Both the position numbers and the translations under genes were made by a program. From Streptomonospora nanhaiensis (GTDB lineage: Bacteria; Actinomycetota; Actinomycetes; Streptosporangiales; Streptosporangiaceae), in assembly GCF_013410565.1 (NCBI RefSeq), contig NZ_JACCFO010000001.1, forward strand, positions 4,464,001-4,528,000: a DNA stretch of 64,000 nt, written 5' to 3'. This document shows positions 1 through 64,000 of this stretch, in pieces; position 1 is the stretch's first letter, and every line of letters begins with the position of its first letter. The notes beneath the pieces were generated by a model. It made no database searches. It was not told the origin of the DNA and saw nothing but the letters and a program-made list of their open reading frames with translations.

Positions 1-154
1 TAAATCCGGAAGACCCGACCAGCCTTATCGGTTCCGATTCAGCCGAATCCGGCCCGCGATCGCGGTCGGACCCGGCTCGTCCGTTCCGCCCGCCCTCGAC
101 AAGCCCTCGTCACCCGTGCCCCCGGGCACGCGATCCGTCCGGCAGGGATGCACC

Positions 155-1405
155 TTGGACACCCCCGCTCCCGCGCCCGCTCCGCGGGCGCCCGCCGCCG
201 TACCGACCACCACCGCCACCCCGCCCGCCGCGGACCCGCCGCCCGCGCCGCCCGTCCCGTTCTTCAGCCAGCGGGCCGCGTTCGCCGAGCTGTGGCCGCG
301 GGTGCGGGCGCACTGCGCCGACGTGCTCGACCACGGCAAGTTCTCCCACGGCCGCAAGGTCGCCGAACTGGAGGCCGTGCTCGCCGCCTGGACCGGCGCC
401 CGCCACGTCATCGGCGTCAACTCCGGCACCGACGCCCTGGTCCTGCTGCTGCGCGCCTGCGGCCTCGAACCCGGCGACGAGGTCGTGGTGCCCGCCTACA
501 GCTTCGCGGCCACGGCCACCTCGGTCGCGCTGGCGCGCGGCCGGCCGGTCTTCGCCGACATCGACCCCGCCACCTACGCGCTGGACCCCGAATCCGCCGC
601 CGCCGCCGTCACGCCGCGCACCCGCGCGGTCATGCCCGCCCACCTGTTCTCGCGCACCGCCGACCTCGACGCGCTGGCCGGCCTCGCCCGCCGCCGGGGG
701 ATCACGCTCGTCGAGGACAGCGCCGAGGCCGTCGGCATGCGCTGGAACGGCGTGCACGCCGGGCTGCTGGGCGCCGGCGGGGTGCTGTCGTTCTTCCCCG
801 CCAAGACCCTGGGCGCCATCGGCGACGCCGGCGCCGTGCTGACCGACCGCGACGACATCGCCGACACCGCGGCGGCGCTGCGCCACCACGGCCGGCGCGG
901 CGCCACGCTCGACAACTTCCCCGGCATCGCGACCCAGACCAGCCTGCCCGGCCTCAACAGCAAGATGGACGACCTCCAGGCGGCCGTGCTGCTGGCCAAG
1001 CTCCCCGGCCTGGCCGACGACATCCGCCGCCGCGCCGACCTCGCCGCCGCCTACTCCGAGCGGCTGCGGGGCGTGCCCGGGGTGCTCCGGCTGCCCGACC
1101 ACGCGCCCGGCCCCCACGGCGACCCCCCGGTCTTCTACGTCTACCTGGTCGAGGTCGCCGACCGCGACGCGCTGGCCGCCTTCCTGGCCGACCACGGCGT
1201 GGGCACCGAGGTCTACTACCCCGTGCCGCTGCACCTCCAGCCCTGCTTCGCCCACCTCGGCCACGGGCCCGGCGACTTCCCCCGCGCCGAGGCCGCCTGC
1301 GCCTCGGCCCTGGCGCTGCCGCTCTACCCCGGCCTCGCGCTCGCCGACCTCGACCGCGTCTGCGCCCTGATCAGCCGCTTCTACACCGGAAGGGAGCGGG
1401 TGTGA
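155..1405 (+). CDS. DegT/DnrJ/EryC1/StrS-family PLP aminotransferase (first of a tandem pair)
   Basis: A PLP-dependent aminotransferase of the DegT/StrS family, which usually transfers an amino group to a keto-sugar or keto-cyclitol. After a Pro/Ala-rich N-terminus of about 30 residues come the GVNSGTDAL substrate/PLP-phosphate loop, the VEDSAEAVG aspartate that contacts the PLP ring nitrogen, and the Schiff-base lysine in SFFPAKTLG (about K217). I chose TTG at 155 because a GGCAGGG ribosome site sits 7 nt upstream; an in-frame ATG at 116 has no such site. The product is 416 residues, near family length. Its stop overlaps the next start (GTGA), so the two aminotransferases are translationally coupled. 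Family assignment is firm; the substrate is unknown, and the absence of sugar genes nearby argues against assuming a deoxysugar. Confidence 0.93.
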   Translation: MDTPAPAPAPRAPAAVPTTTATPPAADPPPAPPVPFFSQRAAFAELWPRVRAHCADVLDHGKFSHGRKVAELEAVLAAWTGARHVIGVNSGTDALVLLLRACGLEPGDEVVVPAYSFAATATSVALARGRPVFADIDPATYALDPESAAAAVTPRTRAVMPAHLFSRTADLDALAGLARRRGITLVEDSAEAVGMRWNGVHAGLLGAGGVLSFFPAKTLGAIGDAGAVLTDRDDIADTAAALRHHGRRGATLDNFPGIATQTSLPGLNSKMDDLQAAVLLAKLPGLADDIRRRADLAAAYSERLRGVPGVLRLPDHAPGPHGDPPVFYVYLVEVADRDALAAFLADHGVGTEVYYPVPLHLQPCFAHLGHGPGDFPRAEAACASALALPLYPGLALADLDRVCALISRFYTGRERV

Positions 1406-2535
1406 TCCCCTTCTTCCCCCCGGACCTGTTCGCCGAGGACCGCGACGCCCTGCTTGAGGCGGTGCGCGAGGTGGGCACCGACCCCGAGCAGCGGTTCATC
1501 CTGGGCCGGCGCACCGCCGCGTTCGAGGACGCGCTGCGCGAGCGGCTGGGTGCCGCCGACGTCGTGGCCTGCTCCAGCGGCACCAGCGCGCTCACCCTGG
1601 TGCTGACCGCCATGGGGATCGGCCCCGGCGACGAGGTCGTGGTGCCGGCGTTCGGCTGCGCGCCCCTGGCGGCCGCGGTGGCGGTCCTGGGCGCGGTGCC
1701 GGTCTTCGCCGACATCGACCCCTGGACCATGGTGGCCGACCCCGCCGCCGTCGAGGCCGCCGTCACGGATCGCACCGCCGCCCTCATGCCCGCGCACATG
1801 TTCTCGGTCATGGCCGACATGCCGCGCATCGCCGACACCGCCCGGCGCCACGGCCTGCGCCTGGTCGAGGACTCCGCCGTCGCCCAGGGCGGGGTGCTCG
1901 GCGGGCGCCCGGCCGGGCTCTGGGGCGAGGCGGGCGTGTTCTCGTTCGTGCAGGTCAAGACGTTCGGCACGGCCGGCGAGGGCGGCGCGGTCGTCACCCG
2001 CGACCCCGACCTCGGCCAGGCCGTGCGCATGCTGCGCAACCACGGCCAGGACGGCAAGCAGCGGTTCGTGCACCACCGCGTCGGCTACAACAGCCGCTTC
2101 GACGAGGTGCTGGCGGCGTTCCAGCTGCACCGGCTGCCCGGCCTCGACGCCCGGCTGCGCCGGCGCGCCGAGATCGCCGACTACTACACCGCGCGGTTCG
2201 CCCCGCTGCGCGAGCGCGGGGTGGTCGCCCCGCCGCCGGGCCGCGAGGGCCGCTGCTTCTACGTCTACACCCTGCTCGCCGAGCGCCGCGACGACCTCAA
2301 GCGGCACCTGGAGCGCCGGGGCGTGGGCGCCCACGTCTACTACCCGGCGCCGCTGCCGCTCCAGCCCGCGTTCGCCCGCTACGCCGCCCCCGGCGACCGC
2401 TGGCCCAACGCCGAGTCCGCCGCCCGCCGCAACATCTCCATTCCCGTCTACCCGCACCTGACCGACGCGCAGGTGGAGCAGGTCGCCGACGCGGTGTGCG
2501 CCTTCGCCGACCCCCGGCGGGAGCCGCAGTGGTGA
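1402..2535 (+). CDS. DegT/DnrJ/EryC1/StrS-family PLP aminotransferase (second of a tandem pair)
   Basis: A 377-residue paralogue of the preceding gene. It has the ACSSGTSAL phosphate loop, the LVEDSAVAQGG aspartate segment and the catalytic lysine in FVQVKTFG (about K186). Translation starts at GTG 1402, which overlaps the upstream stop as GTGA; GGAAGGGA about 8 nt upstream supports the start. The frame is open far upstream, but that part is only an overlapping frame of the first aminotransferase. The two paralogues differ around the active-site lysine (FFPAK against FVQVK), suggesting different substrates rather than a recent redundant duplication. The reaction is inferred to be transamination of a ketone intermediate; the substrate cannot be read from the sequence. 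Confidence 0.93.
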   Translation: MIPFFPPDLFAEDRDALLEAVREVGTDPEQRFILGRRTAAFEDALRERLGAADVVACSSGTSALTLVLTAMGIGPGDEVVVPAFGCAPLAAAVAVLGAVPVFADIDPWTMVADPAAVEAAVTDRTAALMPAHMFSVMADMPRIADTARRHGLRLVEDSAVAQGGVLGGRPAGLWGEAGVFSFVQVKTFGTAGEGGAVVTRDPDLGQAVRMLRNHGQDGKQRFVHHRVGYNSRFDEVLAAFQLHRLPGLDARLRRRAEIADYYTARFAPLRERGVVAPPPGREGRCFYVYTLLAERRDDLKRHLERRGVGAHVYYPAPLPLQPAFARYAAPGDRWPNAESAARRNISIPVYPHLTDAQVEQVADAVCAFADPRREPQW

Positions 2536-2632
2536 CCCCCGACCGCATACCCGCCCGCACCTCCGGAGGCGGCGCCCGCACCCCCGGCCGGCCCCGGGCC
2601 CCGGCCCGCTGACCCCCCGCCCGCACGAGCCT

Positions 2633-2691
2633 CCCGACGTCCCCGACGTCCCCCTGGCGTCCCCCGACGCCCCTGCGACGCCCCCGACCGC
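2633..2691 (+). repeat. short degenerate tandem repeat between aminotransferase and UbiA genes
   Basis: The 197-bp gap holds imperfect copies of a CCCCGACGTC-like unit repeated several times, giving a C-rich, structure-poor leader. The UbiA start just downstream has its own GGAGAAG ribosome site at 2724-2730. No terminator is visible here, so co-transcription with the aminotransferases is likely. Function unknown. Confidence 0.45.
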
Positions 2692-2732
2692 GCGGCCCCC
2701 TGCCGGGCCGCCGACACCTCCGCGGAGAAGCG

Positions 2733-3719
2733 ATGGCCCACGACTCCCCACCCGCACCCGCACCGGCGCCCCGCCCCACCGGGCTGGCCAAGGCCGCCGC
2801 CTACGCCCGGCTGGCCAAGCTCGACATCATCGACTACTACCTCGGCCTCGTCCTCGCCTGGACCCTGCTGGCCCCGGCCGCGCGCTTCGAGCCCGCCGTG
2901 TGGGCGGCGCTGGTCCTGCTGCTGGTCGGCGAGGTCTGCATGGTCGCCGCCATGACCTCCTTCGACGACGTCACCGGCCTGCGCGACGGCAGCGACGCCG
3001 CCAACTACGGCCCCGACGCCCCCCGCCGCAAGCTCGCCCGCAAACCGCTGATCGCCGGAACCCTGACCGAACGCGAGGCGGTCCGGCTGGGCACCGCCGC
3101 CGCGGTCGCCGCGGCCCTGCTGTGGGCGTCCGCCGTGTGGGCGGCGCCGCACCAGCCGCCGTGGGCCGCCGCCGGCCTGGCGCTGTGCCTGTTCTTCGCC
3201 GTGCAGTACTCCTGGGGGCTCAAGATCAGCTACCGGGGCGGCCAGGAGGTCTTCCTCGTCGCCCTGGGCGTGGGCCTGCTGGTGGCGCCCTACGGCCTGC
3301 TCAGCGGCACGGTCCACGCGTTCGCCGTGGTCCAGGGCGTGCTGTTCGGCCTGGGGCCGCTGCTGTTCGGGGTGTACTCCAACACCAACGACATCCCCGG
3401 CGACGCCCGCGTGGGCCGGCGCACCGTCGCGGTCCTGGCGTCGCCGCGCGGCAACGCCGCCTTCGTGGGGGCGGTGTCGGCGGCCGAGGCGCTGATCATC
3501 GTCGGCGCCGCGGCGTCCGGGATCGCGCCGTGGTGGTTCCCGCTGGCCATGGCCCCGGTCATCGCGCTGCGCGCGCTCCAGTTCACCATCGGGTTCCTCC
3601 GCCACGACATCCTGCGCGCCCGCAACCTCGGCATCCGCGTCCACCGCGTCAGCGTGGCCCTGCTGGCCGCCGTCAACCTGGCCGCGCCCCTGGTCGGCGG
3701 GGCGGGGGCGGCGGCATGA
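2733..3719 (+). CDS. UbiA-type membrane prenyltransferase
   Basis: A 328-residue polytopic membrane protein of the UbiA superfamily, whose members transfer a prenyl chain to an aromatic or other acceptor. Two Asp-rich motifs, which bind Mg-diphosphate in this family, are visible: SFDDVTGLRDGSD (about residues 74-86) and SNTNDIPGDARVGRRT (about 217-232). About eight hydrophobic segments follow a Pro-rich N-terminus. The start ATG has GGAGAAG 5 nt upstream. The stop overlaps the FAD-enzyme start (ATGA), so the two are coupled. Context with CoA ligases and a CoA-transferase suggests a prenylated or meroterpenoid-like small molecule, but a menaquinone/heme-type role cannot be excluded from sequence alone. 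A chlorophyll-synthase-like subgroup is another option. Confidence 0.9.
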   Translation: MAHDSPPAPAPAPRPTGLAKAAAYARLAKLDIIDYYLGLVLAWTLLAPAARFEPAVWAALVLLLVGEVCMVAAMTSFDDVTGLRDGSDAANYGPDAPRRKLARKPLIAGTLTEREAVRLGTAAAVAAALLWASAVWAAPHQPPWAAAGLALCLFFAVQYSWGLKISYRGGQEVFLVALGVGLLVAPYGLLSGTVHAFAVVQGVLFGLGPLLFGVYSNTNDIPGDARVGRRTVAVLASPRGNAAFVGAVSAAEALIIVGAAASGIAPWWFPLAMAPVIALRALQFTIGFLRHDILRARNLGIRVHRVSVALLAAVNLAAPLVGGAGAAA

Positions 3720-5068
3720 CCCCCGACCTCGACGTCGCCGTGGTCGGCGCGGGGGTCGCCGGCCTGGCCACGGCCCGCGCCCTCGCCCGCGCCGGGCACT
3801 CGGTGCGGGTGCTGGAGGCCGCCGACGCGGTGGGCGGGCGCATGCGCACGGTGCGGCGCGACGGCTGCCTGGTCGACACCGGCGCCGAGATGATCGCCGC
3901 GCGCGGCTACCCCGCCACCTGGGCGCTGATCCGCGAGCTCGGCCTCACCCCCGACGAGGTCCCCCGCGTCCCCGACGCCCTGGCCGTGTGGCACGACGGA
4001 CGGGCCCGCCTGCACGCCGGGCGCCCGCTGGGCCTGCTCACCGGCGCGGGCCTGCCCGTACCGGCCCGCTGGGACCTGGTCCGGCTGCTCGCCCGGGCCC
4101 GCGCGGTGCGCGCCGACGCCGCCGAGCACTCCCCGGACGCGCGCCGCACCGTCGCCGAGCTCGCCGCCGACCACCACCCCGCCCTGGCCGACCGCCTGCT
4201 CGCGCCGCTGGTGCGCGGGTTCTTCGGCTGGCGCCCCGAGCGCGCCTCGGCCGCGCCGCTGCTGGCCCACCTGGCGGCCACCGGCAGCACCGCCGCCTGG
4301 TGCACCTACCGCGACGGCATGGACACCCTGGCCCGGCGCCTGGCCCGCGGGCTGGACGTGGCCACCGGCCACCCGGTGCGCGAGGTCGCCGAGGTCCCCG
4401 GCGGCGCCCGCGTGGCCTGGGACGGCGGCGGCCTGACCGCCCGCGCGGTGGTGCTCGCCGTGCCTGCCCCCGCCGCCCGCCTGCTGCACCCGGGCGCGCC
4501 GCCCGACGAGCGCGGCTTCCTCGACGCCTGCGCCTACGCGCCCATGCTGCGGGTGAGCCTCACCCTGGACCGGCCGCTTGCCGCGCGCCCCGACGGCCGC
4601 GGGTTCGCGGTGCTCGTGCCCGCCTCGGCCGATCCCGTGGTCAACGTGGTCACCGTCGACCACCGCAAGCACCCCGGCCGCGCACCGGCCGGGCGCGGCC
4701 TGGTCTCGGTGATCACCACGCCCGAGGCCACGGCCGAGCTGCTGGAGGCCTCCGACACCGAGACCGCCGACCTTGTCGTCGAGCGCGCCGAACCCTACCT
4801 GCCGGGACTGCGCGCGGCCCTGCGCACCGCCACGCCGCACCGGTTCCCCCACGGCCTGCCCGAGCCCACCCCCGAGGCCCTGCGGCTGCGCCCGGCCTTC
4901 CTCCGCCGGCCGCTGCGGGCGGTGGAGTACGCGGGCGACTGGCTGACCCTGCGCCCGTGCAGCGAGGGCGCCGCCGCCTCCGCGCTCATCACCGCGCCGC
5001 GCGTCCTCGACCTCCTGCGCCGCCGGTCCGCCCGCGCCACGGAAGGACACCACCATGAAGCGGCTTGA
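3716..5068 (+). CDS. FAD-dependent amine-oxidase/desaturase-like oxidoreductase
   Basis: A 450-residue flavoprotein of the amine oxidase / protoporphyrinogen oxidase / carotenoid desaturase superfamily. The N-terminal dinucleotide-binding motif GAGVAGLATA is followed by an acidic residue in VLEAADAVGGRMRT, the usual FAD ribose contact. The C-terminal FAD-closing segment reads VEYAGDWLTLRPCSEGAA. It starts at ATG 3716 within the UbiA stop (ATGA) and overlaps the next gene by 14 nt. It may oxidise or desaturate the prenylated intermediate made by its neighbour (inference). The exact reaction and substrate are not predictable from these motifs. Confidence 0.9.
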   Translation: MTPDLDVAVVGAGVAGLATARALARAGHSVRVLEAADAVGGRMRTVRRDGCLVDTGAEMIAARGYPATWALIRELGLTPDEVPRVPDALAVWHDGRARLHAGRPLGLLTGAGLPVPARWDLVRLLARARAVRADAAEHSPDARRTVAELAADHHPALADRLLAPLVRGFFGWRPERASAAPLLAHLAATGSTAAWCTYRDGMDTLARRLARGLDVATGHPVREVAEVPGGARVAWDGGGLTARAVVLAVPAPAARLLHPGAPPDERGFLDACAYAPMLRVSLTLDRPLAARPDGRGFAVLVPASADPVVNVVTVDHRKHPGRAPAGRGLVSVITTPEATAELLEASDTETADLVVERAEPYLPGLRAALRTATPHRFPHGLPEPTPEALRLRPAFLRRPLRAVEYAGDWLTLRPCSEGAAASALITAPRVLDLLRRRSARATEGHHHEAA

Positions 5069-6617
5069 CCCCGCCACGCTGTTCGACACGCTGGCCGCCG
5101 CGCACAGCCCCACCACCGTGCACCTGAGCCGGCCGCTGGACATCGCCCCCGACGGCGGCACGGCCTACGGCGCGGCCGGCCTCGCCGACCTGGTGGCCGA
5201 CACGGCGGGCCGCCTGGCCGGGGCGGGCGCCGGCCCCGGCACCACCGTCGCCGTAATCAAGGACAACCACTGGGACTCCACCCTGCTGGCCTTCGCGGCG
5301 GTGCGCGTGGGCGCGGTGCCCGCGCCGATCTCCGACCACCTGCCGCCGGCCACCCTGGCCGTGCTGCTGGACCGGCTGCGCCCCGCCGTGCTGGTGACCA
5401 CCCGCGCGGTGCTCAAGGCCGCCGCCGACGCGGGGGTGGTACTGCGCGCCGACCGCACGCTCAGCATCGACGGCCCCGCGCCCGGCGCGGCGGCGCTGGC
5501 CGAGGTCGAGCCGGGGCCGTCGGCCCCGCGCGGGCGCGCCGCCGACGACCCCCTGCTCATCGTGCACACCTCGGGCACCACCGGGGTGCCCAAGCTGGTC
5601 CCGCACTCCACGGCCACCATGGTGCGCCGGCTCATCGGCTTCGAGGCCCACCGCTGGCCCGTGCTGAGCAGCCGGCCCGACGACACCGTGGCGGCGGCCA
5701 CCTCCTACGTGCACGGGCGCGCGTTCGCCTGGACCGCCAGCGTGCTGTGGCTGCGCCCGCGCGCGGTCGCGATCGTCGCCGACCACGCCCCGGCGGCGGC
5801 CGAGCCGTTCCTGCGTGCCCACCCGCCCACCACACTGGAGGCGCTGCCGGCCACCTACGTGCGGTGGCAGCCGATGGCGGCGCGCACCGACGTCTTCCGC
5901 GACGTCCGCCTCTACATCAGCACCTTCGACGCCATGCACCCGCCGGCCGTCCGCACCTTCCTCAACGCCACCACGCGCCGGCGGCCGCTGTGGATGCAGG
6001 GCTGGGGGCAGAGCGAGACCGGGCCGCTGACCTTCCGGTTCCTGACCCGCGCGGCCGTGGCCGCCCGGGGCGGGCGCCGGCCCACCACCCGCGACCTCGG
6101 CCACCCGGTGCCCACCCGCACCCGGCTGCGCGTGGTCGACCCGCACACCCTGCGGCCGGTGCCGCGCGGCGAGCCCGGGCTGATCCTGGCCCGCACCCGG
6201 GCGCTGGGGCTGGGCTACCTCGGCGAACAGGAGCGCTGGAGCGCCAAGGTCCGCGACGGCTGGTGGAACACCGAGGACATCGGCGAGCGCACCCGCTGGG
6301 GCGGCGTGCGGGTGCTGGACCGCGAGATCGACGCCGTGCCCGGCATGAGCTGCGTGGAGATCGAGGACATCGTCGACGACCGCATCCCCGAGGTCCTGGA
6401 GTGCGTGGTGCTGCGGACCCCGCAGGGCCCGCCGCTGCCGGTGGTCGCCACCGAGGACGGCCGCCTGGACGCGGGGGAGTGGCAGCGCGCCGTGCGGGAC
6501 CTCCCCGCGCTGGCGCCGCCGGTGGTGATGGCGTGGGACGAGCTCCCGCGCACCGGCACCGGCAAGGTCCGCCGCCTGGAGCTGCGCCGCCGCCTCGTCG
6601 GCTCCCCCGACGCCTGA
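5055..6617 (+). CDS. AMP-dependent acyl-CoA synthetase/ligase (ANL superfamily)
   Basis: A 520-residue adenylating enzyme that should activate a carboxylic acid as acyl-AMP and then as a thioester. The canonical P-loop HTSGTTGVPKLVP lies near residues 173-185, the A5-type motif GWGQSETG near 315-322, the hinge region WWNTEDIG near 410, and the catalytic A10 lysine in RTGTGKVRR near 498. It starts at ATG 5055 inside the end of the FAD enzyme gene. All core motifs are present, so it should be active. Together with the CoA-transferase two genes downstream it could produce an acyl-CoA whose CoA is later moved to another acid. Substrate unknown. Confidence 0.92.
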   Translation: MKRLDPATLFDTLAAAHSPTTVHLSRPLDIAPDGGTAYGAAGLADLVADTAGRLAGAGAGPGTTVAVIKDNHWDSTLLAFAAVRVGAVPAPISDHLPPATLAVLLDRLRPAVLVTTRAVLKAAADAGVVLRADRTLSIDGPAPGAAALAEVEPGPSAPRGRAADDPLLIVHTSGTTGVPKLVPHSTATMVRRLIGFEAHRWPVLSSRPDDTVAAATSYVHGRAFAWTASVLWLRPRAVAIVADHAPAAAEPFLRAHPPTTLEALPATYVRWQPMAARTDVFRDVRLYISTFDAMHPPAVRTFLNATTRRRPLWMQGWGQSETGPLTFRFLTRAAVAARGGRRPTTRDLGHPVPTRTRLRVVDPHTLRPVPRGEPGLILARTRALGLGYLGEQERWSAKVRDGWWNTEDIGERTRWGGVRVLDREIDAVPGMSCVEIEDIVDDRIPEVLECVVLRTPQGPPLPVVATEDGRLDAGEWQRAVRDLPALAPPVVMAWDELPRTGTGKVRRLELRRRLVGSPDA

Positions 6618-6682
6618 CCGGGCCGCCCCCGCGGCCCGCCACCGCCCGATCCGCCCACATCGCAGTGAGGAGACAACCGCCC

Positions 6683-7252
6683 ATGACCGCTGTCCCGCTG
6701 TTCCCGATACCGGGGAAGAACTGGACCACCGGCCCGGCCCCGGGCACCGCGCCCGGCCAGGGCGCCCCCGCCGAGCGCGGTGCCGCCCCGGGGCCCGCCG
6801 CCCGCCGGCTCCGCGCGGGAGGCGGGGGCTCCGCCCGCCCCTCCCGAACGGCCCGCGGGTCGGCCCGCCGCGCCGGCCCGGGCACCGCCCACCGGGCCTC
6901 CCGCGACGACGGCGTCCCGCCCGATACGTGCGCAGGCGCGCCGGCGGCGGCCCGCCGCGACCGCGCCGAGGGCACCGCGCCGCGCGGTCCGGGGCTTGCG
7001 ACCGCCGGCCGGCCGCGCGGCGTCTCGTGGGTGTCGGCCCCTGGGGCGGGCCGCGCCGCCCGCGGCCGGGCGCCCGCCCCCGCGCCGCCCTCCCGCACCG
7101 CCGCGGCCCGGGGGGTGTCGTGGGTCTGCGCCGGGCGGCGCGGGCGTGCGGCCGGACCCGTTACGGCCGCCACAGCGGCCACGTCCGCCGCGCCGGGCGC
7201 GGTCGGGCCGCGCCGCGCGCGCCGGGCGCCGGGCGAGGGGCGGCGGGCATGA
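6683..7252 (+). CDS. low-complexity protein of unknown function
   Basis: A 189-residue Ala/Arg/Gly/Pro-rich protein, probably largely disordered. Gene status rests on a good ribosome site (GTGAGGAG) about 10 nt before ATG 6683, on high GC at third codon positions, and on an exact ATGA overlap with the CoA-transferase start at 7249. The first 15 residues (MTAVPLFPIPGKNWT) are unlike the rest, and the motif RGVSWV occurs twice (about residues 113 and 144). I do not recognise a family. It could be a carrier, a chaperone-like partner or a precursor peptide, but none of these is shown. It may also be a translated leader without protein function. Confidence 0.5.
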   Translation: MTAVPLFPIPGKNWTTGPAPGTAPGQGAPAERGAAPGPAARRLRAGGGGSARPSRTARGSARRAGPGTAHRASRDDGVPPDTCAGAPAAARRDRAEGTAPRGPGLATAGRPRGVSWVSAPGAGRAARGRAPAPAPPSRTAAARGVSWVCAGRRGRAAGPVTAATAATSAAPGAVGPRRARRAPGEGRRA

Positions 7253-9192
7253 CCGTGTCCGACGTCCAGGGCCGCGACACCGGCGCCGCGCCGCTGGCGG
7301 GCATGGCCGCGGCCCACCGCGGCGACTCCGCCGTCGGCGACGTCGCGGCGCGCCACCTCCGCCTGCTGGGCTGCGCCGACCTCGCCGAGCACGGCGGGTC
7401 CAGCGTGCCCGCGGCCCCGGCGGCGCGGCTGCTGCTCCACGACCCCGGCGGCCGGGGCGTCCTGGCCGAATGCGTGGCCGACTGGGCGGGCCCGATCGAC
7501 GTCTGCGTCGTCGACGAGGCCACCGCGCAGGCGGCCTGCGGCATCATGCACGTCCACGGCCGCGCCCAGGGCGCGCCCGCCCCGCTCGGCGTGGACTACG
7601 CCTCCGCCGTCACCGGGGTGCTGGCCGTCCAGGGGCTGCTGGCCGCCGCCCTCGGCCGGCTGCGCGGCACCGGCCCGCGCGGCGTGGCCACCTCCGTCGC
7701 CCAGGGCGCGCTGCTCAGCGTCGGCCAGTACATCGCGGCGGCCACCGCGCCCGACGACGACCCGCGCGAGGCGGTGTCCCCGGGCGGGCCGCCGTTCACC
7801 TCGGCCGACGGCGTCCGGTTCGAGATCGAGACCCTGTACCCCGAGGGCTGGCAGCGCTTCTGGACCGCGCTGGGCGCCGACGCCCCGGCCCTCGCGCGGG
7901 GCTGGCCGCCCTTCCAGGGCCGCTTCGGCACGGCCACCAGCCCGCTGCCGCCGCACCTGCACGCCGTGGCGGCGGCCCGCCTCTACCGCGACGTGCTCGC
8001 CGCCGCCGAGGCCGCCGGTATCAGCGCGGTCCGGGTGCGCTCGGACGCGCCCGCCCCGCCCGAGCGGCTCGACGCCCACCGCCCGTGGCGGATCGCCGCC
8101 GCCGACGGCCTGGCGGCCCTCATGGCCGGTACCGGCCCCGCCGCGGCCTGGGCCGGCCCGGGCGCGCCCGGCGCCGGCGGGGCGCCGCGCCCGCGCGCGG
8201 CCTCCCACGACCGCCTGCCGCTGACCGGCCTGGTGGTGGTGGAGTCCACCCGCCGGGTCCAGGGGCCGCTGGCCGGCCACCTGCTGCGGCTGCTGGGCGC
8301 CGAGGTGGTGCGGGTCGAGCCCCCCGGCGGCGACCCGCTGCGCGGCGTGCCGCCGATGTCGGGCGACTGCTCGGCCCGGTTCCTCGCGCTCAACCGGGGC
8401 AAGCGCGTGGTCGAGATCGACATCCGCACGGCGGGCGGGCGGCGCGACCTGCGCGAACTCGCCGCCGGCGCCGACGTGTTCCTGCACAACTGGGCGCCCG
8501 GCAAGGCCGCCGCCCTGCGCCTGGACTCCGCCGACCTGCACGCCGTGCGGCCCGGCCTGGTCTACGCCTACGCGGGCGGCTGGGGCGAGGCGCCCGACGC
8601 CGAGGGCCTGCTGGGCACCGACTTCCTGGTGCAGGCGCACAGCGGCCTGGGCGCGCTGGTGCGCCCCGAGGGCGAGCCCCCGGCGCCGTCGCTGATGACG
8701 CTGACCGACGTGCTGGGCGCGCTGACCTGTGTGGAGGGCGTGCTCGCCGGGCTGCTGGCCCGCCTGCGCACCGGCTCGGGGCAGCGCGTGGACACCTCGC
8801 TCTACGACGCCGCGCTGGTGCTGTGCCGGACCGCCCTGCGCGGCCGGGGCGCGCAGCGCCGGTGGCGGCGGCCGCGCCGGTCGCCGCTGGAGGGTCCCCT
8901 GGCCACGGCCGACGGCCACCTCGCGCTGTCCGCGCGCGCCCGCCGCGACCCCGCGGAGCTGCTGCGCGCCCTGGGCGCGCCGCCCGCGGCGGCCGACCTC
9001 CCCGCCGCCGTGGCCGCGCACTGCCGCGAGCACACCACCGCCGACCTCACCGCGGCCCTGACCGCCGCCGGCCTCCCGGCCGCCGAGGTCGGCACCGACC
9101 TCGCCGCGCTCGCCGCCGACCCCCGGTTCGCCCGCGCGCTGACCAGCGACGGCTCGGTGTTCGTCCGCTCGCCCTGGGAGTTCTTCGGATGA
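7249..9192 (+). CDS. fused double CaiB/BaiF (class III) CoA-transferase
   Basis: A 647-residue protein with two class III CoA-transferase-like halves. The C-terminal half (from about residue 325) is a clear CaiB/BaiF domain: LTGLVVVESTRRVQGPLAG, LNRGKRVVEIDI, then a TDVLGALTCVEGVLAG segment and TGSGQRVDTSLYDAAL. The N-terminal half is more divergent but repeats the same pattern (DYASAVTGVLAVQGLLAA followed by GPRGVATSVAQGALL). Each half keeps an Asp where the family's catalytic Asp normally lies. The start ATG overlaps the stop of the upstream unknown gene. Expected chemistry is CoA exchange between acyl-CoA and a free acid, or racemisation of a 2-methylacyl-CoA as in related double-domain proteins. 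It fits with the flanking ligases. Confidence 0.88.
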   Translation: MTVSDVQGRDTGAAPLAGMAAAHRGDSAVGDVAARHLRLLGCADLAEHGGSSVPAAPAARLLLHDPGGRGVLAECVADWAGPIDVCVVDEATAQAACGIMHVHGRAQGAPAPLGVDYASAVTGVLAVQGLLAAALGRLRGTGPRGVATSVAQGALLSVGQYIAAATAPDDDPREAVSPGGPPFTSADGVRFEIETLYPEGWQRFWTALGADAPALARGWPPFQGRFGTATSPLPPHLHAVAAARLYRDVLAAAEAAGISAVRVRSDAPAPPERLDAHRPWRIAAADGLAALMAGTGPAAAWAGPGAPGAGGAPRPRAASHDRLPLTGLVVVESTRRVQGPLAGHLLRLLGAEVVRVEPPGGDPLRGVPPMSGDCSARFLALNRGKRVVEIDIRTAGGRRDLRELAAGADVFLHNWAPGKAAALRLDSADLHAVRPGLVYAYAGGWGEAPDAEGLLGTDFLVQAHSGLGALVRPEGEPPAPSLMTLTDVLGALTCVEGVLAGLLARLRTGSGQRVDTSLYDAALVLCRTALRGRGAQRRWRRPRRSPLEGPLATADGHLALSARARRDPAELLRALGAPPAAADLPAAVAAHCREHTTADLTAALTAAGLPAAEVGTDLAALAADPRFARALTSDGSVFVRSPWEFFG

Positions 9193-9334
9193 GCCGGGCA
9201 CGCCTGACCGGGGGCGCGGCGGCGGGCGCGCCGGGGCGCGTCCGGGCGCGGCCCCGCGCCGGCGGCGGCCGGCCGTGTTGTGCGCCCCTGCTCCAAGGGG
9301 CCTGTCCTGCTGGGTTTTCGTGGGGGTACCGGGT

Positions 9335-11041
9335 ATGACCGCTTCCTGGACGTCGAAGAACGGCGTCGTCCTGACCGATCTCGTGCCCGCGGGGCTGCGC
9401 CGCACCTGGGTCGAGCGAGGGTACTGCCCCGACCGGGACCTGTACTCGCTGTTCGCCGAACGGGCGCGCGAGCACCCCGGCCGGGACGCCGTCATCGACT
9501 CCGAGGGCATCCTCGACTACGCCGGGCTGGCCGCCCGCGTGCGGCGGATCGCCGCCGTGCTCGCCGACGCCGGGCTCGGCGCCGGCGACATCGTCGCGAT
9601 CCAGCTGCCCAACGGCCGGCGGGCCGCCGCCGCCGAGCTCGCGGTCGCCGCGGTCGGGGCCGTCTCGCTGCCCTACCCCGCCATGCGGGGGCGCCTGGGC
9701 ATCACCGCGCTGCTGCGCCGGTCGCGGGCGAGCGCGGTGATCACCGGCGACGCCCCCGGCCGCACCGGCGCCGCCGAGGGGGTGCTCGACCTGTGCCGGG
9801 ACCTCCCCCACCCCGTGTCCGTCCTGGCCTTCGGCGCCGCCCCCGCCGGGGCGGTGGCGCTGGAGCCCGCGTTCGCCCACGACCCCGGCACCCCCGACGC
9901 GTGGCCGGGGCCGCCGGTCGACCCCGAATGGCCCGCGCGGATCCTGGTGACCTCGGGCTCCGAGGCCGAGCCCAAGATGATCGCCTACTCCCACAACGCC
10001 GTGGCCGGCGGGCGCGGCAACTACGTGGCCGCGCTGCACGACGGCTCGGTGCCCATGCGCAACCTGGTACTGGTGCCGCTGGCGTCCTCCTACGGCTCGC
10101 TGGGCGTGCCGGTCACCCTGGCCCGCCTCGGCGGCACCCTGATCGTCCTGGACGGCTTCGACCCCCGCGCCGCCCTGCGCGCCGTGGCCGCCCACCGGCC
10201 CACCCACCTCTTCGCGGTGCCGACCATGCTGCGCCGCATCGCCGACCTGCCGCGCCCGCCCGGCGAGGACACCTCGGCCCTGCGCACCGTGGTGACCAGT
10301 TCGGCGGTGATCGAGGCCGACGTCATCGCGGCCGCCGAGGAGCGCTTCGGCTGCCCGGTGCTCAACGTCTACGGCTCGGCCGACGGCATGAACTGCCACA
10401 CCCCCTACGGTTCCAGCGCGCTGCCCGGCGGCGTCACCGGCCCGCCCGACCCCGCCGTCGCCGACATCCGGATCGCCGGGCCCGACGGCCGCCCGCTGCC
10501 GCCGGGCGAGGAGGGCGAGATCTGGGCGCGGGGCCCCATGAGCCCGCTGTGCTACGTCAACGCCCCCGAGCTCGACGCCCGCTACCGCGCCCCCGGCGGC
10601 TGGGTCCGCAGCGGCGACCGCGGCCGGATCGAGCCCGACGGCGCGCTGCGGGTCATCGACCGCATCAAGCGGGTGGTCAAGCGCGGCGGCTACACCATCA
10701 GCCCGCGCGAGGTCGAGACCCAGGTCGCCGGGCATCCGGCGGTGGCCGAGGCGGTGTGCGTGCCGGTGCCCGACCCCGACCTGGGCGAGCGGCTGTGCGC
10801 GTGCGTCGTGCCGCGCCCCGGCGCGGGCCCGCTGACCCTGGCCGGACTGGCCGCGTTCCTGGAGGACCGCGGCCTGGAGCGCGCCAAGCTGCCCGAGCGG
10901 CTGCTGCTGCTGGACGAACTCCCGCTCGGCGCCACCGGCAAGGTCTGCCTGCCCACCCTTGCGGCGCTGGCCGCCGCCGGGAGACCGGAGGGGGCGCCCG
11001 CCGCGCCCGCCGCCCCGGCGCGCGACGGGGGGCCGCGGTGA
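9335..11041 (+). CDS. AMP-dependent acyl-CoA synthetase/ligase, second copy
   Basis: A 568-residue ANL-superfamily ligase with an N-terminal layout like DhbE/AliA-type enzymes (WVERGYCPDRDLYSLFAER). The P-loop at about residues 207-217 reads TSGSEAEPKMI, not the usual TSGTTGxPK; the lysine is kept. The hinge VRSGDRGRIEPDG and the C-terminal ATGKVCLPTL lysine are present. I prefer ATG 9335 (TGGGGG upstream) over an in-frame start at 9275, which would add an unsupported Cys-rich leader. The stop overlaps the methyltransferase start (GTGA). Likely an acyl-adenylating enzyme for a second acid in the same pathway. Substrate unknown. Confidence 0.9.
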   Translation: MTASWTSKNGVVLTDLVPAGLRRTWVERGYCPDRDLYSLFAERAREHPGRDAVIDSEGILDYAGLAARVRRIAAVLADAGLGAGDIVAIQLPNGRRAAAAELAVAAVGAVSLPYPAMRGRLGITALLRRSRASAVITGDAPGRTGAAEGVLDLCRDLPHPVSVLAFGAAPAGAVALEPAFAHDPGTPDAWPGPPVDPEWPARILVTSGSEAEPKMIAYSHNAVAGGRGNYVAALHDGSVPMRNLVLVPLASSYGSLGVPVTLARLGGTLIVLDGFDPRAALRAVAAHRPTHLFAVPTMLRRIADLPRPPGEDTSALRTVVTSSAVIEADVIAAAEERFGCPVLNVYGSADGMNCHTPYGSSALPGGVTGPPDPAVADIRIAGPDGRPLPPGEEGEIWARGPMSPLCYVNAPELDARYRAPGGWVRSGDRGRIEPDGALRVIDRIKRVVKRGGYTISPREVETQVAGHPAVAEAVCVPVPDPDLGERLCACVVPRPGAGPLTLAGLAAFLEDRGLERAKLPERLLLLDELPLGATGKVCLPTLAALAAAGRPEGAPAAPAAPARDGGPR

Positions 11042-11865
11042 CCGCGCCCGCGCCCGCTCCGGACCCCGCCCCCGGTCCCGTCCCCGGCTATGCCTTCGAC
11101 AACGACAGCGTCCACGCCGCCGAGCAGCACGGCTGCCTGGCCGCCGCCTACGACCCCGCCACCACCGCCCGGCTGGAGCGCACCGGTGTGGGACCGGGCT
11201 GGCGCTGCCTGGAGGTCGGCGCGGGCCAGGGCAGCGTGGCCGCGTGGCTGGCCCGCCGGGTGGCCCCCTCGGGGCGCGTGGTCGCCACCGACATCAAGCC
11301 CGGCCGCATCCCCGCGGTGCCCGGCCTGGTGGTGCTGCGCCACGACATCGTGCGCGACCCGGTGCCCGAGGGCGCCTACGACCTCGTGCACGCGCGGCTG
11401 GTGCTGTCCCACCTGCCGGAGCGGCGCGCGGTGCTGGCGCGGCTGCTGCGATCGCTGCGGCCCGGCGGCTGGCTGCAGGTCGACGAGTTCGACGCCGCCC
11501 ACCACGCCGCGCTGCTGCCGGCCGACCCCGCCGCCCGCGACCTCTACACGCGGTTCCAGCGGGCCAAGGCCGACGTGCTGCGGGCCGCGGGCGGCGACCC
11601 CGAGTGGGGCCGGCACGCCGCGGCCGACATGTGCGACGCCGGGTTCACCGAGGTCGACCCCCTGCCGCGGGTGGAGTTGTGGGACGCGGGTTCGGCCGGG
11701 GCGCGGCTCCAGGCCCACCACACCCGCCACCTGCGGGACCGGCTGGTGGCCGTCGGCATGACCGACGAAGAGCTGGCGCGGGTGCGGCTGCTCCTGGCCG
11801 ACCCCGCGTTCCGCGCGTCCTCGTGCGTGTTCTACACGGTTCAGGGGCGGCGGCCCGCCGCCTGA
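11038..11865 (+). CDS. SAM-dependent class I methyltransferase
   Basis: A 275-residue Rossmann-fold methyltransferase. Motif I is LEVGAGQGSVAAWLA (about residues 58-72), the acidic residue binding the SAM ribose lies in VVATDIKPGR, and the post-motif-II segment is YDLVHARLVLSHLPER, followed by LRPGGWLQVDEFD. GTG 11038 overlaps the upstream ligase stop, making this the last gene of a coupled operon; a strong hairpin follows at 11885. It probably O-, N- or C-methylates the cluster product (inference). Confidence 0.9.
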   Translation: MTAPAPAPDPAPGPVPGYAFDNDSVHAAEQHGCLAAAYDPATTARLERTGVGPGWRCLEVGAGQGSVAAWLARRVAPSGRVVATDIKPGRIPAVPGLVVLRHDIVRDPVPEGAYDLVHARLVLSHLPERRAVLARLLRSLRPGGWLQVDEFDAAHHAALLPADPAARDLYTRFQRAKADVLRAAGGDPEWGRHAAADMCDAGFTEVDPLPRVELWDAGSAGARLQAHHTRHLRDRLVAVGMTDEELARVRLLLADPAFRASSCVFYTVQGRRPAA

Positions 11866-11884
11866 CGGGGCGGGGGAGCAGGGG

Positions 11885-11935
11885 CCGGGGGCGGGCGGAC
11901 CGCAAGGACGGAGCGGCCCGCCCGCCCCCGGTTTT
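11885..11935 (+). terminator. strong rho-independent terminator closing the first operon
   Basis: An 18-bp GC stem with one mismatch (arms 11885-11902 and 11914-11931, loop of 11 nt) is followed directly by TTTT at 11932-11935. It lies 20 nt after the methyltransferase stop. Confidence 0.85.
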
Positions 11936-12005
11936 CCACGGCGGTTCCCGCGCCCATGCCCGGTGGGGCGCGGGGAACATGGGCGCCGCGGAAGTGTTCG
12001 CGGTC

Positions 12006-12329
12006 CTAGCGGACCGAGAATGCGAATACGCCGTCGAGGCCGCCGGGCGGCGCGTGCCATCCGCGGTTGGGCGGAACGGTAATTCCCGGGCCGAAGCACA
12101 GCGAATTCCCGTGGATGACGACGTCGGTGTCGGTGCGGTTGATCAGGACGTGCGCGGTGCCGGGCAGGCTGTAGCAGCCCGGAGCGGGGTTCTCGTGCAC
12201 GTCGAGGTCCTCGACCTCGGTCTTGAACACGACGACCTCGCCGGTCGCCGCGTGCGCCGCGCCGGCGGGCAAAAGGGTGAGGGCGCCGGTCAGCGCGACC
12301 GCCGCGAGGGCGGAAAAGAGCGTTCGCAT
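12006..12329 (-). CDS. small secreted protein of unknown function
   Basis: A 107-residue protein with a clear Sec signal peptide: MRT, a hydrophobic Leu/Ala core and an AHA/AT cleavage site near residue 28. The mature part of about 80 residues has two Cys (GCYS and SLCFG), consistent with one disulfide, and looks beta-rich (EVVVFKTEVEDLDV, DTDVVIHG). ATG 12329 has GGGAG 5 nt upstream. Small exported proteins of this general type occur in actinomycetes, but I cannot place it in a family. Its own upstream region (12330-12541) is comparatively AT-rich and separates it from the TetR gene. Confidence 0.75.
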   Translation of the reverse strand: MRTLFSALAAVALTGALTLLPAGAAHAATGEVVVFKTEVEDLDVHENPAPGCYSLPGTAHVLINRTDTDVVIHGNSLCFGPGITVPPNRGWHAPPGGLDGVFAFSVR

Positions 12330-12541
12330 GCATACTCCCGTGCGGGGCGAAGAATGGGTTCGGGGATGCGTTCCGGTGGTTATCCGCCGGAACGGAACGG
12401 GCCTCTTGAATTCTCGCCGCAGGCGTCCGAACGCGTCAATCGGTTCGCGGATGAACGGCGCTTTCCATTTCCGGCCGGTGGATTTCCGGGCCGCCGAATT
12501 GCATTTGCCGGAGAATGTCGTGATTGCCGTTCCCGTCCGGG

Positions 12542-13213
12542 TCACTCCCGCCGGCCGGTGCCGTCCCGCCCGGGGGCGGCCGCGCCGCGCAGGCCGTCGA
12601 GGGCGGCGGCGACCAGCGCGTCGGCGAAGGCGTGGGTGAGCGGGCCGGTGCGGTGCAGCCAGCGGGCGGTCAGCGGACCCCAGATCAGGTCCACGGCGAG
12701 GTCGAGGTCGAGGTCCTCGGGCAGGTCCCCGACCCGCTGCGCGCTGCGCAGCCGGTCCTTCTTGGCCTCGCGCAGGGGGCCGTCCAGCCGCTCGGCGTAG
12801 CTGCGGGCCAGGGCGGGGTCGTGGGCGATCTCGGTGCTCAGCGCGCGCAGCGGCTCGGAGAAGCGGGGGTCGGCGAACTCGTCGACCGTGGCGCGCAGCA
12901 CCAGCCCGAGGTCGGCCGCGAGGTCGCCGGTGTCGGGCAGTGCGGCCGTGCCGCCGCCGGGGTCCTGCGCCAGCATCAGCACCGCGTCGAAGAGCACCGC
13001 GCCCTTGGACGGCCACCACCGGTAGATGGTCTGCTTGCCCACGCCGGCCCGCGCGGCGATGCCCTCGATGCTCAGCCTGGCGTAGCCGACCTCGCCGACC
13101 AGGTCGAAGGCGGCCGTCAGGATGGCGCGCCGGGACGCCTCGCTGCGCCGCGCGGCGTTGGGGGTGCGGTCCCTGGCGGTGCCGCCCGCGGGGGAGTTGC
13201 GCTCTGTGCTCAC
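12542..13213 (-). CDS. TetR-family transcriptional regulator
   Basis: A 223-residue TetR-type repressor. The N-terminal HTH (about residues 30-72) includes AILTAAFDLVGEVGYARLS and the recognition segment GVGKQTIYRWWPSKG. The C-terminal ligand domain is typical in size. It starts at GTG 13213 and is divergent from an SDR gene across a 121-bp gap with two related operator-like sites and a TTGACA -35 box. It most likely represses the SDR gene and itself, with release by a small ligand (inference from arrangement). Confidence 0.92.
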   Translation of the reverse strand: MSTERNSPAGGTARDRTPNAARRSEASRRAILTAAFDLVGEVGYARLSIEGIAARAGVGKQTIYRWWPSKGAVLFDAVLMLAQDPGGGTAALPDTGDLAADLGLVLRATVDEFADPRFSEPLRALSTEIAHDPALARSYAERLDGPLREAKKDRLRSAQRVGDLPEDLDLDLAVDLIWGPLTARWLHRTGPLTHAFADALVAAALDGLRGAAAPGRDGTGRRE

Positions 13214-13238
13214 CCCGCGATGCTACCAAACCGAAGAC

Positions 13239-13312
13239 GAGACGGTCCGTCTTGACAAGTGGGCGTCCATGCCGCATGGTGGTGACCACGAGAGGCGATA
13301 CGGTTCGTCTCG
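13239..13312 (+). promoter_or_regulatory. pair of TetR operator-like sites overlapping the SDR promoter
   Basis: Two 16-bp sites match at 13 positions: GAGACGGTCCGTCTTG (13239-13254) and GATACGGTTCGTCTCG (13297-13312). The first contains the perfect palindrome AGACGG-T-CCGTCT and overlaps a TTGACA -35 hexamer at 13252-13257; a weak -10 (CATGGT) lies 17 nt later. The second site sits 22 bp before the SDR start codon. Occupancy of either would block the SDR promoter. Confidence 0.65.
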
Positions 13313-13334
13313 CGAGCTTCCCGGAGGCGATTCC

Positions 13335-14213
13335 GTGACCACCACCTCTCCCGCCCGAGACCGCGTCTGGTTCATCACCGGCGCCAGCCGCGGCCTGGGC
13401 CGGGCGTTCGCCGAGGCGGCGCTGGCCGCCGGCGACCGGGTGGCCGCCGCCGCCCGCGACACCGAGGCCCTTGCCGCGCTCGCCGCCGACCACCCCGGCC
13501 GCGTGCTCGACCTGCCGCTCGACGTCACCGACCGCGCCGCCGTCTTCGCGGCGGTGGACCGCGCCGCCGACCACTTCGGCCGCGTCGACATCGTGGTCAA
13601 CAACGCCGGCACCCTGAGCATGGGCGCCGTCGAGGAGTTCACCGAGGCCGAGGCCCGCGCGCAGATGGAGGTCAACTTCTTCGGCGCGCTGTGGGTCAGC
13701 CAGGCCGCCCTCGGGCGGATGCGGGCCCAGGGCGCGGGCCACATCGTGCAGGTCTCCAGCATCGGGGCCGTGGCCGGCCACGCCTCCACAGGGCTCTACA
13801 GCGCGAGCAAGTTCGCGCTGGAGGGCATGAGCGAGGCCCTGGCCGCCGAGGCCGCCCGGTTCGGGGTGCGCGTCAGCATCGTGCAGCCCGGCGGGTACTG
13901 GACCGAGCTGTACACCCGGATGCGCACCGCGCAGCCGATGGCGGAGTACGACCCCATGCGCGCCGAACTGGAGGAGCAGTACGCCTCGGCCGGGCCCACC
14001 GACAGCGAGCCCCGGCTGGCGGCCGAGGCCGTGCTCACCCTCGTCGACAGCGACGACCCGCCCCGGCGCCTGCTGCTGGGCGGCATGGTCTACGACCTCG
14101 CCTTCGACGTCTACCGCGGCCGCATGGCGGAGTGGGAGCGGTGGGAGGACGTCAGCCGCGCCGCCGAGCACCCGGTGCCGCCGCCGGAGTGGCTGTTCCC
14201 CGCGGCCGGGTAA
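13335..14213 (+). CDS. short-chain dehydrogenase/reductase
   Basis: A 292-residue classical SDR. It has the cofactor motif TGASRGLG near residues 12-19, NNAG near 88-91, the catalytic Ser in VQVSSIG and the Tyr/Lys pair in YSASK. GTG 13335 has GGAGG 7 nt upstream; the in-frame extension to 13122 runs back over the promoter and the TetR gene and is rejected. It is the apparent target of the divergent TetR regulator and probably reduces or oxidises a small xenobiotic-like carbonyl or alcohol. Substrate unknown. Confidence 0.92.
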   Translation: MTTTSPARDRVWFITGASRGLGRAFAEAALAAGDRVAAAARDTEALAALAADHPGRVLDLPLDVTDRAAVFAAVDRAADHFGRVDIVVNNAGTLSMGAVEEFTEAEARAQMEVNFFGALWVSQAALGRMRAQGAGHIVQVSSIGAVAGHASTGLYSASKFALEGMSEALAAEAARFGVRVSIVQPGGYWTELYTRMRTAQPMAEYDPMRAELEEQYASAGPTDSEPRLAAEAVLTLVDSDDPPRRLLLGGMVYDLAFDVYRGRMAEWERWEDVSRAAEHPVPPPEWLFPAAG

Positions 14214-14224
14214 CGGGCCGGGGC

Positions 14225-14254
14225 GGGTGCGCGGGCGGCGCCGGCCGCGCACCC
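14225..14254 (+). terminator. hairpin after the SDR gene
   Basis: A 10-bp perfect stem (GGGTGCGCGG with CCGCGCACCC) around a 10-nt loop begins 12 nt after the SDR stop. There is no U-tract, as is common in high-GC actinomycetes. Confidence 0.5.
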
Positions 14255-14336
14255 GGCGAACACCGGGTGAACGACGCCAACCGGCGGGTCGTGGCCCGCG
14301 TCACATGGATGCCCCGCCACACGAGAGGGAGGCGCC

Positions 14337-14894
14337 ATGACCACGAAACGCCGAGCAGCCGCCGTCGCGGCCGCCACCGGGATCGCCCTGGCCCTGGGCG
14401 GCCTGAGCGCCCCGGCGGCGCTGGCCGACGGCCCTCGCACCCCGCCCGCCGTGGCCGAGGCCGTCCAGGCCCGCCCGTGGGTGGTCCTCAGCGAGGGCGA
14501 CCGCGAGTACCGCGTGCTCGCGGTCGCCGCGATCCTCGCCGAGGAGCGCTTCTACCACAAGGAGCCGATCGCCACCTTCGACGCCGACCTGGTGGCCGCC
14601 GTCGAGGAGTACCAGGCGGCGCGCGGCCTGCCGGTCACCGGAGTGGTCGACGGCGCGGTGTGGGAGGCGCTGTCCGACGACGTCGGCCTGGTGCGCGCCG
14701 GCGACTCCCGGCCGGCCCTGGTCAACGGCCTGGAGCACTCGCTGACGCACCTGGGCTACTCGCCCCTGGACCACGGCGGGTTCACCCGCGCGGTGAAGGC
14801 GTTCCAGCGGGACCGGCGCATCGGCGTGGACGGGGTCATCGGCCCGATCACCTTCCGCGCGATGTACGCCGAGGGCGCCGAGGACCCCGTCTGA
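14337..14894 (+). CDS. secreted protein with peptidoglycan-binding repeats
   Basis: A 185-residue exported protein. The signal peptide (about 31 residues) ends at ALA/DG. Two peptidoglycan-binding-like (PG_binding_1) units follow: one around AAVEEYQAARGLPVTGVVDG and one around RAVKAFQRDRRIGVDGVIGP, each with the family's helix, VTG/VDG turn and final helix. No catalytic domain is attached, so it probably anchors to or senses the cell wall rather than cutting it. ATG 14337 has GAGGGAGG upstream. Confidence 0.85.
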   Translation: MTTKRRAAAVAAATGIALALGGLSAPAALADGPRTPPAVAEAVQARPWVVLSEGDREYRVLAVAAILAEERFYHKEPIATFDADLVAAVEEYQAARGLPVTGVVDGAVWEALSDDVGLVRAGDSRPALVNGLEHSLTHLGYSPLDHGGFTRAVKAFQRDRRIGVDGVIGPITFRAMYAEGAEDPV

Positions 14895-14936
14895 CCCCGG
14901 CGGGCGGGCGCCGCCGGTGCGGCGGCCCGCCCGGGG
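14895..14936. terminator. bidirectional hairpin between convergent genes
   Basis: A long imperfect GC stem (CCCCGG at 14895-14900 pairing with CCGGGG at 14931-14936, with further inner pairing) fills the gap between the convergent peptidoglycan-binding and purK genes. Confidence 0.5.
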
Positions 14937-14937
14937 C

Positions 14938-16095
14938 TCAGCCCTGGTCGCCGCGCAGGTAGGCGGCGGCGTCGCGGGCGCGCGCCAGCAGGTCGGCGGG
15001 GTCGTCGCCGGCCACGTTCACGTGCCCGATCTTGCGCCCCGGCCGCACCTCCTTGCCGTAGAGGTGCACCTTGACCTCGGGGTCCTTGGCCATGACGTGG
15101 ATGTAGCGGCCGTAGACGTCGGGGTCGGCGCCGCCCAGCACGTTGGCCATCACCGTGTAGGGCGCCGTGGTGCGCGGCGAGCCCAGCGGGAGGTCCAGCA
15201 CCGCGCGCAGGTGCTGCTCGAACTGCGAGGTGCGCGCGCCGTCCATGGTCCAGTGCCCGGAGTTGTGCGGGCGCATGGCGAGTTCGTTGATGACGATCCC
15301 GTCGTCGGTCTCGAGCAGCTCCACGGCCAGCAGGCCCACCACGTCCAGCGCGTGGGCAAGGTCGATCGCCAGCTCCTGGGCGCGGAGCGCCTTGTCCTCG
15401 GGCAGGTCCGGCGCCGGCGCGATCACCTCGTGGCAGATGCCGTCGCGCTGCACGGTCTCGACCACCGGGTAGACCGCGAGCTGGCCGTAGGGCGAGCGCG
15501 CGACCTGCACCGCCAGCTCGCGGCGGAAGGCGACCTTCTCCTCGGCCAGCAGCTGCACGCCGGCATCGTCGGCCCGCGCCAGCACGGCGGCGGCCTCGGC
15601 GGGGTCGGCCACCACCCACACGCCCTTGCCGTCGTAGCCGCCGCGCGCGGCCTTGAGCACCAGCGGCCAGTCGGCCTCGGCGCCGAACGCCTCGATCTGC
15701 TCGATCGCGCTGACCGCGCGCCAGCGGGGGCAGGGCAGGCCGAGCTCGGTGGCGCGGGTGCGCATGCGCAGCTTGTCCTGGGCGTGCTGGAGCGCGGCGC
15801 GGCCGGGGCGCACGACCGCGCCGGCGGCCTCGACCTCGCGGAGCACGGGCTCGGGCACGTGCTCGTGGTCGAAGGTGAGGACGTCGCAGGACTTGGCGAA
15901 GGCCAGCAGGTCGGCCAGGCCGCGGTCGTCACCGAGCTGGACGTCGCCGCACACCCGCGCGGCGCTGTCGCCGGGCGACCCCGCCAGCACCCGGAAGTCC
16001 ACACCCAGCGCGATACCGGCCTGGTGCGTCATCCGGGCGAGCTGGCCGCCGCCGACCATGCCGACGCGGGGGACGGACCGCTGATGCTCGCTCAC
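14938..16095 (-). CDS. purK: 5-(carboxyamino)imidazole ribonucleotide synthase
   Basis: A 385-residue ATP-grasp enzyme of de novo purine synthesis that converts AIR, bicarbonate and ATP to N5-CAIR. The N-terminal segment GMVGGGQLARMTHQAG is the PurK signature. ATP-grasp features follow: VLKAARGGYDGKGVW and the metal-binding INELAMRPHNSGHWT. It starts at GTG 16095. The partner enzyme PurE is 5 kb away at 21145, an unusual distance since the two are often adjacent. Function is firmly assigned. Confidence 0.97.
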   Translation of the reverse strand: MSEHQRSVPRVGMVGGGQLARMTHQAGIALGVDFRVLAGSPGDSAARVCGDVQLGDDRGLADLLAFAKSCDVLTFDHEHVPEPVLREVEAAGAVVRPGRAALQHAQDKLRMRTRATELGLPCPRWRAVSAIEQIEAFGAEADWPLVLKAARGGYDGKGVWVVADPAEAAAVLARADDAGVQLLAEEKVAFRRELAVQVARSPYGQLAVYPVVETVQRDGICHEVIAPAPDLPEDKALRAQELAIDLAHALDVVGLLAVELLETDDGIVINELAMRPHNSGHWTMDGARTSQFEQHLRAVLDLPLGSPRTTAPYTVMANVLGGADPDVYGRYIHVMAKDPEVKVHLYGKEVRPGRKIGHVNVAGDDPADLLARARDAAAYLRGDQG

Positions 16096-16147
16096 AGTGC
16101 CTCATTCGTTCGGTGGTGGGCCGCGCGGGGCGGGGGTAGGCTGACAC

Positions 16148-16165
16148 GGCGCCCGAACGGGCGCC
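16148..16165. promoter_or_regulatory. inverted repeat between purK and gtrA
   Basis: A perfect 8-bp inverted repeat with a 2-nt centre (GGCGCCCG AA CGGGCGCC) lies in the divergent 115-bp gap. A TAGGCT hexamer just before it (16136-16141) resembles an actinobacterial -10 box for gtrA. Both readings are tentative. Confidence 0.35.
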
Positions 16166-16210
16166 CTACGGAATTCTAGTGACCACCTGGGTAAAGGAAC
16201 CGAGTCCCCC

Positions 16211-16705
16211 GTGCCCGCCCCGATCCGCGACCGGCTGCCCCGGCTGCTGCGCGAACTCGCCAAGTTCGGCACCGTCGGCGGGGTCGCCTACGTCGTGCAG
16301 CTCGCGGCCACCAACCTGTTCTGGCTGGTGCTGGACGCCCCGCCGCTGGTCGGCCAGGCGCTGGGCGTGCTGATCGCCACGGTGGTGGCGTTCCTGGGCA
16401 ACCGGTTCTGGACCTTCGCGCACCGCGCGCGCACCGGGCTGGGCCGCGAGTACCTGCTGTTCTTCCTGTTCAACGCGGTGGGCCTGGGCATCCAGCTGGC
16501 GTGCCTGGGGGTGTCGGTCTACCTGCTGGGCCTCGACGGCCCGCTGGCCCGCAACATCGCGGGCAACGTCGTGGGCGTGGGCCTGGGCTCGCTGTTCCGG
16601 TTCTACGCCTACCGGCAGTGGGTGTTCCCCGACGCGGGCGAGCCGGAGGCCGCCGCGCCCGGGCCCCAGCCGGAGTCGGCGCCGCGCGCCTCCGAGCCGT
16701 CCTGA
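16211..16705 (+). CDS. GtrA-family membrane protein
   Basis: A 164-residue protein with four predicted transmembrane segments in the GtrA pattern: FGTVGGVAYVVQLAATNLF, an NRFWTF motif after helix two, and a final FRFYAYRQWVF segment. GtrA proteins are thought to help flip or use polyprenyl-phosphate sugars during glycosylation of cell-surface polymers. The GTG start has AAAGGA 11 nt upstream. The Pro/Glu-rich tail is cytosolic. It may serve the large envelope locus 15 kb downstream, but that link is only inference. Confidence 0.85.
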   Translation: MPAPIRDRLPRLLRELAKFGTVGGVAYVVQLAATNLFWLVLDAPPLVGQALGVLIATVVAFLGNRFWTFAHRARTGLGREYLLFFLFNAVGLGIQLACLGVSVYLLGLDGPLARNIAGNVVGVGLGSLFRFYAYRQWVFPDAGEPEAAAPGPQPESAPRASEPS

Positions 16706-16962
16706 GCGGCCGTCCCCGCCTCCTCGGCCCCGCCCCTTCCCGGTCCCCTCCCGCCACCGTCCACCGGTGCGAGCCGCCGCCGTGCCCGGCGGCGCGGCGT
16801 AATGCGAAATTCGGCGATAAGCGCGCTGGTTTGGCGGGGATTGCGGAATGGAAACACATTGTCCGCTATGTTCCGCTCTGTCGGCGGGTATTTTCCGGTC
16901 GAGCCGGGCCCATACGGCGCGCATGATAGGGAAACGCGCCCGGTGGAATTACGATCAACCGC

Positions 16963-17631
16963 ATGACCTGCGTTTTGCTGGCCGAAGACGATACCTCGAT
17001 CTCCGAGCCCCTTGCGCGCGCACTTCGCCGTGAAGGGTACACGGTCGATGTCACCGTCAACGGCAACGAGACCCTCGACCGCGCCCGCGCCGGGGACATC
17101 GATCTGATGGTCCTCGACCTCGGGCTGCCCGAAATGGACGGCCTGGAAGTCGCCCGACGGCTCCGCGCCGAGGGCCACGGCACGCCGATCCTCATCCTCA
17201 CCGCCCGTGCGGACGAGGTCGACACCGTCGTGGGCCTGGACGCGGGCGCCGACGACTACGTCACCAAGCCCTTCCGGCTGGCCGAGCTGCTGGCGCGGGT
17301 GCGCGCCCTGCTGCGCCGGGGCGGCGCCGAGGTCCCCGTGGTCCACGGCGTGCGCATCGACAACGACTCCCGGCGCGCCTGGATCGGCGACCGCGAGCTG
17401 CAGCTCACCACCAAGGAGTTCGACCTGCTCCGGGTGCTGGTGCGCGACGCCGGCAAGGTGGTGACCCGCGAGCAGATCATGCGCGAGGTGTGGGACACCA
17501 ACTGGTGGGGCTCCACAAAGACGCTGGACATGCACATCTCCTGGCTGCGCCGCAAGCTCGGCGACGACGCCAACCAGCCGTCCTACATCACGACCGTCCG
17601 GGGTGTCGGCTTCCGCTTTGAACGCGACTAG
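16963..17631 (+). CDS. OmpR/PhoB-family response regulator
   Basis: A 222-residue two-component response regulator. The receiver domain has the acidic pair in LAEDDT, the phosphorylation site D52 in LMVLDLGLPEMDG, the switch Thr in LTARAD and the conserved Lys in VTKPF. A winged-helix output domain covers about residues 125-220 (LTTKEFDLLRVLV, SWLRRKLGDD, TVRGVGFRFE). A sensor kinase follows 62 nt later. The 257-bp upstream gap is AT-richer than its neighbours and should hold the promoter. Signal unknown. Confidence 0.95.
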   Translation: MTCVLLAEDDTSISEPLARALRREGYTVDVTVNGNETLDRARAGDIDLMVLDLGLPEMDGLEVARRLRAEGHGTPILILTARADEVDTVVGLDAGADDYVTKPFRLAELLARVRALLRRGGAEVPVVHGVRIDNDSRRAWIGDRELQLTTKEFDLLRVLVRDAGKVVTREQIMREVWDTNWWGSTKTLDMHISWLRRKLGDDANQPSYITTVRGVGFRFERD

Positions 17632-17693
17632 GCCGCGGCGCACCGCCCCGCGACGTCTGGCAACCGCGCCGGCCGCCGGGACGAAGGGGTGAC

Positions 17694-18971
17694 ATGCGCA
17701 GGCGGATGCTGTTCTCCACCCTGGTGGTGGCCGTGATCGCGGTGCTGCTCCTCGGGCTGCCCCTGGGCGCGCTCACCTACACCACGATCCACACCCAGAG
17801 CACGAGCCAGCTCCAGCAGGAGGCCGACATCATCGCGGCCGAGGTCGACGACGAACTGGAGGACCAGAGCACGGTCAACCTGGAGCGCCTGACCGAGGTG
17901 CATCCGGGCCGCCACATCGAGATCGAGCTGGCCCGCTCCGGCGAGGTGCTGCAGGCCGGGGGCTGGGAGTACGACCCCGGCGCCCCCGACGCGCCGCCGT
18001 CGCTGCGCGCCACGTCGACCTCGCGCGCCGGAAACGTCATCACCGTCTGGCGCGACACCCAGCGCCTCCAGGAGAGCATCCTCAACGCCTGGGCGGGGAT
18101 CGCCTCGCTGTCCCTGCTGGCCATCGGCGTGGCCGTGGGCCTGGCCATGCTCCAGGCGCGCCGGCTGACCCTGCCGCTGGTCGACCTCGCCGCCACCGCC
18201 GAGCGGCTGGGATCGGGGGTGGCCACCCCCTGGGGCCACCGCTACGGGATCTCCGAGGCCGACCGGGTCGCCGAGGTCCTCGACCGCAGCGCCGAGCGCA
18301 TCGCCGGGCTCATCGCCACGGAGCGCCACTTCGCCACCGACGCCTCCCACCAGCTGCGCACGCCGCTGACGGCGCTGTCGATGCGCCTGGAGGAGATCAT
18401 CGCCGAGGCCGACAAGCCCGAGGTCGTGCGCGAGGAGGGCGAGGCCGCGCTGGCCCAGACCGAGCGGCTGGTCGAGACCGTGGAGAGCCTGCTGGGCCGG
18501 GCGCGCAAGAGCCAGAACCCCGAGGCCAAGGTGGTGGAGCTGGACGAGGTCCTGGAGCGGTTCGTCGCCGAGTGGCGGCCCATCCTGCGCGCGGAGGGCC
18601 GCGACGTCGAACTCGCCGGCGAGCGCGGGCTGCGCGCCGCCGTCGCGCCCACCGACCTCACCCAGATCATGGCGACCCTGGTCGACAACGCCCGCAAGCA
18701 CGGCGCCGGAACGGTGACCGTGCGCACGGTCCAGGGCGGGGGGTCGGTGCGGGTGGAGGTCAGCGACGAGGGCCCGGGAATCCCCGAGGACCTGAGCGGG
18801 CGGATCTTCGAGCGCGAGGTGACGGGCGGCAACGGCACCGGGCTGGGCCTGGCCCTGGCCCGCCACATCGCGGAGTCGGAGGGGGCCCGGGTCGAGCTGA
18901 TCCAGGCCCGCCCCACGACGTTCGCGCTGTTCCTGCCGCCCGGGGGCGGCCAGACCTCCTCGCCCGTGTAG
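17694..18971 (+). CDS. membrane sensor histidine kinase
   Basis: A 425-residue kinase partner of the preceding response regulator. It has an N-terminal transmembrane helix (residues 8-28), an extracytoplasmic sensor region of about 95 residues, a second helix near 130-150, a HAMP linker, a HisKA domain with the phospho-accepting His219 in DASHQLRTPL, and an ATPase domain with N-box DNARKHG, DEGPGIP and GNGTGLGLALA. All catalytic boxes are intact. It lies 7 bp from the convergent hydrolase gene with no obvious terminator between. No signal can be inferred. Confidence 0.95.
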   Translation: MRRRMLFSTLVVAVIAVLLLGLPLGALTYTTIHTQSTSQLQQEADIIAAEVDDELEDQSTVNLERLTEVHPGRHIEIELARSGEVLQAGGWEYDPGAPDAPPSLRATSTSRAGNVITVWRDTQRLQESILNAWAGIASLSLLAIGVAVGLAMLQARRLTLPLVDLAATAERLGSGVATPWGHRYGISEADRVAEVLDRSAERIAGLIATERHFATDASHQLRTPLTALSMRLEEIIAEADKPEVVREEGEAALAQTERLVETVESLLGRARKSQNPEAKVVELDEVLERFVAEWRPILRAEGRDVELAGERGLRAAVAPTDLTQIMATLVDNARKHGAGTVTVRTVQGGGSVRVEVSDEGPGIPEDLSGRIFEREVTGGNGTGLGLALARHIAESEGARVELIQARPTTFALFLPPGGGQTSSPV

Positions 18972-18978
18972 GGGCGGC

Positions 18979-19674
18979 TCAGTACCCCCGGTCGATCCAC
19001 TCGGCCAGGTGCGGTGCCTCGCCGCCCACGGTGGTGGGGCCGCCGTGGCCGGTGCGCACCACGGTCTCGCCGGGCAGCGACAGCAGCCGCCCGCGGATGG
19101 ACTCGATGATGGTGGGGAAGTCGGAGAACGACCGGCCGGTGGCGCCCGGGCCCCCCTGGAACAGGGTGTCGCCGGTGAAGACCGTGCCCAGGTCGGGCGC
19201 GTACAGGCTCACCGCGCCGGGGCTGTGCCCGGGAGTGTGCAGTACCTGGAGGTCCACGCCCCCCGCGCTGAGGATTTCGCCGTCCAGCAGCGGGGCGTCG
19301 GGTTCGCGGTCGGGGTAGACCATCGCCCACAGTTCGGCGTCGGCGGGGTGCAGCAGGATCGGCGCGTCGGTGAGGTCGGCCAGCCGCGCGGCGGCGTTGA
19401 TGTGGTCGTTGTGCGCGTGGGTGCACACCACGGCCATCAGCTCCCGGTCGCCCAGCGCGCGGGCGATCGCCTCGTGGTCGTGGGCCGCGTCGATGACCAC
19501 CGCCGTGCGGTCGTCGCCGACGATCCACACGTTGTTGTCGACCTCCCACTCCCCGCCGTCGAGGCGGAAGGTGCCCGAGGTGACCAGGTGGTGGATGGGC
19601 GCCGCCGGGGACGGGGGCGCCTCGGGGGCCGTGTCGTCGGGGTCGGGCCGGTGTGCCGCGCTGTCGCTGTCCAT
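18979..19674 (-). CDS. metallo-beta-lactamase-fold hydrolase
   Basis: A 231-residue MBL-fold enzyme with a complete dinuclear zinc motif set: THAHNDHINA (HxHxDH), the third His in HTPGHSPG, the bridging Asp in FTGDTLF and the last His in TGHGGPT. This looks like the glyoxalase-II-like/hydroxyacylglutathione hydrolase branch. ATG 19674 has GGAGGAGG upstream. The cellular substrate, probably a thioester or ester, is not evident from the sequence. Confidence 0.9.
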   Translation of the reverse strand: MDSDSAAHRPDPDDTAPEAPPSPAAPIHHLVTSGTFRLDGGEWEVDNNVWIVGDDRTAVVIDAAHDHEAIARALGDRELMAVVCTHAHNDHINAAARLADLTDAPILLHPADAELWAMVYPDREPDAPLLDGEILSAGGVDLQVLHTPGHSPGAVSLYAPDLGTVFTGDTLFQGGPGATGRSFSDFPTIIESIRGRLLSLPGETVVRTGHGGPTTVGGEAPHLAEWIDRGY

Positions 19675-19734
19675 CGGTCGCGAAACCTCCTCCACCTCGT
19701 CCGGCGCGGGCCACCACAGTATCCAACGCGCCCG

Positions 19735-19775
19735 GGAAAAAGCGCGGGAGCGCGGCCCGCGCGGGCCGCGCTCCC
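19735..19775 (-). terminator. canonical rho-independent terminator after the dedA gene
   Basis: On the minus strand a 15-bp perfect palindrome (19746-19775) is followed a few nt later by TTTTT (AAAAA at 19737-19741 on the plus strand). It sits 30 nt after the DedA stop and separates it from the MBL gene. Confidence 0.85.
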
Positions 19776-19805
19776 GGGTGGCGGACCCGAACGCCGCGGC
19801 GCGGG

Positions 19806-20657
19806 TCAGGCGCCGTGCCGTCCGCCGTGGTCGGGCCGGTCGGCGCGGTGGGCGCGGTGCGCGCCGCCCGCCATCGGGGCCGCCCCGGGGCCGCCGGCCA
19901 TGGGGGCCGCGCCCGGGCCGCCCGAGGGGCCGGCGCCGCCCGAGGAGCCGGGACCGGGGTGGCCGTTGCGGCGGCGCAGGTAGTTGCGGCGCAGGCGGGC
20001 CACGACGAACCACAGGAACAGCAGGCCGATGATGACCAGCACCGCGTCGCTGAGCAGGCCGCTCCAGCGCTCCAGGACCGGGGCGATGGCCGGTCCGAAC
20101 GCGAAGCCCAGGCCGATCCAGATGCTGTTCCACACCGCGCTGCCGACGAAGGTGTAGGCGGTGAACTTCCAGAAGCCCATGCGCTCGATGCCGGCCGGGA
20201 TCGAGATCAGGCTGCGCACCAGCGGCACGCAGCGGCCGATGAGGACGGCGATCCCGCCCCAGCGGGCGAAGAAGCGCTCGGCCTTGTCGAAGTCCTCCAG
20301 GTCGACCAGCGGCATCTTCTCGACGACCCAGCGGGTGCGCTCGCGGCCCAGTGCCGCGCCGATGAAGTACAGCAGCCAGGCGCCGATCACCGCGCCCACC
20401 GTGGCCGACAGGATGGCCAGCCACACGTTCATCCGGCCCTCGTAGGCCAGGAAGCCCGCTCCGGGCAGCACCGCCTCGCTGGGCACGGGCGGGAACACGG
20501 TCTCGATCAGCAGCGCGAGACCCACCCCCACCTCGCCGATGGTCTCCATCAGGCTCAGGACCCAGCCGATGAAGCCCTCGTACTCATGCCCCGGAACGGC
20601 GTCGGTGGCCGGCCGCTGCGCTGCGGCGATCAGATACGGCCAAGAGGTCGATTGCAC
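19806..20657 (-). CDS. DedA-family membrane protein
   Basis: A 283-residue DedA/SNARE-associated membrane protein. The family core is present: ETVFPPVPSEAVLPGAGF, AVIGAWLLYFIGAALGRE, then FFARWGGIAVLIGRCVPLVRSL with the functional GR-x-x-P-x-x-R motif. DedA proteins are linked to phospholipid or undecaprenyl-phosphate scrambling and membrane homeostasis. The last 45 residues are a Gly/Pro/His-rich tail with the motif GAAPMAGG repeated. It starts at GTG 20657. The tail is hydrophilic and probably cytoplasmic. Confidence 0.9.
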   Translation of the reverse strand: MQSTSWPYLIAAAQRPATDAVPGHEYEGFIGWVLSLMETIGEVGVGLALLIETVFPPVPSEAVLPGAGFLAYEGRMNVWLAILSATVGAVIGAWLLYFIGAALGRERTRWVVEKMPLVDLEDFDKAERFFARWGGIAVLIGRCVPLVRSLISIPAGIERMGFWKFTAYTFVGSAVWNSIWIGLGFAFGPAIAPVLERWSGLLSDAVLVIIGLLFLWFVVARLRRNYLRRRNGHPGPGSSGGAGPSGGPGAAPMAGGPGAAPMAGGAHRAHRADRPDHGGRHGA

Positions 20658-21144
20658 GCGATATCAGCTCCGTCGGAAAAGGTGATCGAGGCAAGACAGA
20701 AGGGGGCGGAATCCGCAGACCGGGCCGGCGCGGGCGGCCGTCGCACTTCCGCGTACGGTCCGTATTCTGCCTGGTTTGCGGACGGCATGAAATACATGGC
20801 CGGTGCGCGAACGCGGGGCGGAAGCGGGAACTGCGGCGACGCGCGCCGGTGGGGCGGTCGTGAACTGCGGTTTCCTCCGGGCGGGGCCGCCTGCGGCCCC
20901 TCGCCCGGATTCCATTGTGGCCGAGGCGGTGCTCGCCGCGCACTGCGGAAGACCGCAGGTTCGCCGCCGACGCGCCCCACCCCGGCGCTGGGGCAACCCT
21001 GCGGCGCGCCCGGCGGCCCGCCGCACGGACCCGCCCGGGGCCCCGGCCGTAGGATCGGCACGCCGCGCGCATCCGCACGGCCGCCCGCGGGCCGCCGCGC
21101 CGACCCGCGGCAAGCACCCGCCTACCTGCAAGGGAGAACCAGCT
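20658..21144. other. 487-bp divergent intergenic region between dedA and purE
   Basis: No convincing coding frame on either strand. It should hold divergent promoters for dedA and purE. The only marked motif is TACGGTCCGTA (20754-20764), whose core matches the TetR operator core at 13239. The purE ribosome site AGGGAG is at 21131-21136. Confidence 0.5.
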
Positions 21145-21681
21145 GTGAGCGAGGACGCCCCCACCGTCGGGATCGTGATGGGCAGCGACTCCGACTGGCC
21201 GGTGATGGAGGACGCCGCCAAGGCGCTGGAGGTGTTCGGCATCTCCTACGAGGCCGACGTCGTCTCGGCGCACCGCATGCCGCACGAGATGATCGCCTAC
21301 GGCTCTGAAGCGGCCGAGCGGGGGATCAAGGTCATCATCGCGGGCGCGGGCGGGGCCGCCCACCTGCCGGGCATGCTCGCGGCGGTCACCCCGCTGCCGG
21401 TGATCGGCGTCCCGGTGCCGCTGCGCCACCTCGACGGCATGGACTCCCTGCTGTCCATCGTGCAGATGCCCGCGGGCGTCCCGGTGGCAACGGTCGCGGT
21501 GGGCGCCGCCCGCAACGCCGGACTGTTGGCCGCCCGCATCCTGGGCGTGGAGGACCCGGCCCTGCGCAAGCGCATGCGGGAGTTCCAGGAGGAGCTGCGC
21601 AACCAGGCCAAGGAAAAGGGCGAACGCCTCCGCCGCCAGTCCTCGCCGGGTAGCGCCTCGGCGGGCTTCGGCGCCGCGTAG
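21145..21681 (+). CDS. purE: 5-(carboxyamino)imidazole ribonucleotide mutase
   Basis: A 178-residue class I PurE that converts N5-CAIR to CAIR. The signature segments are [11 protein letters not shown] near the N-terminus, [11 protein letters not shown] with the active-site His, and [23 protein letters not shown] 21145 has AGGGAG 8 nt upstream. The C-terminal 25 residues are basic and Ser/Gly-rich. It completes the pathway step begun by PurK (14938-16095). A hairpin follows the stop. Confidence 0.97.
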
Positions 21682-21699
21682 ACCCCGGACAAGGGAAGA

Positions 21700-21725
21700 C
21701 CCCTCCGGCTGACCAACCGGAGGGG
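21700..21725. terminator. hairpin terminator between purE and a DUF397 gene
   Basis: A 9-bp perfect stem (CCCCTCCGG with CCGGAGGGG) with an 8-nt loop lies in the convergent gap, 18 nt after purE. The same stem occurs at 22703-22727. Confidence 0.6.
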
Positions 21726-21752
21726 ATACACGCTGGGGGAGGACTGTAAGGG

Positions 21753-21941
21753 CTACAGTTCGGCGGCCTTGACCGCCGTGAGGAACGCCGCCCACTCGCC
21801 GGCGGGCATGCTCAGGTGCCCGGCGTCGCGGTTCTTCGTGTCACGCACGGCCACCCCACGGGTGGAGGTCGCCGCTATTTCCACGCATTCGCCCTTGGCT
21901 GTGCTGTAGCTACTGGTACGCCAGCGTTCGTCCGCGATCAC
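21753..21941 (-). CDS. DUF397 protein 1
   Basis: A 62-residue DUF397 protein with the family pattern WRTSSYSTAKGECVEIA, VAVRDTKNRDAGHLSMP and a terminal EWAAFLTAVKAAEL. DUF397 proteins are small partners of XRE/DUF5753 regulators in actinomycetes (as in the WhiJ/BldB-associated sets); in some characterised pairs they antagonise the regulator. It starts at GTG 21941. It is one of four copies on this strand within 1.2 kb but is not adjacent to the XRE gene. Confidence 0.88.
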   Translation of the reverse strand: MIADERWRTSSYSTAKGECVEIAATSTRGVAVRDTKNRDAGHLSMPAGEWAAFLTAVKAAEL

Positions 21942-22002
21942 CAGGTCTCTCCTCTTTCCAGCAGCCTTAGTGATGTGGGTACTGCGTTTCCCACGAGGAG
22001 GG

Positions 22003-22194
22003 TTACAGCGCGGCGGCCTTGACCGCTAAGAGGAAGGCCGCCCACTCGGTGGCGGGCATGCTCAGGTGTCCGGTGTCGCGGTTCTGCGTGTCGCGGACAT
22101 CGGCTCCGGCGGCGTGTTCCCGGACCTCCACGCAGTTCTCTCCGGCCGAACTGTATGAGTTTTTGTGCCAGGCATCACGGTGCTCAGTTGCCAT
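22003..22194 (-). CDS. DUF397 protein 2
   Basis: A 63-residue DUF397 protein: WHKNSYSSAGENCVEV, ADVRDTQNRDTGHLSMP and EWAAFLLAVKAAAL. It is the copy most similar to DUF397 protein 1, suggesting a local duplication. ATG 22194 follows a GGAAAGGAC segment, a reasonable ribosome site. Its role is inferred to be a small regulatory partner of an XRE/DUF5753 protein. Confidence 0.88.
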   Translation of the reverse strand: MATEHRDAWHKNSYSSAGENCVEVREHAAGADVRDTQNRDTGHLSMPATEWAAFLLAVKAAAL

Positions 22195-22253
22195 GGCCTT
22201 GTCCTTTCCGTGGGTGCTTCCCCTGGTGCGAGTGCGGCGGGGAAGCGAGAAGC

Positions 22254-22448
22254 TTAGAGATCAGCGCCTTTGACGGTTCCGATGAACGCTGTCCATTCGA
22301 CGGCTGAGAAGGCCAAGTGCCCGTGTTCGCGGTGTTGGGTGTCTCGCACAGCGGCGCCACGGGCGGCCGTTGCCGTGACCTCCACGCACGACCCGCCCTT
22401 GCTGTTGCTGTAGCTGCTCTTCCTCCAGGTGCCCTGAATGACGCTCAC
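22254..22448 (-). CDS. DUF397 protein 3
   Basis: A 64-residue DUF397 protein: WRKSSYSNSKGGSCVEV, AAVRDTQHREHGHLAFS and EWTAFIGTVKGADL. GTG 22448 is preferred because GGAGGAG lies 8 nt upstream; another GTG two codons earlier is too close to that site. It differs from copies 1 and 2 in the central loop and C-terminus, so partner specificity may differ. Confidence 0.85.
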   Translation of the reverse strand: MSVIQGTWRKSSYSNSKGGSCVEVTATAARGAAVRDTQHREHGHLAFSAVEWTAFIGTVKGADL

Positions 22449-22528
22449 TGGCACGACTCCTCCGCCTTTTCGGCCAATTCTTCCGATGATGGAGGGGCAA
22501 GCACCATGGCGCGAAGGGCCGACCATCC

Positions 22529-22702
22529 TTACGGATTCGAGGGTGTGTTCCTGATGCGGGAGAGGATGCCTTCGGCGCCCTGGTCGAGCAGCGCGGACGC
22601 GGACCGCTTGCCGAGGTACATCGGGGCGCAGTGCGAGCAGTTGGAAGATTCGCCGGGGCGAGGCGGGACGAGCAGCCCCGGGGAGGGTGCGCCTTGGCGA
22701 GA
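22529..22702 (-). pseudogene. possible remnant of a small Cys-containing protein
   Basis: Between DUF397 genes 3 and 4 the minus strand keeps an open frame with good third-position GC ending at TAA 22529. It reads ...ESSNCSHCAPMYLGKR and then SASALLDQGAEGILSRIR. No credible start or ribosome site precedes it, so it may be the 3' end of a decayed gene. I do not recognise a family. Low confidence. Confidence 0.25.
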
Positions 22703-22727
22703 CCCCTCCGGCCGTCAACCGGAGGGG
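22703..22727 (-). terminator. hairpin after DUF397 protein 4
   Basis: The same 9-bp stem as at 21700 (CCCCTCCGG with CCGGAGGGG), here with a 7-nt loop, 17 nt downstream of the DUF397 protein 4 stop on the minus strand. Confidence 0.55.
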
Positions 22728-22743
22728 CAGGTGGTTGGGAGGG

Positions 22744-22923
22744 CTACAGGTCGGCGGACTTGACGGCTGTGAGGAAGGCCGCCCAGGCCTCACGCGGTAC
22801 CACCAGGTGCCCCGCCGCGCGGTTTTGCGTATCGCGCACGAGCACCGCTTCGGGTGTTTCGCTGATCTCTACGCACTCGCCCCCCGTTGATGTGCTGTAA
22901 CTACTCTTCCGCCAACTGGTCAC
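22744..22923 (-). CDS. DUF397 protein 4, coupled to the XRE regulator
   Basis: A 59-residue DUF397 protein beginning MTSWRKSSYSTSTGGECVE and ending EAWAAFLTAVKSADL. It starts at GTG 22923, inside the last codons of the XRE/DUF5753 gene (23-nt overlap), with a GGAGG ribosome site within that gene. This is the cognate small partner in the usual regulator/DUF397 pairing; tight coupling suggests fixed stoichiometry. Confidence 0.88.
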   Translation of the reverse strand: MTSWRKSSYSTSTGGECVEISETPEAVLVRDTQNRAAGHLVVPREAWAAFLTAVKSADL

Positions 22924-23710
22924 GTTTCCTCCGTATCAGGTCTGCCGACTCCGGCGGACTCAGCGCGAGCGCCCGCAAGTCCTCAAAGCCTGAGCGGTAG
23001 CGGCGCACGTCAGCTTCCTTGTGATCGACGCTGGCCGCGAAGCGGCTCTCTAGCACCAGCACCACCTCGCCACCTGGAAGGTGAAGAAGAAGGAAGCTGC
23101 CGTCCATCCCCGAATGAGGCGCATGGTACAGAGGAAGGACTTGCACGCTGACATGGGGCTTCTCTGCCATGGTGAGCAAGTGGTCGAGTTGTCCGACCAT
23201 CACGGTAGCGCCCCCCACCGTGCGCAGCAGCACCGATTCATCGAGAACGAAGCGGGCAAGCGGTGGCCCGTCTCGCCAAACGGTCTCCTGTCGCCTCTGG
23301 CGGTTACGTACTGAGTCCTCTATCCGCTCAGCGCTTGCAGTAGGCGTACCAGCGCGGAAGGCAGCACGCGCATACGCTTCGGTCTGTAGCAGTCCCGGCA
23401 CCCACGCCAACTGCCATTGCCCGATTTGCTCGGCTTGCATCAGCAGTGGATCGACCTCTGCCATCCATGGGGTGCCGGGTCGGGTACGCGCTATGAGGCT
23501 TGTCAGTTGATCGCCGGTCCCCAGAGCCTTGTCCAAAGCCTCGGCATGCTTGGGTTTGCAGTCGCGGATTCCCCGCTCCATCGCACCGATCATTCCAGCC
23601 GAAATCGGAAGCCTCTCGGCAAGTCGGTCTAGCGATAGATCACGGGCTTTGCGCATGCGTCGAATCTCGCGGCCTATCCGAAGCCATTCTTCGCGTGGTT
23701 CGTCAGCCAT
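22901..23710 (-). CDS. XRE-family regulator with DUF5753 domain
   Basis: A 269-residue regulator. The N-terminal HTH_XRE domain (about residues 10-65) contains EIRRMRKARDLSLDRLAERL and SAGMIGAMERGIRD. The remainder is a DUF5753 domain (WQLAWVPGLLQTEAYARA, RQRRQETVW, FVLDESVLLR, VSVQVLPLYHAPHSGMDGSF). WhiJ-like members regulate development or secondary metabolism in streptomycetes. It overlaps a DUF397 gene. The GC content is visibly lower than in the flanks, hinting at a different history for this island. Confidence 0.93.
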   Translation of the reverse strand: MADEPREEWLRIGREIRRMRKARDLSLDRLAERLPISAGMIGAMERGIRDCKPKHAEALDKALGTGDQLTSLIARTRPGTPWMAEVDPLLMQAEQIGQWQLAWVPGLLQTEAYARAAFRAGTPTASAERIEDSVRNRQRRQETVWRDGPPLARFVLDESVLLRTVGGATVMVGQLDHLLTMAEKPHVSVQVLPLYHAPHSGMDGSFLLLHLPGGEVVLVLESRFAASVDHKEADVRRYRSGFEDLRALALSPPESADLIRRKRDQLAEE

Positions 23711-23927
23711 GCTTGTACTTCACCACGAAACCACCACTGATCACAACAGCTATCACAACATGGCCAGCACGGATTTGCTCAGCTGTGTATTACCACTAGC
23801 CTTCACCGGCTGTGGGCCGCGATCGTAGGCATGAGCGTCACAACGCCGAACAACAATTCGGCCCTGCCGGTGATGTGAGCACCGGGCAGGGCCTTGATCC
23901 CCGACCTGAGAGAGCAGGTGGAGACCC

Positions 23928-24068
23928 GTGCTGAACCCTATACGCCCGCAATCGCCCTATACGCCGCGCCATTCCACGCGCTACCGCCCCCGCCACGCGC
24001 GGGCCGGTCGGATCCGGCCCTACCTGTGGTGGAGCCGCCCCGACGTGTGGTGGGGCAGGCGGGCATGA
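23928..24068 (+). CDS. 46-residue Arg/Trp/Pro-rich small protein upstream of the ATPase
   Basis: A small frame from GTG 23928, with GGTGGAG about 5 nt upstream, ends at a TGA that overlaps the ATPase start (ATGA at 24065). The peptide is basic and aromatic (LNPIRPQSPYTPRHSTRYR at the start, YLWWSRPDVWWGRR at the end). The ribosome site and exact overlap support translation. It may be a small partner protein or only a translational-coupling leader. No family recognised. Confidence 0.5.
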   Translation: MLNPIRPQSPYTPRHSTRYRPRHARAGRIRPYLWWSRPDVWWGRRA

Positions 24069-24469
24069 ACACCGCCATCCACTGCCGCGCCTTCGCGCGC
24101 TATGTCGACCAGGTCGCACGCGCCCGCGCGTGGCTGGAGGACACACTCGCCACGGCCGGCCACATCCCCGACGACGCCCGGGCCACCGCCGTGCTGCTGC
24201 TGTCCGAAGCCGTGACCAACGCCGTCCTCCACACCACAAGCAGGACCATCACGGTCCGCGTGGAACTCTCCCCCGGACGGCTGCGCGTGGAGGCCCAGGA
24301 CGAGGGCACCGGAGCCACCAAGCCCCACGTGGTCCAGGCCGACCCCGACGCCGAGCACGGGCGCGGACTGCGCATCATGAGCGCCTTCGCCCACGAATGG
24401 GGCTGCCTGGACCACAGCCCCGGCCTCTACTACGTCATCGCGTTCACACCCGGAAAGGCCGCCCCCTGA
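24065..24469 (+). CDS. RsbW-like ATP-binding protein (HATPase_c_2)
   Basis: A 134-residue anti-sigma-factor-type kinase domain: N-box LLLSEAVTNAVLH, the G1 box DEGTG and the G2 box GRGLRIM are intact. These stand-alone ATPases are abundant in actinomycetes, where they are often found near XRE/DUF397 pairs as in this window. ATG 24065 overlaps the stop of the small upstream frame. An in-frame extension to 23894 would overlap that gene and is not preferred. Its target protein is unknown. Confidence 0.88.
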   Translation: MNTAIHCRAFARYVDQVARARAWLEDTLATAGHIPDDARATAVLLLSEAVTNAVLHTTSRTITVRVELSPGRLRVEAQDEGTGATKPHVVQADPDAEHGRGLRIMSAFAHEWGCLDHSPGLYYVIAFTPGKAAP

Positions 24470-24502
24470 CCAGGCCGCGGACTGATCCGCGCCCGCGATC
24501 CA

Positions 24503-24539
24503 CCCCGCCCGCCTCCGTGCGAGACCCCGGCGGGCGGGG
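24503..24539 (+). terminator. hairpin after the ATPase gene
   Basis: An 11-bp perfect stem (CCCCGCCCGCC with GGCGGGCGGGG) around a 15-nt loop, 33 nt after the ATPase stop. It ends at the base before a possible GTG start (24540) for the next gene, making that start unlikely. Confidence 0.55.
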
Positions 24540-24578
24540 GTGCCCGACCCCTTGGACACCGACCCCCCGGACGGAGCC

Positions 24579-24809
24579 ATGAACACCCAGCACCCGCAGC
24601 ACGCCACGCACCCCGCGCCGCAGCCCTCGCCCCGCTTCTACACCCCCGCCGAGGTCCGCGACATCTTCCGCATCAGCCAGTCCACCGTCCGCCGGTGGAC
24701 CGACACCGGCCACATCCGCACCGCCCGGACCGTGGGCGGCCACCGCCGCCTCTACGCCGACGACGTCGACGCACTGCTCAGCGGCGGCGACACCGATGGC
24801 ACGCGGTAG
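24579..24809 (+). CDS. BldC-like MerR-type DNA-binding protein
   Basis: A 76-residue protein with a MerR-type winged helix resembling Streptomyces BldC: RFYTPAEVRDIFRISQSTV, RRWTDTGHIRTARTVGGHRR and a DVDALLSG ending. BldC-type proteins are short regulators of development that bind tandem direct repeats. I chose ATG 24579; a GTG at 24540 lies against a terminator-like stem. The GGAG before 24579 is closer than ideal, so the start is not certain. The function is inferred from the domain; whether this is the main BldC or a paralogue cannot be told. Confidence 0.85.
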   Translation: MNTQHPQHATHPAPQPSPRFYTPAEVRDIFRISQSTVRRWTDTGHIRTARTVGGHRRLYADDVDALLSGGDTDGTR

Positions 24810-24833
24810 GCCGGGTGGGCCGGGTAGGCCGGA

Positions 24834-25442
24834 TCAGTCCATCCCCCAGCGCGCCCACACATCCGCCGGAACCCGCTCGACCATGCCGGTCAGCGCCTCG
24901 ATCCGGGACTCCGGGTCGCGCGGGCCGCCGCCGTCGCTGGTGCAGATCAGCACATCGCGGTCCAGGACGAGGTCGGTGAACCCGTGCTCGCGGATGTCGT
25001 CGCGCAGCGACTCCGTCAGCAGCTCCACGGCGAACTGGGTCTCGGGCCCCTCGGCGTAGATGTCGCGGGCATCGCCCGTGCTGTCGCGGATGTAGAGGTA
25101 GGGCACCGGCACCGGCAGCGCCACCGCGTACACCTCGATGGTCTGCCACGGCGCGTCCCGCTCGCCGTGGTGGACGTAGTCGAACAGCCGGAACAGCCGC
25201 CCCCGGTGCCGCCCCGCCACCTCGTGGCGCACCCGCCCGATGGGGCCGGGCGGCAGCGCTGTGCGCGGCCAGCCCTGGATGGCGCGCTGGTTGCGCTCGG
25301 TGTAGCGCCACCCGTGCGCCTCGGCCAGTTCGCGGCGCGCCACGGCGCGCGCGGAGTCGTCGGGCTCGGGCTGCGCGGTGGCCGTGGCGGCCCCGGCCGG
25401 CGCGGAGCGGTCTGCGGAGCGGAGGAAGCGCGGACGTCGCAT
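24834..25442 (-). CDS. conserved hypothetical protein
   Basis: A 202-residue soluble protein with no signal peptide or membrane segment. The N-terminal 35 residues are polar and Ala-rich. The rest has alternating strands (RLFRLFDYVHHGERDAPWQ, TIEVYAVALPVPVPYLYIRD) and a C-terminal helical part (VLDRDVLICTSDGGGPRD). The segment around residues 40-110 resembles DUF3137-like proteins that begin with a short Trp/Tyr motif (HGWRYTERN), but I am not certain. ATG 25442. Confidence 0.75.
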   Translation of the reverse strand: MRRPRFLRSADRSAPAGAATATAQPEPDDSARAVARRELAEAHGWRYTERNQRAIQGWPRTALPPGPIGRVRHEVAGRHRGRLFRLFDYVHHGERDAPWQTIEVYAVALPVPVPYLYIRDSTGDARDIYAEGPETQFAVELLTESLRDDIREHGFTDLVLDRDVLICTSDGGGPRDPESRIEALTGMVERVPADVWARWGMD

Positions 25443-25516
25443 GCCCGCCCCCTACCCCGCCGCGCCGCGCGCGAATCGGGGGCGCGGGCGGTGCCCCGCC
25501 GCCGTGCGGTGCGCGC

Positions 25517-25942
25517 TCATCCGAGCAGCCTCGGCCACTCGATGGCCGGGCAGCGGTCCATCACCATGGTCCGCCCGGCGCCGCGCACCCGCTCGGCCGC
25601 GTCGGGGTCGACCACGCCCAGCTGGAACCACACCGTGGTGATGTCGGGCCGGGCGAGCGCCTGGTCGGCGATCTCCCCGGCGTCGGCCGAGCGCCGGAAC
25701 ACGTCGGCCACGTCGACCTCGAACGGGATGTCGGCGAGCGAGGCGTAGCCCTGCTCGCCGTGCACGGTCGCGGCGCTGGGATGCACGGGCACGATCCGCT
25801 TGCCCTTGCTCTGCAGGAACCGCGCCACGCTGTAGGCGGGGCGGGTGGGGTTGTCGCCCAGCCCCACCACGGCCCACACCCGGCTCTCGGTCAGCACCCG
25901 CCGGATGGTGTCCTCGTCACTGGCAGCCTTCATGGGTCCCAT
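25517..25942 (-). CDS. CoA-binding domain protein (YccU type)
   Basis: A 141-residue single-domain protein of the CoA-binding/YccU family: Rossmann-like start VWAVVGLGDNPTRPAYSVA, RIVPVHPSAATVHGEQGYAS, VDVADVFRRS and TTVWFQLGVVDPDAAERV. The family binds CoA or nucleotides; its physiological role is poorly known. The start could be ATG 25942 or ATG 25933; neither has an ideal ribosome site. Confidence 0.88.
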   Translation of the reverse strand: MGPMKAASDEDTIRRVLTESRVWAVVGLGDNPTRPAYSVARFLQSKGKRIVPVHPSAATVHGEQGYASLADIPFEVDVADVFRRSADAGEIADQALARPDITTVWFQLGVVDPDAAERVRGAGRTMVMDRCPAIEWPRLLG

Positions 25943-26005
25943 TGTGCTCCGCCGCCCCGGCCGCCGCCGCGCGGGGCGGGCACGGCGGGTCGGCGGGTCG
26001 CGGGG

Positions 26006-27337
26006 TCAAGGGCGGCCGAGCGCGCGGTAGGTCCAGCCCCGGGAGCGCCAGTACTGGGGGTCGAGCGCGTTGCGGCCGTCCACGATGCGCGGCTCGGCCA
26101 CGACCTTGGCGAGTTCGTCGGGGTCGGCGTCGCGGAACTCGGCCCACTCGGTCAGCAGCAGCACGACCTCGGCGTCGCGGGCGGCCTCCAGCATGCTGTG
26201 GGCGTAGCGGAGGTCGGGGTGCTCGCGCTGGGCGCGCTCCAGGGCCTCGGGGTCGTAGACGGTGACCACCGCGCCCAGCGAGGCGATGGTCGAGGCGACG
26301 TCCAGGGCCGGGCTGTCGCGGATGTCGTCGGAGTTGGGCTTGAACGCCGCGCCCAGCACGCCCACGGTGCGCCCGGCGAAGCTGCCGCCGATCAGCCCGC
26401 GCGCGATGTCGACAGTGCGGGCCCGCCGCCGCTGGTTGATGGCGTCGACCTCGCGCAGGAACGACAGCGCGGGCTCCACGCCCAGTTCGTCGGCGCGGGC
26501 CATGAACGCCCGGATGTCCTTGGGCAGGCAGCCGCCGCCGAACCCCAGGCCGGGGCCGAGGAACTTCCCGCCGATGCGGTCGTCGTAGGACAGTGCCTCG
26601 GCGAGCTTGATCACGTCGGCGCCGGCCGCCTCGGAGACCTCGGCCATGGCGTTGATGAACGAGATCTTGGTCGCCAGGAAGGCGTTGGCCGACACCTTGA
26701 CGAGTTCGGCGGTGGCCAGGTCGGTGACCAGGAACGGGATGCCCTCGTCCAGCTGCGGCGCGCACAGCCGGCGCATGGCGGCCTCGACGCGGGGGGAGTC
26801 GGTGCCGATCACGATCCGGTTGGGGTGCAGGGTGTCCTCGACCCCGAACCCCTCGCGCAGGAACTCCGGGCTCCAGCCCAGTTCGACGTCGGCGCCGGCG
26901 GGCGCCAGCTCCGCGATGCGCTTGGCCAGGCGCTCGGCGGTGCCCACGGGCACCGTGGACTTGCCGATGATGATGGAGGGGTGGTCCAGCAGCGGCGCGA
27001 GGCTGTCGACGGCGGCCTCGACATAGCTGAGGTCGGCGGCGTTGGAGTCGGCCCGCTGGGGGGTGCCCACGCACAGGAAGTGGACGTCGGCGAACTCCGC
27101 GACCTCGGTGTAGTCGGACGTGAACCGCAGCCGCCCGTTGGCGAGGTTGCGGGTCAGCACCTCCTCAAGACCCGGCTCGTAGAACGGCACGCGGCCGGCG
27201 GACAGGCTCTCGATCTTGGTCGGATCGACGTCGAGGCCCAGCACCTCGAAACCGAGTTCGGCCATGCAGGCGGCATGCGTGGCACCCAGGTACCCGGTGC
27301 CGATCACCGAGATCCGGCTGCGCGATTCTGCGACCAA
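26006..27337 (-). CDS. UDP-glucose 6-dehydrogenase
   Basis: A 443-residue UDP-sugar dehydrogenase, giving UDP-glucuronic acid by two NAD-dependent oxidations. It has ISVIGTGYLGATHA at the N-terminus, GKSTVPVGTAERL, the Glu in WSPEFLREG, the catalytic Cys in GFGGGCLPKD and the C-terminal GAAFKPNSDDIRDSPAL. I chose TTG 27337, with GGAAGGA 7 nt upstream, over a longer frame beginning at 27433. It likely supplies uronic acid to the envelope polymer encoded downstream. A different nucleotide-sugar dehydrogenase (WecC type) lies at 43347. Confidence 0.95.
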   Translation of the reverse strand: MVAESRSRISVIGTGYLGATHAACMAELGFEVLGLDVDPTKIESLSAGRVPFYEPGLEEVLTRNLANGRLRFTSDYTEVAEFADVHFLCVGTPQRADSNAADLSYVEAAVDSLAPLLDHPSIIIGKSTVPVGTAERLAKRIAELAPAGADVELGWSPEFLREGFGVEDTLHPNRIVIGTDSPRVEAAMRRLCAPQLDEGIPFLVTDLATAELVKVSANAFLATKISFINAMAEVSEAAGADVIKLAEALSYDDRIGGKFLGPGLGFGGGCLPKDIRAFMARADELGVEPALSFLREVDAINQRRRARTVDIARGLIGGSFAGRTVGVLGAAFKPNSDDIRDSPALDVASTIASLGAVVTVYDPEALERAQREHPDLRYAHSMLEAARDAEVVLLLTEWAEFRDADPDELAKVVAEPRIVDGRNALDPQYWRSRGWTYRALGRP

Positions 27338-27836
27338 TGGTCCGTCCTTCCCAGCTGTGCTGCCCTCGCCGCCGTCCGAGCCGAAGTCCCCGGCCCGCCG
27401 CGGCCCTGGAATGGTATATGCGGGTCGCGGCAATGGTGGTGCCGGTGGCGGCGCGCGGCGTGCGAGGTACGCCTCTCGTGGCGCGGTGCCCGGCCTCGGG
27501 GACGGGGACGGTCGGTGTGTGCCGGCGCCTCCGCGCGGCGCCGGACGCGGGCCGACTGTGTACCCCGTGAGCCCGCCGCTACGCGTCGTGGCCCTTTTTT
27601 TCGTTCACCGCTTTCTCGCTCGCCACGCGGCCGACGCGGGGGCGGCCGAGGATCGGTCGCCGACTCGGAGCCCGGTGGACCGGGTGAGAGAACACGTGAT
27701 CCTGCGATGGTGCGGGCGGAGGGTGGCGAGTCACGAGCGGCTGGTCGACTACAAGATTACCCGTGGGTAAAAGATGGCGGTAGGGCGGCGGCGCGCGGGC
27801 GCGGCGCGCGCCCGCCCGGTGCGGCGGGCGGTGCGG
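27338..27836. other. 499-bp non-coding region upstream of the UDP-glucose dehydrogenase gene
   Basis: No credible coding frame on either strand. It has a run of seven T at 27595-27601 and a perfect 6-2-6 palindrome TTACCCGTGGGTAA at 27757-27770. It presumably contains the promoter and a long leader for the dehydrogenase gene. The palindrome is over 400 bp from that start. Confidence 0.5.
27757..27770. promoter_or_regulatory. perfect palindrome, candidate operator
   Basis: TTACCCGTGGGTAA, symmetric arms TTACCC and GGGTAA around GT, stands out in an otherwise GC-rich gap. It resembles a dimeric repressor site; no regulator can be assigned. Confidence 0.35.
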
Positions 27837-28610
27837 TCAGCGCGACACGCCGGGCCCGCTGTCCTCCCAGCCCGGCGGGCGCCCCGGTGCGGCGTCGGTG
27901 GGTCCGCCGCCGGGCGGGGCCGCGCGCGGGGGGTCGGTCCAGCCTGCCTGCGCGGCGCCGGGTCCCGAGGTGTGGTGGCGCGGCGGCATGCCGTCGACGT
28001 CCCAGCCGGCGGTGGGCGTGCCCTGCGGCGGGGTGCCCGTGGGGCCGGGCGCGGGGGCGCCGTCGCGGCGGTGGTGGCGCCCGTGCCCCGGGCCGTCGTC
28101 GGGGCCGGGGTAGTCGGGATAGTCGCGGTAGCCGGCGGTGTAGGCGTCGTCGTCCCCGGGCGGTCCGCCGGTCTCCGCGGGACGCCGCCGCCCGCGCCAG
28201 CGCGACGGCCACAGCGCCGAGAACACCAGCGCGGAGCCCACCAGCAGGAGCGCCGGCCCCCAGGCGAACCAGACGTCGGGCGAGTCGGGGGTGAGGAGGT
28301 CGCCGGCGCGCGGCAGCGCCTCGGGCGGGGCTGCGGTGCGCAGTACGCCCAGGGCGGCCAGCGCGAGCCCGGCCACCAGCGCCGCCAGCGGCGAGACCCG
28401 CGAGCCCGCCAGCAGGCCCAGCAGCAGGCCGAGGACCACCAGCGCCCCGACCGGCACCGCCCACTCCGGCGCGCCGGGGATGTCGGCGAGGCCGGGGTCC
28501 AGGCCCGCCTCGGCCGGCCACAGCGGCGCCCAGGCCAGCCCGAAGGCCAGGACCGGGGCCAGCAGGATCCCCAGGAGCAGCCCCAGCACGTGGCGCAGGG
28601 CGTTGGACAT
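27837..28610 (-). CDS. membrane protein of unknown function with polar tail (paralogue A)
   Basis: A 257-residue protein with about four transmembrane segments in the first 135 residues, then a WPSRWRGRRR stop-transfer segment and a long Pro/Gly/Asp/His-rich cytoplasmic tail. It shares its layout with the next upstream gene: LRHVLGLLLGILLAP, LAWAP, GSRVSPLAALVAG and WPSRWR. No family name recognised. It lies between UDP-glucose dehydrogenase and an LCP ligase, so an envelope role is plausible but not shown. Confidence 0.8.
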   Translation of the reverse strand: MSNALRHVLGLLLGILLAPVLAFGLAWAPLWPAEAGLDPGLADIPGAPEWAVPVGALVVLGLLLGLLAGSRVSPLAALVAGLALAALGVLRTAAPPEALPRAGDLLTPDSPDVWFAWGPALLLVGSALVFSALWPSRWRGRRRPAETGGPPGDDDAYTAGYRDYPDYPGPDDGPGHGRHHRRDGAPAPGPTGTPPQGTPTAGWDVDGMPPRHHTSGPGAAQAGWTDPPRAAPPGGGPTDAAPGRPPGWEDSGPGVSR

Positions 28611-28684
28611 GGCGACCGCCTCCTCAGCGTGGACCCTCTACGCTAACCGCGCGCGGGGCGCCCGGCCAGAGGACCCGCCAGCGC

Positions 28685-29392
28685 TCAGCGGCGGTCGCCC
28701 CGGTGGAACTCGCGGGTGTCGTGCGGCTCGCCGTCCGCGGGCTCCGCGCCCTGCCACGGCGCGTCCGCGGCCCGCCCGCGCCGCAGCGGGGTGGTGGTCT
28801 TGGCGGGGTCGCCGTCGAGGTCGTCGGCGTAGGGGTCGCCGGTATAGGCGTCGTCGGGGTAGGCGCCGACGGGCTCGGCCGCGTCGTCCACCGTGCCCCG
28901 GGGCGCGGGGCCGCCGCGCCCGGCGGGCGCGGGCGCCGGTGCGGGCACGGGCAGCGGCGCCGGCGGCGGGTCGCCCGCCCGGTAGGAGCGCCAGCGCGAG
29001 GGCACCACGGCCGAGATGAACAGCAGCGCGCCCACCAGCAGGCCCGCCGGCAGGCCGGGGCCGCGCGGGTGGAACAGGGAGTCCGGCGGGATCCAGCCGG
29101 GCAGCACGGCGTCGACCGAGCCCGGCGCCAGCACCGGCCACAGCGCGTAGGCCAGCGGCACGGCGCCCGCGACGAACGCGGCCAGCGGCGTGACCCGGGC
29201 GCCGGCCAGGAACCCGCACACCACACCCACCGCCATCAGCGTGCCGACGGCCGCCAGCGCGAGCGGGGAGAACCCCTCGGCGCCGCCGCGCAGCACGTTG
29301 GGGTACAGCTCACCGCAGGCCCAGGCCAGCGCGAGCCACAGCGGCGGCGCGAGGGCCAGCCCGGCGAGCAGTCCGGTCAAATGGCGCAGCAT
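28685..29392 (-). CDS. membrane protein of unknown function with polar tail (paralogue B)
   Basis: A 235-residue paralogue of the following gene (27837-28610). Shared segments are LRHLTGLLAGLALAP, LAWACGE, GARVTPLAAFVAG and VPSRWRSYR, about four membrane helices in all, followed by an acidic/Pro-rich tail with DDAYTGDPYADD. ATG 29392. The pair looks like a tandem duplication whose membrane parts stayed similar while the tails diverged. Function unknown. Confidence 0.8.
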   Translation of the reverse strand: MLRHLTGLLAGLALAPPLWLALAWACGELYPNVLRGGAEGFSPLALAAVGTLMAVGVVCGFLAGARVTPLAAFVAGAVPLAYALWPVLAPGSVDAVLPGWIPPDSLFHPRGPGLPAGLLVGALLFISAVVPSRWRSYRAGDPPPAPLPVPAPAPAPAGRGGPAPRGTVDDAAEPVGAYPDDAYTGDPYADDLDGDPAKTTTPLRRGRAADAPWQGAEPADGEPHDTREFHRGDRR

Positions 29393-29483
29393 GGCGGCCT
29401 CCTTGGGGGATCGGCTCCGGGGCGGCGCCCCCGTCCTCCACGCTATCCGCCGGGGCCGCCGGGCGCCGGGGCGCGGCGGCGGG

Positions 29484-31013
29484 TCAGCCCGAGCAGACGG
29501 TCTCGGCGGCGGTGGCGGGGCCGTCGCCGCCCTCGGGCGCCTCGGGCGAGGGCGAGGGGGAGGCCGCGTCCTCGGGCGGGCGGACCTCCTGGTAGTTGAA
29601 CCCCACGACGACCTGGATGCGGTCGCCCAGGCCGGCCGCCTCCTCCAGCGACGCGCCGGGCAGGGTCTCGGCGACCATGGCGGCCTCGCCCCGGTGGCCG
29701 GGGCCGTGGCGCAGCACGGTCTCGGGCACGTCGGTGCTGGACCAGTTGCGCGCGGGGTCGGCCACCTGGAACCCGGCGTCGGTGAACGCGGTGCTGGCCT
29801 GGGCGCCCAGGCCGGGGATCCCGGTGCCGTTGAAGACCTCCAGCTCCACGTCCTCGGGGCGCGGCGCGGTGCCCCCGCCCGCCGCCGAGGCGCCGGCGCC
29901 TCCGGTACCGCCCTCCAGCGGCTTGTCGGCCGAGATCCTGGCGAACATGTCGGCCGCGGCGGCGGCGTCCCAGGTGACGGCGACGTCGCCGCGCGGGGTC
30001 CAGAAGTCGGTGCTCTCCAGCGGCACCTGCGCGAACGTGACGTCGTCCAGGGTGATGTCGCGCAGCTGGCCGGCCAGCTCGTTGAGCGCGGCGGTGTCCA
30101 GGCCCTCGTCGACGGTGACCGCGCCCAGCGCGGTGTCGAGGAAGGCGCCGAAGCGCTGGGGGTCGGTGAGGGTGTCGGTGCTCAGCGCGGTCTGCAGCAT
30201 GGCCGCCACGACCTGCTGCTGGCGGTCGATGCGGTCGATGTCGCCGCCGGCGGTCTGGCGGGTGCGGGCGAAGGCCAGCGCCTCGGTGCCGTCCACGCGG
30301 TGCGTGCCCGCCGGCATGTCCAGGTGGGCCTTGGGGTCGTTGATCGGCTCGGTCAGGCACACCTCGATGCCGCCGAGCGCGTCGACCACGTCCACGAACC
30401 CCGAGAAGTCGACCTCGACGTAGTGGTCGATGCGCACGTGGGTGGCCGACTCCACGGTCTGCACCGCCAGCGCCGGGCCGCCGTAGGAGTAGGCGGCGTT
30501 GATCTTGTCCTTGCCGTGGCCGGGGATGTCCACCCAGGAGTCGCGGGGGATGCCGACCACGGTGATGTGGTCGCGGTCGTGGTTGAGGTGGACCAGCATC
30601 ATGGTGTCGGAGCGGCGGCCGTCGGCCTGGCCCACGCCGAGGTCGGCGCGCCGGCCCCGGTCCATGCCGTCGCGGGTGTCCGACCCGATCACCAGGAAGT
30701 TCAGCGCGCCCGTGGCGCCGGCCTCGGGGCGGTCGCCGTCGGCGAGGTCGCCGAACACGTCGAACCGGTTCATCTGGCCCGACACCCACCCCGACAGCGA
30801 CCACGCGGTGCCCGAGGCCAGCAGCACCAGCACCGACATCGTGCCCGCCAGCAGCAGCAGGGTGCGCTTGCGGCGCACCCGGGGGCTGGGCGGGGTGAAC
30901 GCGCGGCGCCGGCCGGGCTCGGGCGGGAGGGGCGCGGAGCGCACGCGGTGGAACTCCGCGCCGCGGTCGGCCCGGCCGCCGCCGCGCCGGTCATGGCCCC
31001 GGCGGTCGCTCAC
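29484..31013 (-). CDS. LytR-CpsA-Psr (LCP) family glycopolymer ligase
   Basis: A 509-residue LCP protein. It has a basic cytoplasmic N-terminus (about 48 residues), one transmembrane helix (about 49-72), an extracellular LCP domain with the phosphate-binding set GSDTRDG, SDTMMLVHLN, GIPRDSWV and DKINAAYSYGG, and a C-terminal LytR_C domain (ELEVFNGTGIPGLG). LCP enzymes transfer wall polymers from undecaprenyl carriers to peptidoglycan or related acceptors. A second LCP gene is at 53015, so the two roughly bracket the locus. Catalytic Arg and Asp residues are intact. Confidence 0.93.
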   Translation of the reverse strand: MSDRRGHDRRGGGRADRGAEFHRVRSAPLPPEPGRRRAFTPPSPRVRRKRTLLLLAGTMSVLVLLASGTAWSLSGWVSGQMNRFDVFGDLADGDRPEAGATGALNFLVIGSDTRDGMDRGRRADLGVGQADGRRSDTMMLVHLNHDRDHITVVGIPRDSWVDIPGHGKDKINAAYSYGGPALAVQTVESATHVRIDHYVEVDFSGFVDVVDALGGIEVCLTEPINDPKAHLDMPAGTHRVDGTEALAFARTRQTAGGDIDRIDRQQQVVAAMLQTALSTDTLTDPQRFGAFLDTALGAVTVDEGLDTAALNELAGQLRDITLDDVTFAQVPLESTDFWTPRGDVAVTWDAAAAADMFARISADKPLEGGTGGAGASAAGGGTAPRPEDVELEVFNGTGIPGLGAQASTAFTDAGFQVADPARNWSSTDVPETVLRHGPGHRGEAAMVAETLPGASLEEAAGLGDRIQVVVGFNYQEVRPPEDAASPSPSPEAPEGGDGPATAAETVCSG

Positions 31014-31417
31014 AGCATCCTCCGTCCGCTCTGGCCGCAGCGGAGTCGGCGCGGACTGCGCTGGCGGCGCGGCCCGGCGGTGCTCGGCCCGCCGGCCCCT
31101 CCACTCGCGTCCTCTAGGTTGTCACCGAATCCACCGATCGGTCGCCCGATGTCACCTGTCGGCGTGTTGCCCCTCTTGGCGCACTCGCGTCCGCCGGCGG
31201 GGGCCCGTCGCCCGGTTGGACGCGGCCCCGGCGGACACGGTTGCGCCGACGTGTGGTTCCCCGCCCGGGCGTGCCCAAACGCCGTGTGGGCAGGGGGTCG
31301 CGGGCGGGCGGCGGCGTCCGGCGGGTGGCCGGACCCGGCCGCCGAGTGCAGTACCGTTGCGACTGCGAAGCCGCGAAGGAGCCTCGCGACCCGTTGACCT
31401 GACCGTTGGAATCGCTC
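31014..31417. other. 404-bp divergent region between LCP and glycosyltransferase genes
   Basis: No credible coding frame. It must contain divergent promoters for the LCP gene and the exoA-like glycosyltransferase. A GAAGGAG sequence at 31375-31381 looks like a ribosome site but has no matching start at the right distance. Confidence 0.45.
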
Positions 31418-32419
31418 GTGACCTGGCCGGCCGTATCCGTCGTCATGCCCGTCCTCAACGAGGAGCGCCACCTCGCCCAAGCGGTGCGCCACGTCCTCGC
31501 CCAGGAGTACCCGGGAGATCTCGAAGTCGTGCTCGCGGTGGGTCCCAGCACCGACCGCACCCGCGAGGTCGCCGACACCCTCGCCGCGGCCGACCCCCGG
31601 GTGAAGGTCGTGGACAACCCCACCGGGCGCACCCCCGCCGGGCTCAACGCCGCCATCGCGGCGTCCTCCCACTCCATCGTGGCCCGCATCGACGGCCACG
31701 CCATGATGCCGCCGGACTACCTGGCGGTGGCGGTGCGCACCATCGAGGAGACCGGCGCCGACAACGTCGGCGGGATCATGGCCGCCGAGGGCGAGACCCC
31801 CTGGGAGAAGGCGGTGGCCGCCGCCATGACCTCCAAGATCGGGGTCGGCAACGCCCGGTTCCACACCGGCGGCGAGGGCGGCCCGGCCGACACCGTCTAC
31901 CTCGGGGTGTTCCGCCGCACGGCCCTGGAGCGCGTCGGCGGCTACGACGAGGCGTTCCTGCGCGCCCAGGACTGGGAGATGAACCACCGCATCCGCAGCA
32001 CCGGCGGGGTGGTGTGGTTCGAGCCGCGCATGCGGGTGTCCTACCGCCCGCGGCCCTCCGTGGGCGCGCTGGCCAAGCAGTACTTCAACTACGGCCGGTG
32101 GCGCCGGGTGGTGGCCCGCCAGCACAAGGGCACCATCAACCTGCGCTACCTCGCGCCGCCGCTGGCCGTGCTGGGAATCGCCGTGGGCCTGGTGGGCGGG
32201 TTCTGGCTGTGGCCGCTGTGGCTGGTGCCCGGCGCTTACGCCGCCGCGATCGCCGGCGCGGCCGTTCCGCTGGGGCGGGGCCTGCCGGCGCGCGCCCGGC
32301 TGAGCATCCCGGTGGCCCTGGCCACCATGCACATGGCCTGGGGGATCGGGTTCATCACCAGCCCGCCCGGCCTGGGCGCCGACTCCCGCGTGGCCCAGAC
32401 CCGGCGCGAGCCCGCCTAG
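31418..32419 (+). CDS. family 2 glycosyltransferase, ExoA-like
   Basis: A 333-residue GT2 enzyme with N-terminal catalytic domain (VSVVMPVLNEERHLAQAV, the DGHAMMPPDY metal-binding region, the acceptor motif AQDWEMNHRIR) and two or three C-terminal membrane helices. It resembles ExoA-type transferases that build succinoglycan-like glycans on a lipid carrier. The start is GTG 31418 or TTG 31406; neither has a clear ribosome site. It should act at the inner face of the membrane. Confidence 0.9.
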   Translation: MTWPAVSVVMPVLNEERHLAQAVRHVLAQEYPGDLEVVLAVGPSTDRTREVADTLAAADPRVKVVDNPTGRTPAGLNAAIAASSHSIVARIDGHAMMPPDYLAVAVRTIEETGADNVGGIMAAEGETPWEKAVAAAMTSKIGVGNARFHTGGEGGPADTVYLGVFRRTALERVGGYDEAFLRAQDWEMNHRIRSTGGVVWFEPRMRVSYRPRPSVGALAKQYFNYGRWRRVVARQHKGTINLRYLAPPLAVLGIAVGLVGGFWLWPLWLVPGAYAAAIAGAAVPLGRGLPARARLSIPVALATMHMAWGIGFITSPPGLGADSRVAQTRREPA

Positions 32420-32448
32420 CGCGCCCCGCGCGGGCGGGCGGTGCGCCC

Positions 32449-33225
32449 TCACCGCAGGGCGGCGATCGCGCCCGGGACGTCGTCGACCACGACGGCGTCC
32501 ACACCCGCCTCGGCGAACCGGGCGGCGTCCACCGGGCCGGGGCACCACGACACCACCTCCAGGCCCGCGCGGTGGGCGACCTCGACCGTGTAGCCGACCT
32601 CGCGGCGGCCCGGCCGGGGCTCCTCACCCGCCAGGCCGAAGGAGCGGGCGTCGACGGCCACGATCGCGCAGCCCAGCCCGGCCGCGCCCGCCACCGCCTG
32701 GTCCAGCGGATTGCGCACGAACGGCATCCACGCGGTGGGCACCCCGGGCGCGTGCTCGTGGACGTACAGCAGCGCGGCGGGGTCGAAGGAGCACACGAAC
32801 AGCCGGCGGCGCCCGGCCTCGCGGCGCAGCACCGGCGCCAGCAGCGCCATGGTGCGCCGGTGCCCGGGGTCAACGGCGTCCTCCATGACCGACTTGACGT
32901 CGACGTCCACCCCGACCTCGGGCGGCACCGCCTCCAGCGCCTCCTCCAGGGTGATCAGCCCCGCCTCGCGGCACAGCGCCGAGGGCAGGTCCACGATCAC
33001 GCGGCCGTCGGGCAGGGCGGGGTCGTGGTTGACCACCAGCACGTCGTCGGCGGCGCGGCGGACGTCGACCTCGATCCAGTCGGCCCCGGCCTTGGCCGCC
33101 GCGGCGAAGGACTCCGCGGTGTTCTCGCGCAGGCCGTCGACCGTGCCGCGGCCCAGCCCCCGGTGGCCGATCACCTCGGTGGCGGTGAACACCCGGCCGC
33201 GCGCGGCCGCGCCCCCGCCCGTCAC
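32449..33225 (-). CDS. glycerophosphodiester phosphodiesterase
   Basis: A 258-residue GDPD-family TIM barrel with the signature VIGHRG, RENTAESF, the acidic metal ligands in WIEVDVRR and the His in NHDPAL. No signal peptide is evident, so it acts in the cytoplasm. The start GTG 33225 overlaps the stop of the cytidylyltransferase gene (GTGA), so the two are co-translated. Its substrate is likely a glycerol- or polyol-phosphodiester, fitting the alcohol-phosphate chemistry of this locus, but generic lipid turnover is also possible. Confidence 0.92.
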   Translation of the reverse strand: MTGGGAAARGRVFTATEVIGHRGLGRGTVDGLRENTAESFAAAAKAGADWIEVDVRRAADDVLVVNHDPALPDGRVIVDLPSALCREAGLITLEEALEAVPPEVGVDVDVKSVMEDAVDPGHRRTMALLAPVLRREAGRRRLFVCSFDPAALLYVHEHAPGVPTAWMPFVRNPLDQAVAGAAGLGCAIVAVDARSFGLAGEEPRPGRREVGYTVEVAHRAGLEVVSWCPGPVDAARFAEAGVDAVVVDDVPGAIAALR

Positions 33226-34007
33226 CGCAGCGCCTCCGCGGCGGCCTCGGCGCGCAGCCGCAGCAGCACCTCGGCGACCTCGACGTCGCCGGGGTGGGTG
33301 ATCTTGATGTTGGCCTCGTCGCCCTCGACCACCCGGACCGGCTCGCCCGGCAGGTAGCGCAGCACCACGCCGCAGTCGTCGGTGGCCACCAGGGCGGGGT
33401 CGGCCAGCGCGCTCTCGTAGGCCCGGCGCAGCACCCCCAGGCGGAAGCCCTGCGGGGTCTGCATCCGGCGCAGCGACGCCCGGGGCGGCACGGCGCGCAG
33501 CATCTCGGTGCCGCCGGGCCCGGCCGCGACCTCGACCACGGTGTCGCCCGAGGGCACCGCCACGCCCACCGCGCCCGCCGTGGCCAGCGCGGCCACGCAG
33601 CCGCTGATGACCGCCCGGGTGACCAGCGGCCGCGCGGCGTCGTGCAGCAGCAGAAGGTCGGAGTCGCGGCGGTGGGACACCGCGGCCAGCGCGGCAGCGG
33701 AGGTGGCGGTGCGGGTGGCGCCGCCCGGCAGCACCGCCGACACCTTGGCGAGGTCGGCGCCGGCCACGATCCGCTCCGCCTCGGCCAGGTGCTCGCCCAC
33801 CATCAGCACGATCACGTCGTCGACCTCGGGCGCCGCGCAGAACGCCGCCACCGCGTGCTCCAGCACGGCGCGCCCGGCCAGCGGCAGCAGCTGCTTGGGC
33901 AGGCCGCCCCCCATGCGGGCGCCCACGCCGCCCGCCAGCACCGCGGCGGTCACGTGCGGGCGGTCCGCCCCGGCCGCACCGCCCGGCGCGGACTCCTCAA
34001 CCGGCAT
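33222..34007 (-). CDS. IspD/TarI-like cytidylyltransferase
   Basis: A 261-residue CTP:alcohol-phosphate cytidylyltransferase. The nucleotide-binding loop is AAVLAGGVGARMGGGLPKQ, followed by LLLHDAARPLVT, MQTPQGFR, TDDCGVV and the Lys in EANIKITHPGDV. The family includes IspD (MEP, isoprenoid pathway) and TarI (ribitol-5-phosphate, wall teichoic acid). Placement beside wall-polymer export genes and coupling to a GDPD favour an alcohol-phosphate role, but IspD function cannot be excluded without knowing whether the genome has another copy. ATG 34007 has AAGGGAG upstream; the frame is open to 34550 but lacks support there. Confidence 0.85.
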   Translation of the reverse strand: MPVEESAPGGAAGADRPHVTAAVLAGGVGARMGGGLPKQLLPLAGRAVLEHAVAAFCAAPEVDDVIVLMVGEHLAEAERIVAGADLAKVSAVLPGGATRTATSAAALAAVSHRRDSDLLLLHDAARPLVTRAVISGCVAALATAGAVGVAVPSGDTVVEVAAGPGGTEMLRAVPPRASLRRMQTPQGFRLGVLRRAYESALADPALVATDDCGVVLRYLPGEPVRVVEGDEANIKITHPGDVEVAEVLLRLRAEAAAEALR

Positions 34008-34458
34008 CGACTCCCTTTCTCCGCGTGGTCGATAGCCGAGGGTAGCGGACCCGCGCCGGGCGCCGCCGGTGTCCGGCGAGAACGCCTGGCCCGGCGGCCC
34101 GGCCCGCGCCCGCGCACGGGGTAGGCTGAGGCGCGCCGGGCCGGTGGGCCCGGCGCACCCGGCGGGACCGGGCGGGCCGTGCGAGGCGCCGGCCGAGCGC
34201 GCCGGCGCGCTCCGGCGCACCCCACGCGCCCGGCCGCCCACCACCGCGCCCCGCGCACCGTCCCGCCGCTCGCAGGAGAACTCCCCGGTCCGGCGCCACT
34301 CGGCGCCACTCGGCGGTGCCGAGCACCGCCGTGGCCGCGCCGCGCGGTCCGCGCCGCCCGGAGGCACCGCCCAGGCCCCCGCACGGCCCCGCGCGGTGCC
34401 CCCGTACGGGCCGGGGCGCGTGATCCCCCCGTCTGATCCGCTCCATAAGGAGGTGGCG
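34008..34458. other. 451-bp divergent region upstream of the ABC exporter
   Basis: Very GC-rich, no gene with credible codon use or start. A GGGTAGGCTGA motif at 34120-34130 contains a TAGGCT hexamer like the one before gtrA and may be a -10 box. The exporter's ribosome site (AAGGAGGTGG) is at 34447-34456. Confidence 0.45.
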
Positions 34459-35283
34459 GTGCCGTCAAGGGCGCTGGCCGTCTGGCAGAACCGGCAGGTC
34501 GTGAGCCTCCTGGTCGCGCGCGACCTCAAGGTCAAGTACCAGAAGTCCATCCTGGGCTACGCGTGGTCCATGCTGGAGCCGCTGGCCATGGCCGGGGTGT
34601 ACTTCTTCGTCTTCGGCCTCATCTTCAACACCAACCGGGGGGTGCCCGGCGGCGACGACGCTCCGGGCGGCTACCTGCTGTTCCTCATCTCGGGGCTGCT
34701 GCCCTGGCTGTGGTTCTCGCAGTCGCTGAGCCAGGCCCCCAACGCGCTGATCTCCCACGCCAAGCTCATCACCACCATGAAGGTGCCCCGGGAGATCTTC
34801 CCGATCGAGGTGGTGGCCGCGAAGTTCGTGGACTACCTGTTCACCTGGCCGGTGCTGCTGCTGTTCGTGTTCGCCCTGGGCGGGCGCACCAGCGCCGAGG
34901 GGCTGCTGGTGTGGCTGCCGCTGGCGATCGTGGTGCAGATCGTGTTCTCACTGGGCATGACGCTGCTGCTGGCCTCGGTCAACGTGCTGGTCCGCGACAT
35001 CGAGCGGGTCGTGCGTATCCTGAACCGGGTGCTGTTCTACGCGTCGGCCATCATCATCCCGTCGTCGCTGGTCCTGGACTCCGACTTCCCCGACTGGTTC
35101 GTCACGCTCTACCAGCTCAATCCGCTGCTGGGTATCTTCAAGATGCACCACGCGGTGTGGTACCCGGCCGACGCGCCCAACGCCCTGATCCTGAGCACGA
35201 GCATCGGGGGAGCGCTCATCCTGCTCGTCGCCGGATACCTGACCTTCCGGCGCCTGGAGACTTCCGTCCTGAAGGAGCTGTAA
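34459..35283 (+). CDS. ABC-2 type polysaccharide/teichoic acid exporter permease (TagG-like)
   Basis: A 274-residue ABC-2 permease with six membrane helices. It has the N-terminal amphipathic segment LLVARDLKVKYQKSILGYAW, SMLEPLAMAG and a conserved cytoplasmic/membrane stretch TTMKVPREIFPIEVV typical of TagG/Wzm/KpsM permeases. GTG 34459 has a near-perfect Shine-Dalgarno (AAGGAGGT) 5 nt upstream. It forms the channel for a lipid-linked wall polymer and pairs with the overlapping ATPase gene. Confidence 0.94.
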   Translation: MPSRALAVWQNRQVVSLLVARDLKVKYQKSILGYAWSMLEPLAMAGVYFFVFGLIFNTNRGVPGGDDAPGGYLLFLISGLLPWLWFSQSLSQAPNALISHAKLITTMKVPREIFPIEVVAAKFVDYLFTWPVLLLFVFALGGRTSAEGLLVWLPLAIVVQIVFSLGMTLLLASVNVLVRDIERVVRILNRVLFYASAIIIPSSLVLDSDFPDWFVTLYQLNPLLGIFKMHHAVWYPADAPNALILSTSIGGALILLVAGYLTFRRLETSVLKEL

Positions 35284-36311
35284 TGGCGGAGCCGGTCATC
35301 GAGGCCAAGGGGCTCGGCATCAAGTTCGCGATGAACCGCAAGCGCCGGCGCAGCCTGCGCGAGATGCTCATCCACGGGACCAAGCGCGACCCCAACGCCT
35401 CCGGCGCCGAGTTCTGGCCGCTGCGCGACGTCTCCTTCTCCATCGAACAGGGCGAGTGCGTCGGCATCGTCGGCAAGAACGGCACCGGCAAGTCCACCCT
35501 CCTCAAGATCATCGCGGGCGTGCTCATCCCCGACGAGGGCACGGTCGAGGTCCGGGGCAAGGTCGCGCCGCTGCTGGAGCTGCGGGCAGGGTTCAACGGC
35601 CAGCTCACCGGCCGCGAGAACATCTACCTCGTGGGGTCGCTGCACGGCATGAGCCAGCAGACCATCGACGAGCGCTTCGACGAGATCGTGGAGTTCGCCA
35701 ACATCCGCGAGGGCTACATCGACATGCCCGTGCGGCACTACTCCAGCGGCATGAAGGTCCGGCTCGGCTTCGCGCTGATCTCCCAGTTGGACCACCCCAT
35801 CATGCTGGTGGACGAGGTGCTGGCGGTGGGCGACCGCGCGTTCAAGCGCAAGTGCTACCGCGCCATCAGCCGGATGCTGGAGGCCGACCGCACCATGGTC
35901 CTGGTCTCCCACAGCGAGGGCGACCTGCGCCGGTTCTGCACCCGCGGCCTCTACATGAAGGACGGCCGCCTGGTGCTCGACACCGACATCGACACCGCGC
36001 TGGCGGCCTACCAGGCCGACGCCCAGGCCGAGCAGGAGGCGCAGAAGGCCAAGCGCGCCGCCAAGCAGGCCAAGGCCGAGGGCGCGCAGGCCGCCGGCGC
36101 GGCCGGGCGGAACCAGGCCGCTGAGACCGGCGACACCGGGGAGACCGGCCAGGCGGACCAGCCGGCCGCGCCGCCCGGTCCGGGCGCGCCATCGGACTCC
36201 GCCGCCCCCGAGGGCTCGGGCACCCCGGCCGCCCCCTCCGAAGACCCCGCCGACCCCGCTCAGGGCAGCGGCGACCGCACCCCCGGCCGCGGTGACGACC
36301 GCGCCGCCTGA
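35283..36311 (+). CDS. polysaccharide/teichoic acid exporter ATPase (TagH-like)
   Basis: A 342-residue ABC ATPase that overlaps the permease by one base (TAATG). It has Walker A GKNGTGKST (about residues 62-70), signature YSSGMKVRLGFA, Walker B IMLVDEVLAVGD and the switch His in LVSHSEGD. The first 235 residues are the normal domain; the last 105 or so are a coiled-coil-like Lys/Ala stretch then a disordered Pro/Asp/Gly-rich tail without a recognisable carbohydrate-binding fold. It energises export of the polymer through the adjacent permease. Confidence 0.94.
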   Translation: MAEPVIEAKGLGIKFAMNRKRRRSLREMLIHGTKRDPNASGAEFWPLRDVSFSIEQGECVGIVGKNGTGKSTLLKIIAGVLIPDEGTVEVRGKVAPLLELRAGFNGQLTGRENIYLVGSLHGMSQQTIDERFDEIVEFANIREGYIDMPVRHYSSGMKVRLGFALISQLDHPIMLVDEVLAVGDRAFKRKCYRAISRMLEADRTMVLVSHSEGDLRRFCTRGLYMKDGRLVLDTDIDTALAAYQADAQAEQEAQKAKRAAKQAKAEGAQAAGAAGRNQAAETGDTGETGQADQPAAPPGPGAPSDSAAPEGSGTPAAPSEDPADPAQGSGDRTPGRGDDRAA

Positions 36312-36390
36312 CCCGCGCCGCCCGGCGGCGCACGGCCACCGCCACGGCGGCGCCATGGGCGGATCCGGGTTCGGCCATATGGGGTGTGCC

Positions 36391-36409
36391 GGTGGTTGCC
36401 AGAACCACC
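36391..36409. promoter_or_regulatory. 7-bp inverted repeat upstream of the membrane-protein gene
   Basis: GGTGGTT GCCAG AACCACC, perfect arms, in the 145-bp gap after the ABC ATPase. It could be a weak transcript stop or an operator for the 36457 gene. Confidence 0.35.
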
Positions 36410-36456
36410 CTCGCGGGTAGACGGTGAACGCGAGCGCGCACGGGAGGGGCACGGCT

Positions 36457-37464
36457 GTGTCGGACGTCGACGCGCGCAGCGGCGGCAAGGGCGCACGGCG
36501 GCCCTGGTCAGTGGCGCGCCGGCTGCGCGAATGGCAGGTCGGTCCCACCGGCATGTCGCAGATCGGGCTGCTGCTGGCCGTGGCGGCGGCCGTCTGGTTC
36601 ACCGACTCCGGGGTGCGCGGCGCCGTCGTGGGCTCGCTGCTGCTGGCCCTGGTGCTGTGCACCGACCCCGTCGCCGAGCGGCTGCGGGGCGACCGGCCCG
36701 ACCGCCTGGAGCTGTGGCTGTCGCTCATGCTGCTCCGGCTGCGCGAGTACGTCGTCTACGTCGGCCTGGCGGTGGGCGGCGCCCTGGCGGGCGTGCCCGA
36801 CGCCTGGGCGTGGGCGGCCGGGGCGCTGATCGCCCAGGCACTCCAGGACTCCGTGGCCGCCGCGCGCGGCGCCCGCGCCGGCGAGCCCGAGTGGATTCCC
36901 GGGCCCGACGGGGGCACCCCTCTCGACGCGGTCGACCCCAGCCGCGACGTCGCCGACCGCTCGCCCAGCGACCCCTCGCTCGCCGACGAACTGCTGGGCG
37001 ACCCCCGCGAGCCCGAGCCCCCCGCCCCCGCCGATGCGCCCGCCGGCGCGACGGCGGCCGGAGACCCGGCGGCAACTGTCCCCGCGCCGCGCGCCGCCCC
37101 GGCACCCGAGGGCGGCGCCGACACGGCGGACACAGAAGGCACGGACGGCACGGAGGGCCCGGCCGGCGCCCGCCTGCGCACGGTGCCCGCCGGGCGGCCC
37201 TGGCCGGGCTGGGCCCACGCCCTGTGCCGCTCCGCCGCCGCCGACACCGGATCCGCCGCCCCGGCCGGCGCCCGCCCCGGCCTGCGGGTGCCCCCGCCGG
37301 TGCGTGCGGTCCTGGCCTTCCCGCAGATCGCCCGCTTCGCGGTTGTCGCGCTGACGATAACGATTTGGGACGCGCGGGTGACGTTCATCGCACTGATCGC
37401 GGGCTGCGCCCTGGCGATCGCCGTCGAACTGGTGGAGACCACCACCCCGGACACCGCGAGGTAA
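36457..37464 (+). CDS. membrane protein of unknown function
   Basis: A 335-residue protein with hydrophobic segments at both ends and a disordered acidic/Pro-rich middle (about residues 130-275). N-terminal helices lie around GLLLAVAAAVWFTDSG and AVVGSLLLALVLC; the C-terminal pair is around FAVVALTITIWDARV and FIALIAGCALAIAVEL. GTG 36457 has GGGAGGGG 7 nt upstream and is preferred to GTG 36424. The next gene (DUF5941) begins 3 nt after its stop, so they probably work together in the membrane. No family recognised. Confidence 0.75.
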   Translation: MSDVDARSGGKGARRPWSVARRLREWQVGPTGMSQIGLLLAVAAAVWFTDSGVRGAVVGSLLLALVLCTDPVAERLRGDRPDRLELWLSLMLLRLREYVVYVGLAVGGALAGVPDAWAWAAGALIAQALQDSVAAARGARAGEPEWIPGPDGGTPLDAVDPSRDVADRSPSDPSLADELLGDPREPEPPAPADAPAGATAAGDPAATVPAPRAAPAPEGGADTADTEGTDGTEGPAGARLRTVPAGRPWPGWAHALCRSAAADTGSAAPAGARPGLRVPPPVRAVLAFPQIARFAVVALTITIWDARVTFIALIAGCALAIAVELVETTTPDTAR

Positions 37465-37467
37465 CCT

Positions 37468-38127
37468 ATGGGCGCGTCCCCTCGTCCGCCGGCCCGCTCA
37501 GGCCCCGATCTGCGGTTTCTGCGCGACGACGGCCACCTGAGCACCGCCCTGGGCCGGCTCGCCGCCGGCGGGCTGCCCCCGCTGCTTCCGGCCGTCGCCG
37601 GAGCGCTGGTGGTGGGGGTGCTGCTGGTGGCGGGGCTCAACCGGCTGTCAGGCATTACCCTGTTCGCACCGGTGGCCGCGCTGCTGCTCTCCGGAGTGGC
37701 CTCGGGGCATCCGCACGACGGGCGCTTCGACCGGCTGGTGCCGCCGATCCTCCGCGCGACCGAGTATCTTTATCTGCTCGCGCTCGGCTACGGATCCGGT
37801 GTCCCCGGCCCCCTGGTGTTCGCGCTGGTGGCCGTGGTCGCGCTGCACCACGCCGACGCCGTGCACCGCACGCGCTGCGGTGTGCGCCCCCCGGCGTGGC
37901 TCATGCGGGCCATGCTCGGCTGGGACGGCCGGATGTTGGTCACGGCCGTCGGCGGCGCACTAGGTTGGCTGCCGTTCACCTACGGTGTACTTGCGGGTTA
38001 CCTCACGGTCCTGCTCGTCTGGGAGGCCACGACGGGCTGGCTGGCGACCCCCATCGCGGAGGCGGAGGCAGAGCCCTCGGAGGCCCCGCGCAACGACTCG
38101 GGAGGCGTGGACGCCTCCACTGGCTAA
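37468..38127 (+). CDS. DUF5941-type membrane protein
   Basis: A 219-residue polytopic protein with about five membrane helices. The segments DGRFDRLVPPILRATEYLY, HHADAVHRTR and GWDGRMLV match what I recall of DUF5941, a domain found in actinobacteria near or fused to nucleotidyltransferase and CDP-alcohol transferase domains. It starts 3 nt after the upstream membrane gene and is followed 16 nt later by the cytidylyltransferase, forming one operon. The biochemical role is unknown. Confidence 0.8.
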   Translation: MGASPRPPARSGPDLRFLRDDGHLSTALGRLAAGGLPPLLPAVAGALVVGVLLVAGLNRLSGITLFAPVAALLLSGVASGHPHDGRFDRLVPPILRATEYLYLLALGYGSGVPGPLVFALVAVVALHHADAVHRTRCGVRPPAWLMRAMLGWDGRMLVTAVGGALGWLPFTYGVLAGYLTVLLVWEATTGWLATPIAEAEAEPSEAPRNDSGGVDASTG

Positions 38128-38143
38128 GGAGGAGCACGCCTAC

Positions 38144-38875
38144 ATGCTCGGTATGGTTCTTGCCGCCGGAGCGGGCCGCAGACTGCGCCCATACACCGAC
38201 ACCCTGCCCAAGGCCCTGGTGCCGGTCGATGGTGAGACCACCATCATGGACATCTCGCTGCGCAACCTCGCCGCGGCCGGGCTCACCGACGTCGTGATCG
38301 TCGTGGGCTACCGGTCCGAGGCGGTGGAGCAGCGCAAGGAGGCCCTGGAGCGGCGCCACGGGGTGAAGCTCACCCTCGTGTACAACGACAAGGCCGAGGA
38401 GTGGAACAACGCCTACTCCCTGTGGACCGCGCGCGAGTACTTCTCCGAAGGCGTCCTCCTCGTCAACGGCGACACCGTGCACCCGGTGAGCGTCGAGGAG
38501 ACCCTACTCGCCGCCCGCGGGCCCGAACTGCTCCTCGCGGTGGACACGGTCAAAACTCTGGCCGAAGAGGAGATGAAGGTGATCCTGGACGACTCCGGGC
38601 ACCTCAGCCGCATCACCAAGCTGATGGACCCGGCCGAGGCCGCCGGCGAGTACATCGGCGCCACCCTCATCGAGGGCTCCCTGGCCGGCCGGCTCGCCGA
38701 CGCGCTCAAGGCCACCTGGGAGCGCGACCCCCAGCTCTACTACGAGGACGGCTACCAGGAGCTGGTCAACCGCGGCGGCAAGGTCGCGGTGGCCCCCATC
38801 GGCACCGTCGACTGGGTCGAGGTCGACAACCACGACGACCTCGCCCGAGCCCGGGAGATCGCATGCCGCTACTAG
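38144..38875 (+). CDS. nucleotidyltransferase, probable CTP:alcohol/sugar-phosphate cytidylyltransferase
   Basis: A 243-residue NTP-transferase with the activation loop LAAGAGRRLRPYTDTLPKAL, the product-binding VNGDTV (Asp for metal) and a closing VDWVEVDNHDDLARA. The EWNNAYSLWTAREYF segment resembles LicC/inositol-1-phosphate cytidylyltransferase-type enzymes that accept small alcohol phosphates. AAGGAGGAG precedes ATG 38144. The end overlaps the dehydrogenase gene by 13 nt. With the next two genes it forms an activate-and-transfer module for an alcohol phosphate (inference). Confidence 0.88.
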   Translation: MLGMVLAAGAGRRLRPYTDTLPKALVPVDGETTIMDISLRNLAAAGLTDVVIVVGYRSEAVEQRKEALERRHGVKLTLVYNDKAEEWNNAYSLWTAREYFSEGVLLVNGDTVHPVSVEETLLAARGPELLLAVDTVKTLAEEEMKVILDDSGHLSRITKLMDPAEAAGEYIGATLIEGSLAGRLADALKATWERDPQLYYEDGYQELVNRGGKVAVAPIGTVDWVEVDNHDDLARAREIACRY

Positions 38876-39930
38876 CCCGGATGCTCGCCGCCCCCCTGGC
38901 GATCGACGTCCGCCGGGGCGCCATCGGCTCGCTGGGCACCGTGCTCGCCGACCGCCGCATCGCCAACGAGGGCCGCATCGCGGTGGCGGTCGGCCCCGGG
39001 CAGGGCTCCCAGATCGCCGCCGAACTCGACCTGCCGCACTGCGAGGTGTTCAAGGTCGAGGGCGGCAGCGTGGACGTCGCCACCGAGCTGGGCAAGAAGC
39101 TGCGCGCGGGCGCCTATGAGGCCGTGGCCGGAATCGGCGGCGGCAAGACCATCGACGTCACCAAGTACGCCGCCTCGATGGCCGGCATCCCCATGGTCGC
39201 GGTGGCCACCAACCTCTCCCACGACGGCATCGCCTCGCCGGTCAGCTCCCTGGAGCACGAGAGCGGCAAGGGCTCTTACGGAGTCACCATGCCGGTGGCG
39301 GTCGTGGTCGACGTCGACTACGTGCGCGCCGCGCCGCAGCGGCTGGTGCGCTCGGGGATCGGCGACGCCGTGAGCAACCTCTCGGCCATCGCCGACTGGG
39401 AGCTGGCAGGCCGCGAGCAGGGCGAACCCGTCGACGGCATGGCGGTGACCTTCGCCCGCGTGGCAGCCGAGGCCATCCTCAACCGGCAGGACTCCGTGGA
39501 CTCCCAGGACTTCCTGACCGCGCTGGCCGAGGCGCTGGTGCTGTCGGGCATGGCGATGTCGGTGGCCGGCTCCAGCCGCCCCGCCAGCGGCGCCTGCCAC
39601 GAGGTGCTGCACGCCATCGACCAGCTCTACCCCGGCACCAGCAACCACGGGGAGCTGGCGGGGGTGGGCGCGCTCTACGCCTACTTCCTGCGCAGCCGCT
39701 ACCAGGGCGAGGGGGAGTCCCGCCTGGAGGACATCCGCGCCTGCCTGCTGCGCCACGGGCTGCCCGTCGTGCCCGCCGACATCGGCCTGGACGAGGAGCA
39801 GTTCGCCCGCGCGGTGGCCCACGCCCCCTCCACGCGCCCGGGACGCTACACCGTCCTGGAGCACCTTGCCCTGTCGGACGACGAGATCAGGCGGAGCGTC
39901 GGTGAGTATGCCAAGACCGTCGGTCGCTGA
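38863..39930 (+). CDS. glycerol-1-phosphate dehydrogenase-like enzyme (iron-containing alcohol dehydrogenase superfamily)
   Basis: A 355-residue enzyme of the dehydroquinate synthase-like/iron-containing alcohol dehydrogenase fold, closest in pattern to sn-glycerol-1-phosphate dehydrogenases (AraM/EgsA type): GIGGGKTIDVTKYAA, ATNLSHDGIASP, metal ligands Asp168 in GIGDAVSN, His246 in SGACHEVLH and His262 in NHGELAG. Members reduce DHAP to sn-glycerol-1-phosphate, the archaeal stereoisomer; other polyol phosphates are possible. It is locked between a cytidylyltransferase and a CDP-alcohol phosphotransferase by overlapping reading frames. ATG 38863 has GGGAG upstream. Confidence 0.88.
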   Translation: MPLLARMLAAPLAIDVRRGAIGSLGTVLADRRIANEGRIAVAVGPGQGSQIAAELDLPHCEVFKVEGGSVDVATELGKKLRAGAYEAVAGIGGGKTIDVTKYAASMAGIPMVAVATNLSHDGIASPVSSLEHESGKGSYGVTMPVAVVVDVDYVRAAPQRLVRSGIGDAVSNLSAIADWELAGREQGEPVDGMAVTFARVAAEAILNRQDSVDSQDFLTALAEALVLSGMAMSVAGSSRPASGACHEVLHAIDQLYPGTSNHGELAGVGALYAYFLRSRYQGEGESRLEDIRACLLRHGLPVVPADIGLDEEQFARAVAHAPSTRPGRYTVLEHLALSDDEIRRSVGEYAKTVGR

Positions 39931-40678
39931 GGTCCGCGCCGGCGGCCAGCCCGAGGGCGTCAAGGAGCGCGTCAACGAGGAGCACTGGGCCGGCCGCCTC
40001 TACATGCGCGACATCTCCCCCTACCTCAGCACCCTGTTCGTCCGGCTGGGCGTGCCGCCCAACCCCATCACCTACCTGATGATGGTGTGCGGGGTGCTGG
40101 CCGGGGTGGTCCTGGCGTTCGGCGGGCTGTGGTCGGCGCTGGCGGCGCTGCTGCTGGTGCAGGTCTACCTGCTGCTGGACTGCTCCGACGGCGAGGTCGC
40201 GCGCTTCACCGGCCGCACCAGCACGGCCGGCATCTACCTCGACCGCATCGGCCACTACCTGGCCGAGATCGCGCTGCTGATCGGCCTGGGCATCCGCGCC
40301 CAGGGCGAGTTCGCGGCGGGCGACTGGGTGGTCGCCGGCATGGCCGCCGCCCTGGGGGCCGCGGTGATCAAGGTCGAGACCGACAACGTGGTCGTGGCCC
40401 GCGCCAAGGCCGGGCTGCCCGAGAAGGTCGCCGACGCCGCGCTCCAGCCGCGCTCGGCCGGCCTGGGCCTGGCCCGCAAGGCCGCCGCCGCGCTGCGGTT
40501 CCACCGGGTAATCCAGGCGGTGGAGCTGTCCCTGCTGGTGGCGGCGGTGGCCGTGGTCGACGCCGTGCGCGGCGACCTGCTGGCCACCCGGGCGCTGGTG
40601 GCCGTGTGCGTGGCCGTGGCGGTGCTGCAGTCGGTGCTGCACCTGGTCAGCGTGCTGGCCTCGCGCCGGCTGGAGTAG
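39908..40678 (+). CDS. CDP-alcohol phosphotransferase family membrane protein
   Basis: A 256-residue polytopic enzyme of the CDP-alcohol phosphatidyltransferase family. The signature runs LLDCSDGEVARFTGRTSTA then GIYLDRIGH: it keeps D-x2-DG-x2-AR-x8-G-x3-D, but the fourth Asp is His. In characterised members that Asp acts as the catalytic base, so this is notable. The gene overlaps the dehydrogenase end by 23 nt. A GTG at 39902 is an alternative start. It probably uses the CDP-alcohol made by the upstream module to place an alcohol phosphate on a lipid or glycan acceptor. Confidence 0.9.
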   Translation: MPRPSVAEVRAGGQPEGVKERVNEEHWAGRLYMRDISPYLSTLFVRLGVPPNPITYLMMVCGVLAGVVLAFGGLWSALAALLLVQVYLLLDCSDGEVARFTGRTSTAGIYLDRIGHYLAEIALLIGLGIRAQGEFAAGDWVVAGMAAALGAAVIKVETDNVVVARAKAGLPEKVADAALQPRSAGLGLARKAAAALRFHRVIQAVELSLLVAAVAVVDAVRGDLLATRALVAVCVAVAVLQSVLHLVSVLASRRLE

Positions 40679-40969
40679 CCGGCGGGGTGCCGCCGGCCCG
40701 GCCGCCGACCGCGGGGCGTGTGCGGTGAATCACGCCACGAACCCCTATGCTTTATTTCTTCGTTAGGCCATTCATGCGATGGTTAATTTGAGTACACCTG
40801 TCATCCACGTCCACGAACGGTGTCTATGACCAGCCCAGCTCTCTCCGGCGTTCCGGCGACCGAGCCGCGGGAGGCCTCCGCGCGGCGGCCGGTTGGCTCT
40901 GACGACACCTCGGGCCCTGCCACGGTCACTCCCCCCGACGACGGCACGGGGCGCGGAGGTGCGCAGCGC
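40679..40969. promoter_or_regulatory. AT-rich intergenic stretch, probable promoter for the next glycosyltransferase
   Basis: Around 40740-40800 the sequence becomes unusually AT-rich (CTTTATTTCTTCGTTAGG, GGTTAATTTGAG). A TTCGTT / 17 bp / GTTAAT arrangement could be a weak promoter. In-frame starts for the next gene at 40820 and 40826 lie just downstream. Confidence 0.4.
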
Positions 40970-41830
40970 ATGAAGATCACCTGCGTCCTCCTGACCATGG
41001 GCGACCGCCCGGCCGAACTCCGCCGCGCCATCGACAGCGTGCGCGAGCAGCGGGACGCCGACATCGAACTGGTCGTGGTCAGCAACGGGTGCGCCCTTCC
41101 CCGGCTGCCCGACGACGTCATCACGGTGCAACTCCCCGAGAACGTCGGCATCCCCGAGGGCCGCAACCACGGCGTGAAGGCCGGCACCGGCGACATCATC
41201 CTGTTCCTCGACGACGACGGCTGGTACCGCTCGCCCGAGGTCGCCCGGCACATCAGCGCCAAGTTCGCGGCCGACCCCCGGCTCGGCGCGATCTCGCTGC
41301 GGATCGCCGACCCCGACGGCGGCCCCGACCAGCGGCGGCACGTCCCGCGCCTGCGCGTGGGCGACCCCCACCGCTCCAGCCGCGTCACCACCTTCCTGGG
41401 CGGCGCCAGCGCCGTGCGGCGCAGCGCCTTCGAGAAGTGCGGCGGCCTGCCCGGCGACTTCTTCTACGCCCACGAGGAGACCGACCTCGCCTGGCGGATC
41501 ATGGACGCCGGCTACCACATCGAGTACGACGCCGAAGCCGTCATGTACCACCCGGCCGTGCCGCCCACGCGGCACGCCGAGTTCTACCGGCTCAACGCCC
41601 GCAACCGGGTGTGGCTGGCGCGCCGCAACCTCCCGTGGCCGCTGGCGCTGGTCTACCTGGCCGACTGGGTGGCGATCACCCTGCTGCGCGAGCGCCGGTC
41701 GCGCGAGGCGCTGGCGGCGTGGTTCCGCGGCTTCCGCGAGGGCTGGCGCGAGGACTGCGGTCCGCGCAACCCCATCAAGTGGTCCACGGCCTGGCGCATG
41801 ACCCTGACCGGCCGCCCGCCCATCATCTGA
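40970..41830 (+). CDS. family 2 glycosyltransferase
   Basis: A GT2 enzyme of 286 residues from ATG 40970, with GGAGG 10 nt upstream. The frame also opens from ATG 40826 or GTG 40820, which would add about 50 Ser/Thr/Pro-rich residues without a ribosome site. Motifs: ITCVLLTMGDRPAELRRAI, NVGIPEGRNHGVK, the DxD-like LFLDDDG, LGGASAVRRSAF and HEETDLAWRI, as in rhamnosyltransferase-type GT2 enzymes. The basic C-terminal region may be peripheral to the membrane. It adds a sugar to the envelope polymer. Confidence 0.9.
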   Translation: MKITCVLLTMGDRPAELRRAIDSVREQRDADIELVVVSNGCALPRLPDDVITVQLPENVGIPEGRNHGVKAGTGDIILFLDDDGWYRSPEVARHISAKFAADPRLGAISLRIADPDGGPDQRRHVPRLRVGDPHRSSRVTTFLGGASAVRRSAFEKCGGLPGDFFYAHEETDLAWRIMDAGYHIEYDAEAVMYHPAVPPTRHAEFYRLNARNRVWLARRNLPWPLALVYLADWVAITLLRERRSREALAAWFRGFREGWREDCGPRNPIKWSTAWRMTLTGRPPII

Positions 41831-41854
41831 CCCGGCCGGCCCACCGGTCGAACA

Positions 41855-41912
41855 CCCCGACGTCGAGAAGGCGTGCCCGGAGCAATCGGGCACGCCTTCT
41901 CGACGTCCGGGG
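41855..41912. terminator. bidirectional terminator between convergent glycosyltransferase genes
   Basis: A perfect 21-bp stem (41859-41879 with 41887-41907) and a 7-nt loop, extendable by CCCC/GGGG. It fills the 84-bp gap between the convergent genes. Confidence 0.85.
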
Positions 41913-41914
41913 GC

Positions 41915-43135
41915 CTAGAGCGGCAGCCGCTTGGCGGGTTCGGCGACGGGCGCCACGGCCTCCAGGGGCGCCGGGGCCTGCACGGGCAGCGGCAGGGTGT
42001 CGGGGGTGCCAGGGGCGGCGGGGTGCGGCCCGGCCGCGGCGGCCCACTCCTCCAGCTGGCGCACGAACAGCTCCGCCTGCACCGGCCAGTGGTAGGACGT
42101 GCGCGCGATCCGGTGGCCGGTGGCGGCCTGGCGGTTGCGCAGGTCGGAGTCGGAGCGCAGGCGCAGCACGGCGTCGGCCGCGGCGGCGGCGTCGCCGAAG
42201 GGCACCACGAGCCCGCAGTCGCCCTCGGGGCGCTGGGTGACCAGCGAGACCGCCGCCGGGTTGGGCGTGGTGATGACCGGCAGGCCGTGCGCCATGTACT
42301 CCACGACCTTGGTCGGCAGCGAGCTGCGGTAGTTGGGGGTGTCCTGGAGCAGGCAGATACCCGCCATGGCGCCGCTGACCATGCGCAGCGCCTGGTCGTT
42401 GGGCACGAACCCGTACCAGTGGATGGCCTCTTCGAGCTGGGCCTGGCGCAGCATCGGCCGGATGCTGGGGTCGGCGGCGCCGATCACCTCGACCCGCACG
42501 CCGTGGGGGCGCAGCCGGCGGCCCATCTCGACGAGTTCGTGGGCGCCGCGCGCGGCCGAGAGGTGGCCGAGGTAGACGACCCGGTCGGTGCCGGGGGCGC
42601 GCTCGGGGCGGTCGGGCACGTAGGTGGTGTTGGGCACCACCGGGTGCGGCAGGGCGAACCGGCCGCGGTAGCCCTCCTCGGCGAGGATGAGGTGCATGCG
42701 CTGCTCGGCGTGGCGCTCGAAGCCGCGCACCACCGGGCCCAGCGGCCGGCGCAGCGGCCGGGGCATCCACGGCTTGGTGAGCAGGGCGGCGGCGGCGTCC
42801 TCGTGGACGTCCCACACGGTGACTGGGCGGCGGCGCGGCAGGGCCAGCAGGAGTTCGGGGTCGTGGAAGAGCAGGAGGTCGGCGTCGGCGGCGTGGCGGG
42901 CCAGAGCGGCGCGGGCCGCGCGCAGCGAGCCGACGCGGCGGCGCCCGGCCGCGCGCGGGACGTCGACCGGGGTCAGCTCCTGCCACGGGGTGACGCCGCG
43001 GTCGGCGAAGGGCGCGATGTAGGTGACGCGGTGCCCGGCGTCGAGCAGGGCGCGGATCTGGCGGTGCAGGATGCGCGCGTCCTCCGGATGGTGGACCACC
43101 GTGGCCACGAGAGCGTGCATATGCGAGTTCACCAC
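41915..43135 (-). CDS. family 4 glycosyltransferase
   Basis: A 406-residue GT-B enzyme. N-terminal acceptor domain: LVATVVHHPEDARILHRQI, LLLFHDPELL, VWDVHEDAAAAL. C-terminal nucleotide-sugar domain: VVYLGHLSAARGAHEL, YGFVPNDQAL and YMAHGLPVITTPNP. The last 40 residues are Pro/Ala-rich. It starts at GTG 43135 (or at an ATG five codons later). Likely one of the transferases assembling the repeat unit of the wall polymer; donor unknown. Confidence 0.9.
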   Translation of the reverse strand: MVNSHMHALVATVVHHPEDARILHRQIRALLDAGHRVTYIAPFADRGVTPWQELTPVDVPRAAGRRRVGSLRAARAALARHAADADLLLFHDPELLLALPRRRPVTVWDVHEDAAAALLTKPWMPRPLRRPLGPVVRGFERHAEQRMHLILAEEGYRGRFALPHPVVPNTTYVPDRPERAPGTDRVVYLGHLSAARGAHELVEMGRRLRPHGVRVEVIGAADPSIRPMLRQAQLEEAIHWYGFVPNDQALRMVSGAMAGICLLQDTPNYRSSLPTKVVEYMAHGLPVITTPNPAAVSLVTQRPEGDCGLVVPFGDAAAAADAVLRLRSDSDLRNRQAATGHRIARTSYHWPVQAELFVRQLEEWAAAAGPHPAAPGTPDTLPLPVQAPAPLEAVAPVAEPAKRLPL

Positions 43136-43250
43136 TTCCGAACGCCGTTATGGGCTGGCGGTTCTCCCATAGGTGGAGACATCTGCCCTGTTTGTCACGC
43201 TAGCCGCGCAGGGGAACAACAGGTGAAAACCGAAGTGACGCCGAGTGGGG

Positions 43251-43268
43251 TACCGGGTGAACCCGGTA
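43251..43268. promoter_or_regulatory. perfect 8-2-8 palindrome
   Basis: TACCGGGT GA ACCCGGTA, about 115 bp upstream of the GT4 start on the minus strand and 80 bp downstream of wecC. Candidate operator for the glycosyltransferase gene. Confidence 0.4.
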
Positions 43269-43284
43269 TGCGGCTGGTCCGGCC

Positions 43285-43312
43285 CGCCGGCCGCCGCGTG
43301 CGGCGGCCGGCG
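43285..43312 (-). terminator. hairpin after the WecC-type gene
   Basis: A perfect 13-bp GC palindrome with a 2-nt centre, 35 nt beyond the WecC stop on the minus strand. No U-tract. Confidence 0.55.
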
Positions 43313-43346
43313 CAGGTGTCCCTGATGTCGCAGATGTGCCTGAAGG

Positions 43347-44693
43347 TTACAGGACCTGAATTCCGTCCCGCTCGATGACCGCCGTTGTACGCCGGTGGTC
43401 GGCCACGGCCTGCGGGTCGAGCCGGCGCAGCACGCCCCGGGTGTCCAGCAGCATGCGCGCGTTCTCGGTCAGCAGCTTGGGCGTGTAGGCGCTGTGGTCG
43501 GTCAGCAGGATGGTGAGGTCGGCCTCGGCCATGGCCTGCTCCAGGTCGGTCGCGCGCGGCAGCGGCTCGCCGTTGATGCTCCACTCCTCGACGTGGGGGT
43601 CGTGGTAGGTGAGCGTGGCGCCCTTCTCGGCGAGCTTGCGGGCGACCGGGCGGGCCGGCGACTCCCGCTGGTCGGCGATGTCGGCCTTGTAGGTGACCCC
43701 CAGCAGCAGCACGCGCGAGCGCGACAGCGCCAGCCCGGCGTCGTTGAGCATCTCCTGGGCCCGCTGCAGCACGTAGCTGGGCATGCGGGCGTTGATCTCC
43801 TGGGCCAGCTCCACGAACCGGAACGGGTAGCCCAGGGTCTTGACCTTGTAGGAGAGGTAGTTGGGGTCGATGGGGATGCAGTGGCCGCCCACGCCCGGGC
43901 CCGGGTAGAACGCCTGGAACCCGAACGGCTTGGTGGCGGCGCAGGCGATGGAGTCCCACAGGTCGACGCCCATCTCCTGGCAGAAGATGGCCATTTCGTT
44001 GACCAGCGCGATGTTGACGTGCCGGTAGGTGTTCTCCAGCAGCTTGGCCATCTCGGCCTCGCGGGTGCCGCGGGCGCGCACGACGTTCTCGATGAACCGG
44101 CCGTAGAAGGCGGCGGCGACCTCGCCGCAGCGCTCGGTCAGGCCGCCCACGACCTTGGGGGTGTTGGCCACGCCGTAGGTGGGGTTGCCCGGGTCGATGC
44201 GCTCGGGCGAGAAGGCGAGGTGGAAGTCGGCGCCGGCGACCAGGCCGGAGTCCTCCAGCAGCGGGCGCACGACCTCCTCGGTGGTGCCCGGGTAGGTGGT
44301 GGACTCCAGCACGACGAGGGTGCCCGGCGACAGGTGCGCCGCGATGGACCGGGCCGCGCCGGTGACCGCGCCGAGGTCGGGGCCGCCCTCGGCCGACAGC
44401 GGGGTGGGCACGCAGATGACGACGTTGCGCGCGCCGGCGATCACCGAGGCGTCGGTGGTGGCGGTGAACCCGCCCTCGCGCATCTCGGCGATGTCGGCGG
44501 AGTCGAGGTCGTCGACGTGCGAGCGGCCGGCGTTCAGCCCCTCCACGACCGGGGCGCTGACGTCCAGCCCCGTGACGGTGAGCCCGGAACGAGTGGCCTG
44601 GTGCGCCAGCGGCAGGCCGACATAGCCCAGTCCGATGACGACCAGGTCCGAGGTTGAGGTAGCGACGTCCACTGGGGTCACCCTCGCCTTCAT
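43347..44693 (-). CDS. wecC: UDP-N-acetylmannosamine dehydrogenase-type nucleotide-sugar dehydrogenase
   Basis: A 448-residue UDP-sugar dehydrogenase of the WecC/WbpA branch, distinct from the UDP-glucose enzyme at 26006: VIGLGYVGLPLAH, ESTTYPGTTEEVV, FSPERIDPGN, KLLENTYRHVNIAL, the catalytic Cys in GPGVGGHCIPIDP and GVTYKADIADQRESPA. With the epimerase WecB at 47112 it would make UDP-ManNAcA from UDP-GlcNAc; a WbpA-like UDP-GlcNAcA activity is possible. ATG 44693 has no clear ribosome site; a GTG eight codons in follows GCGAGG and may be the real start. Confidence 0.9.
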   Translation of the reverse strand: MKARVTPVDVATSTSDLVVIGLGYVGLPLAHQATRSGLTVTGLDVSAPVVEGLNAGRSHVDDLDSADIAEMREGGFTATTDASVIAGARNVVICVPTPLSAEGGPDLGAVTGAARSIAAHLSPGTLVVLESTTYPGTTEEVVRPLLEDSGLVAGADFHLAFSPERIDPGNPTYGVANTPKVVGGLTERCGEVAAAFYGRFIENVVRARGTREAEMAKLLENTYRHVNIALVNEMAIFCQEMGVDLWDSIACAATKPFGFQAFYPGPGVGGHCIPIDPNYLSYKVKTLGYPFRFVELAQEINARMPSYVLQRAQEMLNDAGLALSRSRVLLLGVTYKADIADQRESPARPVARKLAEKGATLTYHDPHVEEWSINGEPLPRATDLEQAMAEADLTILLTDHSAYTPKLLTENARMLLDTRGVLRRLDPQAVADHRRTTAVIERDGIQVL

Positions 44694-45307
44694 TGCTTTT
44701 CGGGTGGGAAATCAGGTGTCGAGGACAGCCATTGCGAGAACTGGACGCGTAAGCCCCGTTCGGCGTTGGCACGCCCCGCGTGTCTGGTGTGCACCGGTTC
44801 GGCATTGATTCGGACGACGCCGCGATGCCGGAACGGGGTGTAGCGAGCCGGTGGCGGGGTGCGCGCGACCCGGCCGCGATGGCGCCCCGAGCGTTGAACA
44901 CCCGCAGGGCGCACGCCTCCTGCTGATTTCCGACTGTAAATCAGCGTTTCGGCCGGACCCGGCGGAAACTCCCACTCGTTCGGAGGAATTTACCCCGGAG
45001 TCACCCAAGATTCCGCCGTTGAACGCCGTGTGTAGACATCGCCGCAACCCGGTCCGGATCGGACACCGCGCCGGGCGGCCGCGAGAGCCGTCAGCAAATC
45101 CCATATCGTGACGAACAGGTACACATTACCCCCCTGTCGGCGCTGCGGCGCGCGGGCGGGGCGGTTTCGGACGCGCCCGGCGGCGGCAGGGGGGCTTCCC
45201 CGTTCCCTCGCGGCTTCCCCGCAGAGCTCCCCGCGCACGCACGCACGCGCGCCCGCGCACGGGGCGCGCGGGCGCGGCGGGCAGGGGGTGGGGCCGGGGG
45301 AGGGGCG
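44694..45307. other. 614-bp non-coding region between wecC and a glycosyltransferase gene
   Basis: Several open frames on both strands lack ribosome sites, coding-like composition and recognisable motifs. The part from 44920 to 45130 is AT-richer and probably carries the wecC promoter. An ACGC dinucleotide-rich run at about 45236-45250 leads into a hairpin (45248-45276). Confidence 0.45.
45248..45276 (-). terminator. hairpin after the 45308 glycosyltransferase gene
   Basis: An 11-bp perfect stem (CGCGCCCGCGC with GCGCGGGCGCG) with a 7-nt loop, about 30 nt beyond the stop on the minus strand. Confidence 0.5.
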
Positions 45308-47035
45308 TCAGCCCCGCAGGCCGGAGTAGGCGGCGATGTAGCGGTGCGCGGCGGCCTCCCAGGTGCGGTCGCGGCCTACGCGCTCGCGCGCGGCCCGGCC
45401 GTAGGCCCGGCGGGTGCCGGGGTCGGCGGCCAGCTTCTCCAGGCACTCGGCCAGCGCGTCGGGGCGCCCCGGGGGCACGAGTTCGCCGGTGGTGCCGGGC
45501 TCCACGATCTCGCGCAGCGCCTCCAGGTCGCCCGCCACCACGGGCAGGCCCCCGGCCATCGCCTCCACGGGCTTGAGCGGGGTCACCAGGCGGCTCACCC
45601 GCTCGTCGCGGCGCGGCACCGCGAACACGTCCAGCGCCGCGTGGTAGCGGCGCACCTCGGCGGCGGGCACCCGGCCGGGGAAGTGCGCGGCGCCCTCCAG
45701 CCCGGCCTCGGCGGCGCGCTCGCGCAGCGCGCCCAGCTCGGGGCCGTCGCCCACGATCAGGGCGTGGGCGGCCAGCCCGCGCCGGCGCAGCTCGGCGACG
45801 GCGTCGACCAGGGTGTCCAGCCCCTCGTAGCTGTAGCAGCTGGTGGTGGTGCCGACCACGAAGTCGTCGGCGCCGATGCCCAGTTCGCGGCGCAGGCCCG
45901 AGGCGTCGGGCAGCGGCTCCAGGAACGCCTCGTCCACCGCGTTGGGCACCACGACGACCTTGGCCGGGTCGACCCCGCGCCCCACGATCTCGGCGCGCAT
46001 GGTCTCGCCCAGCGTGACCACCAGGTCGGCGGCGTGCATGCAGGCGGTCTCTCGCGCGCGCTCGGTGGTGTAGAAGGCGTCCTCGGTGCTGCGCGAGGGG
46101 TCGCGCGAGAGCCAGGACTCCTCCAGGAAGCCGCGGACCTCGTAGACAACCGGCAGGCCCAGCCGCCGGCCCACCTCCAGCGCCACCCGCGCGTTGCCGT
46201 GGTTGCTGGCGGCGTGCAGCACGTCGGGCGCCAGGCGCCGCACCAGCGGCAGCGCCAGCCGCACCCCGGCGCGCAGCTCGGCGGCGTCGTCGGCCGGGGC
46301 GGTCCAGGGCAGCAGCCGGTGGTAGGGGACGCCGTCGACCTCCACGCGCAGGCGGGTGTCGGGGATCCCCTTGGTCAGCGGGTAGCCCACCCGCGTCACG
46401 ACGTGGGGGTCCAGCCCGGCGGCGCGCTGGCCCAGGGCGATGCGGTGGGTGCGCTGGGTGTAGCCGGCGTTGGTGTGCGGCAACGCGTTGGTGACTAGGT
46501 GCAGGACGCGGTGGACGGTGCGACCGGTATCGGCCGATACCTGATCGTTCATCGTGCCGTGGTGTCGCGTTCCCTCCCCCGGCGCTACCGTGGGAGGGTG
46601 CGACTGGCTGCCCGCCGGGGCCGCGGCGTGCTCGCGCACGGCTCGCCCCGTGGTCAGCGCCAGTCGGTGCGCCAGTCCGGCCCTGCGCCTGCCCTCGGGC
46701 AGTCTCCCGATAAGCTCCTCGGCGACCTCGGGCCGCTCGACCGCCAGTGCGAACGCGGTCAGTCGGGCGAGGCGACGAGGGGAGGCTCCATGAGCGGCGC
46801 CGCGGACCGTGTCGACCGCCTCCGCGCGGCGACCCGCGTCCCACAGGGCGTAGGCCCGGGGCAGCGCACCGGTGCGGCCCATGGCACCGCGCGCACCCGC
46901 CCTCACCCGGTCCGGCAGCAGCCGGAGCGCCAGCAGAGGCAACCGGGCGGGCTCGTCGCGAAGATGCCGAAGGGTCAGAGTCGCGGTAAAGGAAGCCGCT
47001 TTCACGATGTTGCGCACGGTGGGGTATCCAACCAT
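45308..47035 (-). CDS. family 4 glycosyltransferase with helical N-terminal extension
   Basis: A 575-residue protein. Residues 1 to about 160 are a basic, helix-rich extension with TPR-like features (RAYALWDAGRRAEAVDTVRG); a GT4 enzyme follows: LVTNALPHTNAGYTQRTHR, ASNHGNARVALEV, VPNAVDEAFLEP, the donor motif VGTTTSCYSYEGLDTLVDA and VKPLEAM-like TPLKPVEAMAGGLPVV. I chose ATG 47035, leaving 76 bp for divergent promoters with wecB; an ATG at 47113 would overlap the wecB start. An internal ATG (MNDQVSADTG) just before the GT domain is another possibility. Confidence 0.88.
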   Translation of the reverse strand: MVGYPTVRNIVKAASFTATLTLRHLRDEPARLPLLALRLLPDRVRAGARGAMGRTGALPRAYALWDAGRRAEAVDTVRGAAHGASPRRLARLTAFALAVERPEVAEELIGRLPEGRRRAGLAHRLALTTGRAVREHAAAPAGSQSHPPTVAPGEGTRHHGTMNDQVSADTGRTVHRVLHLVTNALPHTNAGYTQRTHRIALGQRAAGLDPHVVTRVGYPLTKGIPDTRLRVEVDGVPYHRLLPWTAPADDAAELRAGVRLALPLVRRLAPDVLHAASNHGNARVALEVGRRLGLPVVYEVRGFLEESWLSRDPSRSTEDAFYTTERARETACMHAADLVVTLGETMRAEIVGRGVDPAKVVVVPNAVDEAFLEPLPDASGLRRELGIGADDFVVGTTTSCYSYEGLDTLVDAVAELRRRGLAAHALIVGDGPELGALRERAAEAGLEGAAHFPGRVPAAEVRRYHAALDVFAVPRRDERVSRLVTPLKPVEAMAGGLPVVAGDLEALREIVEPGTTGELVPPGRPDALAECLEKLAADPGTRRAYGRAARERVGRDRTWEAAAHRYIAAYSGLRG

Positions 47036-47111
47036 GTCGGGATGATCCGCCGGTGACGCCTCGGCGTCGAGCACGGTCGTGAATCGTCGAACGTCGTTCT
47101 TTGAGGGGAAC

Positions 47112-48335
47112 ATGATGTCATCAGCACCGGCCGACCGTTCGGACAGCGGCCGAGTCAGCGGAGCCGCCGATGCCGATGGCGCACGGACCGACCGCTCCCA
47201 GGGCGCGGTGCGCGCGGGCCAGGCCCCCGCTCCAGCCTACGGAGGCTACGCCTCCGCCGGGGAGATCGTGCACATCGTCGGCGCGCGCCCGAACTTCGTC
47301 AAGGCGGCGCCGGTCGTGGCGGCCCTGGCCAAGCGCGGCGTCCGCCAGTCGGTGGTGCACACCGGCCAGCACTACGACGACCGCATGTCGGCGGTGTTCT
47401 TCCGCGAGCTGGGCCTGCCCCGGCCCGACGTCGACCTGGGCGTGGGATCGGGCTCGCACGCCGAGCAGACCGCCGCGCTGATGGTGGGCCTGGAGCGAGA
47501 GTTCATCTCGCGTTCACCGGGCCTGGTCGTGGTCTACGGCGACGTCAACTCCACCCTCGCCGCCGGGCTGGTCGCCGCCAAGCTGCACATCCCCGTCGCC
47601 CACGTCGAGGCCGGGCTGCGCTCCTTCGACTGGACGATGCCCGAGGAGGTCAACCGCCGCCTCACCGACCAGCTCTCCGACGTCCTCTTCGCCACCAGCC
47701 CCGAGGCGGTCGGCCACCTCGCCGCCGAGGGCGTGGCCGTGGACCGGGTGCACTTCGTCGGCAACCCGATGATCGACACCCTGCTGGGCAACATCGACCG
47801 CTTCGACACCGAGGCCCTGCGCTCCCGCGTGGAGCTGCCGGAGTCCTACGTGGCGGCCACCCTGCACCGCCCGGCCAACGTCGACAACCCCGAGGTCGTG
47901 GCCCGGCTGGTGGCGCGGCTGCACGAGGTCGCCGACCAGATCGACGTCGTCATGCCGGTGCACCCGCGCGGCCGGGCCGCGCTCACCGCCGCCGGGCTGG
48001 CCGAGCACCCGCGCATGCACCTGCTGGAGCCGCTGGGCTACATCGACTTCGTGACCCTGGTGCGCGCCTCGACCGCCGTGGTCACCGACTCCGGCGGCGT
48101 GCAGGAGGAGACCACCATCCTGCGCGTCCCGTGCCTCACCCTGCGCCCCAACACCGAGCGCCCGGTTACGATCACCCATGGCAGCAACCGGCTCGTCGTC
48201 GACTCCGAGCTCCCCGGCCTGGTCTCCAAGCTCCTGGCGGGCGAGCGCCTCGGCGCGAGCGCGGTCGCCGACGTGCCGCCGCTGTGGGACGGCCACGCCG
48301 GCGAGCGCATCGCCACCATCCTGGCGGACCGGTGA
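47112..48335 (+). CDS. wecB: non-hydrolysing UDP-N-acetylglucosamine 2-epimerase
   Basis: A 407-residue GT-B-fold epimerase giving UDP-ManNAc. Motifs: IVGARPNFVKAAPVV, TGQHYDDRMS, VYGDVNSTLAA, HVEAGLRSFDWTMPEEVNR, PVHPRGR and TDSGGVQEE. The first 50 residues are polar and probably disordered. ATG 47112 (or 47115) has GAGGGG upstream; a GTG at 47079 is less likely. With wecC (43347-44693) it indicates ManNAc or ManNAcA in the wall polymer. Confidence 0.95.
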   Translation: MMSSAPADRSDSGRVSGAADADGARTDRSQGAVRAGQAPAPAYGGYASAGEIVHIVGARPNFVKAAPVVAALAKRGVRQSVVHTGQHYDDRMSAVFFRELGLPRPDVDLGVGSGSHAEQTAALMVGLEREFISRSPGLVVVYGDVNSTLAAGLVAAKLHIPVAHVEAGLRSFDWTMPEEVNRRLTDQLSDVLFATSPEAVGHLAAEGVAVDRVHFVGNPMIDTLLGNIDRFDTEALRSRVELPESYVAATLHRPANVDNPEVVARLVARLHEVADQIDVVMPVHPRGRAALTAAGLAEHPRMHLLEPLGYIDFVTLVRASTAVVTDSGGVQEETTILRVPCLTLRPNTERPVTITHGSNRLVVDSELPGLVSKLLAGERLGASAVADVPPLWDGHAGERIATILADR

Positions 48336-48410
48336 GCGCGGGGCCCGGCGGCGGGCGGCCGCCGCGGCAGGTGACCGGATCCCTCAACCTCGCAAGGCAG
48401 GAAGCATCCC

Positions 48411-50174
48411 GTGAAACGGCGTGAACTGAGCCACACCGAACAGCTCCGGCAGGCGCTCTCGGAGCGGGAGGCCCAACTCCAGGAGGCCAAGGCCCGGCTG
48501 GCCGCGCTCGAAGGGTCGACCTCCCTTCAGGTCGGCCGCGCGCTGACCGCCGCCGCCAAGCGCCCCGGGCGCGGGCTGCTGCGCCTGCCGCGGGACCTCT
48601 TCCGCCTGTGGCGCAAGGCCGGCCGCACCCAGCAGGGCACCGGGCGCCGCCGCAAGGCCGAGCCGGTGCGCTCCTTCGACGCCGAGCGCCAGGAGACCCG
48701 GCTGCTGTCGGGCAGCCTGGGCGTGCGCGACGACCGCCTGGTGGTCGCCGGCATCCTGTCGCCGGCCGCCCGCGCCGCCATCGAGCCCTACGTCCGGGTC
48801 GTGCCGCTGCGCCCGCAGGACGCCCAGTCGGCGTTCGAGTCGGTCGACGTCGACGTCGTGCTGGTGTCGGCCTCGGCCACCGCGCCGGGCTCCCTGTGGG
48901 CCCACGCGGGCGACCCCGCCGTCGCCGACCGCACCCGGGTGCTGAACTGGGTCATCGAGTCCGCCGAGTCCCGCGGCGTGCCCTCGATCCTGGTGGCCGA
49001 CGCTCCGGCGCCGCCCGCGCTGGCCTCGCTCGCCTTCGACCTGGTCTACGACGGCGACCTCGGGGTGCCGCTGCACCGCTTCAACCCCGTCGCCGCCGAG
49101 CCCGAGCGCGACCCCGAACCCGCCCACGTGCCCTCGCCCGCGCCCGGCGGCGTGGTGGTCGACCGCCTGGTCGGCCGCCTCGCCGAGGACGGCCTGCGCC
49201 GCCTGTCGCCGGGCTGGGCGGAGCTGCCCGGAGTCCTGCGCTCCAGCGCCACCGTGGTGGTGGACGACTCCGGGCTGGCCGACCGCGCCCTGGTCTGCGG
49301 CGCCCGCGCGCTGCTGCTGGGCGACCTCAAGCGCACCCACCCCGCCGGCCAGGGCGGCCCGGCCGTGCGCGCGGTGCCCGCCAACGCCGGCGCGCTGCGC
49401 TCCAGCGCCGCCTCCGAGGAGCTGGCGCGGCTGCGCGAGAGCGGCCCGCTGACCGCCGAGGAGCTGCGGCTGGTGCTGCGCTCGGTGTTCCTCACCGACG
49501 CCACCCCGGTCCGCCTCGCCGAGATCTTCGGCAAGGTGGCCTTCGCGCCCGGGTCGGGCAGCCCCTCGCTGCCGCTGCGCACCCGCGAGGTCGCCCTGCT
49601 GGCGGCGCCCGGCGACGACAACACCTCGCTGCTGCTGGCCGGGGACGTCCTGGACCAGCAGCACGCCCCCAGCGAGGTCGTGGTGCCGGAGTCCGCGGCC
49701 AACCTGGCCGGCGTGGAGCGGCTGCGCTCCCACGGCGTCCCGGTCCGCCTGGCGCCCGGCGGCGCCCCCGGCGGCGCTCCCCGGCCCGAGGACTGGGCGC
49801 GCCTGGCGCGGGCCGCCTCGGCGCCCTGGGCGGTGCTGTGGACCGGCCCGCGCGGCGCGGCCCACCTCGCCGACCTGCTCTGCGCCGCGGAGTGCTCCGG
49901 CGCCGACGCGGTGGGCCCGGCCGTGGGGTCGTGGCGCTCCTCGGGCGGATCCCCCGCCGCGCCCGACGCGGTCGACGAAGCGGTGGCCGAGCAGGAGTAT
50001 GTTTTCGTGAGCGCGATCGCGCCGGAACTCGCCCGGCGCGAACTGGTCGCCCGCGCGCTCCAGCCGGGCGTGTGGAACCGGCACGGCGCGCGGCTGCTGG
50101 CCCTGGGCCCGCTGCGCGGAGCGGGCGAGTCCGACGCGCCCGACCACGCCCGCACGACGCCCAATGTCGGTTGA
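48411..50174 (+). CDS. protein of unknown function with N-terminal coiled coil and glycosyltransferase-like regions
   Basis: A 587-residue soluble protein. Residues 8-35 form a coiled coil (QALSEREAQLQEAKARLAAL), followed by EGSTSLQVGRAL and RLPRDLFRLWRKA, a motif I associate with the start of actinobacterial wall glycosyltransferases. The middle (about 105-420) has repeated Rossmann-like beta-alpha units (VVLVSASATAPGSLWAHA, VVVDDSGLADRALV) as in a degenerate GT-B fold. The last third (VALLAAPGDDNTSLLLAGD, WAVLWTGPRGAAHLADL) looks like a GT-A domain without a clear DxD. It lies between wecB and a double glycosyltransferase in the same orientation. Confidence 0.75.
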   Translation: MKRRELSHTEQLRQALSEREAQLQEAKARLAALEGSTSLQVGRALTAAAKRPGRGLLRLPRDLFRLWRKAGRTQQGTGRRRKAEPVRSFDAERQETRLLSGSLGVRDDRLVVAGILSPAARAAIEPYVRVVPLRPQDAQSAFESVDVDVVLVSASATAPGSLWAHAGDPAVADRTRVLNWVIESAESRGVPSILVADAPAPPALASLAFDLVYDGDLGVPLHRFNPVAAEPERDPEPAHVPSPAPGGVVVDRLVGRLAEDGLRRLSPGWAELPGVLRSSATVVVDDSGLADRALVCGARALLLGDLKRTHPAGQGGPAVRAVPANAGALRSSAASEELARLRESGPLTAEELRLVLRSVFLTDATPVRLAEIFGKVAFAPGSGSPSLPLRTREVALLAAPGDDNTSLLLAGDVLDQQHAPSEVVVPESAANLAGVERLRSHGVPVRLAPGGAPGGAPRPEDWARLARAASAPWAVLWTGPRGAAHLADLLCAAECSGADAVGPAVGSWRSSGGSPAAPDAVDEAVAEQEYVFVSAIAPELARRELVARALQPGVWNRHGARLLALGPLRGAGESDAPDHARTTPNVG

Positions 50175-50333
50175 CCCCCGGACCGGCGCCACGCCGGCCG
50201 GCCGTTGCGGGGCCGGCCCCCGGCGCACCCCGCCGACACCGCACAACGAGCACGGCCGCTCTCCGGACCTCGCGTACCGGTGGGCAGGCGTCCACCGAGG
50301 CCGAGCCCGGAGGACCGGAATGAAGGGAAGCAC

Positions 50334-52634
50334 GTGACCAACCATCCTCGCGAACGCGAGCGAGCGAGCGGAGTCGGCGACGCCGGAAGCCCTCGGGCTG
50401 ACCGCCCCGGCGGCGCGGCGAGCGAGCGGCCGAGGAGCCTGCGCGCGCTCGTCTACGGCGACGTCGACCTCAACATCATCGACGGTTCGGCGATCTGGGC
50501 CCAGTCCATGACCCAGGGCCTGGCGGCGGCCGGGTGCGAGGCCACTCTGCTGCTGAAGGCGCCGGTGACGACCGATCGGCTGGTGGCGCCGCTCACCACG
50601 GTCCCGGGTGTGGTCGTGCGCCGCACCTACGAGGAGCGGCTGGTTCCCGACGCCGGCCCGCGCGGGCTCACCCCCGACCAGGCGGTGGAGCTGATCACCC
50701 GGCTCGACGCCGAGCAGCGCTTCGACCTCATCGTGGTGCGCGGCAAGCGGCTGGCCATCGCGGCGGCCCAGACCGAGGCGCTGGCGGGCCGGCTGTGGAC
50801 CTACCTCACCGACGTCCCCCAGACCGTGGCCGAGATGACCGCCACCTCGGTCTCGGAGATCACCGACATCGCGGTGGCCTCGCGGTTCCTGCTGTGCCAG
50901 ACCGAGGAGCTGCGCGGCTTCCTGGAGAGCACCATCCCCGCCGCCTGCGGCAAGAGCGTGCTGTTCCCGCCGGTCGTGGTGACCCCCGAGGGGGTGTCCG
51001 GCTCGGGCGCGCCGCACGAGCCGCTCAAGCTCGTCTACACCGGCAAGTTCGCCCAGCGGTGGAACACCCTGGAGATGACCGAGCTGCCGGCGGCCCTGGC
51101 CGCGCGCGGCGTGCCCGCCGAGCTGCACATGATCGGCGACAAGGTGCACCGCGACGACCCCGACTGGGCCAAGCGCATGAGCAAGGCGCTGGAGTCCGCC
51201 TCCGGCGTGGTGTGGCACGGCGGCAAGCCGCGGGCCGAGGCGCTGCGGCTGTCGGCCGAGTGCGACGTCGGCCTGTCCTGGCGCGCCCCCGAGATGGACG
51301 CCAGCCTGGAGCTGTCGACCAAGGTCTTGGAGCTGGGCTCGCTGGGCCTGCCGGTGGTGGTCAACCGCACCCCCATGCACGAGCGGCTGCTGGGCGCCGA
51401 CTACCCCCTCTACGCCGGGGAGACCCTGGACTCCGTCGCCGACACCCTGACGCTGGCCGCCGACCCCGAGATCTACCGCGAGGCGGCCGAGCGCTGCCGC
51501 GCGGCGGCGGCCGACTTCACCCTGGAGCGGGCCGCGGCGCGGCTGCGCGGCTACCTCGACCTCGCGTGCCCGCCGGCGCCGGCCGGCGCCGACCCCGAGC
51601 GCCCGCTGAAGGTGGTCATCGCCGGCCACGACCTGAAGTTCTTCACCCGGCTGGCCGAGTACCTGATGTCGCTGCCGGGGCTGGACGTCCGCCTGGACGA
51701 GTGGGAGGCGCTGCGCTCCCACGACCAGTACCGCAGCAAGGAGCTGGCGGCCTGGGCGGACGTGGTCATCTGCGAGTGGTGCGGGCCCAACGCGCTGTTC
51801 TACGCCGAGCACAAGCGGCCCGACCAGCGGCTCGTGGTGCGGCTGCACCGGTTCGAGCTGTACGCGGAGTGGCCGCGCAAGCTCGACATCGAGAAGGTCG
51901 ACGCGGTGGTGTGCGTCAGCCCCTACTACGCGTCGCTCACCCGCGAGCTGGCCGGCTACCCCGCCGACAAGGTCGTCGTGCTGCCCAACTGGGTGGACGT
52001 CGCCCAGCTGGACCGGCCCAAGCTGCCCGGTGCCGAGTACACGCTCGGCATGATCGGGATCGCCCCCTCGCGCAAGCGGCTGGACCGCGGCATCGAGGTC
52101 CTGGGCGAGCTGCGGCGCCGCGACCCGCGCTACACGCTGGCCGTGAAGTCCAAGCAGCCCTGGGACTACTGGTGGGTGTGGAACCGCCCCGAGGAGCGCG
52201 AGTACTACGAGCGCACCTACCGCATGGTGCAGCGCGACCCGCTGCTGTCGGAGGGCGTGGTGTTCGACCCGTTCGGCCCCGACGTCGCCACGTGGCTGCG
52301 CCGGGTCGGGTTCATGCTCTCCACCAGCGACGACGAAAGCTTCCACCTGGCCCCGGCCGAGTGCGCGGCCTCGGGCGGCGTCCCCGCGGTGCTGACCTGG
52401 CCGGGCGCGGACACGATCTACTCCGCGCGGTGGCTCCACGAGAGCACCGAGGCGATGGCCGACGCCATCCACGCGATCGTCAGCGAGGGCCGGTTCGACG
52501 CCGCGCGCCGCGCGGCCCAGGCCGAGATCAACGAGAACTACTCGCTGTCCCGCGTCTGCGACCTGTGGACCGACCTGATCGTGCACGGCAAGGTCCCCGC
52601 CGAGCCGGAGCCGGGCGCGGTGGTCCGGGCCTGA
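50334..52634 (+). CDS. fusion of two GT-B (family 4-like) glycosyltransferase domains
   Basis: A 766-residue protein. The first GT-B unit (about residues 35-410) has YGDVDLNIIDGSAIWAQSM, LVYTGKFAQRWNTLEM, MIGDKVHRDDPDW and STKVLELGSLGLPVVVNR. The second (about 420-760) begins PLKVVIAGHDLKFFTRLAEY and has CVSPYYASLT, LPNWVDVAQLDRPK, LGMIGIAPSRKRLDRGIEVL and HLAPAECAASGGVPAVLTW. GTG 50334 has AAGGGAA upstream; the longer frame from 50205 lacks support. Two fused transferases could add two successive sugars. It is the last gene before a strong terminator. Confidence 0.9.
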   Translation: MTNHPRERERASGVGDAGSPRADRPGGAASERPRSLRALVYGDVDLNIIDGSAIWAQSMTQGLAAAGCEATLLLKAPVTTDRLVAPLTTVPGVVVRRTYEERLVPDAGPRGLTPDQAVELITRLDAEQRFDLIVVRGKRLAIAAAQTEALAGRLWTYLTDVPQTVAEMTATSVSEITDIAVASRFLLCQTEELRGFLESTIPAACGKSVLFPPVVVTPEGVSGSGAPHEPLKLVYTGKFAQRWNTLEMTELPAALAARGVPAELHMIGDKVHRDDPDWAKRMSKALESASGVVWHGGKPRAEALRLSAECDVGLSWRAPEMDASLELSTKVLELGSLGLPVVVNRTPMHERLLGADYPLYAGETLDSVADTLTLAADPEIYREAAERCRAAAADFTLERAAARLRGYLDLACPPAPAGADPERPLKVVIAGHDLKFFTRLAEYLMSLPGLDVRLDEWEALRSHDQYRSKELAAWADVVICEWCGPNALFYAEHKRPDQRLVVRLHRFELYAEWPRKLDIEKVDAVVCVSPYYASLTRELAGYPADKVVVLPNWVDVAQLDRPKLPGAEYTLGMIGIAPSRKRLDRGIEVLGELRRRDPRYTLAVKSKQPWDYWWVWNRPEEREYYERTYRMVQRDPLLSEGVVFDPFGPDVATWLRRVGFMLSTSDDESFHLAPAECAASGGVPAVLTWPGADTIYSARWLHESTEAMADAIHAIVSEGRFDAARRAAQAEINENYSLSRVCDLWTDLIVHGKVPAEPEPGAVVRA

Positions 52635-52676
52635 GCACGGCGCGCACCGGCCGCCGCTGAGCGGCAGCGGGCCCCA

Positions 52677-52716
52677 CGCGGCCCCCGGCGGAGGACTCCT
52701 TCCGCCGGGGGCCGCG
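52677..52716 (+). terminator. hairpin closing the wecB-glycosyltransferase transcript
   Basis: A perfect 16-bp stem (52677-52692 with 52701-52716) and an 8-nt loop, 43 nt after the double-glycosyltransferase stop. Confidence 0.8.
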
Positions 52717-53014
52717 TCGCGTGCGCCCGCCGGGGCGCGGGGCGCCCGCGTCGCGGGGGGAGGGAGCGGGGGAGCGGGGCGCCGCGCCCCGGACTCAGGG
52801 GGCGCGGGGACCGGCCGACCGCCCGGCGGCTCCAGGCCGTTTCCGACGAGCCGTGCGCAGGCCCCGGCGGCGAGCGCGCCGACGACCTCCCGCGCGCTCC
52901 GAGACGCCCCCGGGCGCCACCGCGAACGGCGGGGGGCCCGCCGCCTCGGCGGCGGCCCTCCCGCCTCCCGCGTCACCAACCTCTCAGGTCGGTACACCTA
53001 GCGCGCGGTCCGGA
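52717..53014. other. intergenic remainder between terminator and convergent LCP gene
   Basis: Together with 52635-52716 this is a 380-bp gap. Beyond the terminator I see only GC-rich sequence with no supported gene; the LCP gene on the minus strand ends at 53015. Confidence 0.5.
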
Positions 53015-54460
53015 TCAGCACTCCTGCTTGGCGTCGGCCGCCGAGGTCCCCTCGACGCCGCCGCCTCCGCCACCGCCGCTGGTGGAGGTGAAGCCCTCCC
53101 AGTCGGCCGCGAGGACGAGCTGGACGGTGTCGCCCAGTGCGGGGTTCTCCTCGGTGGTGGCGTTGACGGCCTCGCTCGCGATGGCCTCGGCGTGGGCCTC
53201 CTGGCCCGGGCCGTAGTAGACGGTGCTCTGCTCGGGGATGACCTCGGGGTTGCCGGTGCCCACCACCTGGAAGCCCTCGGTGGTCAGCCACTGGCCCACC
53301 TGGTCGGCGAGGTTGGGGGTGCCCTGGCCGTTCAGCACCTCGACGGAGACGTCGCCGGGCTCGACCTTCTGGCCGCCGCCGCCTCCGCCGCCACCGCCGT
53401 TGCCGCCGCCTCCGCCGCCACCGCCGCCCTGGTCGTCGTCGCCGGTGATGTCCTCGTCCTTGGCGATGGCGTCGAACAGCTCACTGGCCTGCGGCTCGCT
53501 GAAAACCAGCCGGTTGGGGTCGGCGGGGTCCTGGCCGTTGGGCACCGTGACGAAGTTGACGTTGTTGAGGTCGACCTCGCGCATCGCCACGGCGATGTCG
53601 GTCATGACCTCCAGGGTCAGCTCGTCGTCGGTGGTCATGGTCTCGGTGACCGAACCGAGGAAGCCGGTGAGGTTGGCCGGGCTGGTCAGGACGTCGCCCT
53701 GCATGACCTCGTTCAGCATGGCGCCCAGGAACTCCTGCTGGCGGCCGATGCGCGCGGTGTCGGTGCCGTCGCCCTGGCCGTAGCGGGAGCGCATGTAGCC
53801 CAGCGCCTCCTCGCCGTTGAGCACCTGCTCGCCGGCCTCCAGGTGCAGCTTGGCCTTGTCGTCGTCGATGGGCTCGGGGATGCACATCTTCACCCCGCCC
53901 AGGGAGTCGACGATCCCCTTGAAGCCGGTGAAGTCGACGCTGACGAAGTGGTCGATGTGGATGCCGGTGATCTGCTCGACGGCCTTCCACTGGCACTGCA
54001 CGCCGCCGAAGGACATGGCGGAGTTGATCATGCCGCGCTGGGCCTGCATGCCCGGGTGGTCGCCGTTGGCCTCGCACGCGGGCAGGTCGACCATGAGGTC
54101 GCGGGGCAGGTTGATCATCGTGGCGCGCCTGTTCTCGGGCGAGATGTGGGCGATGATCAGGGAGTCGGGGCGCTCGCCCTCGGCCTCGCCGTAGTTGGCG
54201 TTCTCGCCGGTGCGGACGTCGGAGCCGATCACCATGATGTTCAGCGCGCCCTCGACCCTGCTGGGCCGGTCGCCGAAGGCGTCGGTGTCGACGTCCTCCT
54301 GGTTGATGTTGCCGTAGATGTCGTAGTAGGCGGCGTAGGCGGTGAGGCTGCTGCCGATCACGAGGGCCGTCGAGATGACGGAGATCCAGCCGCCGACGGA
54401 CAGGCTCTTCCGTGCCGCGTGGCCCTTCGCGGAGCCTCGGGATGAGCGTTTTCTGGGCAA
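53015..54460 (-). CDS. LytR-CpsA-Psr (LCP) family glycopolymer ligase, second copy
   Basis: A 481-residue LCP protein. It has a short basic N-terminus, one membrane helix (about residues 20-42), an LCP domain with GSDVRTG, DSLIIAHISPENRR, INLPRDLMVDLP and GMINSAMSFGG, a 19-residue linker made almost only of Gly (about 343-362), and a LytR_C domain (VSVEVLNGQGTPNLADQV). It ends in a Cys. TTG 54460 is the only in-frame start after the upstream gene's stop, but I see no ribosome site. Inferred to attach the polymer to the wall, alongside the LCP protein at 29484. Confidence 0.92.
   Translation of the reverse strand: MPRKRSSRGSAKGHAARKSLSVGGWISVISTALVIGSSLTAYAAYYDIYGNINQEDVDTDAFGDRPSRVEGALNIMVIGSDVRTGENANYGEAEGERPDSLIIAHISPENRRATMINLPRDLMVDLPACEANGDHPGMQAQRGMINSAMSFGGVQCQWKAVEQITGIHIDHFVSVDFTGFKGIVDSLGGVKMCIPEPIDDDKAKLHLEAGEQVLNGEEALGYMRSRYGQGDGTDTARIGRQQEFLGAMLNEVMQGDVLTSPANLTGFLGSVTETMTTDDELTLEVMTDIAVAMREVDLNNVNFVTVPNGQDPADPNRLVFSEPQASELFDAIAKDEDITGDDDQGGGGGGGGGNGGGGGGGGGQKVEPGDVSVEVLNGQGTPNLADQVGQWLTTEGFQVVGTGNPEVIPEQSTVYYGPGQEAHAEAIASEAVNATTEENPALGDTVQLVLAADWEGFTSTSGGGGGGGVEGTSAADAKQEC
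53376..53426. repeat. 24-nt direct duplication encoding the poly-glycine linker
   Basis: The 24-nt unit at 53376-53399 is repeated exactly at 53403-53426, separated by TTG (encoding the single Asn in the Gly run). It probably arose by slippage and could vary in copy number between strains. Confidence 0.8.
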
Positions 54461-54483
54461 TGTGGCACCAAGGGAGGGAGGGG

Positions 54484-55296
54484 TCAGGTCAGCGGCTTGA
54501 GGGATTCGGCGATTGCGGGGGTACCGGGCCGCGCACCGGCGATCGCCGTGGCACGCTCCATGCCAAGCCGCGCTTGCAGGGTAGTCGACTCTCCGTCGGG
54601 AATGAGGACCAGCGGCAGTGCGCCGGCCACGGGTCCGAGGAGAAGGGACAGGTCGGATCCCAGGACTGCGAGGGAGTCCCGCGCCGAGGTGATCATAGCC
54701 ACGCGGTCGGCGGATGTCAGCCCCCACTCGGCCAGGCGCCGCCGCGCGGTGCCGGCGAGTTGGGCACCGGTGCGCTCCTCGGGCCCGGCGGGTGCCCCGG
54801 CCAGGGCGGGGGAGTCGGGATCCACGGCCGCGCCGGGGAAGCGGTCGCCGTAGCCCCGGACCTCGACGGTGTAGTCGAGGGCGGCGGGCGGGCAGTCGGC
54901 CATCGGCGCGCCCAGGGGGTGCAGGGAGGTGCCGACCACCTCGCGCGCGCCGGTGTCGAGCGCGGCGGCCACGCGTGCGGGGTCGGCCACCGCGATGTCG
55001 CCCTCGGGGACCTCGCCGGGCCCGCCCAGCACCGCGACCGCGCCGGTGGAGAAGCAGGCGAGCAGCCACACCAGGCTCTGCCAGTGCGGCGGCAGGGCCA
55101 GCGCCACCCGGTCGCCGGGCTCGGCGCCGAGGCCGTCGACCAGCATGTTGGCGGTCTTGGCGACCCAGTTGTCGACCGTGGCGAAGGAGAGTTCGACCCG
55201 TCCGCCGGTGTCGTGGTCGTAGGCGGTGACGAACGGGCGTGCGGGATCGGCCGCGACGGCCGAGCGCCACAGGTCCACGGGGGTTTCCGCGCCCAC
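54484..55296 (-). CDS. TIGR03089-type truncated adenylate-forming-like protein
   Basis: A 270-residue protein that resembles only the N-terminal part of an ANL adenylating enzyme (LSFATVDNWVAKTANML, GDRVALALPPHWQSLVWLL, STGAVAVLGGPGEVPEGD), with no P-loop and no C-terminal lid. This is the layout of the actinobacterial TIGR03089 family, whose function is unknown. GTG 55296 has AAAGGAGGG upstream. It is probably not catalytic as a ligase. It ends 23 nt before the LCP start on the same strand, suggesting co-expression. Confidence 0.85.
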   Translation of the reverse strand: MGAETPVDLWRSAVAADPARPFVTAYDHDTGGRVELSFATVDNWVAKTANMLVDGLGAEPGDRVALALPPHWQSLVWLLACFSTGAVAVLGGPGEVPEGDIAVADPARVAAALDTGAREVVGTSLHPLGAPMADCPPAALDYTVEVRGYGDRFPGAAVDPDSPALAGAPAGPEERTGAQLAGTARRRLAEWGLTSADRVAMITSARDSLAVLGSDLSLLLGPVAGALPLVLIPDGESTTLQARLGMERATAIAGARPGTPAIAESLKPLT

Positions 55297-55500
55297 GCGC
55301 GCCCTCCTTTCGGCTGGTCCGGATCGGCCCGGCCGCGCGGCCGGGAACCTGCCACATGGTACTCAGCGGACACAAGGGGACCGTCCCGTTGGCCGCAAGG
55401 CGCCGCGCCGCGGCCCCGACGTCACGATTTCGCACTGATCCGGGCGCCCCGCCCCGCCGGACCGCCTCCCCGGGGGCGGGGGAACTGAGAGGCTGCCCCC

Positions 55501-57546
55501 ATGGGATCGACTTCCGCGCGCATGTTCACCCGTGTCACCGCGGCGCCCGCCATCGCGATCTCGGCGTGGCTGCTGGTGGCGTTCCCGCTGCTGGTGGCGG
55601 GGGTGCTCACCCCGCTGGCCGGCGGGCTGCTGGGCGTCCCCGCGGTGGCGCTGGGCCTGCTGGCGGCGGCGCGGCTGGTGCCGCCGGCGCCCGGAGCGGA
55701 GGCGGGGGAGGACGTCCCGTGGTGGCCGCTGGTGCTCACCGTGCTGATCGGGGTCGCCTTCACCGCCGTGCAGATCGCCTACCACTCCGAGATCCTGGTG
55801 ATCCGGCGCGACCCCGCCTCCTACGCCCAGTTCACGTTCTGGATCGCCGAGCACGGCTCGCTGCCCATCCCGCAGCGGCGCGACCTGATCGCGGGCGACG
55901 ACCCCGCGCTCGTCTACGACAGCCTGGCCTACTACGAGGTCGGCGAGGTGGTGTGGCCGCAGTTCCTCGCCGGGGCGCCGCTGGTCTACACCGTCGGCCA
56001 CTGGCTGGGCGGCATGACCGGGATGCTCGTCACCCCGCCGGTGGTGGGCGGGCTGGGCGTCGTGACGTTCGGCGGCCTGGCCGGCCGCCTGGTGGGCGTG
56101 CGGTGGGCGCCCCTGGCGGCGCTGGTGCTGGCGGTCTGCCAGACCCAGCAGTGGGTCAGCCGGTCCACCTACAGCGAGCCGGTGGCGCAGGTGCTGCTGC
56201 TGGGCGCGCTGGCCCTGGCCTTCGACGCGCTGACGCGGCGCACCGCCCTGGGCGGGCGCTGGGGCCGCGCGCACGCGCTGGCGGGGGGCGCCGGACTCGT
56301 GTTCGGGCTGGGCCTGGTCGTGCGCATCGACGCGCTGCGCGACCTGCTGCCGCTGGTGGGGTTCGTCGGGCTGCTGCTGCTCGCCCGGCGCGGCCAGGCG
56401 CTGCCGCTGCTGGCCGGGCTGGTGCTGGGCGCCGGCTACGGGTTCACCGCCGGGTACGGGCTGTCCCGGCCCTACCTGGAGCACCTCTCCGACTCGCTCA
56501 ACCCCCTGCTGCTGATCAGCGCCGGGGTGGTGGCGGCCGTGGCCCTGGCGGTGGCGCTGCTGTGGCGGCGCGGGGTGCCGCGCACCGACCGCCCCCGATG
56601 GCTTCCGGCCGCCGGCGCGGCGGCCGTGGTCGTGGTGATGGCGGTGCTGGCGCTGCGCCCGCTGGTCTACACCGACTACGGCCACGGCGCCGCCGCGACG
56701 GCCATGTACATCGGGCAGGTGCAGGCGTTCGAGGGACTGCCCAACGACCCCGACCGCACCTACTACGAGCTGAGCCTGTACTGGGTGGGCTGGTACGTGG
56801 GGCTGAGCACCGTGCTGCTGGCGACCTTCGGCGCGGCCGTGCTGGCCCACCGCATCCTGCGCCGCCGCGAACCGCAGTGGGTGCTGCCCGCGCTGGTCCT
56901 GGGCTGGACGGTGGTGACCACGCTGCTGCGCCCGGCCATCACCCCCGACCACCCGTGGGCCAGCCGGCGGCTGATCGTGCTGGTTATCCCGGCGTTCATC
57001 CTGTTCGCGGTGTGGTTCACCGCCTGGCTGACGCGGCGGCTGGCCACCGAGCCGGCGGTGGACCGCCGCGCGGTGCGCACCGCCGCCGCGGGCGCGGCGG
57101 CGGTGGTGGGCGCGGCGGTGATGCTGGTGCCGACCGCCATCACGGCCTGGGGGGTGATGACCTACCGCTCCGACGTGGGCAGCGTGGCGGCCGCGCAGCG
57201 GCTGTGCCGGGCGATCCCCGACGACGCCAGCGTGCTGATCGTCGACTCCGCCTACGCCAACTTCATGCAGCTGGTCCGGGGCATGTGCGGGGTGCCGACG
57301 GCGGCGCTGTCCTCGGCCGTGCCCCAGGCCGACGCCGCCCGCGTGGTCGAGGAGATCCGCGAGCGCGGGCGCACCCCGGTCCTGGCCGCCGGGGCGCCCG
57401 AGGACCTGCGGCCCCTCGTCCCCGAGGGCGCCACCATGACCCGGCCGTTCGACGTGCACACCGAGCAGGACCCCAGCACCCTGATGGAGCCGCCCGCCGG
57501 ACCCTGGATCTTCGACGACGAGCTGTGGGTCGCCGTCGTCCGGTGA
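55501..57546 (+). CDS. large polytopic membrane protein, GT-C-like
   Basis: A 681-residue protein with roughly a dozen membrane helices and a first extracellular loop holding RRDPASYAQFTFWIAEHGS, reminiscent of GT-C glycosyltransferases (the ArnT/PMT type) that use polyprenyl-phosphate sugars and place catalytic acidic residues in the first loop. A soluble C-terminal domain of about 140 residues includes VLIVDSAYANFMQLVRGMCG. I cannot assign a family firmly. It precedes a polyprenyl-phosphate glycosyltransferase-like GT2 (57705), which would supply the lipid-linked donor. Confidence 0.82.
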   Translation: MGSTSARMFTRVTAAPAIAISAWLLVAFPLLVAGVLTPLAGGLLGVPAVALGLLAAARLVPPAPGAEAGEDVPWWPLVLTVLIGVAFTAVQIAYHSEILVIRRDPASYAQFTFWIAEHGSLPIPQRRDLIAGDDPALVYDSLAYYEVGEVVWPQFLAGAPLVYTVGHWLGGMTGMLVTPPVVGGLGVVTFGGLAGRLVGVRWAPLAALVLAVCQTQQWVSRSTYSEPVAQVLLLGALALAFDALTRRTALGGRWGRAHALAGGAGLVFGLGLVVRIDALRDLLPLVGFVGLLLLARRGQALPLLAGLVLGAGYGFTAGYGLSRPYLEHLSDSLNPLLLISAGVVAAVALAVALLWRRGVPRTDRPRWLPAAGAAAVVVVMAVLALRPLVYTDYGHGAAATAMYIGQVQAFEGLPNDPDRTYYELSLYWVGWYVGLSTVLLATFGAAVLAHRILRRREPQWVLPALVLGWTVVTTLLRPAITPDHPWASRRLIVLVIPAFILFAVWFTAWLTRRLATEPAVDRRAVRTAAAGAAAVVGAAVMLVPTAITAWGVMTYRSDVGSVAAAQRLCRAIPDDASVLIVDSAYANFMQLVRGMCGVPTAALSSAVPQADAARVVEEIRERGRTPVLAAGAPEDLRPLVPEGATMTRPFDVHTEQDPSTLMEPPAGPWIFDDELWVAVVR

Positions 57547-57704
57547 GGGCGGGGCCGCCGTTATTCTGGCGGAGGCGGCAGGGGGCGGCGCGCCGGACCG
57601 CCCGGGCGCGCGGGCGCGGCGGCCCGCCGGCCCGAGGGCGGCACCGGTCCACCGGCACGAGAGCCCGTACACGGCCCGCATGCGGCCGACACAATCAGCG
57701 GCGA

Positions 57705-58661
57705 GTGAGTGAACCTGACACCGTGAGCGAGATGCCCCACACCCCCGACGACGGCCCCGGCGCAGCGGAGGCCGCCCCCCACGTCTCCATCGTGCTGCCC
57801 TGCTACAACGAGCAGGACCACGTGGTCAAGGAGGTCGAGCGGATCTGCGCCGCAATGGACGCCTCCGACCACACCTACGAGCTGCTGGCCATCGACGACG
57901 CCTCCACCGACGACACGCTCGCCCGCCTGCGCGAGGTCGAGCCGCTGTTCGACCACCTGCACGTGGTCGCCTTCCCGCACAACGGCGGCGCGGGCACCGT
58001 GCGCCGGATCGGCACCCAGCGCGCCCGCGGCGAGATCGTCGTGTGGACCGACGCCGACATGACCTACCCCAACGAGCGCATCCCCGAGTTCGTGGACCTG
58101 CTCGCCGCCCAGCCCCACATCGACCAGGTGGTGGGCGCCCGCACGCAGGAGGCCGGCAGCCACCGGTTCCTGCGCGTGCCGGCCAAATGGCTCATCCGCA
58201 AGGTCGCCGAGCGGCTGACCAACACCCGCATCCCCGACCTCAACTCCGGGCTGCGCGCGTTCCGCCGCGAGGTGTCGCTGCCCTACCTGCGCCTGCTGCC
58301 GCCGGGGTTCTCCTGCGTCACCACCATCACGCTGGCGTTCCTGTCCAACCAGCACCCGGTGCAGTACGTGCCGATCGACTACGCCAAGCGGTCGGGCACC
58401 TCCAAGTTCCACTTCGTGCGCGACGCCTACCGCTACATCCTCCAGGTGCTGCGGATGGTGATGTACTTCAACCCGCTCAAGGTGCTGATGCCCATCGCGC
58501 TGTGGCTGCTGGGCATCGGCGCGGCCAAGTTCGTCTTCGACCAGGTGCGCACCCCGCTGTACATCCCCAACAACACGATCATGCTGCTGACCAGCGGGCT
58601 GATCGTGGGCGCGCTGGCCCTGCTGGCGGACCTCATCGTGCGCTCGCGCGACGGCGCCTGA
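57705..58661 (+). CDS. family 2 glycosyltransferase, dolichyl/polyprenyl-phosphate-sugar synthase-like
   Basis: A 318-residue GT2 with DPM1-like motifs (VSIVLPCYNEQDHVVKEV, AIDDASTDDTL, HNGGAGTVRRIGTQ, WTDADMTYP, the NSGLRAFRRE acceptor loop and YAKRSGTSKFHF) and two C-terminal membrane helices. Such enzymes load a sugar on polyprenyl phosphate at the membrane for use by GT-C transferases such as the likely one upstream. The start is GTG 57705; GTG 57723 and ATG 57732 are also in frame. The next gene starts 10 nt after its stop. Confidence 0.9.
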   Translation: MSEPDTVSEMPHTPDDGPGAAEAAPHVSIVLPCYNEQDHVVKEVERICAAMDASDHTYELLAIDDASTDDTLARLREVEPLFDHLHVVAFPHNGGAGTVRRIGTQRARGEIVVWTDADMTYPNERIPEFVDLLAAQPHIDQVVGARTQEAGSHRFLRVPAKWLIRKVAERLTNTRIPDLNSGLRAFRREVSLPYLRLLPPGFSCVTTITLAFLSNQHPVQYVPIDYAKRSGTSKFHFVRDAYRYILQVLRMVMYFNPLKVLMPIALWLLGIGAAKFVFDQVRTPLYIPNNTIMLLTSGLIVGALALLADLIVRSRDGA

Positions 58662-58671
58662 CGGGCCGGCG

Positions 58672-59781
58672 ATGCGGATCAGCCTGGTGGGGCCCACCCA
58701 CCCCTACAAGGGCGGCGGCGCCCGGCACACCACCGAGCTGGCCCACCGGCTCGCCGAGCGCGGCCACGAGGTGGTCGTGGAGTCGTGGCGGGCGCAGTAC
58801 CCCGAGCGGCTCTACCCGGGGCGCCAGACGGTCGAGGCGCCCGAGGGCGCGCCGTTCCCCGCCACCCGCCGCGACCTCGCCTGGAACCGCCCCGACAGCT
58901 GGTGGCGCGCGGGCCGGCGCATCGGCCGCGACGCCGACCTGGCGGTCCTCGCCGTCCTCATCCCGCAGCAGGCAGTGCCCTACCTGGGGATCCTCGCCGG
59001 GATGGGCGGGCGCGCCCGCAGCCTGGCGCTGTGCCACAACGTGCTGCCGCACGAGCGCGGCCCCGCCGACACCGCGCTGATGCGCGCGCTGCTGCGCCGG
59101 ACCGACGCGGTCCTGGCGCACTCGCCCGAGCAGGCCCGCCTCGCCCGGGGGCTGGCCGGTCCCGGCGCCGACGTCCGCACGGCGGCGCTGCCCCCGCACC
59201 CGCCGACCGCCCCCGGCGGCACGGGCCCCGCGCCCGCCCCGCCCGGGGGCCGCCGCAACCGGCTGCTGTTCTTCGGCATCGTGCGCCCCTACAAGGGCGT
59301 GGACGTGCTGCTGCGCGCCCTGGCCCACGGCGCCCCGCCCCAGGTCGGGTTGACCGTCGCCGGGGAGTTCTGGGGCGGCTCGGCGCAGCGGCTGCGCGCC
59401 CTGGCGGGCGAGCTGGGCGTGGCCGAGCGGGTGGAGTTCCGCGAGGGCTATGTGCCGGCCGAGGAGATCCCCGCGCTGTTCGCCGCCGCCGACGCGGTGG
59501 TGCTGCCCTACCGCACGGCCACCGCCACGCAGAACGTGTGGCTGGCCCACGAGCACGGCCTGCCCGTGGTGGCCACCCGCGCGGGCGCGCTGCCCGAGCA
59601 GGTGGCCGACGGGGTCGACGGCCTGCTGTGCGCGCCCGGCGACCCCGCCGACCTGGCCGGGGCGCTGGCCCGCCTCTACGCGCCGGGCGAGGTGGAGCGG
59701 CTGCGCGCCGGCGTGCGCGCGGCCGACCCCGCGCCGGTCTGGGACGCCTACGTCGACGCGCTCACGGCGCCTTCCGCCTAG
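58672..59781 (+). CDS. family 4 glycosyltransferase
   Basis: A 369-residue GT-B enzyme with the N-terminal loop LVGPTHPYKGGGARHTTEL, ALCHNVLPHE, FFGIVRPYKGVDVLLRAL, a YVPAEEIPALFAAADAVVLP stretch and the donor-binding HEHGLPVVATRAGALPEQV. It starts 10 nt after the DPM1-like gene and ends with a 4-nt overlap of the convergent aldo/keto reductase gene. It probably completes a three-gene glycan operon with the two upstream genes. Confidence 0.92.
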   Translation: MRISLVGPTHPYKGGGARHTTELAHRLAERGHEVVVESWRAQYPERLYPGRQTVEAPEGAPFPATRRDLAWNRPDSWWRAGRRIGRDADLAVLAVLIPQQAVPYLGILAGMGGRARSLALCHNVLPHERGPADTALMRALLRRTDAVLAHSPEQARLARGLAGPGADVRTAALPPHPPTAPGGTGPAPAPPGGRRNRLLFFGIVRPYKGVDVLLRALAHGAPPQVGLTVAGEFWGGSAQRLRALAGELGVAERVEFREGYVPAEEIPALFAAADAVVLPYRTATATQNVWLAHEHGLPVVATRAGALPEQVADGVDGLLCAPGDPADLAGALARLYAPGEVERLRAGVRAADPAPVWDAYVDALTAPSA

Positions 59782-60800
59782 CCGCCGGGCCGGAGCCCGG
59801 CGGGGCGGGTCCGGGGCTCCAGTTCCACTCCCTCGCCGCCGTGCATCCACGGGCGCGGTCCGGTGTTGAGGTCGCTGGGATAGCCCGGGTCGAAGTCCAC
59901 CGACGCGTCCAGGCGGGCCACGACCTCGGCCGGCAGGTCGAGGTCGAGGGCGCCGAGGTTGCCGCGGACCTGCTCGGCGCTGCGCGCGCCGATGATCGGG
60001 TGCACGGCGCGGGAGCGGGCGCGGGTCCAGGCGATGGCCACCTGGGTGGGCGTGGCGCCCAGCTCCGCCGCCGCCGCGACCACGGCGCGCGCGGCCCGGT
60101 GGTCGCGCTCGGAGAGGGAGGCGGGGTCGACCCGGCCGCCCGAGGGGGGCTCGGCCGCGTCGGTGTACCGGCCCGACAGCACCCCGGCGGCGAGCGCCCC
60201 GTAGGCGGCCACGCTCATGCCGTAGGCCTCGGCCATGGGCAGCAGCTCCCGCTCGATGTCGCGGCGGAGCAGGCTGTAGGGCACCTGGATGCCCGCGAAC
60301 GGGGTCCAGTCGCGCCACTCCGCCAGGGTGTTGGCCCGCGACACCAGCCACGCCGGGAGGTTGGAGGCGCCCACGTAGAGGACCTTGCCCGCGCGGACGG
60401 CGTCGTCCAGCGCCCGCATGGTCTCCTCGATGGGCGTGTGCTCGTCCCAGGCGTGCACCCACAGCAGGTCGACGTAGTCGGTGCGCAGCCGGCGCAGGCT
60501 TGCCTCCAGCGACAGCGCGAGGTTCTTGCGGTGGCCGCCGCCGGAGTTGGGGTCTCCGGTCTCGCGGGTCAGCGCGAACTTGGTGGCGACCACGAAGCGG
60601 TCCCGGCGGCCGCGCAGGATGTCGCCGAGCACCTTCTCGCTGTCGCCGTAGGCCGAGGCGGTGTCGATGACGTTGCCGCCGGCGTCGGCGTACACGTCGA
60701 CCATCCGGCGGCCCTCGTCGGCGTCGGCGAAGGTCATGGCGCCCAGGAACAGCTCCGAGACGCGCAGCCCGGAGGGGCCGAACAGGCGGTAGCGCATCAT
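59778..60800 (-). CDS. aldo/keto reductase
   Basis: A 340-residue NADPH-dependent aldo/keto reductase. The tetrad is visible: Asp and Tyr in NVIDTASAYGDSEK, Lys in FVVATKFAL and His in LLWVHAWDEH. The cofactor-binding end VHPIIGARSAEQVRGNL is intact. ATG 60800 has GAGGCG upstream. It is divergent from a regulator remnant that lacks an HTH, a pairing often seen with intact MmyB-like regulators. The substrate is unknown. Confidence 0.92.
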   Translation of the reverse strand: MMRYRLFGPSGLRVSELFLGAMTFADADEGRRMVDVYADAGGNVIDTASAYGDSEKVLGDILRGRRDRFVVATKFALTRETGDPNSGGGHRKNLALSLEASLRRLRTDYVDLLWVHAWDEHTPIEETMRALDDAVRAGKVLYVGASNLPAWLVSRANTLAEWRDWTPFAGIQVPYSLLRRDIERELLPMAEAYGMSVAAYGALAAGVLSGRYTDAAEPPSGGRVDPASLSERDHRAARAVVAAAAELGATPTQVAIAWTRARSRAVHPIIGARSAEQVRGNLGALDLDLPAEVVARLDASVDFDPGYPSDLNTGPRPWMHGGEGVELEPRTRPAGLRPGG

Positions 60801-60892
60801 GCCGCGCCTCCCGCGGCCGGACCCGTGTGGGCGGGGGAGTGGGTGGTGAAGGTCATGGCCCCCAGTCTGCGGGGAGCGCGCCGCCGCGGGAA

Positions 60893-60937
60893 GGCCGCGC
60901 CGAGCCTGGCCTTCGCGGGGCCAGGCTCGGCGCGGCC
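60893..60937. repeat. perfect 19-bp inverted repeat in the AKR/regulator divergent region
   Basis: Arms 60893-60911 and 60919-60937 are exact reverse complements with a TTCGCGG centre. It is in the 190-bp gap between divergent genes, so it is not an ordinary end-of-gene terminator. It could be an operator, an RNA hairpin or a small palindromic element. Confidence 0.7.
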
Positions 60938-60990
60938 GTGCCGCTCTAGACTCGGCGAGGTGGACGACAGCGACCGCGCTGCGGCTGTCG

Positions 60991-61617
60991 GTGGCCGAGC
61001 GGGTCCACCTGCGCAACCTCGCCAAGGAGGCCTCGGGCGCCGACGTCCTGTGCCCGGGAGGCATGCCGCCCGACCGGCAGGTGCGCCCCACCATGCGCGC
61101 CCGGCTGGACCGGCTGGAGCCCGCCCCGGCCGCGCTGTTCGACCGGCCCGGCGAGACCCTGGCCCACACCGCCGCCTACGAGCGCCTGGCCGGGCCGCTG
61201 GGCCTGCTGGACGGCAGCCCGCCCAACCGGGTCCGGTACCTCTTCACCGACCCCCGCGCCCGCGCCGTGTTCCCCGACTGGGACCGGGTGGCCGACCAGC
61301 AGGTGGCCCTGCTCAAATCCGAGTCCTCGAGCTCCGACCTCCACCTCGCCCACCTGGTCGACGAGCTGACCATCACGGCCGGCGCGCCGTTCGCCGAGCG
61401 GATGGCGGCCGTGCCCGCCGCGCCGCGGCGCACCTCGGCCGAGCGCGTCGTGCACCCCGAGGCGGGCGAGCTGCGGCTAACCTTCGAGATCCTCGACGCC
61501 GAGGGCCAGCACCTGGTGGTCCACCTCCCGGCCGACGACGCCTCCGCCGCCGCCCTGGACCGCATCACCGCCCGGCGCCCCGGCGCCCTGCGGCCGGTGC
61601 GCGAGGGCACCCGGTAG
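60991..61617 (+). pseudogene. 5'-truncated MmyB-like XRE regulator
   Basis: A 208-residue frame from GTG 60991 matches the C-terminal ligand-binding domain of MmyB-type XRE regulators: RVRYLFTDPRARAVFPDWDR, LVDELTITAGAPFAERM and RVVHPEAGELRLTFEIL. The in-frame sequence just before the start (ATALRLSVAERVHLRNLA) looks like the last helix of the missing HTH domain. The DNA that should encode the HTH is instead a palindromic intergenic region and the AKR leader. It may be a decayed gene or a rare HTH-less protein; no good ribosome site is visible. Confidence 0.6.
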
Positions 61618-61696
61618 GCCGCCCGGGGCGGGCGGGGCGGCGGGCCCGGCCCGCGACCCGTGCCGCGATCGGACGATCTTGGGCCGCGGGCGCGGC

Positions 61697-61709
61697 TAGG
61701 GTGTGGCCA
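61697..61709 (+). promoter_or_regulatory. -10 box placed for a leaderless cystathionine gamma-synthase mRNA
   Basis: TAGGGT at 61697-61702 ends 6 nt before ATG 61709, so transcription would begin at or next to the start codon. No good -35 is present. Only a weak AGGG element precedes the start. Confidence 0.4.
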
Positions 61710-62854
61710 TGACGTTCGACGGGTTTGAGACTCTGGCCATCCACGCCGGTCAGGAGGCCGACGCCCAGACCGGCGCGGTCGTGGTCCCCATCTACCAGAC
61801 GAGCACCTACGCCCAGGACGGCGTGGGCGGGCTGCGCGGCGGCTACGAGTACTCGCGCACCGCCAACCCCACCCGTGCCGCGCTGGAGGAGTGCCTGGCG
61901 GCGCTGGAGTCGGGCATCCGCGGGCTGGCGTTCGCCTCGGGGATGGCGGCCGAGGACACCCTGCTGCGCACGATCGCCAAGCCGGGCGACCACGTGGTCA
62001 TCCCCGGCGACGCCTACGGCGGCACCTTCCGGCTGTTCTCCACGGTGCTGGAGCGCTGGGGCGTGCGCTGGGACGCGGTGCCCCAGTCCGACGTCGAGGC
62101 GGTGCGCGCCGCAGTGCGGCCCGAGACCGTGGCCGTCTGGGCCGAGACCCCCACCAACCCGCTGCTCAACATCACCGACATCGAGGCGCTGGCGGGCGTG
62201 GCCCACGAGGCGGGCGCCCTGCTCGTGGTCGACAACACCTTCGCCTCGCCCTACCTCCAGCGCCCGCTGACGCTGGGCGCCGACGTGGTCGTGCACTCCA
62301 CCACCAAGTACCTGGGCGGGCACTCCGACGTGGTGGGCGGCGCGCTGGTGGTCTCCGACGCCGACCTGGGCCACCGGCTGGCCTTCCACCAGAACACGAT
62401 GGGCGCGGTCGCCGGACCGTTCGACGCCTGGCTGACCCTGCGCGGCGTCAAGACCCTGGGCGTGCGCATGGACCGCCACTGCGCCAACGCCGAGCGCGTG
62501 GTCGAGGCGCTGGTGGACCACCCGGCCGTGGCCGAGGTCTACTATCCGGGCCTGCCCGACCACCCCGGGCACAAGACCGCCGAGCGCCAGATGCGGGCCT
62601 TCGGCGGCATGATCTCGTTCCGGCTGCGCGGCGGCGAGGACGCGGCGCTGAAGGTGTGCGAGCGCATGCGGGTGTTCACCCTGGGGGAGTCGCTGGGCGG
62701 CGTGGAGTCGCTGATCGAGCACCCGGGCCGGATGACCCACGCCTCGGCGGCGGGGTCGCCGCTGGAGGTCCCGGCCGACCTGGTGCGGCTGTCGGTGGGG
62801 ATCGAGTCGGCCGACGACCTGGTGGGCGACCTGGTCGCCGCGCTCGACCACTGA
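61709..62854 (+). CDS. metB: cystathionine gamma-synthase (or gamma-lyase)
   Basis: A 381-residue PLP enzyme of the Cys/Met metabolism family. It has the YQTSTYAQDGVGG and YEYSRTANPTRAALEE active-site segments, FASGMAAEDTLLR, the Asp in VVDNTFASPYLQ and the Schiff-base Lys200 in HSTTKYLGGHSD, then LGGVESLIEHPGRMTHAS. It makes cystathionine from activated homoserine and cysteine, or may act as a gamma-lyase, as both share these motifs. ATG 61709 or GTG 61703. Housekeeping gene outside the envelope cluster. Confidence 0.93.
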   Translation: MTFDGFETLAIHAGQEADAQTGAVVVPIYQTSTYAQDGVGGLRGGYEYSRTANPTRAALEECLAALESGIRGLAFASGMAAEDTLLRTIAKPGDHVVIPGDAYGGTFRLFSTVLERWGVRWDAVPQSDVEAVRAAVRPETVAVWAETPTNPLLNITDIEALAGVAHEAGALLVVDNTFASPYLQRPLTLGADVVVHSTTKYLGGHSDVVGGALVVSDADLGHRLAFHQNTMGAVAGPFDAWLTLRGVKTLGVRMDRHCANAERVVEALVDHPAVAEVYYPGLPDHPGHKTAERQMRAFGGMISFRLRGGEDAALKVCERMRVFTLGESLGGVESLIEHPGRMTHASAAGSPLEVPADLVRLSVGIESADDLVGDLVAALDH

Positions 62855-62903
62855 CACCCGGTCTCCGGCGCGCCGCCCGCGGCGTCGGGGGCGGACGGGC
62901 CGG

Positions 62904-63356
62904 TCAGCGCGGCAGCGCGGCGCGCGCGTAGGCCGCGAGGCGGGCGTCGAAGCCGTCGCCGTAGTCGCGGAAGGACCGGTAGTGGGGGCGGTGGGGGCTG
63001 CCGGTCTCGGTGCCGGCGAGGACGCGGCCGACGACGGCGGCGACCTGGTCGGGATCGGGCAGCAGCCCCCCGGGCAGATACCGGGTGCGCTCCAGCGCCA
63101 CCCAGCCCTCGGCGTCCATGGGGCCGAAACGCCAGCCGCTCTCCTCGTCCCAGACGAACCGGAGCCGTCCGGGCGCCGCGGGACCACCGGAGCGGACGAT
63201 GACGGAGACGTCGCGCGGGTCCAGGGGATCGTTCCAGTGGTCGAGCACGTCGACGCCGCGGACGATGAGGCACTGAGCGACGAGTTCGACGTATGGCCGG
63301 GGCAGATCTACCCACGGGGCGGAATAAGGCGCGGGACAAGGGCCGAAATCGCTCAC
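62904..63356 (-). CDS. DUF6292-type conserved actinobacterial protein
   Basis: A 150-residue soluble protein: LPRPYVELVAQCLIVRGVDV, DPRDVSVIVRSGGPAAPGRL, FVWDEESGWRFGPMDAEGW and RTRYLPGGLLPDPDQVAAVV match the general DUF6292 layout, a family of unknown function that is common in actinomycetes. It starts at GTG 63356 and has its own AT-rich promoter region. Not expected to have a link to the neighbouring metabolic genes. Confidence 0.8.
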   Translation of the reverse strand: MSDFGPCPAPYSAPWVDLPRPYVELVAQCLIVRGVDVLDHWNDPLDPRDVSVIVRSGGPAAPGRLRFVWDEESGWRFGPMDAEGWVALERTRYLPGGLLPDPDQVAAVVGRVLAGTETGSPHRPHYRSFRDYGDGFDARLAAYARAALPR

Positions 63357-63378
63357 AGCGAAGTGTTTTCCACCTGGA

Positions 63379-63407
63379 AATTAAATGAAACAACATTTAG
63401 GCGGCAA
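63379..63407 (-). promoter_or_regulatory. probable promoter of the DUF6292-type gene
   Basis: On the minus strand TTGCCG (63407-63402), a 17-bp spacer and TTAATT (63384-63379) lie in the one markedly AT-rich stretch of the gap, leaving a leader of roughly 15 nt before GTG 63356. Confidence 0.5.
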
Positions 63408-63694
63408 AACACGGACACGATTGTGTCACGGCCTGGATACCCGGCCGGGACAATCCGTCACCGGTTTCCGTGCAATTCGCGGCTGACCAGGGGGATTTCC
63501 GGGATTTCGGCCTCTCCACCACCGCTGTGTCCCGCCGGGCGGGCCCCTCCACGGGGAGGGTCCGGCCTCCGGCGGGAACGGGCGGTGGTGGGAACGCGCG
63601 CCCGGGAGTGGCCGGGCGTGCGGTGTGTCCGCGGGGCGGACGTTCGCTCGTTCACTGCTTCCTGCGGGGGCGGGTCGGCGCTGACCCGGGAGGG
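63408..63694. other. remainder of the 338-bp intergenic gap
   Basis: No supported gene. It holds a compound hairpin (63531-63576) with CCCGCCGG/CCGGCGGG outer arms, which could end the transcript of the small membrane protein gene on the minus strand. Confidence 0.4.
63531..63576 (-). terminator. compound GC hairpin downstream of the small membrane protein gene
   Basis: Outer arms of 8 bp (63531-63538 with 63569-63576) enclose further partly paired CCCCTCC/GGGAGGG sequence. It is about 120 nt beyond the stop at 63695, so assignment as its terminator is tentative. Confidence 0.35.
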
Positions 63695-63946
63695 CTAGAC
63701 CAGCGCGCCGGGCCGGCCGAACTCGTCCTCGTCGTCACCGTCGTCCTCGACGCTGTCGAGGAAGCGGAGGCCGGTGACGCTGCGGCCGGCGCCCGAGAAG
63801 GTGCGCTTGTCGCGGCCGTGGCGCAGGGCGCGGAAGTGGCCGCGGTCGGTTCGCTTGATGCCGATGGTGGCGGCCACGAGCACTCCCAGCACGACGCTGA
63901 AGAACGCCACGAGCAGGATCACCACCGCTCCGAATACCAGGGGCAT
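63695..63946 (-). CDS. small single-pass membrane protein
   Basis: An 83-residue protein with an N-terminal membrane helix (LVFGAVVILLVAFFSVVLGV) and a basic then acidic cytoplasmic tail (RTDRGHFRALRHGRDKR, then SVEDDGDDEDEFG). ATG 63946 has GAGGAGGGG 3-8 nt upstream and is preferred to an upstream in-frame start at 63991. The type is common and no function can be assigned. Confidence 0.75.
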   Translation of the reverse strand: MPLVFGAVVILLVAFFSVVLGVLVAATIGIKRTDRGHFRALRHGRDKRTFSGAGRSVTGLRFLDSVEDDGDDEDEFGRPGALV

Positions 63947-64000
63947 GTCCCCTCCTCTCGCTGCGTGCGAGCGCCCGTCCGACGTTCGCACGGCCCCGGC

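Follow-up and report, generated by a model that had tools for sequence, protein, structure and literature searches.

Bacteria of the Streptomyces type carry a conserved gene set whose products appear to synthesize glycerol phosphate in its archaeal, mirror-image form and to activate it; the most likely destination of this unit is a cell-surface polymer. We describe the set in Streptomonospora nanhaiensis, in a window of 64,000 nucleotides (the whole stretch of DNA analysed), where a cytidylyltransferase, a dehydrogenase of the sn-glycerol-1-phosphate dehydrogenase (G1PDH) type and a CDP-alcohol phosphotransferase, here called CDPOH1, are encoded side by side. From sequence comparisons and structural models we infer the catalytic activities, the stereochemistry and the destination of the product; the best reading, which we consider probable, is a pathway that leads from DHAP through sn-glycerol-1-phosphate and CDP-(1-sn-glycerol) to an envelope glycopolymer. 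The dehydrogenase would reduce DHAP to sn-glycerol-1-phosphate, which the cytidylyltransferase would convert with CTP to CDP-(1-sn-glycerol); CDPOH1 would then pass the Gro1P unit to a membrane acceptor, a GT2 glycosyltransferase would add sugar, and a TagGH-type ABC exporter would carry the product, still linked to lipid, to the outside; the outcome would be an envelope glycopolymer that contains Gro1P. If this is true, bacteria build their envelope in part from an activated glycerol phosphate of archaeal handedness. Since TagD uses sn-glycerol-3-phosphate and conventional CDP-glycerol is the sn-3 form (PMC7086022), CDP-(1-sn-glycerol) would be its enantiomer.

Re-calling the genes between positions 36457 and 40678 yielded five genes, all on the + strand, of which the final three overlap (by 13 nt between the cytidylyltransferase and dehydrogenase genes and by 23 nt between the dehydrogenase and CDPOH1 genes), confirming the gene set put forward in a sequence-only reading of this DNA (Table 1). 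That reading had also placed a TagGH-type exporter beside the unit, and genes with family matches to TagG and TagH do precede it closely in the same orientation. Its count of five genes stands, but the conserved unit is wider and takes in the GT2 gene and TagGH. As judged by eye, translation of the TagG gene probably begins at or near the GTG at 34459. For TagH, the highest-scoring NCBIfam models are those of export ATPases for polysaccharides and teichoic acid, none of which reaches its cut-off. The presumed counterpart in S. coelicolor is SCO6753-6758. An IspD gene (33222 to about 33950) was considered as part of a polyol pathway and rejected: no other IspD match in the genome is full-length, three being weaker and partial, and it is thus probably the MEP enzyme.

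Table 1. Genes of the conserved unit and its surroundings, in positions of the window
Feature	Position	Strand	Evidence
ORF with TagG/Wzm-like ABC-2 permease	34069..35283	+	PF01061 35.6 bits, residues 145-354
TagH/Wzt-like ABC ATPase, start approximate	35268..36311	+	PF00005 75.1 bits
Membrane protein, degenerate CDP-alcohol phosphotransferase domain, GTG start	36457..37464	+	hhalign, no Pfam match
DUF5941 membrane domain protein	37468..38127	+	PF19365 98.8 bits
Cytidylyltransferase-type NTP_transferase	38144..38875	+	PF00483 53 bits; PDB 1jyk E 2.4e-15
sn-Glycerol-1-phosphate dehydrogenase-like enzyme (EgsA/AraM clade)	38863..39930	+	PRK00843 244.4 bits; 4rgq E 2.7e-46; AF2 model; tree
CDP-alcohol phosphotransferase CDPOH1, His for signature Asp D4	39908..40678	+	PF01066 29.4 bits, cut-off 22
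GT2 glycosyltransferase, conserved next gene	40820..41830	+	PF00535 55.2 bits

The earlier likening of the dehydrogenase to G1P-forming enzymes is borne out by phylogeny, in which the protein groups in the EgsA/AraM clade with characterized G1PDHs, apart from GldA; support for the branching order within the G1PDH side is only moderate (86/80, 87/81 for its subclades). The G1PDH model PRK00843 scored far above the glycerol dehydrogenase profile (75 bits) and below its NCBIfam equivalog cut-off of 413, and we accordingly assign the protein to the wider clade rather than to the archaeal equivalog. In sequence searches of the PDB it matched M. jannaschii G1PDH entries best, and its AF2 model aligns nearly full length to the M. 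jannaschii enzyme (Z 39.9), with Z 37.0 for B. subtilis AraM and at most 33.9 for annotated GldA proteins other than 3ce9. The latter is the best structural match (Z 41.0, tied); it was named a glycerol dehydrogenase by its depositors, yet it carries the SxPxSG insertion and in the tree falls on the side of the G1PDHs. The dehydrogenase shares this five-residue insertion, together with DG and DW motifs, with archaeal G1PDH, and three GldA rows of the alignment lack them; D168, H246 and H262, presumably the metal site, are invariant in 14 aligned rows. Clade, fold and signature residues together point to a dehydrogenase that makes sn-glycerol-1-phosphate from DHAP, although we know of no activity for any member of its subfamily.

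The same relay could instead act on another polyol, turning a different keto-phosphate (e.g., a tetrulose or pentulose phosphate) into a different CDP-polyol, from which a polymer of glycosyl polyol phosphate would be built. AraM relatives do occur in pentose or kinase operons (in Rubrobacter, for instance, some are encoded among sugar-kinase genes, which suggests that other keto-phosphates may be substrates in the wider clade); the missed equivalog cut-off, the CHE found around a conserved His in place of the EH of archaeal G1PDH, and a mannitol-dehydrogenase-like gene in the cluster of a distant genome, G385, fit this alternative too. We nevertheless regard it as unlikely, given that the motifs separating G1PDH from GldA rows are retained, that archaeal G1PDH and B. 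subtilis AraM share one side of the GldA branch, and that the CDP-glycerol-transferase-family (Glyphos_transf) protein of G385 is nearest to the glycerol-phosphate enzyme TarF (276 bits) and not to the ribitol enzyme TarL (93 bits).

The cytidylyltransferase and the dehydrogenase had been proposed to act as a unit, and their genes have indeed stayed together more than expected by chance: of 39 close loci, 37 have the former directly upstream of the latter (36 with an overlap), and the two are within 300 nt of each other in 11 of 16 distant loci, defined by a dehydrogenase only 34-42% identical. No cytidylyltransferase was found among the annotated neighbors of plasmid-borne dehydrogenase homologs (D. 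vulgaris, Cytobacillus, Priestia). Relatives of the cytidylyltransferase include LicC, PntC, IPCT and the CTP:phosphocholine cytidylyltransferase 1jyk, and profile and PDB sequence searches gave no substrate-specific match. Based on its family and on the nearly invariant, usually overlapping gene pair, we propose that it is a candidate CTP:sn-glycerol-1-phosphate cytidylyltransferase. Phosphocholine, named in the family annotation of the Streptomyces protein, is not favored as a substrate because of the dehydrogenase partner. In G385 and G117, which belong to one distant clade, the Glyphos_transf gene adjoins the pair, as it does in only two of the four genomes of this TarF-bearing clade; here the same CDP-(1-sn-glycerol) donor may be used by a teichoic-acid-type enzyme. 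When supplied with racemic CDP-glycerol in vitro, TagF-like capsule polymerases can build in Gro1P (PMC8262930).

A membrane CDP-alcohol phosphotransferase gene follows that of the dehydrogenase in 35 of the 39 close loci, whereas in L068, L069, L073 and L075 the downstream CDP-OH protein is of another subfamily or was not found. CDPOH1 is assigned to this family by Pfam and by its fold: its AF2 model superposes best on AF2299 (Z 17.1, rmsd 3.7 over 208 residues) and AfDIPPS, with PIP synthases at Z about 15. Both top matches use soluble donors, which favors the preferred pathway. Its signature, D1xxD2G1xxAR...G2xxxD3xxxD4, retains seven of eight residues, with His at D4, a feature absent from the first description of the locus. 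D4 is His or Ala in 35/35 orthologous loci and Asp in 20/20 controls, the twentieth having been scored with a looser pattern. As the signature, D4 included, has been described as absolutely conserved and mutation of D4 nearly abolishes a related enzyme (PMC4634129), CDPOH1 may be inactive or do something else. It could thus be a noncatalytic scaffold, CDP-glycerol being used by TagF-like proteins encoded elsewhere, and Glyphos_transf genes are present in 20 of 34 genomes, that of S. nanhaiensis included. We consider this improbable, since the seven remaining positions of the signature are intact, 35/39 loci still carry the gene, and a CDP-OH protein with D4 stands in for CDPOH1 in L068 and L069 and, in L052, comes after the dehydrogenase. 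Sequence and model suggest rather that CDPOH1 works like a CDP-alcohol phosphotransferase, and we leave canonical catalysis unclaimed. One conceivable D4-free chemistry would employ a phosphate nucleophile (polyprenyl phosphate), for which no base would be needed, to yield polyprenyl-PP-glycerol; if true, this would be a new reaction type for the family. Lacking D4, CDPOH1 offers a test of the accepted catalytic model for a large membrane enzyme family.

The proposed export of the product is consistent with the wider neighborhood, in which TagG and TagH lie within 12 kb of the unit in 31 of the 39 close loci and a GT2 gene lies downstream in 33, the gene order differing among loci. Such conservation argues against a lipid head-group or small-molecule pathway, in which a CDP-alcohol would be transferred to a lipid or to inositol phosphate (a DIPP-type solute) with the exporter as an uninvolved neighbor. 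That alternative, which we judge quite unlikely, draws on the fold resemblance of CDPOH1 to AF2299 and AfDIPPS; on six loci (L067, L068, L069, L073, L075 and L083) in which TagGH was not found within 12 kb; and on Streptomyces fungicidicus, where the unit adjoins hopanoid genes.

G1P might also feed archaeal-type ether lipids, a use already suggested in print for Streptomyces, of which species with G1PDH, GGGPS and DGGGPS have been reported (PMC6431249). In our searches, however, PcrB/GGGPS was found in 0/151 sampled Streptomyces, though the dehydrogenase is present in 151/151, and 34 genomes, including S. nanhaiensis (0 matches), yielded no full-length GGGPS but only two fragments of about 47 residues each, that of G056 just over the cut-off (24.7 versus 23.9 bits); positive controls were recovered in both searches. 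We therefore reject ether lipids as the main use of G1P and hold this destination to be highly improbable. The genes, their families, their linkage and this lack of full-length GGGPS in the sampled genomes can be read directly from the sequences. The dehydrogenase resembles EgsA/AraM G1PDHs in clade, nearly full-length fold, SxPxSG insertion and the Asp and two His residues, and departs from archaeal EgsA, which supplies ether lipids, in that no full-length GGGPS was found, and in the overlapping cytidylyltransferase gene and CHE versus EH.

The preferred pathway, from DHAP to an envelope glycopolymer, can be compared with the TagD-TagB/F-TagGH route to wall teichoic acid, with which it shares the proposed CTP-activated glycerol phosphate, TagGH-type export and, in two distant relatives, a Glyphos_transf gene beside the pair. 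TagD belongs to a different fold family (CTP_transf_like), and for the locus we propose transfer by an integral membrane CDP-alcohol phosphotransferase in place of TagB/F. No TagD or TagB/F homolog was found among the family-scanned genes of the locus. Genome-wide, TIGR01518 (glycerol-3-phosphate cytidylyltransferase) exceeded its cut-off in 0/34 genomes and gave weaker matches in 18/34, the best in S. nanhaiensis being HldE-like; a Streptomyces relative of the CTP_transf_like family (L120) scored 82 on rfaE_dom_II and 58 on TIGR01518. Because of these weaker relatives, we do not claim that TagD is absent and that the pair must therefore supply CDP-glycerol. Archaeoglobus IPCT-DIPPS and AF2299 likewise pair an NTP_transferase-type cytidylyltransferase with a CDP-alcohol phosphotransferase for soluble donors, but the products of IPCT-DIPPS are solutes, whereas an exporter-linked product is proposed here, and D4, conserved in that family, is absent from CDPOH1; we know of no dehydrogenase partner for these systems.

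LtaS polymerizes outside the cell, from phosphatidylglycerol, and likewise yields Gro1P units, in contrast to the cytosolic CDP donor and ABC export proposed for the locus. Lipoteichoic acid (LTA) is itself made of Gro1P (PMC7086022). According to PMC3196553, clear LtaS orthologs were, as of 2011, lacking in sequenced Actinobacteria, which nonetheless produce polyglycerolphosphate LTA, so the locus is a testable candidate and a concrete gene set for this published puzzle. In Actinobacteria it might provide the missing route to lipoteichoic (or wall) acid of the Gro1P type that does without LtaS, combining cytosolic CDP-(1-sn-glycerol), a CDPOH1 without the catalytic-base aspartate and TagGH export, a suggestion that we consider rather doubtful. 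LTA detection in Streptomyces is patchy, with none found in S. verticillus (PMC3196553), which is in tension with a dehydrogenase present in every Streptomyces species sampled.

The pathway had been put forward as a candidate undescribed one, but several of its parts are known. G1PDH homologs in Streptomyces are already in print (PMC6431249, PMC5059525), as is, since 2026, the synteny of a G1PDH homolog with tagGH and a CDP-alcohol transferase (PMC13118837). The literature covered relates bacterial G1PDH homologs to lipids of the archaeal type and to the ancient lipid divide. Among the matches listed in open-licence literature, no proposal of a G1PDH-cytidylyltransferase-CDPOH pathway was found, and G1P dehydrogenase occurred together with CDP-glycerol only as a reference-list mention.

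The first gene of the unit had been read as a membrane protein, and this prediction stands with its identity refined. The protein aligns with the CDP-OH region of a Streptomyces DUF5941 fusion (hhalign probability 99.9, E 1.5e-30), and on sequence grounds is what is left of a second, now defunct CDP-alcohol phosphotransferase, its catalytic signature having been lost. No article on DUF5941 was found in the open-licence literature searched. In Streptomyces fungicidicus (L088), an intact CDP-alcohol phosphotransferase domain is fused to DUF5941.

Five genes at 36457-40678 of the window, all in one direction, follow the TagG and TagH genes on the same strand, next to which the sequence-only reading had placed them, and a GT2 gene lies downstream. 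The overlap claimed for the last three genes was confirmed (see table), and the predicted membrane protein is indeed present but proved to be all that remains in the window of a second CDP-alcohol phosphotransferase (CDP-OH), reduced to a motif-less protein (hhalign 99.9). The genes further out encode an LCP protein, GDPD, IspD, a nucleotide-sugar dehydrogenase, a UDP-GlcNAc 2-epimerase, and several GT4s, so that an envelope-glycopolymer region is plausible. The IspD ORF, the sole full-length IspD match in the host genome, is over-long, with the domain confined to residues 201-431; its first ~200 residues are probably non-coding and partly antisense to tagG. Elsewhere, the segment 20001-24000 has a G+C content of 0.67, clearly below the other 4-kb bins (0.73-0.80).

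Features of the five-gene unit and the neighboring IspD ORF (positions in the window)
Feature	Position	Remark
Motif-less membrane protein	36457-37464	first gene of five
DUF5941 protein		second gene of five, between membrane protein and cytidylyltransferase
Cytidylyltransferase	38144-38875	third gene of five
G1PDH-like dehydrogenase	38863-39930	13-nt overlap with cytidylyltransferase gene
CDPOH1, CDP-alcohol phosphotransferase	39908-40678	23-nt overlap with dehydrogenase gene
IspD ORF	33222-34550	minus strand, 442 aa

The dehydrogenase shares 99% identity with the Streptomonospora mangrovi protein, in line with a Streptomonospora-like (Nocardiopsidaceae) host. It had been likened to sn-glycerol-1-phosphate (G1P) dehydrogenases (G1PDHs), and its best PDB sequence match, a sequence insertion, and its position in a tree all agree with this. 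That best match is the G1PDH of M. jannaschii (E 2.7e-46), which scores 190.9 bits in a profile search; 3ce9, named a glycerol dehydrogenase by its depositors, ranks third (177.7 bits), and the best other glycerol dehydrogenase reaches 59.5 bits. The archaeal G1PDH equivalog model gives 244 bits, below the cut-off of 413 and hence no equivalog call, versus 75 bits for the glycerol dehydrogenase model. An AlphaFold2 model (pLDDT 86) is closest to 3ce9 (Z 41.0), M. jannaschii G1PDH (39.9), 5fb3 (37.9), and B. subtilis AraM (37.0), the remaining GldAs scoring 33.9 and below. In the alignment, a five-residue SxPxSG insertion occurs in all G1PDH-side rows shown, 3ce9 included, and is missing from three GldA rows. 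The second position of this insertion holds Arg in our protein, as it does in the structures of the archaeal enzyme and AraM, whereas 3ce9, Cytobacillus, and Priestia have Ser, Ala, or His there. The G1PDH and GldA sides can also be told apart by DG and DW motifs, though not by GGGxxxD and HG, and the nearest departure from archaeal G1PDH is a CHE where the latter has EH. We take D168, H246, and H262 to be the metal ligands. In a 59-row maximum-likelihood tree, which contains one very long Rubrobacter row, the dehydrogenases most similar to ours form one clade (100/99) and group with the characterized G1PDHs and 3ce9 across the GldA branch (100/100), the branch order among G1PDH subclades being only moderately supported. 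On a Rubrobacter indicoceani plasmid, two annotated G1PDH genes lie among FGGY kinases and rpiB, which suggests that parts of this AraM clade act on other substrates.

At E 1e-3, 144 of 396 genomes of the phylum matched the dehydrogenase, mostly weakly. Our set of close loci had 39 members, 19 of them in named genomes and 20 taken from the 30 remaining close matches. They are not independent events because many are near relatives, although their hosts range over Streptomyces, Nocardiopsidaceae, Solirubrobacter, and several further families; L009, L014, and L018 are truncated by contig ends. The cytidylyltransferase gene lies directly upstream of the dehydrogenase gene in 37 loci, overlapping it in 36, and was not found in L075 and L083; CDPOH1 follows in 35, GT2 and DUF5941 each occur in 33, and TagG plus TagH lie within 12 kb in 31. 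At 16 distant loci (from 20 matches above 140 bits; 34-42% identity), the cytidylyltransferase gene is within 300 nt in 11 and 3.4 kb away in a twelfth; it was not found in L060, L062, and L063, and L051 sits at a contig edge. None of the 16 showed CDPOH1, TagGH, or DUF5941. The dehydrogenase is present in 112/120 genomes of the window's family and in 151/151 of a genus that we take as Streptomyces, since its loci are 80-90% DNA-identical over long stretches to that of S. fungicidicus. Two genomes of presumed Streptomyces (G315 and G275) carry extra copies between a large RNase E-like ORF and an Obg-like one (both assigned by eye), one with the cytidylyltransferase (L073) and one without (L075); no CDP-OH, CDPOH1 included, was found there. 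On S. fungicidicus plasmid p1 (L088, 10789-19017), the unit directly precedes annotated hopanoid genes (hpnC-hpnD-hpnE, shc), none of which occurred among the family-scanned neighbors in the window.

The predicted CDPOH1 structure (pLDDT 84.5) is closest to AF2299 (Z 17.1), followed by AfDIPPS (15.4), tied with PIP synthases (15.3 and below), and choline phosphotransferases (up to 11.0). The eight residues of the CDP-OH signature are described as absolutely conserved, its fourth Asp (D4) is the proposed catalytic base, and a D93N variant retains almost no activity, according to the pertinent sections of PMC4634129. In the 35 orthologous loci, D4 is replaced by His (25) or Ala (10), the latter in Streptomyces loci only, and the named S. 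fungicidicus likewise has Ala; four weaker, non-orthologous downstream matches (L052, L057, L068, and L069), all with Asp, were excluded. As controls, 20 further CDP-OH regions were taken from five of these genomes: 19 fit the signature with Asp, and the twentieth (L106), with Val for the signature Arg, has Asp by a looser pattern. The second, upstream CDP-OH, fused to DUF5941 in S. fungicidicus, has Asp in all 14 close loci having it and in one distant locus. A D4-bearing CDP-OH lies downstream of the dehydrogenase in L052, and one of another subfamily takes the place of CDPOH1 after the cytidylyltransferase-dehydrogenase pair in L068 (G327) and L069 (G192), where TagGH was not found within 12 kb; a CDP-alcohol transfer step therefore seems required.

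We infer the catalysis, stereochemistry, and acceptor of the following pathway: DHAP would be reduced to G1P, which would be converted to CDP-(1-sn-glycerol) and transferred to a membrane acceptor, followed by sugar addition and export via TagGH. This donor would differ from conventional CDP-glycerol, which is sn-3 and from which B. subtilis builds a wall teichoic acid of Gro3P, its lipoteichoic acid (LTA) being Gro1P (PMC7086022, in part). TagF-like capsule polymerases are reported to be able to accept Gro1P when supplied in vitro with racemic CDP-glycerol (PMC8262930, in part). The component proteins belong to known families, and Streptomyces G1PDH features in the work of Yokobori et al. (PMC5059525, in part). 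The claim of an undescribed pathway stands for the proposed use of CTP to activate G1P in this unit, for which we found no published proposal in the literature searched, but not for the synteny: an analysis of 929 Streptomyces genomes (the relevant part of PMC13118837) reports araM as syntenic with tagGH and with genes for a CDP-alcohol transferase and a nucleotidyltransferase, an arrangement that it treats as teichoic acid biosynthesis, giving no pathway. G1P might instead serve archaeal-type lipids, as Coleman et al. list Streptomyces species holding G1PDH, GGGPS, and DGGGPS (PMC6431249, in part). With positive controls giving signal in both searches, GGGPS (PcrB) was found in 0/151 Streptomyces, and 34 genomes searched in the same way held no full-length match, only two fragments of ~47 residues, one (G056) at 24.7 bits for a cut-off of 23.9. 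Judging from the searches for GGGPS, G1P is therefore unlikely to serve here as it usually does in archaea.

The proposed pathway makes the locus a candidate for actinobacterial LTA synthesis without LtaS. As laid out in part of PMC3196553, the polyglycerolphosphate LTA of Streptomyces hygroscopicus closely resembles its wall teichoic acid, a clear LtaS is missing from sequenced Actinobacteria, and an alternative route overlapping wall teichoic acid synthesis is proposed. Two points call for caution: the same source reports no LTA in S. verticillus, yet the dehydrogenase occurs throughout our sample of the genus, and this source points to tagB/tagF. Genes of the CDP-glycerol-using Glyphos_transf family are present in 20/34 genomes; one lies ~4.5 kb off in the same cluster at a close locus (G271), and one adjoins the pair in two genomes of a distant clade (G385 and G117) and not in the other two (G301 and G329). 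TagD reached its cut-off in 0/34 genomes, which we do not use as an argument because 18/34 hold weaker relatives; that of the host is HldE-like, and one from Streptomyces scores 82 with rfaE_dom_II versus 58 with TagD. The G385 Glyphos_transf protein matches TarF (glycerol-phosphate transferase) with 276 bits, TarL (ribitol) with 93, and TarB with 50. The genes beside this one and the pair (L056, 11481-13738) include one resembling mannitol dehydrogenase and one for a HAD phosphatase, a possible hint of a second polyol in this lineage.
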